From the NCBI RefSeq assembly GCF_001632365.1, contig NW_024468533.1, positions 377,206 to 438,973 of the forward strand: a DNA stretch of 61,768 nucleotides, written 5' to 3'. The notes beneath the pieces were generated by a model. That model was not told the DNA's origin, ran no database searches, and saw nothing but the letters and a program-made list of their open reading frames with translations. Origin of the DNA: Laetiporus sulphureus 93-53. Its lineage: Eukaryota; Basidiomycota; Agaricomycetes; Polyporales; Laetiporaceae. A program made the translations under genes and the position numbers. Of this stretch, positions 1 to 61,768 are shown one piece after another. The stretch's first letter is position 1; each line of letters begins with the position of its first letter.

Positions 1-530
1 CGAATGCGCGCGGAATGTCTAAGTCCGTGTCCCACTGGACATAAAGTCCGTATGACTTCCAACATGAAGAGCATCTAGAATGCAAACCCACGCTCGTGGA
101 CAACAAATGAAGACACTACTTCCGGCACCAACAGGTCTTCTCACGACGATCGCACAGCCGCATCCACATTCAGCGCTACGGCATCTTTGTTTCAGTTCAA
201 ATCCCTGAAACCACGTGAGACGCCTGATCTCCTAAAAACCCGTACGTTGATTGAATGATAGAATATGCTAGGGCTGTGCGGGGTTGTGAAAAGACTCACC
301 TTCTGTATATGACTGAACGCTCCCAGGTCCTTATCGCTTGAAAAAGTTCACGTAGCCTGCATGCCGTGATGAGGTACAAAAATTAATGTCAAACATGCAA
401 ATGTGTCCCAAACTAGCTTACATGTAAAATACGCACGTATGTACCTGTTATATAGGACTCACGGACTAATATCCAACGATGAGCACTGGTCAGATGACAA
501 AAAGAACCTGGCATGATGCACACAGTGATC
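1..530. other. no gene recognised, window start
   Basis: I see no coding exon or repeat here. It lies just downstream of the 7-TM gene that ends at 531, so part of it is likely that gene's 3' untranslated region and terminator. Confidence 0.4.
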
Positions 531-1760
531 TCAACCACTTTGGTCCTCATTTCGTATGAGACTTGAAATGATCGGAACATCCTTTCCCTCCCAGTCTGCA
601 GAAGCCGAATCAACTGCAGACTGAGTTGTTATGACACCCCTTCTGTAGTTAGATGCCGTCTCGCGCAACTCGAACTGGATGGTCTCTGTGGCAGCTTGGA
701 CTTGCTCTGCGGCGATGCCGCGGTTGACGCGAATCATGATCAAATCGAACTGGATTCCAGCCATTTCCGTGACCTGTGTGCGCATGTAAGAATCGTAACG
801 TTTACGGTCTCAAGGATTGAACTCACAATGCCTGAGGTAACATAAACCGCATTGCTTCTAGCTAAGTTCACAATCAAGGCGATAGCGGCGGTTGCGGTAT
901 ATAGCAGAGCAGATTCGATGAGAATTCTGTTGACTTCGGAAAGTTTGATACGACTTCCGGTGGTCACTCTCATCCCGCTTGAGAAAGCCTGTGCAGACTG
1001 TTTATGGATGCGGTGAATCCGGTACACGATCAAACCTGCAACATGATTCATGGGTTGGGCAACAAAATACAGATGATATTGAGTGAACAAGACTTACCCG
1101 TCGTCATGATGTTGTTGGCAAGGGCCAGAGTAACGAAGCCGTCGACGAATGGCTGAACCGTTCTGGCATTAGCCAAGTTTGTGTTCTGCTCGAGTGTCGC
1201 CGTGTAGTATAATTCCGCCACAGCGCAGGCCGCATCGGCAAACCAGATGATGATGGGCGCAACGACTACCCAGCGTCTGCGAGTGTATATGACCAAACAA
1301 CGGTAGATCTGTGTGCGCGTCAGCTTCTCACATTGCTGATAAAGACAGTCAACAAATATTCACCAAAGCTCCATCCGCAATCAACGTCTGTACGAATGTC
1401 CATACGCTCTGTACCAGAGTCTTCACAAGCCGTATTCATCAACATTATGTTCTCACGCACCCGAATAACGTTGGCCCAATTTGAGATATGTTCAAATTCG
1501 CCTGTGGCACCGCCAGGCCCCGTGTAGTAAATGAACGCTACGATGTTGTGATACAGGTTGAAGACAAGGTCGGTAGTCCCGATCACAAACAGCACAATCG
1601 CGACGGAGAGCATAGGCCAGTTGATGGATTTCCGGCTACCTTTGCTCCGGCGTATCCATGTCCACATATAGATGGCGAAGATCGTAGCATGAATGCCATA
1701 GATGACACTCTGGACGAAGAGGGACACAATCTGAGCTTCAGCAAAAGGAAAGTCAACCAT
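531..1760 (-). CDS. seven-transmembrane protein, fungal hypothetical family
   Basis: Five exons with consistent phases: complement of 1461-1760, 1364-1420, 1098-1308, 827-1035 and 531-773. Together they give 339 residues. I chose the ATG at 1760 because it opens directly onto the first hydrophobic segment; an upstream in-frame ATG at 1832 adds a hydrophilic stretch. Seven hydrophobic segments can be read, including FVQSVIYGIH, WPMLSVAIVLF, APIIIWFADA and LIESALLYTA, followed by a cytosol-like hydrophilic tail. This layout is that of a large family of uncharacterised 7-TM proteins in Agaricomycetes. Function is unknown; receptor-like sensing is only a guess. Introns are 40-63 bases with GT-AG ends; the shortest, 1421-1460, is unusually small. 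It belongs to the same broad class as the genes at 3486-4882 and 33743-35161 but is not a close copy of them. Confidence 0.8.
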
Positions 1761-2689
1761 GCTGGCAGAAGGACACCAGTGGGCAGCGAACGATAAATTT
1801 GACTCCTGGTGAGCAGATTTATCATCAGACAAAGCCAGGTGAACAGCTTACGTTGTCAAGGCTCACGGAGTGGAGCACTTAGATCACAGAGATCGCAACT
1901 TAGTTCAAGGGCTTGACATGCGGTGCCCAGAAGCTGTCTCATGTTGAATGCTCTCCACACACTCTGAAATGCTTACCAATCTCCGTGGTGGCCACTCGCA
2001 TTCAAGAACCAGAGAAACGCCCTCAGAAAGAGAGGAATAGACGTTCCTAAAGCCTGACAAGCACTCGAGGATGTAGGAAGACTTGCTGATAACACAGCAA
2101 TGACGCATGAGAAAATGTCTCATGACCTTGATTGATTAACGGCGCAGAAGCGCTTTAAAAACCTGACGGTCGATTATCGGCAGCCAATCCGGTATGCACA
2201 AATAGCAATTGAACCGGCACGCACCCAAACACTCACCATTGACATGGCAATTGACTGATGATCAGACCGCTGCATTGTATAACACGTAAAACGACATGTC
2301 AATGAAGCTACAAGACAGGATATGGGATTCGCACATGTAGTGTTTCTATTATAGTCGGGCCCTGGATTCATGAGCTCAGTCGGAGCACGCAAAAAAGATC
2401 CATCAGCGAAGGCTCATCGGAAACTGCTGTAATCTAGGTGTGGCTGAACACCCAAAATTTAAGGGCACGTTGATTCGATGTCCGACGTTCCCCACTTACC
2501 ATCAAGTCCCCGGATAGGTCCCCTAGCACCTTGGAGAACGAAACTCTACGAGGGATTGAGGCACCAGAGAATCAGACATTCGAACGAGCATCGATTTCCG
2601 GACTGGCCACGTTGCAAGTTGCAACCGTTATGGTGTGAATGTCTGGAATGTCTGAGTCACTGCGTTTTCAGCAAAATTGAAATTCCATT
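1761..2689. other. intergenic, nothing recognised
   Basis: Only short open frames without family resemblance. It separates the first 7-TM gene from the P450 relic. Confidence 0.35.
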
Positions 2690-3260
2690 AGTAAGCAGAA
2701 CCGCCGCACGACCTCATCTGCAGAAGCGAATTCCAGCGGCCAACTAGCATAGATGCCATGGTCGAGTACGGCCGGTCGCAGTAGAGCGTACCCTGGTTAG
2801 TACCTAGCCAGTCTATCGCCGCGGACGCCGACTTCTGCCGCAGTGGAAATACATGACGTCCCCTGAGATCTTGCCAGGTCGCTTCACACTTTACACAGCA
2901 GCAAACCATATGTCTGTTCTCATGTGCGGACAGCTGGATCCTTCCCTTCGGCGGTATTTGGAATAACTTGTGCACAACCCGTGAACTTTGAAGGCTCCGG
3001 ACCCGCGTCGCCATGACAAATGGTTATGAGTGTATGGATCAAATCGCAAGTCAGATGCGACAAAGGGCAAAAACTGCCACTGAGGCGGCCAAGAGTGGCA
3101 GTTACGAAAGGCGGACTCCAAGGTCTCCACTTATGATGTCTGTTCCAGCAATGTCGCAGCACTATTGATAAGGAGCGACATGTACAAACGCATCGCCTTT
3201 GGAGATGAGTGTCATCAGAATATTGATTCATGTATTGGCACGGAGTAATCTTTAGCGTTC
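2690..3260 (-). pseudogene. cytochrome P450 relic, N-terminal third only
   Basis: Read on the minus strand, this matches exons 1 to 3 of the intact P450 at 26637-28734: an N-terminal hydrophobic stretch, then KLFQIPPKGR, and then LYCDRPYSTMASMLVGR. The match stops inside the region equal to exon 3, so the I helix, ExxR and heme-binding parts are absent. Frame changes and lost splice sites break it further. It lies downstream of the 7-TM gene 3486-4882 in the same orientation. That is the order seen, inverted, at 24.85-28.7 kb, so it came from a segmental duplication rather than from decay of an unrelated P450. Confidence 0.75.
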
Positions 3261-3485
3261 ACACATGGCACTTATGTTGAAAGCCATGGCTGCCTACGTT
3301 CGACGTCCTACACTTAGGACTCGCTATCCTGTTCAAAGGCCATCTTCATACATCGCGCACCGAGACTTGACATACTGAGTATAATACTATATAGTGACAT
3401 TATTACATCCAACAAGCACAGAGCACATGCTCGTCGCCATAGATCAATAAATACATTTAAGCATGTCGGACAGTGGCCCGGGCGC

Positions 3486-4882
3486 TTAGGGCTCCGCATA
3501 ACCCCCATTGAGTACTGAGGGAAGTTTCTTCTGGTCGCTGTGCTGGCTGGTGGACTGCATACTCACCGCGAGCTGGTGCATGGAGAATGCCTGGTCATCT
3601 GCCTGCGTCGAGCGGCCCGCTGCGGCAAATTCGGACAGTGAGTCCTGCCGTGGTGCGCGCTGCGCCCAGCCGAGCCCGACGCGCACGTTGATGAGCATGA
3701 ATGAGATGCCTGCGACCATCGGCAGGCCACAGTTGCTGACGAACTGGAGGTTTGTCTGCGCCTCATACGTGACGAGGAAGAAGATCGTCCAGGTCCTGCG
3801 GAGCACGGGTCAGATCTGGCCGGGTGAAGTAGTTGGTTCAGGTTTCATACGTGTATAGAGCAGCGCTTTCGACAACGATGGCGAGGGGTCCCTGTGGTGT
3901 GTGGTCAGCATAACATCCGCGCTGGTCTCAGAATGGGCTACGCACGGTTAGGTTTCCGCCTCCATGTGCCTTCGAGGCCTTATTTACCCGCCAGATGCGC
4001 CATGCGATCATGACTGTAAAATGCACTGCGCGTCAGCACTGGGAACATATGGGCAGCGGGACGCTAACGTACCTGTACTGTACACGTTGGTGCTGAAGCG
4101 CAGAGCCCCAGTCAGCATCGACAGCGAACACTCGAAGCACGGCGTAGTGCTTACCAAAGCGTGAACACGCAGTTGCTCGTCAGCCAGCGGCCGGCTGCGC
4201 TGACGAAGATATCCTCCCCAATGTGCATGCGCGTCAGCTGGTACGTTGATCCGTACCCGCAGACTGCGTGCCGGTCAGCAACGGGTAAGCATATGAGGAC
4301 TGGGGACTCAACTTGTCAGGCCGATGAGAGTACATACGGGGAATACGATCACACGATTGTCGTATGACCAGATCACCCACAGCCGGTATATCTGCAGAGG
4401 GATTGTGCTGTAAGCAATATGAGTGCTCGCATCCGTGCAGCACACGCACAATGATCGTGTCGTTAATGAGTGCCACGGTGATCAGTGCCGCGCTCTGCAC
4501 GACCTCCGTCGGCTGGTTGAAGTTGGCGTAGAACAGCAGCGGGTTGGCGCCGCCCTCGAAGTTCACAAAAGCATCGAACAGACGGATGACGACGGTGAGC
4601 CAGTGCTGCGATTTCTGGTGAGCAAGGCGATAAGCGCGTAGACGAGCGACTGACGATGGTGTTGCAGATGATCAAAGCCACCCCGGCACCGATGAAGATC
4701 ATGATGGACGTCGGCGGTGTTGCATCGCGGATACGAGGGCCGCTGCCCGACCGGGAGCCATCTCGCAGGCGATGGACGAGCAGCCACATGGACACGATAG
4801 AGAGCAGGAAGAAGATGCCGTATAGGAAGCTCTCCACGCAGACATTGGCGAGCTCGCCAGAGATGAGAGATATCACTGCCAT
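3486..4882 (-). CDS. multi-pass membrane protein, family copy 1
   Basis: Eight exons chain in phase: complement of 4655-4882, 4450-4605, 4313-4391, 4155-4263, 4073-4092, 3946-4013, 3851-3891 and 3486-3795. They give 336 residues. The start at 4882 is the only ATG that opens before the first membrane segment. Key stretches are CVESFLYGIFFLLS, QPTEVVQSAALI, YRLWVIWSYDNRV, AWRIWRVN and TWTIFFLVTYEAQTNLQF, then a polar tail. Seven hydrophobic segments are present. Exons 2 to 7 have exactly the same lengths (156, 79, 109, 20, 68, 41) as in the paralogue at 33743-35161, which shows recent common descent. Function is unknown; the family is common in polypores and usually annotated as hypothetical. 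A decayed copy lies at 24850-26140. Confidence 0.85.
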
Positions 4883-6173
4883 GGGTGTCGGGTGCGAGAT
4901 GCAGGGTACTTCGAAAGATCAGCAGGAGCTGCGCGCTGGAGAATATATCCGGAGCATCGTCGTGTCAGCCCGCGGAGCTGCGAGCGTATGCTATGCGGAG
5001 GTTCTGCTGATTATCAGGAAGCGACTGTCGTCGCGCGCCTGAGACGGGACTCGAAGTAACTATTTACGTTATGAACATTGTTCGCTTTCCGAATTCGAGT
5101 CTTGCGTTCCCATGCATCACGGTGAGTCGTGACTTGCGTTGTACATCATGCCGCTCTATCGTTGACGATGCAACTTCTGCAGTGGCGACAGTAACGCAAT
5201 TTGCGCTCCCTTTCGGGAACCGAGAATTCAACAAGATCATGAATAATACGTGAAATATAAATATAATCACCTCAGGTTACTGGATGAACATTCACAGCAG
5301 AGCTCTGTTTGCGGAGCATGCTCGCTTGTTCTCCTAGCTAAGCGCTGCAGCACATGTCAACAGTATTCAGGAGACTTAATAGGCACAATGACTAGCACAT
5401 ACTGACTTTCAGCGATGCAATATGCGAGAGAACTTTTGTGGACAAAGGGTGAGAAGATGTGCACACGTTTGGAAGGAGTATTCGAGCTCAGAAGGGCAGG
5501 GTTGTGTCGGAGAATGACCATTTCGAGTCATGCCGGAGCGGCCACATTGCATTTTTGTCGCGGCGCTCCGATCAGGTTCTTCAGAATATGTGTGCATTTT
5601 GACAAACCCTGAGATCTGAGACGTTGAGCTACTAGGACCTCCAGACACAACTTGCAGTTTTTGAGCCCTATCAAGCATTAACATCGCCATACGATTCGAG
5701 TTGCCGCAGCTCGCAAAGCGGCGCAGGCTGTGTGATCATCGGTCGATGAAACGGGGAGTGCCGACATTAGATGCATGTGGTACGCGAGCATCCGGCGTTT
5801 CCTGGGCTTAAAAAGTACTGCTTTGTTCATGCTCATCAGTCACCGTCTCTGCGTCGCCATCAAGTTTGCAACAGATGATTGCCAATGCGGTATCAATCAA
5901 CGGAGATGGGTATGTGCGATGATATGTATGGACCACCCGGCAGCGCCACAAGGCCTATAGTACGGGTCTTCGCCTTTGCAAATCTACCGTATGAGGCAGT
6001 CCGGCGGTAATTGAGAAATGCAGCAACCCTGTAGGTTTCCGGCCGAACAATTGACCCAATGACACCGCTGCTGTGCTATGAGCGGAACGTAGCCAGACCG
6101 ATCGCGCTCTGCTCGGTGCATCCTCCTCCTCCAAGCCCCAACGGCCATTGCAAATATTCACCATCTGCACGCC
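4883..6173. other. intergenic; left edge of transporter block copy A
   Basis: No exon recognised. From about 5800 onward the sequence matches the region before 39614 (start of block copy C), so the duplicated block begins at or before 5800 and includes the promoter of the unknown gene. Confidence 0.45.
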
Positions 6174-6855
6174 ATGCCAGACTCCTACCTCGCCCGTGTT
6201 CGCAAGCTCCCCCGCGCGCCAGCACCAAACGACCGCCCGGAGGACATCAAGGGCAACCTGTCGCTCGAGATGCGCCAGCTCGCGGTCAACTTCATGCGCT
6301 TTGCCATCGCAGACTTTCCTGGCAGTGATGTGTTCGGGCACGTGTTCCTGCGCGACATGCGCCTCACGGAGATCTACCTCCGCCGCGCAGCGATGGGTGG
6401 GCAGGCCGAGCTCGTCGCTGAAGATGTGTCTTTGGAGACGCTGCGTGGCGTGCCGCTGGAGGTGCAGCTTGTATGCGAGCTCCAGGTGCGGAAGGGTAAG
6501 CTTACATTCGTTCATTCGGCCGCACATCAGGATGACATGTCTGAGCAGACATGCTGAACCTACACGGCGTTCTCGCCGGGGCAGCTTCTGCGCATCTCAT
6601 CGAACTGTGAGTCCTTCCGTGGGTGGGCTATGCGCCCACTGATTGTGGCGCAGAGGCACGTTCGGCCCCTTGCAGATCATGGGTTTCTACACAGACAACG
6701 ACGCGTTCGGAGTGTCCACGAACATGAACCTGACCTTCCATGCCTCTGCCGGACTGTACGTGCAATCCATTCCTCTTGGCTTTAGAATACACCCTGATCA
6801 TGGCAATCACGAAGCGGAACGAATCTCAGGATGGTGGGGACGTCGCTTGCTGTAA
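6174..6855 (+). CDS. unrecognised protein, about 193 aa
   Basis: Best model: exons 6174-6495, 6549-6606 and 6654-6855, with introns GTAAGC...GCAG and GTGAGT...GCAG and consistent phases. The protein starts MPDSYLARVRKLPRAP and includes EDIKGNLSLEMRQLAV, FRFAIADFPGSDVFGH-like text, and FGPLQIMGFYTDNDAFG near the C-terminus. There is no signal peptide, membrane segment or catalytic motif that I recognise. A further open stretch, read as IYDKDKGRLLVSAVHTF at 6930-7050, may be a last exon if the third intron is placed differently; I could not make the phases fit. A truncated copy lies at 39614. The conserved neighbourhood with the transporter is the only functional hint. Confidence 0.5.
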
Positions 6856-8032
6856 GCGGGCGGACGATGAGCGCGCGGTGCGAGGTGCGTGCACTTCTGC
6901 TCAGTGTACGCTCTGCTCTGACCACAGCGGTAGATCTATGACAAGGACAAGGGACGGCTGCTTGTGTCTGCAGTGCACACGTTCGCACCGTTCCAGGCAG
7001 CTCCGAAGAAAGCGACAACGGTCTCGAACAAACACTCGTCGAAGCTATGATAATGCCTCAACTCGTATTGACATTGCCTCTACGTGTTCTAACATTGTCT
7101 GTGGAAGTGGGTTGGCAGTGCAACCGCCTGCATCATGCGTCGCTCCGCCACGCCCACGAGTCGCAAGCACTATGCATGTCATATGGCTGACCCGTCGCAT
7201 GGGCGGAATCGCGCCGAGCATGGAGCTGACCCAAGTCACCGTTTCGCAATGCATACCTGAGTTAGCCAACCGCAGTATTTGCATTCTAGAGCTATTCTGG
7301 TCGAGTTTCCCGTGACGGAATTGGGATAGGGTTCTGGGGACCTGTCATCCGTGGGACGTATCAATGAAATTGACATGAGTGGCGCTTGATCTTACGCGAC
7401 GGCATTGTGGCGCTGCCCGCTCATTCGTTTCTGCCCTAGACTGGAAGCAGTTTTCTGAGATACAAGGAAGCCTGGACCGGATATCCTGGGGGTCCCTTCC
7501 CCTTGAATCGACTCAGCCGAGTAGACGATTAAAGTTTGGAATGTGCCTCTATCCTATGCATGCGGGTTTAACACGCAAGAAGCTCTTGCGCGCTCCTGAT
7601 GTGAACCGCGCCCACGGTTGATATGCGCCTGCTCCGCGAAGCACGGCGGTTTGCAAGATGATCAAATCAGCAGATTCGAGACTGGCGACTGCTGCCATCT
7701 TTGTGCAAATTTACCAACCCGAACCCGCCAAACCCGTGCGTGTGGTTCTTCCCTGGTACATGTCACCGTCGATGCGCTCAGCGCTCTGGCTGCGGAAGGC
7801 GCAACCAGTGCCTTGTGCCTGTGCTCTCCGCCTTCACGTGCTAACTCCAACTGTTACATCGTTCCAACTGGTGCATTCCTGTAGCTCCAGGCCCTGAATA
7901 TTGCAACGCTTGTGTTGAATACCATCAGCACCTTCAACCTGCCGCCACGCGAGGCATATCCTCCAATCGGGCTAGTGCAGAGAACCTACAGTACGAGAAG
8001 GGACGCAACATCCCCTACGACCACTGCCCATC
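6856..8032. other. spacer between unknown gene and MFS transporter
   Basis: Possible last exon of the preceding gene up to 7050. After that I see only the promoter side of the transporter. The stretch around 7390-7660 is also found in copy B (about 16780-17085) and copy C (about 40345-40560), so this spacer was duplicated with the genes. Confidence 0.45.
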
Positions 8033-9886
8033 ATGTCCGCGGTCGAGGAGGGCAAACTGCACGAAATCGCGGCATCCTCGGAGCTGCCGAAGGGAGACAT
8101 TCAGAACACCAACACACAGCAGGTCCCTCTCCCCAGTCCTGCGTTACCATCAATAGACATCCCAGATGGTGGCCTCCGTGCGTGGATGTCCGTCCTTGGA
8201 GGGTGAGTCTCGATTGTTTCTACGCGGGGGCGATGGCCTGATCGCACCATGCTCAGCTTCATTGTGTTATTTTGCACATTCGGGTACTCAAACTCGTTTG
8301 GTGTCTACCAGGCGTACTTTACACTCGCTGGGACATCGAGCTCGTCCAACATCAGCTGGATCGGCTCTCTGCAGGTCTGTCATAGGAAACCTCATAGTGC
8401 GGTCACGTTAACACATCTTCCCAGCTCTTCCTGGCATTCTCTATGGGGCTGCCCGCCGGACGACTGCTAGACAAGGGATACTTCCGCATCACCACAATCG
8501 TTGGAAGCGTGCTGTTTGTGTTCTCGTGAGTGAAGAGCGTTCTGACCACTTTTATCCCGCTCCTGACCGCGTGGCATAGGATGTTCATGCTCTCGTTGAC
8601 CGATCCTCACGAGTACTAGCAGATCATCCTCTCACAAGGCATTGGGCTGGGACTCGGTAGCGGGCTGCTGTTAGTCCCCGCCCAATCCGTGCAAGCGCAC
8701 CACTGGAGGCGACGGCGTGCATTCGCCATCGGGATCGTGGCATCAGGCACGACCTCGCACTGTCGGTACATTCAATTTCATGCTGATCGGTCCTCCCAGG
8801 TGCCGGTGTCGGCGGGATTGTGTACCCGATCATGCTCAACCAGCTCATACATGGCTCGGCGGGGTTCGCGTGGGGCGTACGCGCGTCGGCGTTCATGACG
8901 CTCGGTTTGCTCGCCATCGCCAACTGTCTCATGACCACACGGCTGCCTGAAAGGAAGGACGGGCTGGCATCCATGGGCATGCTCAAGGCTATCTTTGCCG
9001 ACCTCGCATATACGGCACTGCAGATCGGGTACGCCGCTGCTGTTCGGTGCGATCAGATGTGTGCTTAGATGGCCCCAGGTTCTTCCTGACGCTCTGGGGA
9101 CTGTACTATCCATGTCCGTCCTCATCCGTTCTGTACGTTGTGCTCCTTTAACGCCGCCTCGCAGACTTCTACCTCCAATTATGGGTGAACCTCCATGGGC
9201 TATCCGAGAACCTCGCATTCTATACCGTGCGGGCCATTCCCATCCAGACGCCACGCCGCACACCACTGACTGCCGGACAGATTGCGATCCTGAATGCGGG
9301 CTCGATCCCGGGGCGGGTCGTGCTGAACATACTCGCGGACGACTTTGGGGTGTTCAATGTGCTGTGTCCCGTCATCCTCATCATGGGCGTGCTTGTGTTC
9401 GCGATGTTCGGCGTGACGCATACTGGCTCGGTCATCGTCTTCGCGCTCCTGTACGGATTCTTCAGCGGCTCCTGTGCGTGCTCCCGCTGTCCACTCTGCG
9501 TACGCTGACCTGTGCTCGTAGACCTCTCATTGTCCGCCGCAGCACTTGCATCGCTGGCAAAGAGCGTAGATGAAGTCGGGTGCGTGTAGCGAGTAAGCTC
9601 GAGCCTGTACTGCTGATCATGCAACTCTACTGCGAGCAGCGTCCGTCTCGGTGCAGCATACTTCATGGCGTCGTTCGCGTTCCTCACGGGCACGCCGATC
9701 AATGGCGCACTGCTTGGGACCGATGATCGGTGGTACCGGCCGACCGTGTTCAGCGGGGTAAGTGGTCCGGCTGTGTCTGGCATTTTGTGTGCTCATCATG
9801 ATTAGGTCGTACTCGTTGTCGGGTCTGTGTTCACCATCATCGCGCGATTCATGTATGCACGACGCAAGGGCGTGCACCGCGTTTAA
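8033..9886 (+). CDS. MFS transporter, monocarboxylate-type, with one in-frame TAG
   Basis: Eleven exons chain in phase: 8033-8202, 8257-8374, 8425-8525, 8580-8746, 8800-9028, 9079-9113, 9165-9226, 9281-9473, 9522-9579, 9640-9757, 9806-9886. They give 443 codons plus stop. The N-terminal text DGGLRAWMSVLGG and later AFSMGLPAGRLLDKGYF, GGIVYPIMLNQLIHGSAGFAW and LAILNAGS-like IAILNAGSIPGRVV are typical of fungal monocarboxylate-porter-like MFS proteins with 12 membrane helices. Intron 4 begins with GC (CAG|GCACGA). One codon, TAG at 8617-8619, interrupts exon 4 where the family has an aromatic residue. Everything else is open, so this is a very recent loss, a sequencing error, or a site of readthrough. 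Predicted role is uptake or export of small carboxylates across the plasma membrane. Confidence 0.8.
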
Positions 9887-10680
9887 TGGACCATGTCTGC
9901 ATGTCCTGATTGCATCAATCAGTGGCGATACTGTCTTCCGTTTCATAGCGTATTGCATCTAATCTATAACAACTCATCCTAGCTATGGGGTCAACATGAG
10001 GCCCGGTTGCCAGCGAAATTACAGGGTTTGGCTGTGTTCTTCTTTTTCTAACACCAGATGTCGTGATTGCACAGGGGGCTAACATGTAAGCTCTGGCGTG
10101 AAGCCCATCTTGCTTGCCGGCATGCATGGTACTCAACGATGAGCCGCATGCGCCACCCTAAGCCTGAACATAGAACATCGGGCATTGGCCAGTGAACGCT
10201 GAAAATGCTAGATGCTGATAATCGTACAGGTTGCAACGGTAGTTTGGCGGCTCTGCTCGTTCAATCGGATTGAATCCGCGTGCTTTGCGGAATGGGCGCG
10301 TTCGAGTTACATGATAGAACGAACTTGAATGGCTAGGGCGCGACTGCCACTCTCGCCCGCACTTGAAGCGCTGAAACGGCTGGAGTTAGCGCCAGGCGTC
10401 TGATCTTCGAAGTCCCATCATCACCACGCTGTTCATCTGTGATGTTGACGGATTGTTAACTTCCGATTCACTCCGGAAATTCTTGAAGTGGACCGTAGCA
10501 GTGCCGGACATCGATGAGCGCGGTGATTTGTAATAATACCATCAATGCTGATAGCGAAACGAGCGGGATTCAGGTGATCCCGAACAACAACTCACCTATA
10601 AATTTAGACTGAGTCACAAAACTGAAGTACATGCTCATTCGACAACAGTATCTACTCCACTGAATATTTTTCTGAAGACG
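9887..10680. other. intergenic; right part of duplicated block A
   Basis: No gene seen. Up to about 10400 this is duplicated near 18060-18250. The rest is probably the promoter region of the DUF6534 gene. Confidence 0.4.
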
Positions 10681-12533
10681 ATGTCTTGCTCCCAGGAAGC
10701 GGTCGAGCCGGCAAAATACATGTACGTAGTACAATTCTCAGCATGATCATCTTATGTATTCTCACTGCTACTGCAGGCCGACAGAGAGGGCCCAGCACTG
10801 GCAGGCATTTTCATGAATACCATGTACGTCGTTCTTATATGACGACATTTTACTTATGGACCTGATTCGGCAGGTTGTATGGAGTGATGGTTACCCAGAC
10901 GTTCTATTACTACTCGAACTATGCACGGTCTGCCACTATCTTTCCTTTTGATACGACATCTTGCACTGACAACACAACTCCAGCGACTCTAAATGGTTGA
11001 AATATTATGTCAGCGTGCATTATCTCGTCCAATGCTCATCATTGACACGCTGTCAGGTTGGAATCTTGTTTCTCGCCGACACCATGAACACCATCTTCAA
11101 TATGTGGTTCATCTACAATGTGCTCGTGAATCAGTTTGGTTCGTGGGCCACTCTATAGTGCGCTCATACTACAATGCTCATGGTCGCTCTCTTTGTTTTA
11201 GGAAGCCTCAAAGGAGTCGCGTTAGCCAACTGGTGTAAGTAATCGGTTGGGTTAAAGTTGTCTCTATCGCTCACTTTGCGATATTCTTGCAGTATTTGAA
11301 ACAGGGAAGTTTCCACGCATGTTTCGTCCAATTTTTAGGTCTAATTTGAAGACTCCTGCAGAAGAGGCTATGGCGGTATGTATCTTCCTGCGGCAACCCA
11401 CAAAATACCACAAGACTCACTACGTGCAAGGGGATTATCGGGCTTCAGGTTCAGCTATTCTATGCGTGGCGCATCCGCCAGCTGACGGGGAAGAAATGGC
11501 TTGTGGGCCTTATTGTGACACTGTCTGTGATCGGATGCTGTGAGCCGGTTCTCTGACTGTGTTGTTCGTACTCATTTGATTGCCCTGAGCCCTCTATAGT
11601 GATGGCACTCGGAACGGCAATTGGCATCGCATTTAGACCTGAAATCACACAGTTAGACCGATACAAGGTAAAATCGCGAATACTTAACGAAAAAACATTA
11701 CTCATAATTCCTACAGCAATTTGTCAGTACCTGGTTGGCTGCGGCTGCTTGCGCCGACATCACGATTTCCGTCTCACTTATCTATTACTTGGTCCGTCCC
11801 CACCTCCTGCAAAAAGCCAGGGTTTCTGAGTGCTTAAATATATAGCACACCCGTCGCACGGGCCTACCTCGTACAGATACATTGATCACTAGGCTTATAC
11901 AGCGTGAGCGGTTTCGAACGTATTATACAACCACAAAGTTGACTTTGTGGCAGTCACTATGTCTTATGGTCTACTTACTTCAAGTTTCGCCTTGATAGAC
12001 ATCATTGCATTCTTCGCTGATGTGAGACGTCTAGCAATTCGTCATTACATACGAATAAAGCTAACATTTTCCTCAGAGCGGCGGTTTGCACCTTGGTGAG
12101 CTCTATTAGATTGACTACATTGTACCATTGATCGAACGCTGTCTTAGCTTTTAATTATACGTTGTGCAAGTTGTACGTACTTCATTTTGGCTATATAAGA
12201 CCTGCATATTGACTGTGAGTTCGAAATGTGATAGGTACAGCAACTCAATGATGTCTAGCTTGAATTCACGAGACATATTGTCTACCGTGTTAACAGCACA
12301 TTCAACATTTCAAGTGGCATCTGTCCCGATGGTAAATCTTCACGTCAAGTTCATCACTGGCTACATTGAGTAAGTACATCATTGAAATTGTAAGGATTCC
12401 AATCGCCCGGTGTCAACAGGTGTCAAGAGCTCAACAACGCAGGTGCGCATGTAATCTAACTGCTGCAAACAACATTGCTAATCGCCCACACCTTGCAGGT
12501 AGTTATCGGTTCAGAATCTCACAAAATGGTTAA
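10681..12533 (+). CDS. DUF6534 membrane protein
   Basis: Exons: 10681-10725, 10777-10823, 10874-10927, 10984-11008, 11057-11138, 11202-11234, 11293-11375, 11431-11539, 11600-11667, 11717-11791, 11846-11903, 11939-12021, 12077-12095, 12148-12172, 12235-12369, 12420-12442, 12499-12533; about 332 residues. Typical family text: REGPALAGIFMNTMLYGVM, FLADTMNTIFNMWFIYNVL, GLQVQLFYAWRIRQLTGKK, WLAAAACADITISVSLIYYL, GLLTSSFALIDIIAFFAD and NSMMSSLNSRD. These are the seven membrane helices and the C-terminal NSLMSSLNSR-like motif of the DUF6534 family, which is frequent in Agaricomycetes and functionally unknown. The last two exons are less sure: if the consensus donor at 12370 is not used, the frame stops at 12373 (314 residues). 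Introns are short and numerous, as is normal for this family. Confidence 0.85.
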
Positions 12534-13447
12534 CATGTCTCGCCGGTCTCTCAACCTTGCTGGAGATACTGCGAGTGATCTAAAGGTTAAAGCTGTGGTG
12601 TAACCATGCTGCTTCGAAGATATATTGCTTTCAGAACAACGGTTAGGTTTATGATCGTCGTCGAATTTGTCTGAATCATGAAGGTGTCAAAGGCTACGAG
12701 AGACCGTGCTCTGTTTTCTGCTATGAAGTCCATACGGTTCAATGCGTGTTCACCAAGTTGAAAGCCCGCGAGATCCGAGCAACCTAATCCAAAGCTACCA
12801 AAGACAGCCGGTGGTACGGGGTCGCAGCATGGACAACCATGTTTCATCTACTCTAAGCAGCTCAACGTCTATGTACAGTCGTATGCGTGAATCTGACATT
12901 ATGCGCATAATCACCTGCTAGGGGCCTACGGTGAACAGGGCAAAGTCAAAATTGATATTTTCGCCCTGACACAACGGTTCCTCTGCATCAGCGTTAGGCA
13001 TTCGCCATCAGTAAGGGGAAATAAATTGGTAAGGTGACAATACGCGCATTGAGCACGATCGCACTAATGATACACAAGCGTCGTGTTGACTTATCATGTT
13101 CAGGTACTTATTGCTTTCTCTGATATTTGCTCACACGTCAATATAGGTGAGCACGTCGTTGTCATGTTACGATCAGGATCAGTCGAGATCGGCAATATCG
13201 CAGCGTTCCTTACCATCAAGCTCTGAGCAGCATCCCAGAGGATAAAGAATGTGGCGTATAAGTGTGGGTATCGCTCGTGGCATCGGATACTCTCAGGCAT
13301 ATCAAAGATGTGACGCTGAGTTGTATTCGCGAAATGGCATGGGTGAGGAGAAAGCATACGATCAAGCGTTATTCAACAACTACAGATCAGCTTACAGGAC
13401 CGGCACGCCATAATCACGAAACTGAGGAATTGGGAACAAGATACAGT
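12534..13447. other. intergenic, no gene assigned
   Basis: An open minus-strand stretch at 12587-12847 has no family resemblance that I can name. This is the convergent space between the DUF6534 gene and the GMC gene, so terminators of both should lie here. Confidence 0.35.
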
Positions 13448-16401
<2,954 letters not shown>

Positions 16402-16769
16402 GTTTTCTCAGTGCACAATGCGGATTGGCCCGTCTTGACGTCGGAGTAGACGTTGTGTAGGCAAAGCGATTGCAAGTCTGAAGCGTCTTGTATGAGGAAC
16501 CCCGCGAAGATTGCTTGCACATTAGTAATGATGGAAGGCCTTCAAGGTTCTCGGAGAAGAGTTCGCAAAGATGCATTGCAGAGCGCTGACCGGTGACCAT
16601 CAAATTCGCGGCTCAACTTCTCATCATGATCCTGATCGCAACGCCATCGATAAAGAATTTACCGAATTCAATTTACATTGGGAGCTGCTGAACAACGCTT
16701 GGAGGAGGTTCGTGGAATCGTTAGTGGGGCCGTCACTGCACTGTGGAATCGATTTTTACATACTATAAT
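16402..16769. other. intergenic, upstream of GMC gene
   Basis: No exon recognised. It holds the promoter side of the minus-strand GMC gene. Confidence 0.35.
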
Positions 16770-18250
16770 TGGCCGGCGCTTCGTCTCACTGGGCGACAGC
16801 GTTGTGGCGTTACTCGCTTGCTGGCATCGGCTCGTTCGCTTCTGTTTATCGATGCCCTAGGATAGTCTGATTGGTTCTTTTGACAGGCTCAGATTTGGGT
16901 CTAGCTAATTTGAGGTACTTTTTTCTCATCTTAAACATACATGTTTCACGGAAAATACGACTTCCGGGCGGCGAGAAAATCTGGATGCTTTCGAAGAGCG
17001 TCACACCATCATTCTTGGATCGAAGCCTATTAATGCACCCGCGCTGGATGCGCATCTGCTCCGCGAAGCACGGCAGTTTGCAAGCGTCGAACCAGCAGCC
17101 TGACATCCACACGGAGCTTCCTAGAGATGGCGCACATGCTACGGTAAAGTTCCACAAGTGCGTGAGCGCCGGCTCTCCGGCATCGATTGATCCGTGATGC
17201 TTTGAACTTAGTGTTCAGCGCTCTGCATTTTCCGAGCATAATAAAGACGCGGTGTTCAACTTGTTACACTGTCACTCTGCGGCCGCAGAATCGGCCCAAC
17301 GAGACGTCACGTTGTTTGAATTGCTGCGCCCTCTGGCTCCGCGGTTGAGCATTGTAACTAGGGCAGCCATGAGCCGGAAAGCGTAGCTTGTGTTGTATAT
17401 TGCCTTCAAATTGTCTTACTAGATCATTGCTCTACCGCATCTCCCACGGCTCAGCACAGCTCGCATGGGGCATGCGCGCGAGGTTCATATTGCTCGGTCT
17501 CCCTTCCGTCGCCCACTTCCTTATGACCACGCGATTGCCCGGTAGGGCTCGCGCCGAAGGACATGTTCAAGGCTGTGTTTGTATACCTCCATACATCGCG
17601 GCACAGATCGGTCACATTACTGCTTCTCGGTGCGACCGGACGGGTGCTGAGATGCTCACAGGTTCCTGACGCTCAGAGGACTGTGCTATTCACGTACATA
17701 TGTCATCGTGCTTTCTACGAGTTGGGCCCCACTAACGCCGCCTCGTAGACTTCTATCTCCCACTATGGGTTAAACATTCAGGGGGTCTCCGATGGCCTCG
17801 CATTCTGCACCACGGTGCATGTTCAACTTTCAACGTTCAGGCCCGGGGCGATGTAGGCAGCTTCTCTTGAAGTCTCACGCCGATTAGGATATCAGGAGAC
17901 CTAGTAACGGGAACAAAAGGAAGCATGCTGGGTCAAAAGCCTGACTCTATGATAGGAAGTATCAGAACAATGGTGAGCATGACTTTTCGTCGCTTCAACG
18001 GGAGAAGCAGCGGGGTCCATTCCATCAGACAAGAGATTGCTGGTCGTGCTCAGGATATCACTAACTGATTAGTGCTGAACGCTGAACGTTTGGAGCGCTG
18101 GATGCTGATGATCGTACAGGTTGCAAACCCGACGCTCGTCCAATCTGCGTGTGAATAATTGCTAAATGAGCGCGTTTCAGTCGAACGAAAGAACGAACTT
18201 GATTGGCTAGCCCACGACTGCCTCCCGCTACCAACAGAGCGCCGAATGGA
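16770..18250 (+). pseudogene. transporter block copy B, decayed MFS fragments
   Basis: Scattered pieces match copy A in order. The stretch with CTGCTCCGCGAAGCACGG near 17055 equals that at 7625. The piece around 17430-17590 reads SHGSAQLAWGMRAR and FLMTTRLPGR, matching transporter exon 5. The piece around 17735-17815 matches exon 7 (after CGCCGCCTCGTAG). The stretch 18085-18235 matches the region downstream of copy A. Exons 1-4 and 8-11 are missing or unrecognisable, and the remaining frames are broken. It cannot make a transporter. CpG content is normal here, so its decay differs in kind from that of copy C. Confidence 0.7.
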
Positions 18251-18501
18251 TCGCAGCTTAAGTAAGAAGTAAGTGATGCATGGCGGGAAGCAGCGAGCAT
18301 CTAACTAACTACAATCAATCGATGATGCAGATGGCCCAGTAGAGATTCGTATATTGTTCTGGATAGCGTCGGAATGCAACAACGGGTACTTTCAGCTGAA
18401 AGGTAATATAAGAAAACTGATCTCGGCTGCAGCATATGGGTATGAAAGAGCTGAAGCAGGCCTCCGGTGCCCGATTATCGCGAGCCCTTTCTTGCTGTGA
18501 G

Positions 18502-20206
18502 ATGGGGCTACTGATCAGCCTGATGTACTGCATTCCGCGCATCTTTTATGGCCCAGTGCCTGCAAGATTGGTTGTCAAGACAAAGCAAGGCTCCCGGAGC
18601 ACCGGACCTGAGACCCTGAGGACGTTCATAGAGACCCGGTGCCCGAGCATTCTGAAGGAGTATCGGCCTGCGTGGTGGTTGTTCAGGTGTGACCAGCATA
18701 CTCATGCTTGTCGCGCCTCGTTGACGCTTTCACGCAGCGGACATCTGCAGGTGGCGCAGTGTGTGCTCGGCGATTTCTCGCAGCAAGATCGAATGCTGTA
18801 CGAAAGGCGAGCGGTCGTGCAGTCTGCATTTGGAGGCGTCTCACTCACCATTCAATGAACACCCAATTCCAGAACACTGCTTCGAACAGTCGACGGAGGC
18901 ACATTGTAATCCCCACCTCTCTTGACGTTCGATGCAGCATTGTAATCCTTTTGCAGAGCACTAGACTTCACGCTGCCGGAAACTGGGCTACGCTACGAGG
19001 AAGACACTCCAGTCGTCGTGGTCTTGCATGGCCTCGCAGGAGGTGACCTTCAACTCATATCTATACGTTATAAATGCACTGTACTTACGAAACGATAGAC
19101 TCCCAGGAACCGTACGTTCGAGCGATCCTGGCTCCTGCCTGCGCTCCAATCTACAAAGGTGGTCTCGGATATCGTGGTGGTGATGATCTTCCGAGGCTGT
19201 CAGACCGCATCGCCGCCCCTCTGTATTCCTGCCCTGACAAAATCACCTTGCAGGCTCAGGTGTACCGCTCACTAGCCCTCGTTTATACTCGGCAGGCTAC
19301 ACGGATGACCTCCGTATGGCCATCTTCTACATACGGAAGCGATATCCTAGAGCCCGACTCATAGGGCTTGGATTGTCTGCTGGCGCAAACATCCTGGTCC
19401 GTTATCTGGCAGAAGAAGGCGCCCATAGCCGCCTGGTTGCTGGATTAGCGATAGCATGTGTACGCCTCTCTGCACTATGGCATTTCACTTCAAGTGCTCA
19501 CCATTTGGTCACTTAGCCATGGAACTTCGCTGTCAGCAGCGACCGGTAGACCAGCCTTTCCTCTCGCCATCATACGAACGCTTACAATATCAACCCTTTA
19601 CGCAGACTCGAGGACAGCTGGTTCCACAGGCACGTCTATTCCGCAACCATGGGCCAGAGCCTGCAGAATATCATCCGTGAGAACGCCTCTCGGCTGCGCA
19701 CGTTCACCGACCACCCCATCAGCGACGCGCTACCTAAAACCCTTGCGCTGCGCCGCCCGACCATGCGACAGTTCGACGAACACATGATGCGCTTCATCGG
19801 CGGTCCGCCGCCCCTATTTCCCATGCCGTCCGCAGCGCATTACTACACTTGGGCATCGAGCGACAAGCTCATGGGCAACATCCGTGTGCCCGTGCTCGCT
19901 ATCAATGCAGAGGACGACCCGATCGTCCGCGCGCCGCTGCCTACTGATGTCGCAGGGAATGGATGGGTCGCACTGGTTGTGACGCGGCGGGGCGGCCATA
20001 TGGGGTGGTTCGAGTCTGCTGGGGGCGGGCTGCAGGTCTCACGTTGGACGACGAAGCCGGTTATGGAATGGCTGCTGGCGGTCGGCGAGGACCTAGTGCC
20101 TGAGCTGCGGAAAGAGAGGTCGCTGATCGAAGCAGATGGTCTCTTGACAGAGGATGGTCGGCCTGATATTGGTTGTGTAGAAGTTGATGAGCAGGCCTTA
20201 TCATAA
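18502..20206 (+). CDS. alpha/beta hydrolase, YheT/ABHD1-3 type, with a frameshift
   Basis: Exons 18502-18686, 18738-18806, 18873-18905, 18957-19042, 19099-19198, 19254-19459, 19517-19545, 19606-20206. The N-terminal part reads FYGPVPARLVVKTKQG, then EYRPAWWLFSGHLQ. The nucleophile elbow GLSAGAN, the acid in NAEDDPI and the histidine in GGHMGW form the expected Ser-Asp-His triad of this family, which includes yeast ester synthases/esterases Eht1 and Eeb1. The C-terminal exon is well kept (YTWASSDKLMGNIRVPVLA). Phases fit at every junction, but exon 5 contains a net +1 (or -2) change near 19174, where GYRG-VVMIFRGC should be read. As written, the frame breaks there. Intron 2 has a GC donor (AAG|GCGAGC). 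Start choice is tentative. Likely a medium-chain acyl esterase or acyltransferase; possibly recently inactivated. Confidence 0.72.
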
Positions 20207-20363
20207 GAAGTAACTGCCTTGCTAGCCTGTAGAAGTCCCGCTTCAAAGATAAAAGTATTCATTAGAATAGACAGCTCCCACAAGTGCTGCGACCGCAGTA
20301 GACAGTCGCGAGCTAGAAACTCCACATATTACGCGACAGAGCACAGCATGTAGCCTTCTATTT

Positions 20364-23113
20364 TCACAGACGAGAGCGGGGCACACGGGTGGCGGCCGCA
20401 CGCTCACGGAGCAAGCGTCGCAGGATCTTTCCACTGGGACTCTTGGGAAGGGAGTCGACGAACTCGATCCCGCCTTTGAGCCATTTGTATTCCGACTTTG
20501 CATCGGACACATGCTGCAAGTATGTGTTTGGCGATGGCTAGCATCGGAAGAACGCCTACTTACCTTGTGAATGCTGGATTGCACTTGTGCTGCTACATCC
20601 GGGTCTTTCCGTACCGCATCTGCCACTTCCGGTCGGAGAACAACATACGCGAGGGGAACTTCTCCAGCATAGTCATCCGGTATTCCGATAACGGCAGCAT
20701 CGGCAATGCTAGGATGATCGAGAAGGTGTCCCTCCAGTTCCGAGGGCGGCACCTGATGTCCTTTGACCTTGATGAGTTCCTGCGCAAATGCATGGTGAGT
20801 ATTCCTAACATTGTACGAGTAGCCTCTGAAAAATTACCTTGATTCGGTCACTAATGAACATGTCACCATTTTCGTGGATGATGACTTCGTCACCGGTACG
20901 GAACCACCTGCACAACTCAAAATAAGTCAAATGGAACATAGCCAGCGGCATGTCAAGGGCGTACCCATCTACGAAGCTCTCCCGCGTCCTGGAACATCAT
21001 CATCAGAACAGCTCGGTGATTGAAGAGAAACGTTCGCACGCTGCCTCATCTCCATAGTAGCCCAATGTAATTTGTCCGCCGCTGACATGCAGCTCTCCCG
21101 GCTCATTGTAGCCTGCGAGTGTTCCGTCCGGCTTGACCACCTTCGCGAGGGTACCGCATACGAGCTGACCTGCGCTTCCCGGAGTACCGACCTTCTGCGA
21201 GGTGGGAGACTAGCAACCGTAAGGCTGAAGTTAGCACGGAGCGGTGTGAACCTGGGAGCGAAGTCTCGGACCGTTGTAATCGCACATGTCTCTGTCAGGC
21301 CTAGGTGGGCACGTTGGCACATAAGGCAACAGTTCACGTTGACAAGACAGTGCGACCAACCATATAGTTGCCCTACTTGAATCTTGGGCAATACCGCCAA
21401 GAATTGAGACGTGACCTCGGCTGACAGTGGCGCGGCTGCCACCACGCAATAATGCAAACTCGACAGGTCGTACTTGGCCGTGGCCGGATGCTAAACTCAT
21501 GATTCAGTCGAGGCCATAGCTGGAGACAATAAGAGACCGGCCTTGCAGAATAGGACTACCTGAGGAGGCACCAGGCTAGGATGCCCGTCATAAGTCCACT
21601 GGATGATGTTCAGGATATAGATGGTTTGGCGCACAATAGATGGGTAATGCGATAGCGTTCAATGCTTTGCAGCAGCTTTTCGTAATGGAACTTCGAGCTG
21701 ACGATGATGGTCATCTGTGTGGGTACTAAACATGTTGAAATGTAAAAGCGACTTGGAATGTGGGACGTACGGCGCCATATATGGCGAAAAGTAGCTGGAG
21801 AACCGTCAATGAGACGCTGATGGGATGGTAAACAGACACTTACGTTCGCCACCAGACCATATGTATCTTCATCATAAGCCCAGCAGTATTAATTCCAGGA
21901 GTAAGAAAGAGGATCATAGCTCGCTCACGATAGAACGGCACCACTGCGCCTCTCATTGTCAGTCACCGTCACATAAAATGGACGCGGCTCACCAGATGCG
22001 CATCTGTCTCCTGGACGGTACCTTCTGTCCTGCACAGGTACGTTTTCTTCGTTCCAACTATTGAAGACAGCAGTTTGGATCACGATACAGATCATGTTGT
22101 AGTGGGAAACAGCGACAGCCTGTTATAGGCGGTCATCATGCTGAAGACGAATGCGACTCTCGGGCGCATTACCTTCGGCTTTCCCATCGTTCCCGACGAG
22201 AACAAGAGGAATGCGATCTTGTTCCGTGCTTCACCAGGTTTCAGGTGATGTTCATCCATTGGTGGCATGCCCAACCCTCTCTCGATGATATCATCTGCGG
22301 ACTCCACAGATTGGTGCAGTGCGTTCTGCGCGCCGAGTACTATGACAGAAGAATGAGGCACGTTGACCAAAGTCGCTGCTTCACAAGCGATATGGACGTT
22401 GTCCGCGTGGGCTATGATTAAAGAGGGCTTGACGATGCGCAATTGGTACTCTGGGATGCAGACTTTAGTACAATGTTCTCGGGATGCCTGGAATGTATAC
22501 CTAGCTCGGAGCACGTCACCGATTGGCTGATCAGACTGTGCAAGTTCAGCTGAGAGCAGCATCCAAAGTATCTAAAATACGTACGCGACTGCAGCACCCA
22601 GCCGATGTGCTGCCCAAATCGCGATGCCATAGTCTGCAACATGGTTCAACCAATAAGGACAGGAGATCTATTGCAAACATACGAACCTATATGATTAGGC
22701 GCACATAACGCGACTGGAACGGCCGTCAACTAAGATCGCTCGCACTCTTGGGTAAGAGAATGAGACAAACCAACGTCATCCGGTCCTTTGAGCTCTGGTT
22801 AGCGTCTAACATTGGGAATGTTGCAGGGCCTACCTATGTGCCAGATCGAATGCATAGCTCTCGCGAATGCGTCCGTGCGTGTAATCATCTTTTGTTCATT
22901 GTTACGGGCTACCGACGGCTCTGTAGAGCAGCTTTGATTGCGTACCTCGGCGAGCGAGATGGATGCACCCGTGTCCTCATCGATGAGGCAAGGCACGTCT
23001 TTCGGTCTACGAGGTCTTGTAGGATGCCTGGTCAGATCGTCGAGGATTAACTGTGGCACAGTGAGGTTGTCTGGAACAGCGACGTTGAAGGGTACAGCCC
23101 CAGTAAAGATCAT
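20364..23113 (-). CDS. AMP-dependent acyl/aryl-CoA ligase (4CL-like)
   Basis: A multi-exon gene of roughly 560-580 residues, activating a carboxylic acid with ATP and joining it to CoA. N-terminus from 23113: [20 protein letters not shown]. Motifs in order: [11 protein letters not shown]; the AMP-binding P-loop SSGTMGKPK followed across an intron by [101 protein letters not shown]; and near the end [14 protein letters not shown] with the conserved catalytic lysine. The stop is at 20364-20366. Only 22450-22600 is unresolved: several splice choices are possible after LGAAVA and a small frameshift cannot be excluded. A peroxisomal SKL-type end is not obvious; the last residues read VPRSRL, where SRL could act as a weak PTS1. 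Confidence 0.83.
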
Positions 23114-24849
23114 CGTGAAACCGTGCCGCCGACGGTGGCGTCTAACTCTCGGGGGAGGGGGAGAACTCGACCTAACCGGAGGAGCTTAAGGCGAAAGATT
23201 GCACTTTTTCAATAAAATCCTGTGCTTCCAGTCAATCAAGACAGGCAATTCTTTTTCTCTGGCATTTTCTCACCAAGCGATACGGAGAGAAGATGAGATG
23301 CCCGAGGCGTGCGAGAGCCGCGCGCCTGTTCAACAGCCTCTTCTGTTCCCTGTCATCGTACATTCTGATCATCGGATCCACCGAGCGCAATGTGTGAATG
23401 AAAAGCTTTCTCATTCGCAGAGAATCACCTTCAATTTCTCGTATTACATTGAGCGGCAAGTGCTAAAGTACAATCTTGACAAGGGATCCTAATTAGTGTG
23501 ACAGAGCGCGACGCGCGGCGCGGTTCAGTTCGGATAATTCCGGTTTATTTGTTCCGGTTTATTTGTTTTTCGCACGAACTTCCGTTCGTTTTCCACTCAT
23601 CTCTCTGCTCGACGACGAGGCTCGACGATGCTGGCAACCCACCTCTCCCTATCCTGCTCGCACTACTGTTGCTAGACGATTTGTGTACATTTGGTGGCCA
23701 TTGTCGACTCGTCTGCATGTACTAGCCTGCGTGTTGTCTTGCTCGATCTTTAACCATAGTCTCCGCAGCTGTGGCAAGCGACGCTGGAGGGTTTTACCGA
23801 CGATCTTTTAGCAGAAAACCTTCAATTTTGGCTGTCGAAGAGTCCTATCACTGGTGCGCCACCCATACCTCCGAGACCATGTGTCACGTCCTTGTGTGGT
23901 TCCTGTCGTGTCCTCGCATCGGAACACACATCTATCCGCTCAGCTAGCTCGTGTGGATACATCTTCTCTATGTGCGCTGCGTGCACATTGTATCCCTTGC
24001 GCAAATCAAAGGCTTGACGACTCATTCACTCCAATCTCTTGCCTCGTAGACCATCCTGCTTGCGTCTCGTCGATCTCTGCTACCCCGTCGCGAAGGTTCT
24101 TGCTTATCACGCCTCCGCTCTCTTATTGCTGCGCCTGTATCGCATTAATGTCGAAGATAGGTACTGTATCGACGCCGCGCTCACGCGCTGCTGTATATCC
24201 CCTCTGTTTGAGAGTCCTATCAACAGTAGACTTTAGAGAAGTCAGCTCTATCCGAGGTAAGAGAAATAAAAAGTAACGTGCCTTTAGCGAGTTGTTCTTG
24301 AACCTTGTCAAGTAGTGGTAGTCCAGAATAAGGATCGCACACTCTATCAAGCGCAGCAAGCACACTTCCAAGCCAAGACCGCGGTAAATCACACAGTTCC
24401 GTTTACGATCTATCACGGCTTACATACGGCGGCGACGATGGCGCTTGAAGGCGATTACAACATAGCAGCATTATCGACGGCAGTGAAGGGTGAACAGACA
24501 CCCACAAAGCGACATGAAGTGCAACAAGCCACACGTAAAGAACGCGGCGATGTGCGCCATGCGTTCATGAGGCTGGGCGAGCTAAGCGTATTGTTACGAG
24601 GGCATTGGGGCATAAGCAGACCTGGCAAGTAATGATGTTCTATATTCTGGCTTCTTAACGCGCGACGACAGTCTAGAAGAGTCTTTGCACGGCATATGCT
24701 CGTCGCGCAGGACTGATGATAACGACGGTACCTCGTCTATCCACCGTGATCACTCTGCAGAACGTTGCTGCCATTGAGCCTACAAGATGTTCTGCATCTC
24801 GCACGGAATGCATATGAGGACGATATCGCTCCCTTCTAGCGAAATGGCG
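23114..24849. other. no gene assigned; possible old transposon debris
   Basis: Many short open frames on both strands, none recognised. The stretch 23500-23690 begins with TGTGAC and ends with GTACA followed by TTGGTGGC, which could be an old LTR end with a primer site, but no second copy is in the window. I would not call a gene here. Confidence 0.3.
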
Positions 24850-26140
24850 CAACTGATTGCTTGGAAAGCCTCCTTCATGGAATCTTTTCCCTGCTCTCGA
24901 CCGAGTCTGTAACTGCTCGTTCACCACCTGTGCAGTGGCGACCAGCCAAGTGGCGTCCCTTCTATCTGCGATACACCGTCATCCACCTTGATCATGGTCT
25001 TCATGGGCACCAGAGATGTCTTGATCCAACGCTATTGTGGCTGCTCGTGCCAGTACTGGTTCTGTTAATGCTGGCTCTGTCCATGCGGTTATTGTTCGAT
25101 GCGTTCTGAACCTTGAGGACAGAACGAATCCTGTACTATCTATGCCACATTCAGCGCGCCGACGGAATTGTACCAAGCGCAGCGCTGAGTTTCGTGACCT
25201 TCGTCAATAACATGACATCGTGAGTCTGTTGCACGGATGCGATCACTCCAGTTGCTCACGGCACGTCGCCTTCGCAGATATAGTGGCTGTGAGTGATCTG
25301 TGCATACGGAGATCGCGTGGTCGTGTTTCCCACATATACCCTCATCGGCCTGACCAGTTCAGTGAGGGTTTGCATACGCTTTCCCCGCTGTTGATCGGCA
25401 CGCAGTCTGCGAATATGAAGCCGCATACCAGCTAACGCACATGTAAAAAGGGAGTATATTTTTGTCGCCGCGGTCGGCCGCTGACTGACAGGCAACTGCG
25501 TGTTTATGCTTTGATAAGCACCGCGCCGTGCTCTGATGCGCGCTGTTGAAGATGACTAGGACTGTGCGGTGCAGCATTAATGTGTACAGCACAAGCACAT
25601 CAGCGTTCCGCTGCCCGTATGTGTCGAGCGCTGATGCACAGTGCACTCCACAGCCATGACTGCATGGCATATCTAGCGGATAAGCAAGGCGTGCACGCAG
25701 GCCGGATTCTAACCTTGCGTAGTATATCTTATAACTGGAACGGATGCTTTGCTGACCACATATTTACAGGGACTCTCGCCTCGTCGTTGAAAGCACCGCT
25801 CTAGACCGCTCTGCACTCATATGAAACCTGACCAGCTGCTTCCCCTGGCCACATATGATCCATCTGCAGGGTCTGGACGATCTTTCCTCATCTCAAAAGA
25901 AGAGCAGATGAACCTCCAGTTCGTCAGCAACTACAGCCTGCAGCGCACGCCGCGGTGTCCGAGTTTGCTGCAGCGGGCCGCATGACGTAAGCTGAAGAGC
26001 AGGCGTCCGTCATGCACCCTCGCGGTAAGCATGCCGTCCGTCAGCCAGCCCAGCGAACGGAAGAAGCTGCCCTGAATGCTCGATGCCGGCTACGCGGATC
26101 CTTGATCGTCGGCCACCTCGGTTGTCGTCGTGGTCGATTA
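24850..26140 (+). pseudogene. multi-pass membrane protein, decayed copy
   Basis: Pieces match the exons of the minus-strand gene 3486-4882 in order, now on the plus strand. ESLLHGIFSLLS corresponds to exon 1; the stretch near 25280-25355 to exon 3 (still ending before TCATCGGCCTGACCAG); 25395-25515 to exon 4; 25578-25590 to exon 5; 25650-25735 to exon 6; 25765-25800 to exon 7; and 25870-26000 to the last exon, with frame breaks. Stops and indels affect most exons. An intact P450 follows on the same strand at 26637, so this pair mirrors the 7-TM/P450 pair at 2.7-4.9 kb. Confidence 0.75.
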
Positions 26141-26636
26141 ATGATCGAATTGCTCGTCATGCAGCACTCCATGCTTGAATGTACTCATCGATCTACAGCT
26201 ACGGGCATCTAATCTATGCTTACTGCATATTATGTCGTTTTGTTACACTTTACTCGGGACGCCGGATTTGGATGTGCGATATGTGCGAGTTTTTGGGCAA
26301 AGTAGTGAGTTTTGAGCCTGGGCCCTGGGATGTGCAGTCAGTCAGGGCCTGTGACTCCGCAGCATTTGTCATACGCCGGCAACGCAAGAATCGCTGCACG
26401 CTGCCCTCAATTGTAGTTTTTCCGGTGGTGCCAGTCGCCTTGGGCGTTCTGCCGGGAACTTTCCGCAACTTCTCTGACCTGAGGCCTGAGCGCTGATTTA
26501 TCAAGTCAAGGACCGCTTCGTGAGAATACGTACAACCATCAGTATTCTGATCATCTATCTTCGAAGATGATGTCTTAATATTTAATGGCTGCTCCTCATT
26601 TATAGCGCTGCAACATTGCTGAGACTGACGTCGTGA

Positions 26637-28734
26637 ATGGTGGTCATGATGTTGACTCTCTTCGTATTGGCGCTCTTGGCTGCATCAGTGGCGGCCCTTG
26701 CTCTTCGCCGCGTCCTGACCTGCTCTCCGCTCCAGAGGCTGCCACTTCCCCCGGGTGAGATGATGCCTTAAATATCCTGTTAGCTGGAGGACTCACGTCA
26801 GCCGTCATGGCGACGCAGGCCCAAAGCCTCTGCCGTTTGTCGGAAACTTGTTCCAGATACCATCGGAGGGGAGAGTTAAGCTATTCACACAATGGAGACA
26901 GACATATGGTTCGCTGTTTGCCGCTGTGTTGTGTATGACGCGACTTATATGATGATCTCAGGGGATGTCGTGTATTTCCATGCCTGTGGAAGAGAATTTG
27001 TCGTGCTCAATTCGGCCTCCGCGGCGACAGACTTGCTAGACAAACGAGGCACACTCTATAGCGACCGGCCGTACTCGACCATGGCATCTATCCTAGTCGG
27101 TCGCTGGAAATCACTCCTACAGTTGCGCTACGGCGAGCGCTTCCGCATCAGTCGGAAACACATGCGCAACGCGCTGAATGCTCGAACGATCTCCGAGTCG
27201 TTGGGCTTCCAGGAAGACGAATCTGTGAGGCTGTTGCAAGCCTTGCTGGTCACACCAGAACAGTTCCCGGCGCACATTCGAAGGCACGCACAGCAGGTTT
27301 CAATGCGCTGTTTCACTGAATGGTTCATGCAGAAACGTTGGTGCAGTCAGCCTCAATCTGACATACGGATATCGGCTGCATGAGGGAGATGGATACCTAT
27401 TGACGCTTGCAGAGGAGTTCTCCCGGATCACCGGCGATGCGCTGGCATCAGGAAGGTGGCTCGTGGATATCTTTCCCTGGCGTGCATCATATCAGCTAAT
27501 ATTCATGTTTTTATCTGATTCTTTCTTTTACAGTGAGATACGTCCCATCATGGATGCCCGGGGCGCATTTCAAGCGATGGGCGCAGTGGGCCCGTCGCCG
27601 CTGCGAAGAGCTCGTCGACGCGCCATATGACTACGTCAAGACAAGAATCGTATAGATGCCTATCGTATCTTTCATCGAGGTTAGATTTGACTGAATTAAC
27701 AGGCAGAAGGCAATGCTACTTCGTGTTTCACATCTCGCGCGTTGGAAGCGCTTCAGGAGGAGACACGGAAGACTCCGACGCTCGAAGACGAAGACATCAT
27801 CAAGAACGTTGCAACAAGTTTGTACACCGGTATGGGACAGTGAACTTGCTATTAGAACGTATCATTCACGAACCTTCTGCATAGCTGGAACTGATACGGT
27901 CAGCGACCCTGGATCTTCCTGTAAGATGGAATTTTCATATCGCCATTTGCCAGACAGTAGCGATGTTATCTTCATTCATTCTCATGATGGTCTGCCACCC
28001 GGACATTCAGAGAAAGGCCCAAGCCGAGATCGATAAAGTCACCGGTGGCACGCGACTTCCCACTCACGCGGACCAGGACAAGCTGCCCTACGTGGAATGT
28101 GTTATCAAAGAGCTTCACCGTTACAACCCAGTTGCTCCCTTCGTCCCTCATAGCGTGATGCAGGACGACGAATACCGCGGATTCAGGATCCCTAAAGGCG
28201 CGTGGGTGGGAGCGAATACATGGTGTGATTCCTCGTGGCTGTCTCAGCAGTACGTGCTAGATTGTAACGAGCGATGGTAGGGGCATACTGCACGATCCCG
28301 CGATTCATCCAGAGCCAGAACGGTTCAATCCCGATCGTTTCATGGATGACGAGAAGAACATACCTCAGCGGGATCCGCGAGAGTTCTCGTTCGGACTCGG
28401 GAGGCGGTGGGTTTTGGCTTGCATTGATTATTAGCTGCTTCGTGTTAATTCATTATCCTCAGTCGTTGCCCTGGCGTGATGCTAGCAGCATCCACGTTGT
28501 TTATCGTCGTCTCACGGATTCTTGCCGTCTTTGATATTCTCAAACCGGTCGATGAGGTAGGACAAGAGTACATGCCTCCCATGGAATTTACCTCGGACAA
28601 CATAGTGTACGTTGCGTTACCATATTGCTTAGCCTGCTAAGTTCCTCATTGCATCCAGATACCCGAAACCATTCGATTGCAGAATTCTTCCACGCTCTAC
28701 TGAAGCTATTGCTGTCATTCAGCACCACAGCTAA
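26637..28734 (+). CDS. cytochrome P450 monooxygenase
   Basis: Eleven exons chain in phase to 516 residues: 26637-26754, 26819-26908, 26962-27283, 27333-27481, 27534-27649, 27703-27829, 27885-27898, 27954-28222, 28281-28406, 28463-28606, 28659-28734. An N-terminal hydrophobic anchor (MLTLFVLALLAASVAALAL) is followed by the proline-rich LPLPPGPKPLPFVGN hinge. The I helix reads AGTDTT, the K helix KELHR (ExxR), the PERF motif PERFNPDRF, and the heme loop FGLGRRRCPG with its cysteine ligand, so all key sites are present. It resembles basidiomycete P450s often annotated as O-methylsterigmatocystin oxidoreductase-like. The substrate is unknown. It should sit in the ER membrane and need a P450 reductase. 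Intron 3 starts with GC (AG|GCACGC); exon 7 is only 14 bases. Confidence 0.9.
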
Positions 28735-29800
28735 CTCGGTGAGATACATATCGTGTCTGCCGTGACTGAAAGGCTGAAACGTTCACAATTTTTATAACAC
28801 CAGTGACACTACATGTACCTGTTGTATCGAAGGCTGTTGAATCTACTTCAACTGAAACGGCAGAAATTAGGCTAGCTGAGACTCGCCAGAAAATGTGATG
28901 ATTCAACAGTATCAAAGCGATTGCAAAGTAGGAATGTCCGGAGTTCCGGCGCGGTAGCGAACGTTCGATGCATGATTTAATACTTACTAGCACCTTACAG
29001 AATCATCCTTGAATTCAGAACCGTCCCCCGAAGTCGATCTATGCTCTTGCAATGGCGTGCGATTTGTTCACGACCAGTCAACATGATTGTCCGGTCGATA
29101 TAGTTCCGTTCTGAGACATGTCCATGAAGCTCTACATTCAGCTGACGCCATCTCCTCTCATCGCGTTTCAATCCTTCTTGATTAGCTACAGCTGCAAATT
29201 ACAGCAGGCTGATCCACGACCACGACGACGCACAACAGTCCTATTTTCATAGGACAGTCCTGCAGATTCTACCTACGTTAGAGTGTACGACCTTCGACAG
29301 AGATGTCCTTGAAATGGCAAGGGGGGTCTCGGATATATTTCAAATATATTCTGCTTACGATGTAATTCAAATTTGCTGATAACGCCCTGACGCCTTTCAA
29401 TGCTAGATGCGCGATTTGTGTACTGACATCCAGCATTATTCGAGGAATATGAATCTCAGTCACCTTCTCGGCAGCTTCCAAAACTGTGGTCCTTGAGAGA
29501 ACAATCAGAATTTGAGTCCAGCGCACTCTGGATGTTCCGGCAGCCTTCCAAGACGGAAGCACAAGGGAAGAATTGATACATGGTCCACTGATACGCTGTT
29601 TCGATACAAGAAGTTGAGAATTGTCAATCACGTTTCCGTGAACATTCACAAGATCCAAATACAGGCCAGTCAAGACTGTGAAAATGAAATCGGCAAGTTT
29701 CGCTTAGCGTACCTTTTGTGCCGACAACTACCAAAGAGGCGCTCCTGTCGTCATTCATACAAGTACTGTGCTCAGGTTACGCATTCACACATCGCGTACT
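28735..29800. other. intergenic, nothing assigned
   Basis: An open minus-strand frame at 29278-29673 (131 codons) has no recognisable motif and I leave it out. Otherwise this is the promoter region of the SDR gene. Confidence 0.35.
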
Positions 29801-31099
29801 ATGTCCACAGCACCCAAGTATGCTTTAATAACCGGATGCAGCAAAGGTGGTATTGGGCATGCATTAGCACGAGAATTTATGTCCAGAGGTACGCAATGCG
29901 CTGATCTTCTGCAGCGGCAGCTTATCCATACTATTTAGGATACACAGTGTTTGCGACAGCACGTCAATTGGAGTCCATTGATGACCTCGGAGAGCTTGGA
30001 GCTATCTCACGACCGTTGGATGTGACAGATCACCAGGCAATTTGCAAGTTGAGGGACGAAATCGCGAGCATTACTGGCGGCAAGCTGGATATCTTGGTCA
30101 ATAACGCGTGCGCACTGCTGCTCTGTCTGTCTCGACTCTATGGCATCTGACGTTGCCCTTCCAATTCCGTATCTCAGGGGGCAAGGCGCGTCATTTCACT
30201 TGCACATTCTGTCTGCAACGCCACAATCTGACTACGAGGCCTACTACTTTCACACAGGCCCTCTTGTCCCTGCGATTGACATGCCGATGGCAGATGCCCG
30301 TGCACTTTTTGAAGTGAATTTTTTCGCGCCGATGTCCATGGTGCAGGTGTTTGTCCAGATGCTCATTGGATCAGGTGATGGACGTATCCTCACGATCAGC
30401 AGCGTCGGGAGCGTGATGCCTTTACCATTTTGCTCCGTGTATAACGCGAGCAAAGCTGCCTTGACCCAATTCAGCAATTCTTTACGTCTTGAACTGGCAC
30501 CATTCAAGTGAGTGATTCATTGTTCGCTCCAATGAGTCTCATTGCGCTGAATGCCTGAGCTATATCGTTCTTAAGTGTCAAAGTCGTCACCGTACGTCTC
30601 CTTTGCAGCTCAGGAGGCTATTTGCTAATCTGCGATGGTCATGTGGACAGGTATTGACAGGAAGCGTGAAGACGAACATTGTAAAGCCTCATACACTTCC
30701 AGAGCATTCTATATACCAACCTATGGAAGACATTTACCAGGAGAGACGCGTGAAGCCTATCATGGGTGTGTGTCGCTCACTTATGCCGGAGAGTCTCGCA
30801 AACAGCCAATGCTCCCTCGTTGTAGAGGGCGCCATGCCTGCAGACCAGTATGCGCGTACAGTGGTTTCCGAGACCCTCAAATCAAGCCCTCCAGAGATTG
30901 TGTGGGCAGGCACGCACACATGGTTCTGTTGGGCTGTCGACAAATTCCTGGGCCAACGAGGCTTCGTACGTGAAATCATCATGTTTCAACCTTGGCGATT
31001 GATGATGCAGTATCCTATCAGGATTTCATATTCACGAGGATGTTCGGGTTAGCCGATTTTGCTGCGATGGTCAAGGCTGGCCGTGAAAAGGCGCTCTAG
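29801..31099 (+). CDS. short-chain dehydrogenase/reductase, AYR1-like
   Basis: Exons 29801-29888, 29939-30107, 30178-30507, 30576-30591, 30651-30765, 30826-30965, 31022-31099 give 311 residues. The Rossmann motif is TGCSKGGIG near residue 11, with NNAG across intron 2, the catalytic serine in ISSVGS, and YNASK as the YxxxK pair. The order and the long C-terminal part (GSVKTNIVKPHTLPEHS, then MFGLADFAAMVKAGREKAL) resemble NADPH-dependent 1-acyl-dihydroxyacetone-phosphate reductases of yeast and fungi. In basidiomycetes this family is expanded and often acts on other ketones. The acceptor of intron 2 is uncertain: using 30178 keeps the frame but adds some 23 residues after NNAG that relatives lack, so part of 30178-30250 may really be intron. 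Confidence 0.82.
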
Positions 31100-31638
31100 A
31101 CAGCGCTGATCTGAATTGCTTTCTTTACCACTGGCATCGCGTGCGATATCTGTTCTCGAGACCAAGGATCGTGGATTACCCGATGAGCGCATTTACATTA
31201 TCGTTGTCCTGAGAAGACTGAGACACGATCACTCCATCGAATATATACATACCGACTCTGAGTGAACCCTGATATACGTAGTGTCTCGGTTACGTAATTC
31301 GCTCGACAGGACAATTGGGCTTTTGATATGAGCGGAGCAAACCCTATTGTCGAGGGAGAGGAGATAATGGGGTCAGTCATATCACCCGTACTGCACATGG
31401 ATCGGGGACCTCCACATCAGCACGACTCTACCAGAAGCGGCAGCATCAGCCGAGAACGACGAGAATCTGTGCTTTACGCCACCTTGAGCGCCTACGGTGC
31501 TAGCGCTTGACAATTTGAAGCATCTGCATCAACATTTGAAACTGGCGGCTGCCGCAGAAAATGTGGAACCTCCACGACACATCCGAGTCCGCCTCTGCAC
31601 TCTCTGTGGCTTCAACCCGTTGCTCATTCCAATTCAGT
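31100..31638. other. intergenic, nothing recognised
   Basis: No exon or repeat seen between the SDR gene and the P450 relic. Confidence 0.35.
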
Positions 31639-32410
31639 ATGTCTCAGTGGCCTCCTGGCATCCCTTTTCTACTCCGCCACACAGTTCCCCTGCTGCATAG
31701 CTTATTGCGTTATTGCCTTCCAAGTATTGCGACTCCTGTCCACTGTATGGGAAATTCAGCTACCCAATTTGTTTACTTGTTGCGGCATTGTTCTCATTGC
31801 CTTTTCGTTCATCGCAGCACGAATTGTCTTCGGACATTGGTGCGTCGCCCGCTCAGCAAAATGTGCTAGGGTAATTCTGCCGCCTCGTTGGATCGGTGAA
31901 TCGTTTGGACACCTGGACGTCCTGTCGAGTATGATGCATTCATTGGATCATGGATATCCTGGTGAGTGTCTATGCCTTCATCTGACTCTACGGCAGTATA
32001 AGATTTGTTGAGGCCTTTGAAGCCATAGGGAGACTTGGTCTCTGCGAACTCAATCTCCCGTCATCAATGGCAATGGCTTCAACCTTCTTGGATTTGAGAT
32101 CCCGCTGCTCCTTAGAGATCCCAGTTCCCTGGCTGCTGCATTCCTCATATTGCACAGAGTCGAGTAACACAGAGGAGTTGCACCTCATGCCTGTTCCTCG
32201 GGCATTCAAATTTCATCATATGATTTATACGTACCCGCGCAATTTTCGTGTCAAGGTTCTTACATCATTAATGACAGGCGACTTGATGCATCCACTGCTG
32301 GAGTATGGAAGTTTGTGTAAGCGTAAATCTTCGCAAATAGATCAGCAGAGATGCATTGCATGGACACGGATCTTTGAGAGGAGTTCCATGATTTTCGTTA
32401 CGTAAATGTG
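31639..32410 (+). pseudogene. P450 relic of CYP63-like type, N-terminal part
   Basis: From the ATG at 31639 the text reads WPPGIPFLLRHTVPLLHSL, the usual N-terminus of CYP63-like basidiomycete P450s. After a frame change it continues IVLIAFSFIAARIVFG and then ILPPRWIGESFGHLDVL, with a normal donor after LDHGYPG at about 31960. Beyond this only traces remain (TAGVWKFV near 32300), with stops between them. The I helix, ExxR and heme loop are missing. It is not a copy of the P450 at 26637; it belongs to a different P450 family. Confidence 0.6.
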
Positions 32411-32479
32411 TCATATATGGGATGCTGCTAACGTTGCCAAACTGTCTCACACGGAAACACAGCATCGAGGAGGCGTGAG

Positions 32480-33640
32480 TTGACAAGAATGGAATGATGA
32501 ACGTAAGTGTGCACACGCGTCTGCCGCCTGTCTCTGTGCCTGCGCTTCCTCTGCTCAGTGCTGTTTAAGGTCTCTACGCCATGCCTCCTATGCCTCACAC
32601 TGTGCCTGCACTGTCCGCCGATTGGGGCCTCTCGCGTTTTCTCCCTCTAATGCAGCTGTCTCTCGCATCTCGGGACTCTGGGACTCACGCCGCCAGCACC
32701 GCCAGCCACAGGTCAGACGCCCTTCGCTTCTGTCAACACTTCAGCGACTGTAACATCTGGCCCAGTATTTGGAAACCCAATGCTGACCTTCTTGTCGACG
32801 TCCTCGCAGCCGACCTTCTGGCAGCGTGTCTTTCGTCATCAGTCCGCAAATGCCTCTCGAAGTCTCTCGCCTCTAGTGTGACTGTTCGTCGAACCTCGAG
32901 TCTGTCTGACTCCCCTGGTTCTTGCATCATGACCTCTTCACGCTGACTGTCAGTGATTCGTCTTCCTCTGATTCGTCTTCTATTACCTCTGGCAACTCTT
33001 CTTCGATATCTCTGCCTCTCCTTTCTCAATCTTCAAACCCTATGTCCTTGAACTTCTGGTCTCACCTGTTTGGACGTCGTTCTTCATACTCTTCCGCCTC
33101 GGCTGGCCCTGTTTCCGTCAACGTGATACCACGGGCTTGAGCTCGTGGTTGCTCCTCTCGCTGGCCTCTTTTATGGTGCTCCCGCCCGCTCGACTGGAGG
33201 CCGTCGTCTGTTATGGATTTAAGTGCTCATGATCTTCTTCGGACCGCTGTCCATTCTTCACCGCTGTTGGTCATTATCTTGACCTATCGTCTGCTCGTCA
33301 TTCTCGCCATCGTGTCTTCGTCCTCTGCCTGTCGTTTATCGTTTTCTTTCGTGCTTCTCCGTCGTTTGTCGATCGCCTACTCTCTCGTCGCCCTTTCCTA
33401 TTTCCGTCGCTGTCCTATTCTCACCTTTCTCATCGTTGTAGCCACCTTCTGTTTGTTTTACTTCTCTCTCCTTTGCTACAAGTCCTTCATTTTTGCGTAC
33501 TCAGGTCTTTTCTCACAATTCTATTCTAGATCTTATATTTGGAGTGTCCCCTGTTCTTTCTTTATTTCCTTGTTGCTCTATCTATCTCTTTCCATGTCCG
33601 CATCCACAAAGATGGCTTGACGTCTCAGCTGATAAGATCT
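32480..33640. other. pyrimidine-rich tract on the plus strand
   Basis: About 1.1 kb with a visible excess of C and T on the plus strand, most marked from 33220 to 33600 (runs such as TTCTTTCTTTATTTCC). The open frame at 33213-33620 is leucine/serine-rich only because of this bias. No family is recognised. It may be a retroelement remnant or unusual untranslated DNA between the P450 relic and the convergent 7-TM gene. Confidence 0.5.
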
Positions 33641-33742
33641 ATTTAATAGCCCTGTTTCTCGTCGGACCTGTAGCTTCTACATAAGTACATGCAGGACTAC
33701 GGAAAGATAAAGACAGCTAAGGCAACGTCTAACATTGCTTTA

Positions 33743-35161
33743 TTAAGCAGCTGACATGAGATCAGAAGACCCATGAGAGAAATACTTGACAGGAACATCA
33801 TCAGACTCGTGATCCTTGTGTACAGTGGACGTGATATTGACTGCCAAAGGCCTCATCGCGAACGACTGATTGCCACTGGCTGATGTGCCTGAAGTGTCTA
33901 CAAACGTCGAAGTTGTGGCCGTTCCATTCTGAGCCCATCCCATGCCAACGCGTACGTTGATGAGCATGAAGGATATGCCAGCGACGAAAGGCAACGTCTC
34001 GTTGGTCACGAATTGCAAGTTGGATTGAGTCTCGTAAGTGACCAGGAAGAAGATAGTCCATATCCTACACATATTTAGTTCGTTAAACATTGCAAGAGTG
34101 TTGGACTTACGTGTAGAGCACAGCACTTTCGACGACTGTAGCCATGACAGACTAAATGGGTAGAAGCATTAGGAGAAGCATTAGAAGAATATCTACAATG
34201 GCTGATGGTATACGTACCATCAGACTGTCATGTCTATAGCCTACGATAGCTGAGTTTATTCTCCAAATACGCCATGCGATCATAGCTGAAAGCATTCATG
34301 ATAAACAGTCATAAGCAGAAGTCCTCATACCACAGTTAGTGACTCACTTGTGCTGTACACATTGGTGCTGTCCCATTTATGAACCTCGTCAGTGTAGTAC
34401 TTGGAAACAAGTATGCATGTCACGTACCAAAGCGAGAACGCACAGCTGCTATTAAGCCAGCGACCCAGAGCAGTGACGAAGACGTTTTCGCCGAGACGGA
34501 ATGTCGTCATCTGGTACACGGTACCGACACCGCAGACTATAATGACATTAATTCTTGTGCATTCGCTTATGAATGGCTTCTCTCACCGGTTAAGCCAACC
34601 AGTGTGCAGAGCGGAAACATGACTACTCGTTTGTTGAATGCCCACACGATCCAAAGGCGGTATATCTGCATGCACAGCCTGTCAGTCATTTTGAAAGATA
34701 TCAAGCGGTGTTAGCGAACAATCATTGCATCATAGACTACGATTGTGAATATTGTTGCGGCACTTTGAACAACTTCTGTTGGCTGCGACAGGTCGGCGTA
34801 AAAGTCCAATGGTGCATTGCCACCTTTGTAGTATACGAAGGCTTCAAACGGCCGCGCAACGGCTGCAGTCCAGTGCTTAAAGTCATCCTCGATGAGATCA
34901 TAGCAAATCATATTAGAAAAAGGAACTGACGACAGTGTTGGAGAAAAATATAAGCGCGCTGGAAACCAAGAGGATTGTGATTGCATTCCGAGACCGAGAG
35001 TCAGATTGGCTTCGTCCTCCACCCTCCCATGCTCCCAAACCTTTCTGTCGTCGGTATAAGAGATAGAAAGAAACCGTAGAGAGAGTGAAGAAGATGCCAT
35101 AGAAAAAGCTTTCTATGCAGACTGTCGCAAGGTTTGCGGGTATGAGACCGACCTCTCCCAT
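33743..35161 (-). CDS. multi-pass membrane protein, family copy 2
   Basis: Eight exons chain in phase: complement of 34931-35161, 34720-34875, 34587-34665, 34428-34536, 34348-34367, 34218-34285, 34111-34151 and 33743-34064. They give 341 residues. The start at 35161 is chosen by comparison with the paralogue 3486-4882; an upstream in-frame ATG at 35239 would add 26 residues. Matching text includes CIESFFYGIFFTLS, QPTEVVQSAA, YRLWIVWAFNKRVV, AWRIWRINSA and TIFFLVTYETQSNLQF. Seven hydrophobic segments and a polar tail are present. Six of eight exon lengths equal those of the paralogue. Function is unknown. Confidence 0.87.
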
Positions 35162-36365
35162 CGCAAATGCTGGATCTGGACGAAGGATGATAGGGATGGC
35201 ATCCTGCGACTGCCCAATCTCCTTTGATATAATCTGCACTCAGGCGTGATGGTGTGACTCTTGAGAAAAAGGAGGTTATGTATCTATATCGGTATCATGA
35301 TGAAGTGCGATGGCACATCTTACAGATGGTGCAGTGAGGATGATGCCGCAGGCACGATCATGCTGCCATGCTGCTCTGTCAATGCCTTCCGTTGATAGAT
35401 TGTTCTGCACTACCGTTTCAGAACACCGCACAACCCGGGTGAGAGATGCATGAGATATGATGCCCTGGTTCCCAAGGAACTGGGTCATCATCTTCACGAT
35501 GACCTTGGCTGTTTTAACCAGCGAATGTCGTAACACATTGTGACAAGTGATCTTTCATTGAAGAGCCGTTTTTCGTTATCTAATGCTACTAAGGTCAAAC
35601 GATCGAATTTAAGCAGCCTGGTCATGGGCTTGATAATTGGCTTGGACCTGTGCTTACTTGAGACAGCACAAGGACGATATCGAAGTGTTTATGATAGGTT
35701 CGTGAGAGCATTGCAGCGGGATAGATGGTAAAAGCCAGAGCAGAGGGCTGTGCCCCTGCCAGACAAGTCGCCCGAATCTGGTGCGCCGCAATGGTATCAC
35801 GGAGTCTGTACCCTTTCGACCGTTCACGGGGTGTGACGCGTGATGCCTTGAACTGGGCCGGACCCAGTTCATTGTGACCCTGTGAAGTTCGGGCGCTTAT
35901 TCTGTAGGACCTAACCGCCCGCGAAAAGAGCTCCAGAACGGCCGTACCTCAATGTGTTCTCTGACCGCTTTACTGGTGTTCTCTGATCGAAGGACCAAGT
36001 GAAATCAGGTCACAAAGAGTATGATGGTGCTTATTGGCAGGCACCTTACGATTGTTCAATCAGCTTTTAAGTGCGTTGTGCATCAAGAGAGATGCCAAGT
36101 TCTAGTATGAACGGATAGCGCTTGCCAACAGTGACGGCGAGCGGCACTAAGTTAGTATCAGTTCCTCCATTACATGTGACCCGCACTGACGTTTTGGGGG
36201 TAGAAGGAGGCTCATTTGAAATCTTATTGGCTTCTTGAGTGTCAGGCAAGTACTAGCTCAGAGTCCCTTCTATTTCGGAACTCGCCGAAATATACATCTA
36301 TAAAACACCATTTATATCGACCTTCGCAGCTACCGTACTGCACTATACCCCGTTGTCCTTCTGCC
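35162..36365. other. divergent intergenic region
   Basis: No exon recognised. It separates the minus-strand 7-TM gene from the plus-strand methyltransferase-like gene and should hold both promoters. Confidence 0.4.
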
Positions 36366-37156
36366 ATGCTCGCAACATCGGTTTTTAAGGCCGGGCTATT
36401 GATCATCACAGTGCTTGGGCACTATGTTAGCTTGACTCCGCCCTGCCCTCCGAGCTCGAAAGGCGACAAGGTGTACAGAGGACAGCCGTTTGAACGTGTC
36501 GTGATGTTCTTGATCGACCTCGACAAGGTTGTGTACTATGATAAAAATATAGTGTATCCCACTGATATGCTCGCTCCGCACTGCAGGTCACCGTTGCATT
36601 AGTCAGCGTCGCTCACATCGCTGTCATGCTCTTCCTTTCTGTGGATCACCCCGGTCAGCATGGGCAGCATGGGCAGCTTGTGCTTTCCCACCTTTGCCCG
36701 AGCCCTGCGCCCCGCCTCGAGACTCTCGCCTCACTTTCTCCGGCATTCCTCTTCGGCGTCTCCATGATCATGCTCGGGTCATTACTCCGCATGCGGTGCT
36801 ACACTGCACTTGGTGCACAGTTCACCTACCTCGTTACTGTCAAGCCAAGACACTCTCTCGTCACATCCGGACCATATAAATATGTACGCCACCCGAGCTA
36901 CGCCGGGCTGTGGCTTCTTTTTTTGGGGACGTACTGCGCATTCCGCACGCCGAGTGAATACATCGACCAGTGTGGGCTGATGCTGACGCCGGCCAAGTGG
37001 TTTGTGCATGGCTTCTTTGTACTCTACATATTCGCCATGCTTTCGGTCGTCAAACGAGGCAGGGTAGAGGACAAGCTGTTGGAGACTGCCATTGGGAAGG
37101 AGTGGTTAGAGTACCGCGAGCGAGTTCCGTACAGTATGATTCCTGGTATGTACTGA
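36366..37156 (+). CDS. isoprenylcysteine carboxyl methyltransferase family protein
   Basis: Two exons, 36366-36527 and 36587-37156, give 243 residues; the intron has GT-AG ends and keeps the phase. The C-terminal half carries the family hallmarks: TSGPYKYVRHPSYAGLWLL, then a hydrophobic stretch, then RVEDKLLETAIGKEW followed by YRERVPYSMIPG. These form the S-adenosylmethionine-binding pocket in Ste14/ICMT enzymes, which methylate the C-terminal farnesyl- or geranylgeranyl-cysteine of processed CAAX proteins in the ER. Four or five membrane segments are visible. Agaricomycetes carry several such paralogues, so this may be an accessory member rather than the single housekeeping Ste14. All key residues seem present. 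Confidence 0.85.
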
Positions 37157-39270
37157 TATGTTGATGGTGCAAATTAGATATGTAGATGTGACTCTGCTGA
37201 TTTTTCTCTCGTGCACTTGTCATTGACGCTGCCGTGTTTAACGCTAGACAAGTGTACCTATCTACCTGCTTATTCTGGCCCTCGCATTTTTCTGCTACCA
37301 AATGTCGACATGATGCACTCTTTATACCATACCTATGACTACATACAGTCCCTCGACTCTGATGGACGCGAGTAATTCAACTTGATCGTGCTCTTTCGAT
37401 CCGCTGATCACAGAATCTGAAATTGGGCTGCGCCGCAGCCTAGATTGATACAAACAGCGGCGTAGGCGCAGCACTCAGAATGTGAGTGTTAGATCATTCA
37501 TGAAACACGACAGGAAGCACTAGCCTTTGCCCATCCCGGTCGGATAAGATTATAGAAGGCTCAAAGTGACACGTCACCGCGAACGCCGAGCGCTCGTGTG
37601 ACATAGTCTTCATCTTATCTGTATCATCGCGGGAGCACGCTAGCTCAATTGAGTTGCGGTCTCCGCCGTTGCATATTGATATCGTCTCGCAACGTCGTGA
37701 TGTTCCGCTAGTTCACAGAATGATTAAACGGGACGCATAGACGCGCACATGCAGCCTATTCGGAGAACAGCGAGGAAACAGACATGATTATATGGTGCAG
37801 CGAGGAGGACGTTTCCCAATCCTCGGTCAAGCCGGTCGCTGTAGATGTGGCTCATAATTCAATTCCAGTTCTCAGAGCGCGCAACTTCTCACCCATTGGT
37901 GACCGCCGCCGACATAAGTGCCTTGCCGCTCGTGCCTAAGAAGTGTACCAAGAAGCATGATGGGTGATGCGTGAAAATTTTCAATGTTCTGCAACGGACT
38001 GCCTCATCATCTACCACTGGCAGTCTTCTTCCGCCGTCTGATGATTCGGGAACTTCGGCCTTGAAATGAGCATCCTGAGTCCAGAACCAGTCCCTGTTGA
38101 TCAATGATCGTGTCTGCCTGAAGCCGCGGAGTGGAAGACAGATAATGGGCAATGGTTTGTTCCTCCTCTCATGTTTTATGACAGAAAGGCTTTGCAATGC
38201 AGGTACTTGCTAGAATTCGCAATCAGCGCCAAGCAACGTGAAGGAACATAATATCTGTCACCAGAGCGATCATCAATGTGACACAAGTAGCAAGTACATC
38301 TAGTCGATGCATACCCTTACTCGGTCATCTAAGTGTGAGTCACTCGTAGCTGCGATCCCGCTCTCCACATCCGACATCTTGTTGCTGTTTTTGAGCGAAA
38401 GTGCATAGCAACTCGGGCCAGAGCTGCGGCTCTAGAGAACACATGCACCCCTCACCCATTGTGCGGATTTGCCATTGATGCAGGCGTCCTCGCACTCTAC
38501 AGCGATGACGCGGGCTAATGAAGTGCCACCACGGTGCACTCGACCATCCATAGGTGTCCTCCTCAATCAATCGGTTGCCTGCACTCGCACCTATCTGCAC
38601 CGTGACGGGCGTGCTCGCTCCAATATACTCCCCAATATGCTATCGCGCTCGAAGGATTTGCATTTGGCTCCTATGAGAGCGTTATCCCACGCCCTTGAGT
38701 CTCCAGCTCACGATGTATGGCGACCAACAACTGTATTCTCCAGCCCAAAGCGCACGGCCGGCAACCTAAGAGATCGGCTCGCAATGACCAGGCGCGTGCC
38801 GTACCTTGCTCACTTTCCGATGACCGCTCTCGCATTCAGACCACTCCCCACAGGACCGAGCCCACATCCTCTGGACTCGTTGGTCATTAAATGCGCCGTG
38901 CTGGGCCGTACGCATCGAATGTCCTCTTTGGAGTCCTATCAACGGATATGTTTAGCATATATTCGTCAGATTCCTTCCATCATATATATCGGACACTCGT
39001 TCTCCTGTAGCACGCGCCGCAGACACGAATGCGCTGGCTCCTTCAAGGCTTCTTCCGCTGGAACTTCCAGCCCCGCCGCCCTGTCGATCACCACGTTCGC
39101 TCACCTACAGCATGCGGCAGCCTTTGCAGAGCGTCAACGCACCATCACCAGGCACGCACCGCACATACGTCTTTGTGGACATCGCTGACATGTTAACACT
39201 GCTTCTCGCAGATATCGACCGCGACCTTCTCTCGACCAGATACGACGGCCGCGTCCGGCATTTCCTCTGC
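37157..39270. other. long stretch with no gene assigned
   Basis: A plus-strand open frame of 239 codons (38469-39188) has no motif, a composition rich in Arg, Ser and Thr, and no splice context, so I treat it as chance. CpG content is normal. No repeats found apart from the start of block copy C near 39270. Confidence 0.4.
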
Positions 39271-39613
39271 TTTAAAAGTACTTACTCGTGCCCGTCTCTG
39301 CATCGCCATCAAGCTTGCAACAGCATCAATCAACGGACTCGGAGATGAGCATCTGCGATGATATGTACCGACCACCCGGCGGCGCCACGAGGCCCACGGG
39401 TCTATGCCTCTCGAAAATATTCGTATGAAGGCAGTCCGGCGGTAATTGAGGAATGCAGCAAGCCTGTAGGTTTCCGCCGAACAATTGACCCAATGACAGC
39501 GCTGCTGTGCTGTGGGCGGACCGTAGCCAGACCGGCTGCGCTCTGCAGCCTCTGGTCAGTGCGCCCTCCTTCAAGCCCCAACGGCCATTGCGAGTATTCA
39601 CCACCTGCACGCC

Positions 39614-39952
39614 ATGCCAGACTCCTGCCTCGCCCGTGTTTGCAAGCTTCCGCGCGTACCTGCACCAAACGACCGTCCGGAGGACATCAAGGGCAATCTG
39701 TCCCTCGAGATGCGCCAGCTCGCGGTCAACTTCATGCACTTTGCCATCGCAGACGGTGCTGTCTTCGGTCATGTACAACGACGCGCTGGAGGTGTCGACG
39801 AACATGAATCTGACCTTCCACGCCTCTGTCGTCGGACTGTATGTGCGATTTCATCCTTTCCTCGCTTCGAAATGTATTCATCATGGCGATCGCGAAGGAG
39901 GACGAATCTCAGAATGGTGGGGACATCGCTTGCTGTAAATGGGCGGAGATAA
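39614..39952 (+). pseudogene. truncated copy of the unknown gene at 6174
   Basis: Begins MPDSCLARVCKLPRVP and follows the parent through VNFMHFAIAD, then jumps by an internal deletion of roughly 400 bases. The sequence around 39765-39800 is equivalent to 6695-6725 of copy A. The frame after the junction is not that of the parent until a short stretch near 39820. The open frame closes at 39952. It is unlikely to make the parent's product. Confidence 0.65.
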
Positions 39953-40711
39953 GCGTGCGGTGCGAGGTGCGTGCTCTTCTGCTTAGTGCACGCTCTGGTC
40001 TGATCATAGTGACGAATCTATGATAAATAATAAGGACAACGGACGGCTGCTTGTGTCTGCAGTGGACACGTTCGCGATAACGGTATCGAATAAAAACTCG
40101 TCGAAGCTATGATAATGCCTCGTGTCGTATCGATATTGTCTCTGCGTGTTCTAGCATTGTCTGTGGGGATCGCGCCGAGCACGGAGCTGACCCAAGTCAC
40201 CTAGTTGGTCACCCGCATTTTCTTGCTATTCTGCTCAAGTTTCCCATGACGGAATTGGGATAGGGTTCCGGGGGTGCATCTTCTCTGTCGTCCGTGGGAC
40301 GTATCAATGATTCAATTGACATGAGTGGGCGCTTCAAGCATCTTATACGACGGCATTGCGGCACTGCCCGCTCATTCGCTTCTGCCCTAGACTGGAAGCA
40401 GTTGTTTAGTAGATTATTAAAGTTCGCAACAAGTTTTCATCCTCATGCGTACGGGATTCAAGGGAAATACGCAAGAAGCAGAGTCTTGGGCGCTCTTGAT
40501 GACACTTATCTGAAGTTGATACGCGCCTGCTCCGCGAAGCACGGCGAATTGTAAGCATCAGCCCAAAAAACTGGCGACTGCTGTCAGCTTCATGAAATCC
40601 ATGCATGCAGCTCTTCAGCTGTCATCTGTTGGGTATCAGCGCTCTGGTACTGCGGAAGACGCAACTGCCTTAGTAAGTCGCGGCACTCTCCGGCTTCATG
40701 CACTCACTTAA

Positions 40712-40955
40712 CACGGCAGACATGATGCGATTTATCAATGTGGGAAATTGAGTGTGAATGTTGACTGATTTCTTACACATGTGACAAATATTTGCAACCA
40801 TGGCATTTCATGTTGAAAATGTTTCTCTTTGACTGTGAATGTGCACTATTTGCCATTTAAATGCTACATTGGCAAACCTTTGTGACAAATGTAAGACATC
40901 AGCTGACATTCCCACACTATTTTCCACATTTCTAAATCACATCATGTCTGCTGTG
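40712..40955. mobile_element. 244-bp MITE flanked by TAA
   Basis: Long inverted repeats: the left end CACGGCAGACATGATG pairs with the reverse complement of the right end CATCATGTCTGCTGTG, and the pairing continues inward (GATTTA..AATGTGG, then GTGTGAATG/GTGGGAATG). The 3-bp sequence TAA flanks both sides (40709-40711 and 40956-40958). Copy A lacks the insert at the equivalent place (about 7855), giving an empty site. A 3-bp TAA duplication fits PIF/Harbinger (Tourist-like) or CMC elements; there is no coding capacity. Confidence 0.8.
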
Positions 40956-41130
40956 TAATTGAGGTCACATCATTCAAACTCATGCATTCCTCCAGCTGCA
41001 GGCGCTGATCATTCTGTACAGTTGGAGATCACCTTCAACCTGTCACCAAGGAAGCAAGGCATACCCTCCAGCCCATTAAGTGCAGCAAGTACAAGAAGGG
41101 AAGGAGTATCCCTTAAGACCACTGTCCGTC

Positions 41131-42770
41131 ATGTCTGCGGTCAAAGAATTCAAACTGCAACAAGTCACGCAGACTCAGAGCTGCCAAAGAGAGACATCCA
41201 GGATGTCAGCATGCAGCAGCTCCTTCTCCAGAGTCCTGCGCCACCACTGGTAGAAATTTCAGACAGTGGCCTCCGTGCGTGGATGTCCGTCCTCGAAGGG
41301 TGAGTCACGATTGTTTCTGTGCAGGACGGGGGAATTGATCACACCATGATCAGGTTCATCATGCTGTTTTGCACACTCGGATACCTCAACTCATTTGGTG
41401 TCTAGCAGGCATACTTTACACTCGCTGGGATGTCCAGCTCATTCAATATCAGCTGGATCGGCTCTCTGCAGGTATGTTGTACAAAATTTCATACTGTAGT
41501 TACATTAATACATCATCCCAGCTCTTCCTGACATTCTTTATGGGGCTGCCAGCCAGGTGACTGCTGGACAAGGGGTACTTTCACATCACCACAATCGTTG
41601 GAAGTGTACTGCTTGTCTTCTCGTGAGTCACGAGCATCCTGAACGATTTTGTTCTGCTCCTGACCACGTGGCATAGGATGTTTATGTTCTCGTTGAACAA
41701 TCCTCACGATTACTATTAGGTCATCCTCTCACAAGGCATCAGGCTGGGACTCAGTAGTGGACTGCTGTTAGTCTCAGCCCAGTCCATACAAGCTCACCAC
41801 TGGAAGTGACGGCGTGCATTTGCCATCGAGATTGTGTCAACAGGCAGGTCCTCGCACTGTCATTATATTCAATTTCATGCTAACCGATCCTCCAGGTGCC
41901 AGCGTGGGCAGGATTGTGTACCCAATCATGCTCAACCAGCTCATACATGGCTCGGCAGGGTTCGCATGGGGCGTGCGCACATCGGCGTTCTTGACGCTCA
42001 GCCTGCTCACCATCACAAACTGTCTCATGATGACACAGCTGCCTGGAAGGGAGGATGGGTTGGCATCTATGGGCATGCTCAAAGCTGTCTTTGCTGACCT
42101 CGCATATATCTCGTTGATGATTGGGTATGTCGCTGCTGCTTAGTGTGATCCGATGGCTGCCTAAGATTGTCACAGGTTCTTCCTGATGCTCTGGAGACTG
42201 TACTATCCATGTCTATCCTCATCCGTTCTGTGCGCTGTGCTCCGTTGATGCCGCTTCACAGATTTCTACCTCCAACTATGGGTGAACCTCCACGGGCTGT
42301 CTGAGAACCTCGCATTCTACACCATGCATACCGTCCCCATCCAAATGCCACATCGAATCACTGACTGCCTGACAGATTGCGATCCTCAATGCAGCCTCGC
42401 TTCTGGGATGGGTCATGCTGAACATATTCATGGACGACTTTGGGGTGTTCAACATGCTGTGTCCCATCATCCTCATCATGGGCGTGCTCGTATTCGCAAT
42501 GTTTGACATGACACATACTGGCTCAGTCATCATCTTTGCGATTCTCTACAGATTCTTCAGCGGATCCTGTAAGCACCTCCACTGTCTGCTGTGCCTATGC
42601 TGATCCATAATCATAGACTTCTCTCTCACCGCTGCAGCACTCACATTGCTAGCAAAGAGTATAGATGAAGTCAGGTGCATATTGCGAATAAGCTCGAGCC
42701 TGTGCTGTTGGTTGTGTCACTCTATTGTGAACAGCGTCTGTCTCGATGCAGTGTGCTTTAATGGCATTCA
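41131..42770 (+). pseudogene. MFS transporter copy C, 5' part
   Basis: Starts MSAVKEFKLQQVTQT and follows transporter exons 1-9 of the gene at 8033. Stops include TAG in GV*QAYF, TGA in PAR*LLDKG, TAG after HDYY and TGA in HHWK*RRAF; two of these are CGA to TGA changes. Many other differences from copy A are CG to TG or CG to CA. The GC donor of intron 4 is kept (ACAG|GCAGGT). The reading is lost at about 42770, within the region equal to exon 10, where a large transposon has entered. The last part of the gene reappears at 49745-49985. Confidence 0.8.
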
Positions 42771-43504
42771 TCAGAAAGATGCTCATCAGGCTGTTGTACC
42801 GTGCCACACTCTGTCGTGCAACAGCGACAACAGCAGTCGACAGAGTGCACGTGAAAACATTACTGGTCTATATTGACAATGCAAATGCATGGCAACCATG
42901 GCGACAACAGTATGCTACTATTGTCAGACCTCACAGCTGTATAGTACAATATTTACTGGCTGGCGATAGATAAATTTACACAAGTCCTCTATCTTGATCC
43001 CACCATCCCCTCGCAAAGTTCGAACATAAAGAAGTCAATATGTGAGTTAAGATGAAATTGAACATGTCTGCTAAGCATGTCTGACGGTGTCCATGCAGGA
43101 TCTACAGGGCCATCTCTGAATTCTGGGATAAGGTGGCATGATCTTGAGATACTATTCACATTTATGATACCACTATGGTGTTGAGTATTTCACGTCGAAT
43201 GTTCAGTTACATAGTATCCTGACTCCGCATGCTTTGCCCGAAAAGGTCTGAACCAATAAATGTATGCGAGCACATCATTGGTGCATGCCAAGTGCTGAGG
43301 TACGCTGAAAATCAGGCATACTTGTGCAGCCTGTAGGCCTGCCGAAAACTGTGAGTTATGTGCCTGTATGCGACCTCCATCTAATCACTTATCAGATAAA
43401 CCTTCACATTCATGGTACGTTTCCCGGTCAAGGACTATGAGCACAGTATCAAAGTGTGCAGGAATAGGCTTGCGATGGCCTTGTCATGGCTTAGCAGGTG
43501 CAGC

Positions 43505-46500
43505 TCATATTTTGTCAATGCATTTCTCATTCGAAATATGTGCATTTGCAGGTAAAAGGATCGAGATCGAACTATAGATGTCAAAGCAGTCATATCGGTT
43601 TGGTGCCATGATCCCTGAGTTAGTGATGTTCAGGGCTGGGCTTGGCCTGAAAGCCTGGGCTTGGGCTCAGCTTCAGCAGGCTTGGGCTTGCCAGAATCGC
43701 AAGCTGGGCCCTCTGATAGAGCTCAGGCTCAGCTCGGGCTCAGCCCAGCCTAAGTCCCAAGCTTGTTACAGGCAATTAGATTTTCTATCTGCAGTTAATT
43801 ATCAATGTAAATTCACAAATGATCATCATACATCCATAATGAATCATTTTTCAAGCTCTTAGACAGGCTGGGCAGTGGTAAGGAGACTGAAATTCATTAT
43901 GAGACCTTGAAGATTGCTTCATTTCATGTCATGTGACCCCCTGCCTTGCCGGGAAAGCATCTATTTTGTGTGACTGAAAGCCCGGGCTCAGAGCTCTGAG
44001 CTCGGGCTTTTTCCAATTGAAAGCCGGGCCTCTGTACAGGCTTACAGCAGGCTTGGGCTTGGCTTTTGGCTGCTCGGCCAGGCTCAGCTTGGCCCGGCTC
44101 AGGCTTAAAAGCCCAGCCTTGGACAACACTACCCTGAGTAAGTCCTCTTCAAGTAGAGCTCGAGCACCTGAAGAAAATCACCAGCTTCGAAATGAGTTGA
44201 GATGTCATCGACAGATACCCAACAGAATATCAGTTGCTTGGGCAGCTGGTAGGTGCACTTGATGTTAGAGTTCATCAGCTGACACAGTGCACGATATCCT
44301 TCCTCAGCGTCTTCAGCTGCTTGCACATTGTCGTCTTCCTCGTCATCATCCTCAGCATCATGGTATTCGCTCTTTTCAATAACGTCTAGATCATTCTTCA
44401 CCTTGTCAACCCAGTGCAGATATGCATCCTGCCGCACTAGAGCCTCCTGTCGCTGGAGCCATGTTGTCATTTGCGAGATATATTCCTTTCGATTGGTCAC
44501 TTGGTAGGCTTTCTTTGCATAGTCGATGTGAAGGCATTCTGATGTCTCAGTGTTAAATCCATCCAGGGTCCCCAGAGAGTGAATTGCATCAATATAGTGC
44601 ACCAACACATGAAGTTTTGGTATGTTAAAATGTTTTTGTATGTCCGCTTCTATGAAGGCATCCTTGTTGGCATGCATGTCATCGATGACTTGTTTCATGT
44701 GAGTGAGGCTCAGTTCAGAATGCAACTGATATTGTGCATAGTAAATGAAGTCGATGAATGCTCATACCACATGTACTGTACATTTGTCAATTGCGTCTGT
44801 GAGTAGTTCCATGAAGACCTTCTGCATTTTCTTCTGCTCCTTCTCAGTCCATTGTGACACACCCGAGATGCCATCTTTGAAATAGCATAAGTGTGCATGT
44901 TCTGACATTGCCTGAAAACAATGGTCAAGGTCTTTTTTCCCTAGTAATGCGGTACACCAGGTGACAAAATGGTCTTTGAATATCCCCTTGTGCAGTTGAT
45001 GGAGGATATCAGACAAGAAATATGCGAAAATGTTAGTATGTGGAAGATCAGCCCAGAACAGTGAGTAGACTGGCCGTAAACCTTCAGTTTCGACACACTG
45101 ATCTTCGTCTCCCTGACCCATTCACCGTAGTATGTTCGCAGTATTCACATAGCTTCGGGGAGTGGATGCACATGGCTCACCCCGTGCTTTAGGATCAACA
45201 ATGCAGCATGGACAGTGGTTTTCCTTGCAGCAGACAATCAAACACTGCTCGGGGTAGTTTGCAATGTAGGCTGCAAGTATCAGAAAAACAACGTGGATGT
45301 GACCATCTGCACACAACATCTGCATGCCTTGCTGTCCTGCCTTCTGAAGACCATTCAACAAGACTGACATGCAGTGGTGAAACAGCTGGTATTGCACATT
45401 CGACCTGGTCTTCTCCTCGAAGCACTTGAGCTTGGGAACTGATATGTAGCCTAATAATGTTGTTGCGTGTGCTAATGGCTGATGACGTGTCACTTTATCA
45501 ATGTTGCTGATGGTAAGATACACTGACCATGCCATCTTGTCATTGCCAAAAACTGACAGTTGGATCTTATCAGATGCAAGTATCATGGAGGCCACAACTG
45601 CACCTGCAGGAAGACGCTCCTGCAAGTTTCACATTTGAGTTCTCAAGCGAGTCGGCTCAGAATTTATGAAGCGCGTACCTGCATCTTCCACCATCACTCA
45701 CCTGTGCACATCTCTGAATACTCTTGCATACCATTGTGAGTAACCCTTTCAGGTGCATAGCTCATGTGTCCCTGAAATGCCATGTTCCCCATCAGTTCCT
45801 TGATGCAATCAACAGAATCTTGAGCCCAGATTTCTACCTCCTCCGTCATTATGCTGTGCTCTCCAGGGCCTAAACGATTACCCTGGACCTCTATGAGCTC
45901 ACATCGCCACTCTGGATCAATGGGCAGCATGTCTATCTTTCGCATCAATGCCTTTATATTCAAAAACCTTGGCTTTGTGCATGCATGCATCTTTATTGTG
46001 CCTTCTGTAAGCCAATGAAATCATTCATTATAATATTTATACTTACGATGTCAAGCTTCAGGAACTCGTCAATTGCAGTCTGTGATGTGCACCTCGTTAA
46101 CCACTTCACAAGTTCGCACTCCTCGACATTAGCAAATGGTGCCCATGGCAGTTGTTATGTTGCTGACTGTTCTGCCAGATGTTCTTCAAAAATGGTCACT
46201 CCATGCCCAAGACTTGCTGCCATGCTGCCTGGGAATGGCTCGCATCTGTAAGTGAACAATTCTTCATCTTCAACCTCTTCGATGGTGACCCTCTGCTGCT
46301 TTGCAGGGTTGTCAATGGGTGTAGGAGATCGAGACACATGCAAGTAGTAGCCAGATAAGTCAGGAATAATGTCTTCATTGGGTTCTGCAAGGGTAGCGGC
46401 TTGCGGCTGCATTGCACCTTGGTTAGATAGCTTGTCATAGTACGTGGCACATGTGATCCTGTTTCTCAGGTGATGATTCAAGTTTATTACAGATTTGAAT

Positions 46501-46553
46501 GCCTTTCCACAGGATTGGCATTGAGAGCATCGGTTGGTGTGAGAAGACACCAT
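43505..46553 (-). pseudogene. Plavaka-like transposase 1, decayed and cut by a MITE
   Basis: The N-terminus has a C2H2-like finger (CQSCGKAF...LNHHLRNRITC). Then come recognisable blocks: IDEFLKLDI, KIDMLPIDPEWRCELIEV, NVQYQLFHHCMSVLL, ENHCPCCIVDPKARG, YFLSDILHQLHKGIFKDH, FNIPKLHVLVHYIDAIHSL and TSECLHIDYAKKAYQ. This is the order of Plavaka proteins of Agaricomycetes. Stops such as TGA before AFIDFIYYAQ fit CGA to TGA change. A 511-bp hAT MITE (43621-44131) sits in the 3' part. Its first bases, TAG, end the frame after YLKRTYSG; the old C-terminus continues beyond it to about 43505. Not functional as it stands. Confidence 0.78.
43621..44131. mobile_element. hAT-type MITE, copy 1 (511 bp)
   Basis: Ends TAGTGATGT... 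and ...ACAACACTA are imperfect inverted repeats (TAGTGNTGTYCARGGCTGGG on each end). An exact 8-bp target duplication, CCCTGAGT, lies at 43613-43620 and 44132-44139. Eight-base duplications and TAGTG ends are marks of the hAT superfamily. The interior is made of GC-rich palindromic blocks around GGGCTTGGGCTC, with an AT-richer centre; no protein is encoded. It interrupts transposase 1. Confidence 0.88.
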
Positions 46554-46712
46554 TCTTGTATATAACAATCGTGAGCTACCTCTATCATTCTAACGCATAC
46601 AGTGCAGTGATAAGTGCTGAGTAGTGGCACTCTCATCTCCAAACTCAAACTGATAAACTGAACAGGATCTAATGCTCAATCCTGACACCCTGCTCGCATT
46701 CTTTGAATCATC

Positions 46713-48945
46713 AAGATGCCCCATCCATCATCTGAGAACATGTCTCAGGCAGACGCAACACCTCATGCTCCCAGTACTCACATGCGACATCCAACAGAAA
46801 GGGCACAGTATGTCGGTGAGTGGTTGCGAGGCTAATCACTGATCGCATAGAGGCTAACATGCTCTGCATTGATAGAACAGCCTGAAAAAAACTGGCCATC
46901 TCAGAGATCTGCAAAGCGTCATGCTAAGCGTGCAGCCGCAGGTCAGTGTAGGCTCTGCTCTCAATGATGAATGCTCACATTGCATTTTATAGGCACCTTA
47001 CAAATGGCTGCGAGTGTTGCGCAATCCAGGCAGAATAAGTCTGAGGTAAGGCATATCATGTGAACGCTCTGACATGGCTAACTCAATATAGTTCTCAATG
47101 ACATCCACCAACATCCTTGGCAACTCACATTCCAGGACCTCTCAGCACATCAATCCCAAGGCTCATCTTAGCATGATGCCGAGAAATGTATCTGTGACTC
47201 CAAACAGGGTTCAGACACCACTGATGCATCATAAATCTATCTTTGAGAATAGCAATAGTTAATGTTACACAGAGTGCTCGCTGTCTGAGTCTGCAAGCTA
47301 CTGCCAGGCTTGCAGCCATGCAAAACTGATACATCAGCCCTCTCATCATGTCACACTTGCCTCCCTCAAGCCCACATCATCATGGTGAACAAGCCATAAG
47401 TGCAGAAGGGGACGGTGAGTGTATGGTTCTCTAAGAATCACAAATAACTCACTTTCAGCCCAGCTCACCTTTTCACAAATGTCCGAAAGTTCAAGCTTCG
47501 CCAACATGAAGAGGAAGACTTTTTCACTATAGATGAGGAGGATTGTTGACCTTCTCGTCAATGCCAGCGTATAAGTAGTCAACTGTTTCTTATTACTGTA
47601 ACAGACCTTGTCACTGACCTACTTCAGTGCATTCAGGACCTCTGACTTATGATGCATCTGAAGCCTTCGATGAAAGCGAGGGAACTGAGAAAGATGACAG
47701 CGACACAATGTCAGCATGTGACATTCAAAAGCATCATGACAAGCCTGTGAGCCTGCCACCCAAAGCACAAAAGATCATAGAGTGATCAGGTCATCCAAAA
47801 GCTGATGACTATGAGGCTTCAGCCTAAGAAGTGCTTATTGCAGCCATTGTCCACTATGTTGCATACCTAAGTACTGTCAATGCCTATCCAGATAAGATGA
47901 AGGAACTGGTTGCTGCCAAGAATGCCTGGTCCACAGCATGTGACGACACTGGCATTAAGCTCAGGCCCACTAACGAGCTTGTCAAACTGGCATGTCTTGC
48001 GGTGGCACGTATTTGATACATACACGAGATGGTTTGCTAACTGACCTGCACAGATTATAATACAGTACTCACTTTCAAAGTGAACTTAAGACAACTGCAC
48101 ATGGCTATGTTGAGACTGTCTTTGGCTTTCAGATGACTGGTAAGATAGCTGTGAAGAAGCGCAACCGTGCACTTGCAGAGAAGCTCTTAAAGAATGATGC
48201 TTTTGTCTATCGGGTGAGTCTCCGCATGATCTCATTGAATGCAACTCATTTATGAAACTTGTCAGAAACTCGGAGACATGAATAACCACTATAAGGGGCT
48301 TTATCAACATCGGATCATCCAGTTGATTATCAATAGAGTGTGGTTCAAGGACAAGCAGGATGATGGCATTGTTCTGGACAAAGTATATCACCCATTCCCT
48401 TTTGTGGCATTCGCCATTGTTCTGACAGCTGTAAGCATAAACGTCTTTGTGCGCATTTTTTATTGATGAATCCCTTACAGATTGAGTGCACTATTGATGA
48501 ATGGGTTAGCGGCACATGAAAATATGTAACATTCGCCATCGAAGCCTATAAGCATCGTTTTAAGCACCACCTGAGCACAATCAAGGACTACAATACTACA
48601 TTCGGTGATCTCAAAATCATGAAGAAGATATGTCAATGTGTGTTGGATGATGGATGATAAGCTTTTATATCTAATTTCGACTCGCAGCTGATTGAGATGC
48701 ATTGCTAGCATCAATGCAAAAGCCATTCTCATCGAAATGGAAGCAACATGTACCCTTGCTCGAATGCTATCAAGAACGCAATTGAGAAGTTCAGATAGAA
48801 GGATGGAAGCCTTACTGACTCAGATGACTCTGACAATGAGGGTGGAAATGGCAGTCACAATGGGCAGCCGGAGGTCGAAGATGGATTGGACCACTAGTGA
48901 AGGGGAGGGTTTGAATAAATATGTGCTTGCTCTGCCAATGTTGTA
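46713..48945 (+). pseudogene. DUF6532-like gene inside transposon 1
   Basis: Starts near 46713 (MPHPSSENMSQADATPH), about 160 bp from the oppositely oriented transposase start. The conserved core is in the 3' half: IAAIVHYVAYLSTVNAYPDKM, LRPTNELVKLACLAVAR, ALAEKLLKNDAFVY, GLYQHRIIQLIINRVWF, VYHPFPFVAFAIVLTA, IECTIDEW and HHLSTIKDYNTTFGDL. This order is typical of the DUF6532 domain found in mushroom genomes. Stops (for example TGA after KIIE, TAA in EASA*EV) fit C to T change. The role in the element is unknown. Confidence 0.7.
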
Positions 48946-49152
48946 AATGCAACTGCAATAACATTCTTGATACAGCTTCTATGGTGTGAACATGAAGATG
49001 ACCGAAATATATTGCACACATTGGATGGGTATCACCGTCGTTGCCACACAATGGAGTAATATATATCACTACATTTACTTTATGCCACACTCTGTCATAT
49101 GCTGTCGCATTTGTGGGAGATGACAGCATGCTCTGTTGTATGCTGTTGTACC

Positions 49153-49662
49153 TAGTGTTGTCCAAGGCTGGGCTTTCAAGCCCGAGCCAGGCCAAGCTGA
49201 GCCCGGCTGAGCTGCCAAAAGCCGAGCCCAAGTCTGCTGTAAGCCTGTATGGAGGCCCGGCTTTCAATTGAGAAAGCCCGAGCCCAGAGCTCTGAGCCCG
49301 GGCTTTCAGCCACATCAAATAGATGCTTTTCCAGCAAGACAAGAGATCACGTGACACAAAATAAAGTGATCTTCAAGGTCTCATAATGAATTTCGGTCCC
49401 CTTATCACTGCCCAGCCTGTCTAAGAGCTTGAGAAATAATTCATTATGGATGTATGATGATCATTTGTGAATTTACATTGATAATTAACTGCAGATAGAA
49501 AATCCAGTTGCCTGTAACAAGCCCGGGGCTTAGATCGGGCTGAGCCCGAGCTGAGCCCGAGCCCTATCAGAGGGCCCGGCTTGCAATTCTGGCAAGCCTG
49601 AGCCTGCTGAAGCTGAGCCCAAGCCCAGGCTTTCAGGCCAAGCCTGACCCTGGACATCACTA
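49153..49662. mobile_element. hAT-type MITE, copy 2 (510 bp)
   Basis: Nearly the same 510-bp unit as 43621-44131 but inverted. Its ends are TAGTGTTGTCC and CATCACTA, with an exact 8-bp duplication GTTGTACC at 49145-49152 and 49663-49670. It has entered the terminal hairpin of transposon 1. Together the two copies form a 510-bp inverted repeat about 5 kb apart. Confidence 0.88.
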
Positions 49663-49744
49663 GTTGTACCTGTGGGGTACAACAGCATACAACATAGGGG
49701 GGGGGTAATGACACAGCTACAGCTATGATGTTACCGATGTCGCA

Positions 49745-49985
49745 CAATGTCGGTGGCATGTGTCTTCCTGATGTTGTTTGCATTCCTCATAGGCATGCCG
49801 ATCAATGGTGCACTGCTGGGGAGTGACGACCAGTGATACCAGCCAACTGTGTTCAGTGGTGTAAGTGGTCCTGCCATGTATAATGGTCCTCGTGCTTATC
49901 GTGATCAGGTTGTGCTCATCGTCGGGTCTGTGTTCAAGTTTACCATCATTGCGTGATTCATGCATGCACAACACAAGGGCATGCA
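49745..49985 (+). pseudogene. MFS transporter copy C, 3' part
   Basis: Matches exons 10 and 11 of the transporter at 8033: the stretch around 49790 equals 9695 (ATCAATGG before GCACTGCT in A, GTGCACTGCT here). The intron donor GTAAGTGGTCC at 49862 and GATCAG before the last exon are kept. A stop replaces a Trp codon near 49833, and a TGA replaces CGA at about 49954. It is the far side of the insertion of transposon 1. Confidence 0.75.
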
Positions 49986-49989
49986 TCAT

Positions 49990-50400
49990 CTCCAACGGAC
50001 CAAGCCTGCTTCAAGCACTCTCGCTGCTAGTGTTGTTCCAATGTGCCCTTTGCAAAACAGCATGCAAACTCAGAAATGATAATCCCATCAACTCCGTGAT
50101 TGATTGCCGTCTTCACCGATGCATAGACGGCATTTAACCGTGGAGCTAATGGAATTAATCTCTCTAACCATAGTATGCAGATGTATAGTGACATTTCTTG
50201 TGATATTGATGGGTGCGCTTTCAGGAGGCGGACAGGTTGACGGAGTGATATTCTCTCTCTCCAGACATTGTATGAGATTATGCAACCACCAAAAGTGAGG
50301 CAGGTGCAAGCTGATGACAAGCTCACTACTATCATGTTATTCAGGCATATGAACTGGTAGCAATGTCATTAAAGCCTTGGTGTTCAGTGCACAAGCAATC
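49990..50400. other. gap between transporter copy C and transposon 2
   Basis: No clear gene. A short minus-strand piece at about 50045-50130 reads AINHGVDGIIISEF, which resembles the active-site region of FMN-dependent 2-hydroxyacid dehydrogenases, but it is too short to call. Confidence 0.3.
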
Positions 50401-50490
50401 CATCAGCAAAATTGTCGAAAACTTGCGAGGCCCTCACAAGCGCTGGCGACCATTATAAGTGCACACAAGCCTTGTGGATGCTCGCAAGGT
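50401..50490 (+). repeat. left terminal inverted repeat of transposon 2
   Basis: Imperfectly complementary to 57745-57830. Contains TTGCGAGG and GCTCGCAAGG motifs typical of subterminal binding sites. Confidence 0.75.
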
Positions 50491-50831
50491 TCTTACAAGG
50501 GGACTACAAGGCTCGCTGGCTCCTCGCCAGAGAGCTATTAGCCTGGCGGTTTTTTGTGAGCCTTGTATGAGCCTCGCGATGCCTGTGCCAGGCTTGTTTT
50601 CTCTCATAAGGATCTTACACTGGTGATCTCACATATGAAGTATCACAATGGTCGCAAATTACTAGGACCGTACTATGTAGTTAGTTAGACCACATTATAT
50701 ATATCATTGCACACAACCTATCCAGCAGCAGAAGCAAATTGATACAAGTAGCATGCACTGATAAGCTCACCATCAGCACAATGTAGCCACATGGACAGTC
50801 AGTGCATGCAAAAAAAACAAGCATGGATTTA

Positions 50832-53800
50832 CTAATTCAACGAGCCATAGCAGTCATCATCAAACACGCTCGCATGCTCGTTGTCTTCGCCTGATGCATC
50901 ATCGCTCGACTCTCCACTGTTGTCGTTATTCGCATCGGAACCACTCGAGCTCTCATTCTCTGAGTCACTGCCTGATGCGTACCTGAAGTTGTCCTCCTCG
51001 TCTTCACTCACTTCACCATTTGGATCATCTTCACCTGCATTCGAATCTGACTCTGCACTGCTGTCTTCTTCCATGTCGCTGTCTCTGCCTGATGCCAATG
51101 TGTGCATTCTAGTATCTGCTGAGCCCGAGTCTGAGCTGTTGTTATCATTGTCACTGTCTGTGGCAGAAGCCCTATGATTGCTACCTTCAGAGCTATCATC
51201 TGTATCTGACTCAGAGTCACTTGCACTGGAGCTGTCTTCTGTGTCTGCATTATCCTCGGCATCACCATCAGTTGATGGCTTATTGTCATCTGCATTCTCC
51301 TGGAGCAGCTGTTGTGAGACCTGTCAGATTGACTGGTGGCCCACACCCTTGCTGCGGAACCGCATATACATGTCGCAGTCCACAAATCTGAATGTCTCTA
51401 TATGAGCCTCGCAATTAGCAGTTCAAATGTACTCACATGTTGACATAGTAATATTGCCAATCTGCATCTTGCTCGGCAGGTGCACATACAAATGATGGCG
51501 GCAAAAGCATGTCAGTTATCCCATGTGCGAATCCAGGGATCAAGTGTACTGCCCGCATGACTTGATCAGGATCTAGAAATCTGAATGCACCAGGCTTGTC
51601 TGCATCGAGGAAGCCTACATGAGGAAGCCACTTGTGCTTCCATCCCCAGTTGTGCTGCAGGTCGATGCTGTACCAGCGAACCCACAAGAATGACATTCTC
51701 TTCAGTGCTGAGACCTGCCTGTCTGTGCCTTGCTGTCATACGTGTGCATGAAAGATGCCAATGATCTGAGCATACCAGTATGAATGAGCATGATCAGAGT
51801 CCTCATGGGACAAAACCATGATGTCCATGTGTGTCCTCAGATTGATGGAGTCTTGATTCCGGTGCATGTTGTAGGTAGTGTAGTTGATGCGCAGCACCTT
51901 GTGTTTATATAGATGGTCATTGACAATAAGCATGGAAGCATGTTCAGCATCCATATAGTCCACTTCGTCATCATCAAATGCATGTCCTAGCAGCTGGTCT
52001 AGTAAATGATCTTTGAGTGATGGTAGAAAATCCTGGGCACCAGGCACCATGTCAACATTTTCACGTGAACCCAGAATGTATCACTCACCTTCAGTGCAGG
52101 ATCATCAGTGTGCTTGTGCAGCCAAGACGGGATGTGTCTGTGGGCTCAATCACTTTCTGACATGTGAAAATGGGCACGGAGATCTGTCAATGGCAGTGGC
52201 ACCTCCTTTGCAATGCCTGCATCAACTTTCTGCATGCGAAGGTCTCGCCTGCTTTTGCAAGCTTGACTGCGGCTGGCATGGAGGATGTGCTCATGATGCT
52301 GGTGCTTACCAATCTGCAATGCAAATTTATGCTTGCTCGTGCGTGCGAAGAAATGCTTCACATGTCGATGCTCTAGCTCTGCCTGTGTAACATCATATCA
52401 AAATGTTTTGGGTCAAGCTGACAGGATGGATATACCACTTGTGTTGATGTCCCATCAGTGGTACCAAACATGTGTATGCTCTGTACATAGTCCCCCAGTG
52501 CATGCAGCTTTTAGGCTGACAGGTTGAAGAACTGTGCCTTTTTGGAAGTCGCGGCCTTGGTTGGGGCTGGGTTGCCAGAATTGGTGGCTTTGGCAGTGTT
52601 GCGACGCCCACGTGCAGCTTCTTTTTGTGGTAAATCGTATGTGGTGAAGGCTTTACATGTCTCTGCTGCAAAGCGCTGCAAGGAATGCCCTAATGCAGAG
52701 ATGGCATCCTCTAATAACTGCAGAGTTGTATCTGAATGCAAGCACAGCTTTGCGAGAGCGTGCCAGTTTGCGAGATCAAATAGAAGGTCCATAATAATTT
52801 TGTTGTGGTGGCCGGTGCCTATCAGGCACTCGAAGACTGGCATCGTGCACTGCATGATCATTGGTCAGCTTTGTGGTCGGCCAGTTTGAGGCAGCACTAT
52901 ACTTGTAGTAGATCTTCGAAATCTCATGCAGCAAGTTTCTTCATGCCCGATGCATTGTTGCTGAAATGCTGAATCGTGTCTCTGCCAAACGATGGGACTT
53001 GGCGGTAGCTACATTAATGTCAATATTTGTTAGTCAGTGCAAGAAGATTTACGTATCGTCTGTTCAATTCTTGTATGGTATCATTGCTGTATGCATACAG
53101 GATGCGCAACAGGTGTGTGAATGAAGCCTTCCAGATGCCAAGTTCAAACTCATGCAGCAGATCTGGCATGAAGATGGAGTAGACGTTGAATCTGAAAGGG
53201 GACAGACATGTCGCAAATGCGCTCTGAGAATAATAGCAAGTCAATATTAATGCTGCTGCCTCAAAAATGATGCTGTACTCACACGACTCGGGACAATGGA
53301 ACTGACACTGATTATCTCTTCAATTCTCTTGTATGCAAAGCTATACTCTTGGTAAATCCAGGCACGTGCACGCTCCAAGGCTCACCTGAGGGATTGGCTG
53401 TCGACTCATGCCAATTTGATACATTCTCGCATATCCCTTCGTGTTCCGAGTTTTGCTATATTGGCCTTCGAGATCAAGCAATGGGGACATGGACACTTGC
53501 CCAGGTACTTGATACAGGCTAGTAAAATCCTGAAAGCAGTTAGAGCAATGATTGCAAGATGGGCAGCATGTTTGAGACATACTTTTCAGGATAATCAGCC
53601 GAGTACGTGAAATGCACAGAAAAACTCAGTGCATTATTCCGTCTGCAAATTCCATGAGAATACCATACTCATATGCATGCATAAACTCCTCGTCAAGGAG
53701 CAATGCTATGATCACTTGCATCAACTCACACTTGCAATGAACCAGAGTTGCTACCGAGGTGACTGTGTTATAGACTGCCTGGTAAAATTCTTGAATGGTA

Positions 53801-55260
53801 TCTGGTAACTGCATCACATTCAGTTACAGTGAACGCACATGCATATATGATTGAAGAGACGTACCTTGGGAATATATGCGAGATGATGTGCCACAAAAGA
53901 CGTGGGCTTGGCACTGATGTACTTGGACTGATTGCCGATGAATGCATACATCGGCCACAAAGAAGCGGTGCCAAAATTGGCCAAGTGTGTCGAGTCTGAG
54001 TAGAGCATGATGGCTGCTATGACTGGCTCAATGTCATCTGGCTCTGAACATTGAGACTCAAGTTTCTTTTGTTCAGCAATCATCGCATCTGCAGTGTATA
54101 GCTCCCCATATAGACGCTCTGGGGGCGAGTCAGAGGATGGCTGCCAGAACTGTTGAAATGGGTGCATGTGAAACTTTTGTGCTGCAGTCTCACGAAAGGC
54201 GGTATGTAGCACCTCGAGCAGTTTGCAATAGAACATGCCTCCAATGGTGTACTCGGGGGTGGTGTCATCATGGGCCTGCTTATCATGTGAAGGGGGAGGG
54301 AGGCGAATCTTGACTGTGGTCTCATGCCATCCATTCGCTGAGGTACAGTAAATGCAGATGTCTTAACATGCTCGTTGAGATGCTGTACCTTGCGTGTCAC
54401 TCGAAATGTTGCAAGGTCCTCGCTACAGAAGTCAGGAGCCTGAATTACATCCTGTACAAGGCTGTCTAGGTTACTGAGTGACTTGCGGTCATTGCCATTG
54501 TAGAACCACTTCATGAGATGAAAGACTGTCGCATTTAGGAATGGGGCAAAGAACTCTTCTATCATAGCAAGTGCAGACCCAAAGCCTGTCCACCATCGGC
54601 TGCTGTTATCTGCTGTGGCTGTCAAGGTGAGGGCTTCGCAGGTGTCCTCGAGACCGAACAAGTCATGAGGATCGTATGTCGGCTGAGTGGAGTAGACACG
54701 GTAGACTCCATAGGCATCAGGTTCAGTCATGACAGTGAAATCAGGACATGGTGAGTTTGAGCTGTCAGAGTGACTAGGTGACATGTGAGGAGGTTGTGGG
54801 GTGGATGGGCATGGTGGTGATTCTGGAACAGGTAATGCAGATGGCACTGGTGGTACCTCATCCCGGTAGCGCTTTGGCAGACAGATGTGACGAGCTGGAT
54901 ACTCAGATGCTCATGCAGAGGGTGGAGATGGCTCAGGTCCAGGAACGTCGAAAGGAACAGAGTTGATGCCTAAGTACTGGGTTAGTTGACAAACAGAACA
55001 GAGTCAATGCATAACGTACCTGGCACATCCTCAACCTCCTCAACTTCATCCACATCCTCAATGCATGCACACTTGGCAGCTGCACACTCCTTCTATCGCC
55101 ATGTCTTCACCAGTTGATCCTCTTCATGTCTGCGCTTCCGACTCTCATGCACGAGTGTGGTCATCTCACCCAGAAATATCTTGCAAGAGCTCGTGTGAAC
55201 ACTGAGTGTGCGTCGGTCATAAAATGAATCATTATCACAGCCAGGGCAGACATGAGACAT
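50832..55260 (-). pseudogene. Plavaka-like transposase 2, decayed
   Basis: Starts MSHVCPGCDNDSF with a zinc-finger-like C-x2-C...H-x4-C. Conserved blocks follow: FNATVFHLMKWFYN-like FLNATVFHLMKWFYNG, DSLVQDVIQAPDF, LYGELYTADAMI, ANFGTASLWPMYAFIGNQSK, FMPDLLHEFELGIWKASF, YWYAQIIGIFHAHV, MSFLWVRWYSIDLQHNWG, MRAVHLIPGFAHG and WQYYYVNM then FVDCDMYMRFRSKGVGHQS. This is the standard C-terminal end of Plavaka proteins. A long Ser/Asp/Glu-rich tail runs from about 51290 to 50832. Many stops and lost splice sites are present. The central part (52.0-53.3 kb) is the most eroded. Confidence 0.78.
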
Positions 55261-55449
55261 GAGAAGGATAAATATTAAAGTGCAGAGCCAGGAGTTCATA
55301 ATAGAGATAGCAGTTGGATGATGCAGTTCCCTATGTCCGAGACATACGGCTATGGTGCATGGACATGTGACTTGAGAATGGACTGCCATGCATCTTCAAA
55401 TGTGTCACTTTGGGCACTTCACTGCACGCTGCGCTTTCCTTATCCCACA

Positions 55450-57463
55450 ATGCCTCCTACACGCTCATTGCTTTCCTCAGAGTTCTCGACTTCAGACAGC
55501 GACAGCAGCCCATCACCAACACCTCGCAAAAACAAGGACCTGTACAAAGTGTTGTCAAAGACAGTGCACCAATGCTGGATCAAGCTGTAAGTGAAACATT
55601 GAATGCACATAAATCTGATGAGTCTAATTCAGTCCATTTGCAGCAATGATGCACCACTCGCACCTTTCCTCGCTGCTGCCAGATGGATTCCACAGTCGAT
55701 CAGCTCATTTATCGACATAAGTAGTGCTTTTTACTCATCCATAAAGTGAGTAAATGTGGGGCTGGAGAAGGAGAAACTGAGGTAAGCATCGATGTGAATA
55801 TGAGCCTTGACTGACCTGTGTGTGATGTCAGGGACTTGCATGTGGCCCAGAACATGCAGGTGTATCACACCATCATGGATGTGAAGCTCGGCATATCCGA
55901 TGTGCACGTGTGCTATGAGAAGGCACCAGATAGACTGCGTGAGCTCTTGCGACAGGTGAGTCATTCTATGCAATAATATATGGTGCGCATATATGCATAT
56001 TTGCGTGTCATACCATGTGCAAAAGTGATGCTAACATGATGCAGCTGTACTAGATGAGGGATACTGCAAATATGGTGTGATCGTCTGACACGGATGGTCT
56101 CAAGAATGATGCGCTGCAGTACATCGAGCATGACCCAAAGGTCGATGAACCTTTGCCGAGACTGGATGACAAATCTGACAGAGGATTCGATCACAAAGTC
56201 CTCACCAAACTGCTATGCCCACACAGTTTTCTTGATGAACTGAAGGCAGACTACAAATTGTAAGTGCTTGATAATATGTGCAGAGCAATCTTAACATGCT
56301 TGACAGGGGTATTGCTGCATTACGTGAAGGTCAGGTCTCAATTACTGCAGTGGATTGGCTGTCATTTCTATACAACAATGAGCCCTTCGACATCACGGCT
56401 TTCAACCACGGGCTGCTATGAGGGCCATTCCTTCTCAAGGTATAATTATGGCAGGTTGGCAGGGCAAAACTAACTGATATTTAACCAGGTCTACAAGCAT
56501 ATTTTCATGGAACCAGGTTCAATATTCGGCACCACGTCAAGTTGCGGCGCCAAGGCTCCTATCAGCAAGAAGAATGGCCTCGAAGCTGCCACCGAGGTGA
56601 CGATCGCATATGCGGTGACCCAGGGGAGTGCCCTCTGCATCCTTCTTGACAGTCATAATCTGTTGCTTGCAGGCCCACTTTGTATTAAGCAAGCAAGCAA
56701 AATGGGGGCCATGCGATGGGAATTTCAACAACGAGCAGTTTTTCGAAGCAATCCTAGCACTATTCGAGGATCCCGAATGGGCCAAAGAAACATTAGACTA
56801 CTTTACCAAGTAAGCACGAGTCAGATTAATCAGGATGTCTAACACTCTTTATGTACTACAGGGAGGTTTTCAAGGGTCGAGACAAGAAGAAGAAAACAGT
56901 GACAGTATCAATGATGAGCCTGCAGGTGCTCAGAGAGATGCACGCTGCATGTAATCCTCCTCCTGCTGGAAATGACGGCCATGCCGCATCTGGCGACCAT
57001 GAGGAGGGCATTAACAATTGTGAACTGGAACATGATGAAGGAACAGGACCACTACCTCGTGAGGATCTACTTGGTGCATGTCATCCGGACGTACTCATTG
57101 TCATGGTGTAAATGCGCATACATTTCCATTCATTTAGGCTCCTCTCTCAGACACGCTGGCAATAAACAAGCATTGCCACATGATGCAGGTAGTAAGAGTC
57201 ACCCACGGATACTTGCGTGTATCTTCACTGACTATGCTATGGATCTGTGTGGATACATAGGTGGATCAGGCTCGTGAAAGGGGCGTACCAAGAGGTTCAA
57301 GAAGTGCAAGCATGTGGATGATGCTGATGAGGACACTGCACATGAGAAGACATTCAAAGATAAGACTCAGAGCAAGAAGAAAAAGGAGAAGCTTATGAAG
57401 GAATCGGCGGGTGTTCGAGTCAGCCTGCAGCATTCCTCACGGCGCTCATCGCTGGAGCACTAG
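55450..57463 (+). pseudogene. DUF6698-like gene inside transposon 2
   Basis: Starts MPPTRSLLSSEFSTSDSDSS at 55450, 190 bp from the transposase start on the other strand. Exons read on: FLAAARWIPQSISSFIDI, YHTIMDVKLGISDVHVCYEK, FDHKVLTKLLCPHSFLDEL, GIAALREGQVSITAVDWLSF, VYKHIFMEPGSIFGT, GPCDGNFNNEQFFEAILALF and EWAKETLDYFTK, then a lysine-rich tail near 57300-57400. This is the DUF6698 family of mushroom genomes. At least two in-frame stops (after RDTANMV and after FNHGLL) mark decay. The function is unknown; the position between the repeats shows that it travels with the transposon. Confidence 0.72.
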
Positions 57464-57744
57464 ACTCGGATGAACTGTACTATTCTTTCTTGGTGGACTT
57501 ATGGTATACCAGTGTATTCTTTCATTTCGTACAATGTTCGGTGTTATGTATTAGTGCATGTCTATGCTGTGCATGCAATAGGATTTTATTATTTCTATTA
57601 TTACACTGCAATTATCGCCCATGCCTCGCAAGTCTGTACCATGCATTGCAAGCCGCTGCCAGCCTGGCCACTTTCTCAAGGTTCGCTGGACCTTGCAAGC
57701 CCTTGCAACAAATCGAGGTTACTCGCAATGACCTCACCATACTG

Positions 57745-57830
57745 TTACAAGCCTTACAGGCCTTGCAAGGCATGGTGGTCCTGGCGAGGCCTTGTGAGGC
57801 CCTCGCAAGATTTTGTCACTTTTGCTGATG
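57745..57830 (-). repeat. right terminal inverted repeat of transposon 2
   Basis: Reads inward on the minus strand as CATCAGCAAAAGTGACAAAA, pairing with the left end at 50401. Confidence 0.75.
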
Positions 57831-57886
57831 TCCTATGTATGCCACATTTTCCGTTGTTGTAGTGTCTCTCTGACATTGTTTCATAG

Positions 57887-58055
57887 ATGGCTGACCTATC
57901 CTTATGCTCTCGCCGTTAGTGATCAAGCTGGGGTGGAGAATCAGCTGCAGAACATAATGGCCGATCTGGATGTGACCTTTAGGCTCAGTGACTTCAAAAG
58001 CATAGCCGAAGTTCATGGGAAGGCTGACAAGATTCTGAGAAGAGTGAAAAACTAG
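57887..58055 (+). CDS. C-terminal exon of an unidentified host gene (partial)
   Basis: After a plausible acceptor (TTTCATAG at 57886), an open exon reads WLTYPYALAVSDQAG and ends ADKILRRVKN with a TAG at 58053-58055. Codon use and CpG content are host-like, unlike the decayed transposon that ends 56 bases upstream. No upstream exon is visible on the other side of the transposon, so the gene is partial. Family not recognised. Confidence 0.4.
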
Positions 58056-58298
58056 GAAAATATCTTCGTCGATCCATCGAGGCATGGACCTCAGTTAGTT
58101 CTGCGATTTTTGGATACGTGATTTCAACATTTTACCTGCCATTCGACTGTTTTCATATGATCGTGTAAACTGAGCTGAAGAGTAAGGGCCTATGCAACAC
58201 ACCCCATGCTCGAGTGATTATACTCGCACCATGAATCCACTACATATATATATAGCAGTGCGTTTACATCGGTGACCATGACATTTAGAATGACATTC

Positions 58299-59115
58299 TG
58301 TCACGGCTAAGCTTTGCCACACGAGACATGACGTCCATGGGTGCTTCACACATGACCCGCTCACGGGTGACCTTTATACTGAGTGCCTTGTAAGGCCCCA
58401 GGGTTCCACTTGGAGCGGTGACTCAAGATCCAACATAAAAGGGTGGTGAGCCCCCTATCAGCCAATGGTAGGCGAAGACAAGTGAGGGGCAATAGGCCTC
58501 ACTGTCGAGCTGACTCAGGGATGAAGGGTTGTGGCAAGCCACGATAGATGTGAGAAATAGATGAATAAGACTGGGGAATAGCCCAGTCGCATAGAGGCAT
58601 ATATATACATGTAGGGGCGAGGCCCTCTGATATTCTAGTATCTATGGGGTCCTTGGCTACCTACTATGTATGTGCATATTACATAATGTGCTACAGCCAA
58701 TGGCAATGTTCCTACTAGTAAATACTATGTGGTCATTGGTGGGCTGTAGGCTTATAGATAAGGTCATGGTCCGTGCGGCATTCCGTCGGGGTGCCGTCTC
58801 GGCCATGAGGTATAAGACCGACCTCCTTACCAATCCAGACCTCAGTGTCCCATGCCTATGCCCGAGCCTATTGAGCGGCTATCAGGATGTCATGTGCTTG
58901 GGCATCTCTTAAGGTCACGTGCCAGGGGCGCTTGATAGGGCGCTACCTTGTGGGTCACGTGATGTGTCGATTGGCGCAGACAATCGATAAGATCCTTGAG
59001 CGCTTAGCTGATCATCAATGATGTCGCATGGCTTTTGTGGCTGGCTTTGGTGATGCTGCTTGAGTCCAGTTACAGTAGGGCCTTCCGAATAGGGAAGTGC
59101 TAATATACTGTGACA
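58299..59115. repeat. complete LTR, 817 bp
   Basis: Bounded by the 6-bp inverted repeat TGTCAC/GTGACA. Its first 174 bases recur at 61595-61768 with two substitutions. Confidence 0.85.
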
Positions 59116-61594
59116 TCACCCCCACTTCATGGTTCATCGCCCTCGATGAACAGATGCTGTGAAGGCTGACTGAGCAGATGGGTGGGAGGGCAGGGTAATC
59201 GGCGTGCTCGCAGTTTAATGACTTGCGCATAGGTCTTTTGGTGTTCGCAGTTTATTCCTATAGACTTGCGCATAGGTCTTTGGGATCGCTATGGCTGGGA
59301 AATGGCCATGCTGGTGCTGGTAGTTTGTTCTGACATACATCGCGGTCAGGCTGACAGTTTAACCTCATGAGCGTGGAGGTTGGGGTGGTGCTTGAGATGC
59401 ATCTTTTGTCCCTTGAAGTCTTGGGCCAGGTTGCCAATACCTCTAAGTGGTGGCAGTGCCTTTTGCTTCTTCTTGGGCTACACCCCTTTTGAGGACTCCA
59501 GACCAGTATCAATGCTGATGGGAGTTGCCTGGTGATGTGTTTTTCGTTCCTATAGGGCTGCACTCAAACCCTTTGGGATCCCTTCAAGTTGCTTGCTTGA
59601 GGTGGTGCTCGCAGTTTTTCCTTTGATCTTGCGCATAGGATCTGGGGTCTGCAGTTTAACCTCATGCTTAGGAGGCACTCGGCTTGTTACAGCACCGTGT
59701 CAGGGTGTAATGCATAAGCTGCAGTTTTTTATTGGAAAGGTGCACCTATTTCCTTTCTATGTATTTTTGATCTAACCAGTGATCATATTCGCGCGTAGTG
59801 TGGCGAGTGGTCGTTGGGATGTAATAAGATGCTGAGTGGCATATGGCAAACTCTTGCATGATCCATCTTGTCCACGAGTTCATAGGTCTTTTCGTATGAC
59901 TCAACTGGTTGATTTGAGGCATAAAATTAGAGCTAAAAAGTGGTACTTCAGATCCGGCTATACGAACTGTGGCTATGTAACCAGCCTGTGGCCTTCTCAA
60001 TGGTTACGGCCAGTTTCGTGCCTCTCTGTGGATAAGCCTTGAAGGTTCAGGGAATACTGCGCTGCGCTCGCCCTTCAGCCTTCCAAGGTCTTATATCCTT
60101 TTCTCAATGGTCAAGGGCAGTATAGGTTCTCCCATCCGAATGCCATAGTTCTATGCTAGTTGACATACATCTAACATAGCATGAATCCTCCTTACTGGTT
60201 CAGAGGAGCGTGGCCTTTGGCCTACGCCTAATGGTCACCCGTGGAGACCAGGTCATTGTGCTTCACTACGTTACGCACATGCCTATATACCTATATTACC
60301 CACTCCTTGCCAAGCTCTTCTCCGGGAGTGAGCTGGCACTAGGCAAGACCCGCCTGGGTCTGAGCACCCACAGCTGTGCACTCCTGGGTGACGTGCGAGG
60401 GGCTACCCAAGGGAGAGAAATGAATAAGAAACAATATAGGGTGGGTGGGGGGGACTCAAAAAATTGGATGTGTTCAGCAGGTTTGCAGTTTATTCTGACT
60501 TGCACTAGGTCTTCTGGCAGGACATCTGTGGTCAAGTGCCAGGATCCACTCTTTGGACCACAAATTGGGTCACTTGAGTGGTAGATTGCTTGAACAAAGA
60601 TGCGCAATAGTGTCGCATTCCAAACGCGATGGGCGGCAGTTTTTCGATTCAACGTGCGCCTTGGTTGCATGTTTTTATCGCGTAAGACCTGGAATGAATG
60701 TTTCCCATGGTATCCCCATTTATCCCAATGTTGAACTATTCTTTGTGTCGTTCTTCGAATTTATACTCTATCCGCCCACAGTTAATAGTCAAAGGACTAC
60801 CGTGTGCTTGGATGAGTTCTTCTCGACTTGCGCTGTTCGTTCCGCAGAATGTTCTTGAACAGAAGGTGTGCTGACTAGACACACTCTTTCGCATGCAAAG
60901 GTTTAAACTGGTAGCATTCCAGGCTAGCATGCAGGATGTATGACCCTTATCCTATATGGATTCTTTGATCTACATTGATAACGGGTTTTTGCCGAGGTCT
61001 TCGGACTTGTTCTAGGCCCGCCTTTTGATCTTCATCAAGATATAGGATGTTTGCTCGCAGTTTAGTTTTCTTCTATCGAGGACATGCGCATAGGTCCTCA
61101 GATACACGGTCACAAATAACTCGAAGTGTTTTTCGTGCTGGGCGAAGCTTTTGAGTGGGCCAGCTTTAGGCAAGATCACTTTGATGCGCGATGGCTTTAT
61201 CAGGGGCCCTAGAGTATATTCCTATAGTCGACACAGGTATGCTACGCCTTGTCTAATAATTCCAAAGATCCTTCAGTCCATGTACCCACTCCTAGATCTT
61301 GATCCCAGCGAACACCGAATGGTTCCTGGCTGTTCACCCTCATGGAGGAGTGAAGGAAGCAACATGCGCTGATACCTTTTGTAGGCAGGGAGCAGCTTAC
61401 AGTGGGTAGAGTCGTAGGAATAGTGGAGGAAGTGATGTGGAAAAAGCCCTGCTCTCGGGCGGAATATCTCTGAGCAAAAACGATGCAGTTTAAAGACCTG
61501 CTCAGGTCTAAAAGTGCCTGGTCCTCAAAGGATCCTCAGGTCACTCCCCGCAGTCAGCCTGAGGCCGAAGGCAGGTGGTTGAGTCTTATTCAAA
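59116..61594 (-). pseudogene. degenerate interior of the LTR retrotransposon
   Basis: About 2.5 kb, much shorter than a full gypsy interior (5 kb or more). Minus-strand frames are short and full of stops. A motif PKTYAQVYRNK appears twice in variant form near 59220-59290, and the stretch 59750-60000 reads TTREYDHWLDQKYIERK. No protease, reverse transcriptase or integrase motif is visible, so the element is non-autonomous. Confidence 0.55.
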
Positions 61595-61768
61595 TGTCAC
61601 GGCTAAGCTTTGCCACACGAGACATGACGTCTATGGGTGCTTCACACATGACCCGCTCACGGGTGACCTTTATACTGAGTGCCTTGTAAGGCCCCAGGGT
61701 CCCACTTGGAGCGGTGACTCAAGATCCAACATAAAAGGGTGGTGAGCCCCCTATCAGCCAATGGTAGG
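61595..61768. repeat. second LTR, cut by window end
   Basis: Direct copy of 58299-58472 with two differences (CCATGGG/CTATGGG and GGTTCC/GGTCCC). Confidence 0.85.

What the first reader, a model, noticed from the sequence alone, without database searches (positions are those of the whole stretch)
42785..57830. Two Plavaka-type transposons, each with a head-to-head passenger gene of unknown function
Adjacent elements share one plan: transposase on the minus strand, and 160-190 bp away, divergently, a plus-strand gene of a mushroom-specific unknown family (DUF6532-like in one, DUF6698-like in the other). Both pairs lie between inverted terminal sequences. Different passengers in the same slot suggest that these families are transposon-borne accessory genes (regulators, anti-silencing or transposition helpers) using a shared divergent promoter, not ordinary host genes.
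Basis: partly seen in the sequence, partly recalled or inferred. Interest (0 to 1): 0.85.

Follow-up and report, generated by a model that had tools for sequence, protein, structure and literature searches.

The report
Plavaka transposons with a partner gene
Two decayed mobile DNA elements in the genome of a wood-rotting mushroom each carry, besides their jumping enzyme, a second gene of unknown function, and other copies in the same genome suggest that this second gene travels with the element and was kept by natural selection.

Summary
Each has a minus-strand transposase and, 162 or 189 bp away, a divergent gene: DUF6532 in A, DUF6698 in B. In this genome 16 of 18 Plavaka loci found have such a divergent partner. 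Eight are bounded on both sides by ends that enclose both genes. The partner family follows the transposase clade without exchange (12-row tree), the two genes diverge together (Mantel r 0.91, 3 of 720; r 0.65-0.69 without the one close pair), and old pairs show purifying selection (pN/pS 0.41-0.49; 1.0-1.3 in wrong frames). So this is not swapped cargo but a lineage-locked second gene. Both window copies carry in-frame stops and lie in a CpG-poor island. Function is inferred: most likely an accessory protein acting on the element's own ends, which carry family-specific subterminal repeats, or countering methylation. No fold or DNA binding was shown (AlphaFold pLDDT 33 and 37), and only one genome could be tested. 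I found no paper in the held library that reports the link; supplements and the key 2014 paper were not available.

The parts
42769..49773 (.). Element A: Plavaka transposon, termini CATCAGAAAGA.. / ..TCTTCCTGATG, 2-bp TSD TT
   Evidence: (edges of homology with the C38 copy)
42769..42788 (+). left end of A as compared (13 of 20 bases match the right end)
49754..49773 (-). right end of A as compared
42992..46553 (-). Plavaka transposase of A, N-terminal zinc-finger-like stretch (sequence reading; Pfam zf-C2H2 only at E 0.048 in the C38 copy), interrupted by a nested element; in-frame stops
46716..48897 (+). partner gene of A, DUF6532 (domain hits about 47840-48588); in-frame stops
46554..46715 (.). 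162-bp divergent intergenic region of A
43621..44131 (.). nested ~510-bp element, TAGTG..CACTA ends, 8-bp TSD CCCTGAGT (hAT-like, name by recall)
   Evidence: (inverted pairs I1, I2, 90%)
49153..49662 (.). second copy of the nested element, inverted, 8-bp TSD GTTGTACC
50401..57830 (.). Element B: Plavaka transposon, PlavakaB-type CATCA..TGATG ends, 2-bp TSD TC
50401..50447 (+). left terminal inverted repeat of B (47 nt, 83%)
57784..57830 (-). right terminal inverted repeat of B
50832..55260 (-). Plavaka transposase of B, N-terminal zinc-finger-like stretch (sequence reading); in-frame stops
55450..57463 (+). partner gene of B, DUF6698 (domain hits 56066-56810); in-frame TGA at 56419-56421
55261..55449 (.). 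189-bp divergent intergenic region of B
50422..50590 (.). left subterminal repeats of B (CTTGCGAGG / CTCACAAG / CTTACAAGG type)
57600..57811 (.). right subterminal repeats of B (same motif)

Best explanation
The two loci are dead copies of two-gene Plavaka DNA transposons. The DUF6532 or DUF6698 gene is the usual second gene of the element, not a host gene and not exchangeable cargo: it is inherited with its transposase lineage and was kept by selection, the two genes being divergently arranged around a short common upstream region. Most likely (inferred) the partner is a nuclear accessory protein that works on the element's own DNA: it recognises, directly or with the transposase, the family-specific short repeats clustered just inside the termini, and so helps synapsis or cleavage of the ends, or removes methylation or chromatin silencing from them, as TnpA of En/Spm or VANC of VANDAL21 do. 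Shown here: position inside the termini, divergent order, co-occurrence, lineage locking, joint divergence, purifying selection, subterminal repeats, CpG decay. Inferred: nuclear and DNA-directed action.
For: Both genes lie inside CATCA..TGATG-type ends in 8 loci; in 5 of these (C2b, C2c, C67, C35, C12) the ends were found without asking for a TSD, and in 5 of 5 a 2-bp TSD is there (A, B, C38). 16 of 18 Plavaka loci have a divergent partner, including the third clade C15/C40/C22. Each of 3 partner types sits on one transposase clade, support 100/100, 12 rows. Partner and transposase distances correlate: r 0.91, 3 of 720 relabellings as high, 6 elements. Partner pN/pS is 0.49, 0.41 and 0.43 in three old pairs against 1.0-1.3 in wrong frames. 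Terminal 7-mer repetition exceeds dinucleotide shuffles in the 7 elements where the test is clean (0 of 300 as high in 6, 3 of 300 in C38). CpG decay suggests methylation: 151 of 289 C67-to-C12 differences are CpG transitions, and window CpG o/e falls from about 1.0 to about 0.5.
Against: Function is untested; structure predictions failed (pLDDT 33 and 37) and no solved relative was found by sequence for the two partners tried. Without the close pair C67-C12 the distance correlation is weaker (r 0.69, 5 of 120; r 0.65, 6 of 120). Recent pairs show little or no frame contrast in pN/pS. The terminal test of A is spoiled by the nested element and is not unusual against internal stretches (49 of 300). 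Motifs do not recur in the divergent promoter (0 hits in 6 of 6), against promoter autoregulation by the same motif. C30b and C49 (identical over 2316 bp) show no partner, and C30a has a partner without a transposase nearby. 10 of 18 loci were not bounded on both sides. One genome only.
Confidence: 0.58

Rival explanations
1. The partner is mainly an anti-silencing factor (VANC-like): it strips or blocks CpG methylation of its own family, and helps transposition only indirectly.
For: Elements decay by CpG transitions and the window island is CpG-poor. [quoted passage not shown] Some Plavaka elements elsewhere carry a TET/JBP dioxygenase (PMC12730594, passages).
Against: Terminal motifs do not recur in the divergent promoter. 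No enzyme domain was recognised in the 9 partner models scanned. No TET/JBP match in this genome, though that search rang in no control genome either. Methylation itself was not measured.
Confidence: 0.25
2. The partner is a repressor or copy-number regulator of the transposase, acting through the divergent promoter.
For: Short divergent spacing, 162 and 189 bp.
Against: The terminal motifs have 0 hits in the promoter interval in 6 of 6 elements; about 3 and 7 would be expected in A and B at terminal density. A different operator was not searched for.
Confidence: 0.12
3. Host gene families that happen to be captured, or whose neighbourhood is preferred, by Plavaka insertions (ordinary cargo).
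For: Two different Pfam families occur in the same slot. A few domain hits lie away from a transposase (C12:121991, C20, C27, C26, C30:230572).
Against: Fixed slot and orientation in 16 loci. The hits away from a transposase are fragments, carry stops, or (C30a) still have a Plavaka end. No switching on the tree. Inside the ends in 8 of 8 loci bounded.
Confidence: 0.04

Closest known systems
Plavaka DNA transposons, PlavakaB lineage (Kojima 2025, PMC12730594; abstract, outline and searched passages seen)
   Same: Pfam Plavaka transposase, CATCA..TGATG ends, 2-bp TSD, Agaricomycetes
   Different: The passages seen describe TET/JBP as an added gene in some families and do not mention DUF6532 or DUF6698 ('DUF' occurs once in its text, in the word part of a reference or other passage, not as these families); here a partner is present in 16 of 18 loci
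En/Spm (CACTA) TnpA-TnpD of maize (recalled, from no call)
   Same: Transposase plus a second protein and short repeats clustered inside the termini; Plavaka is placed near EnSpm in the CMCT clade (PMC12730594)
   Different: TnpA and TnpD come from one transcription unit by splicing (recalled); here two separate divergent genes. DNA binding of the partner is not shown
VANC of Arabidopsis VANDAL elements (PMC5735166, abstract and outline seen)
   Same: TE-encoded non-transposase protein; short repeated motifs that differ between related families
   Different: Mutator-like transposons of plants; the Pfam scans of the partners list no such family; demethylation untested here
Nuwa-type Harbinger elements with a Myb/SANT second protein (mentioned in PMC12730594)
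   Same: DNA transposon with a second, non-transposase protein
   Different: No Myb/SANT match at E up to 1 in the 9 partner models scanned

Membership tests
Plavaka transposon | PF18759 transposase domain | tested here: met
   A: 4.6e-82; B: 8.5e-12, above the cut-off
Plavaka transposon, PlavakaB | termini CATCA..TGATG, TSD 2-3 bp | tested here: met
   A and B; definition from PMC12730594. C2c has CATCG ends and C12 one CAGCA end
[quoted passage not shown]
   catalytic residues were not mapped
DUF6532 (PF20149) | profile match above the curated cut-off | tested here: met
   A 97.9 bits, C38 84.4, C2a 116.6, C40 35.0 (cut-off 24); C15 23.5, just below; C22 and C52 models not scanned
DUF6698 (PF20414) | profile match above the curated cut-off | tested here: met
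   B 86.6 bits, C67 183.4; C35 196.8, C2c 162.1; cut-off 23.7; others by exon hits only
One superfamily uniting DUF6532 and DUF6698 | profile-profile similarity | tested here: inconclusive
   hhalign probability under 1%, but the profiles are too shallow: the C40/C15 rows score only 4.5% against the other DUF6532 rows although Pfam joins them
TnpA-like or VANC-like end-binding protein | repeated short motifs in the noncoding ends | tested here: met
   7 of 7 clean elements against shuffles (C67 and C12 are close copies); A not testable because the nested element lies in its right terminal stretch
TnpA-like or VANC-like end-binding protein | sequence-specific binding to these repeats | not testable with these tools
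   no usable fold and no binding data
TET/JBP-bearing Plavaka | TET/JBP dioxygenase gene in the element | tested here: inconclusive
   no PF12851 match in the genome, but nothing rang in the controls

The most novel reading that the evidence does not exclude
The mushroom 'domains of unknown function' DUF6532 and DUF6698 are the second gene of Plavaka transposons throughout Agaricomycetes: a lineage-locked, end-recognising or anti-silencing partner without which Plavaka does not move, possibly all of one remote ancestry.
Probability: 0.35. Interest if true: 0.8.

Novelty: new variant of a known kind. Interest (0 to 1): 0.62.

Why it matters
It ties two orphan gene families of mushrooms to a mobile element and gives them a testable role: Plavaka would be a two-component transposon. 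Counts of DUF6532 genes would then partly be transposon counts; one Ganoderma study lists DUF6532 and Plavaka together among 'additional' domains of G. boninense and G. leucocontextum (PMC8955403, one passage seen). It also offers a fungal setting, with less decayed relatives in the same genome, for asking how DNA transposons meet CpG methylation.

Tried and rejected
Exchangeable cargo: rejected by the tree. DUF6532-DUF6698 homology, suggested by eye: not supported by hhalign, which was underpowered. Structure: two AlphaFold jobs on two-row alignments gave pLDDT 33 and 37, so no fold search was run. PDB by sequence for P0001 and the C2a partner: nothing. Homologues in other species: three protein searches returned only proteins named Laetiporus sulphureus (4 in all; none), so no cross-species test was possible; two scans of viral contigs gave nothing. 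Paired ends for C15, C41, C6b, C2a and C52: no convincing pair (its first run failed on N); the left side of C15 is a run of N, and the flanks of C40 and C22 were not fetched. Autoregulation through the terminal motif: no motif in the promoter. A 2209-aa open frame reported at C49 is a run of N. The identity filter lowers dN, so the unfiltered ratios are quoted.
Full report
What is there. The window is C24:377206-438973 of a 38.6-Mb genome in 124 contigs. Three proteins named Laetiporus sulphureus 93-53 lie on contigs of exactly the lengths of C67, C12 and C38; a fourth, identical to the C52 model, is listed on a contig of another length (284903 against 262208). I take the genome to be that polypore (Agaricomycetes). 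Element A spans 42769-49773 and element B 50401-57830. Each contains a minus-strand Plavaka transposase and a divergent plus-strand gene: DUF6532 in A (9.4e-28), DUF6698 in B (2.5e-24). The ATGs are 162 and 189 bp apart. Termini are CATCA..TGATG with 2-bp duplications TT (A) and TC (B), the definition given for PlavakaB in PMC12730594 (passages).

How the ends were found. In one search a matching TSD was part of the filter, so A, B and C38 alone do not test it. B is independently found as an inverted pair of 47 nt, 83%, and the ends of A coincide with the edges of homology to C38. In one search ends were found by motif alone: C2b 1269455-1277443 (TG), C2c 1460041-1468823 (TC, ends CATCG), C67 11168-21345 (TA), C35 109392-117053 (TA), C12 613116-621710 (TT, one end CAGCA). 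In 5 of 5 the 2-bp TSD matches. Altogether 8 of 18 loci are bounded on both sides, and all 8 enclose both genes. For the other 10 one or both ends were not found or not fetched.

Association. I merged the exon hits into loci; these lists are lower bounds. The C2:100418 and C2:109481 hits lie on two sides of an 8247-base run of N and match successive parts of one transposase, which leaves 18 Plavaka loci. A divergent partner is present in 16: A, C38, C52, C2a (DUF6532); C15, C40, C22 (a longer DUF6532-type protein: C40 1.8e-8, C15 6e-5 just under the cut-off; C22 by similarity to C40); B, C2b, C2c, C67, C35, C12, C41, C6b, C9 (DUF6698; C6b and C9 by weak exon hits only). C30b and C49 have none in the 2.8-3.3 kb fetched on that side; they are identical over 2316 bp and C49 abuts a run of N, so they may be one locus assembled twice. 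Seen from the other side, 4 of 5 DUF6532 loci and 9 of 13 DUF6698 loci lie divergently within 5.3 kb of a transposase. The rest: C12:121991 (a 100-aa fragment); C6:383475 (Plavaka end at 382260, transposase fragments about 1.1 kb away but in the same orientation; with these fragments there is a 19th, non-divergent Plavaka remnant); C30:230572 (Plavaka end on its side, no transposase in the stretch fetched, nearest 29 kb away; its model skips a stop); C20 and C27 (short hits with stops inside, no Plavaka hit on the contig; not fetched). C26 holds a fragment of the long type. I saw no intact gene away from Plavaka features, within these capped lists. The chance values (2e-11, 2e-23) overstate the case because copies share descent; one search counted 19 transposase places.

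Lineage locking. A tree of 12 transposase models (C2a left out as a fragment; C41, C6b, C9, C30b and C49 not included; A, C22 and C52 fill 44, 49 and 14% of the columns) puts DUF6698, short DUF6532 and long DUF6532 on three separate clades, each with support 100/100, with no switch. Within the DUF6698 clade, distances of partner and transposase correlate (r 0.91; 3 of 720 relabellings as high; 6 elements); leaving out C12 or C67, which are close copies, gives r 0.69 (5 of 120) and 0.65 (6 of 120). Apart from that pair the identities are 23-54% (partner) and 35-55% (transposase), so the pairing is old.

Selection. Unfiltered pN/pS of partner genes, 7 pairs: 0.49 (A-C38), 0.41 (C40-C22), 0.43 (C35-C67), 0.50 (C35-C30a), 0.59 (C67-C12), 0.67 (A-C52), 0.71 (C67-C41). 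The same alignments read in frames +1 and +2 give 1.02-1.26 for the first three, 0.81 and 0.91 for C35-C30a, 0.90 and 0.78 for C67-C12, 0.57 and 1.13 for A-C52, 0.74 and 0.75 for C67-C41. Recent pairs thus look like decaying copies. In A-C38 and C35-C67 pS is 0.7, near saturation. Transposases: 0.27 to 0.61 in 4 pairs. I read this as both genes having been kept while the elements were active.

Ends and silencing. Leaving out the first 40 bp, the terminal 2 x 350 bp hold more repeated 7-mers than dinucleotide shuffles: 0 of 300 as high in B, C2b, C2c, C67, C35 and C12, 3 of 300 in C38. Against internal stretches of the same element 0-7 of 300 are as high. For A (1 of 300 shuffles, 49 of 300 internal stretches) the right terminal stretch lies largely in the nested element, so that test does not count. 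Motifs differ between clades: CTTGCGAGG/CTCGCAAGG in B, CAACAGC in A and C38, AGGCAAT in C67 and C12, CAGATAA in C35. They have 0 hits in the divergent promoter in 6 of 6 elements (four of the intervals from approximate models); at terminal density about 3 and 7 would be expected in A and B. The motifs were picked from the termini, so their enrichment there is by construction. CpG o/e is 0.92-1.04 in the eight 5-kb bins of the first 40 kb of the window and 0.43-0.60 in the rest; it is 0.85-0.97 in C38, C2b, C2c, C67 and C35, 0.43 in A, 0.51 in B and 0.62 in C12. Of C67-to-C12 differences 151 of 289, and of C67-to-C41 139 of 318, are CpG transitions, while about 11% of C67 bases compared are in CpG. 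I infer that the host methylates these elements; methylation was not measured.

State of the window copies. Tblastn of relatives shows stop codons inside coding stretches of both transposases and of the A partner (some of the counted stops lie in introns). The B partner has an in-frame TGA at 56419-56421. Element A contains two inverted ~510-bp elements with 8-bp TSDs.

Mechanism. A second protein that is locked to its transposase lineage and faces family-specific subterminal repeats is most simply a partner acting on the element's own DNA. TnpA of En/Spm (recalled) and VANC (abstract of PMC5735166) are models for how it might work, not claims of membership. Absence of the motifs from the promoter makes action at the ends likelier than autoregulation through them. 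Nothing here shows DNA binding; both structure predictions failed, probably for want of homologues.

Known or new. Full-text searches of the held library for DUF6532, DUF6698, PF20149 and PF20414 returned one paper, a Ganoderma genome study that lists DUF6532 beside Plavaka. 'Plavaka' returned 11 papers, 10 listed; of these I saw passages of five: Kojima 2025 (also abstract and outline), two Marasmius papers, the Amoebidium paper and the Ganoderma paper. None of those passages mentions these partners as Plavaka genes. Supplements were not open to me, and Iyer et al. 2014 is not held, so an earlier report cannot be excluded.

Noticed in passing
window 43621-44131 and 49153-49662: Two inverted ~510-bp copies (about 90% alike) of an element without a seen gene, TAGTG..CACTA ends and 8-bp duplications CCCTGAGT and GTTGTACC (hAT-like by recall), nested in element A.
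   Followed up: partly
window 40001-61768: Sharp fall of CpG o/e from about 1.0 to about 0.5: a decayed transposon island next to normal sequence.
   Followed up: partly
window 58299-59119 and 61063-61768: Stretches 90-92% identical to contig C22 (L029 8549-9370, 9197-9901) beside another Plavaka element: a different repeat family.
   Followed up: no
own genome C41:305342-316514 and C5:177624-198118: Pairs of inverted ends of the C35 family 11 and 20 kb apart (one mismatch in one C41 end, two in each C5 end) with no transposase or partner among the listed hits: possible larger or rearranged elements with other content.
   Followed up: no
own genome C55:211692-214410 and C99:50840-53231: 2.4-2.7-kb pairs of similar ends (two mismatches each) with no listed gene hit: possible non-autonomous derivatives.
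   Followed up: no
L025 237-2716 (own genome C38): A long caspase-like open reading frame (FHYAGHGSRV..FDSCHSGG, recalled motif) just outside the C38 element.
   Followed up: no
window 40711-40956: 98-nt inverted repeat (78%) with a 50-nt spacer (I3).
   Followed up: no
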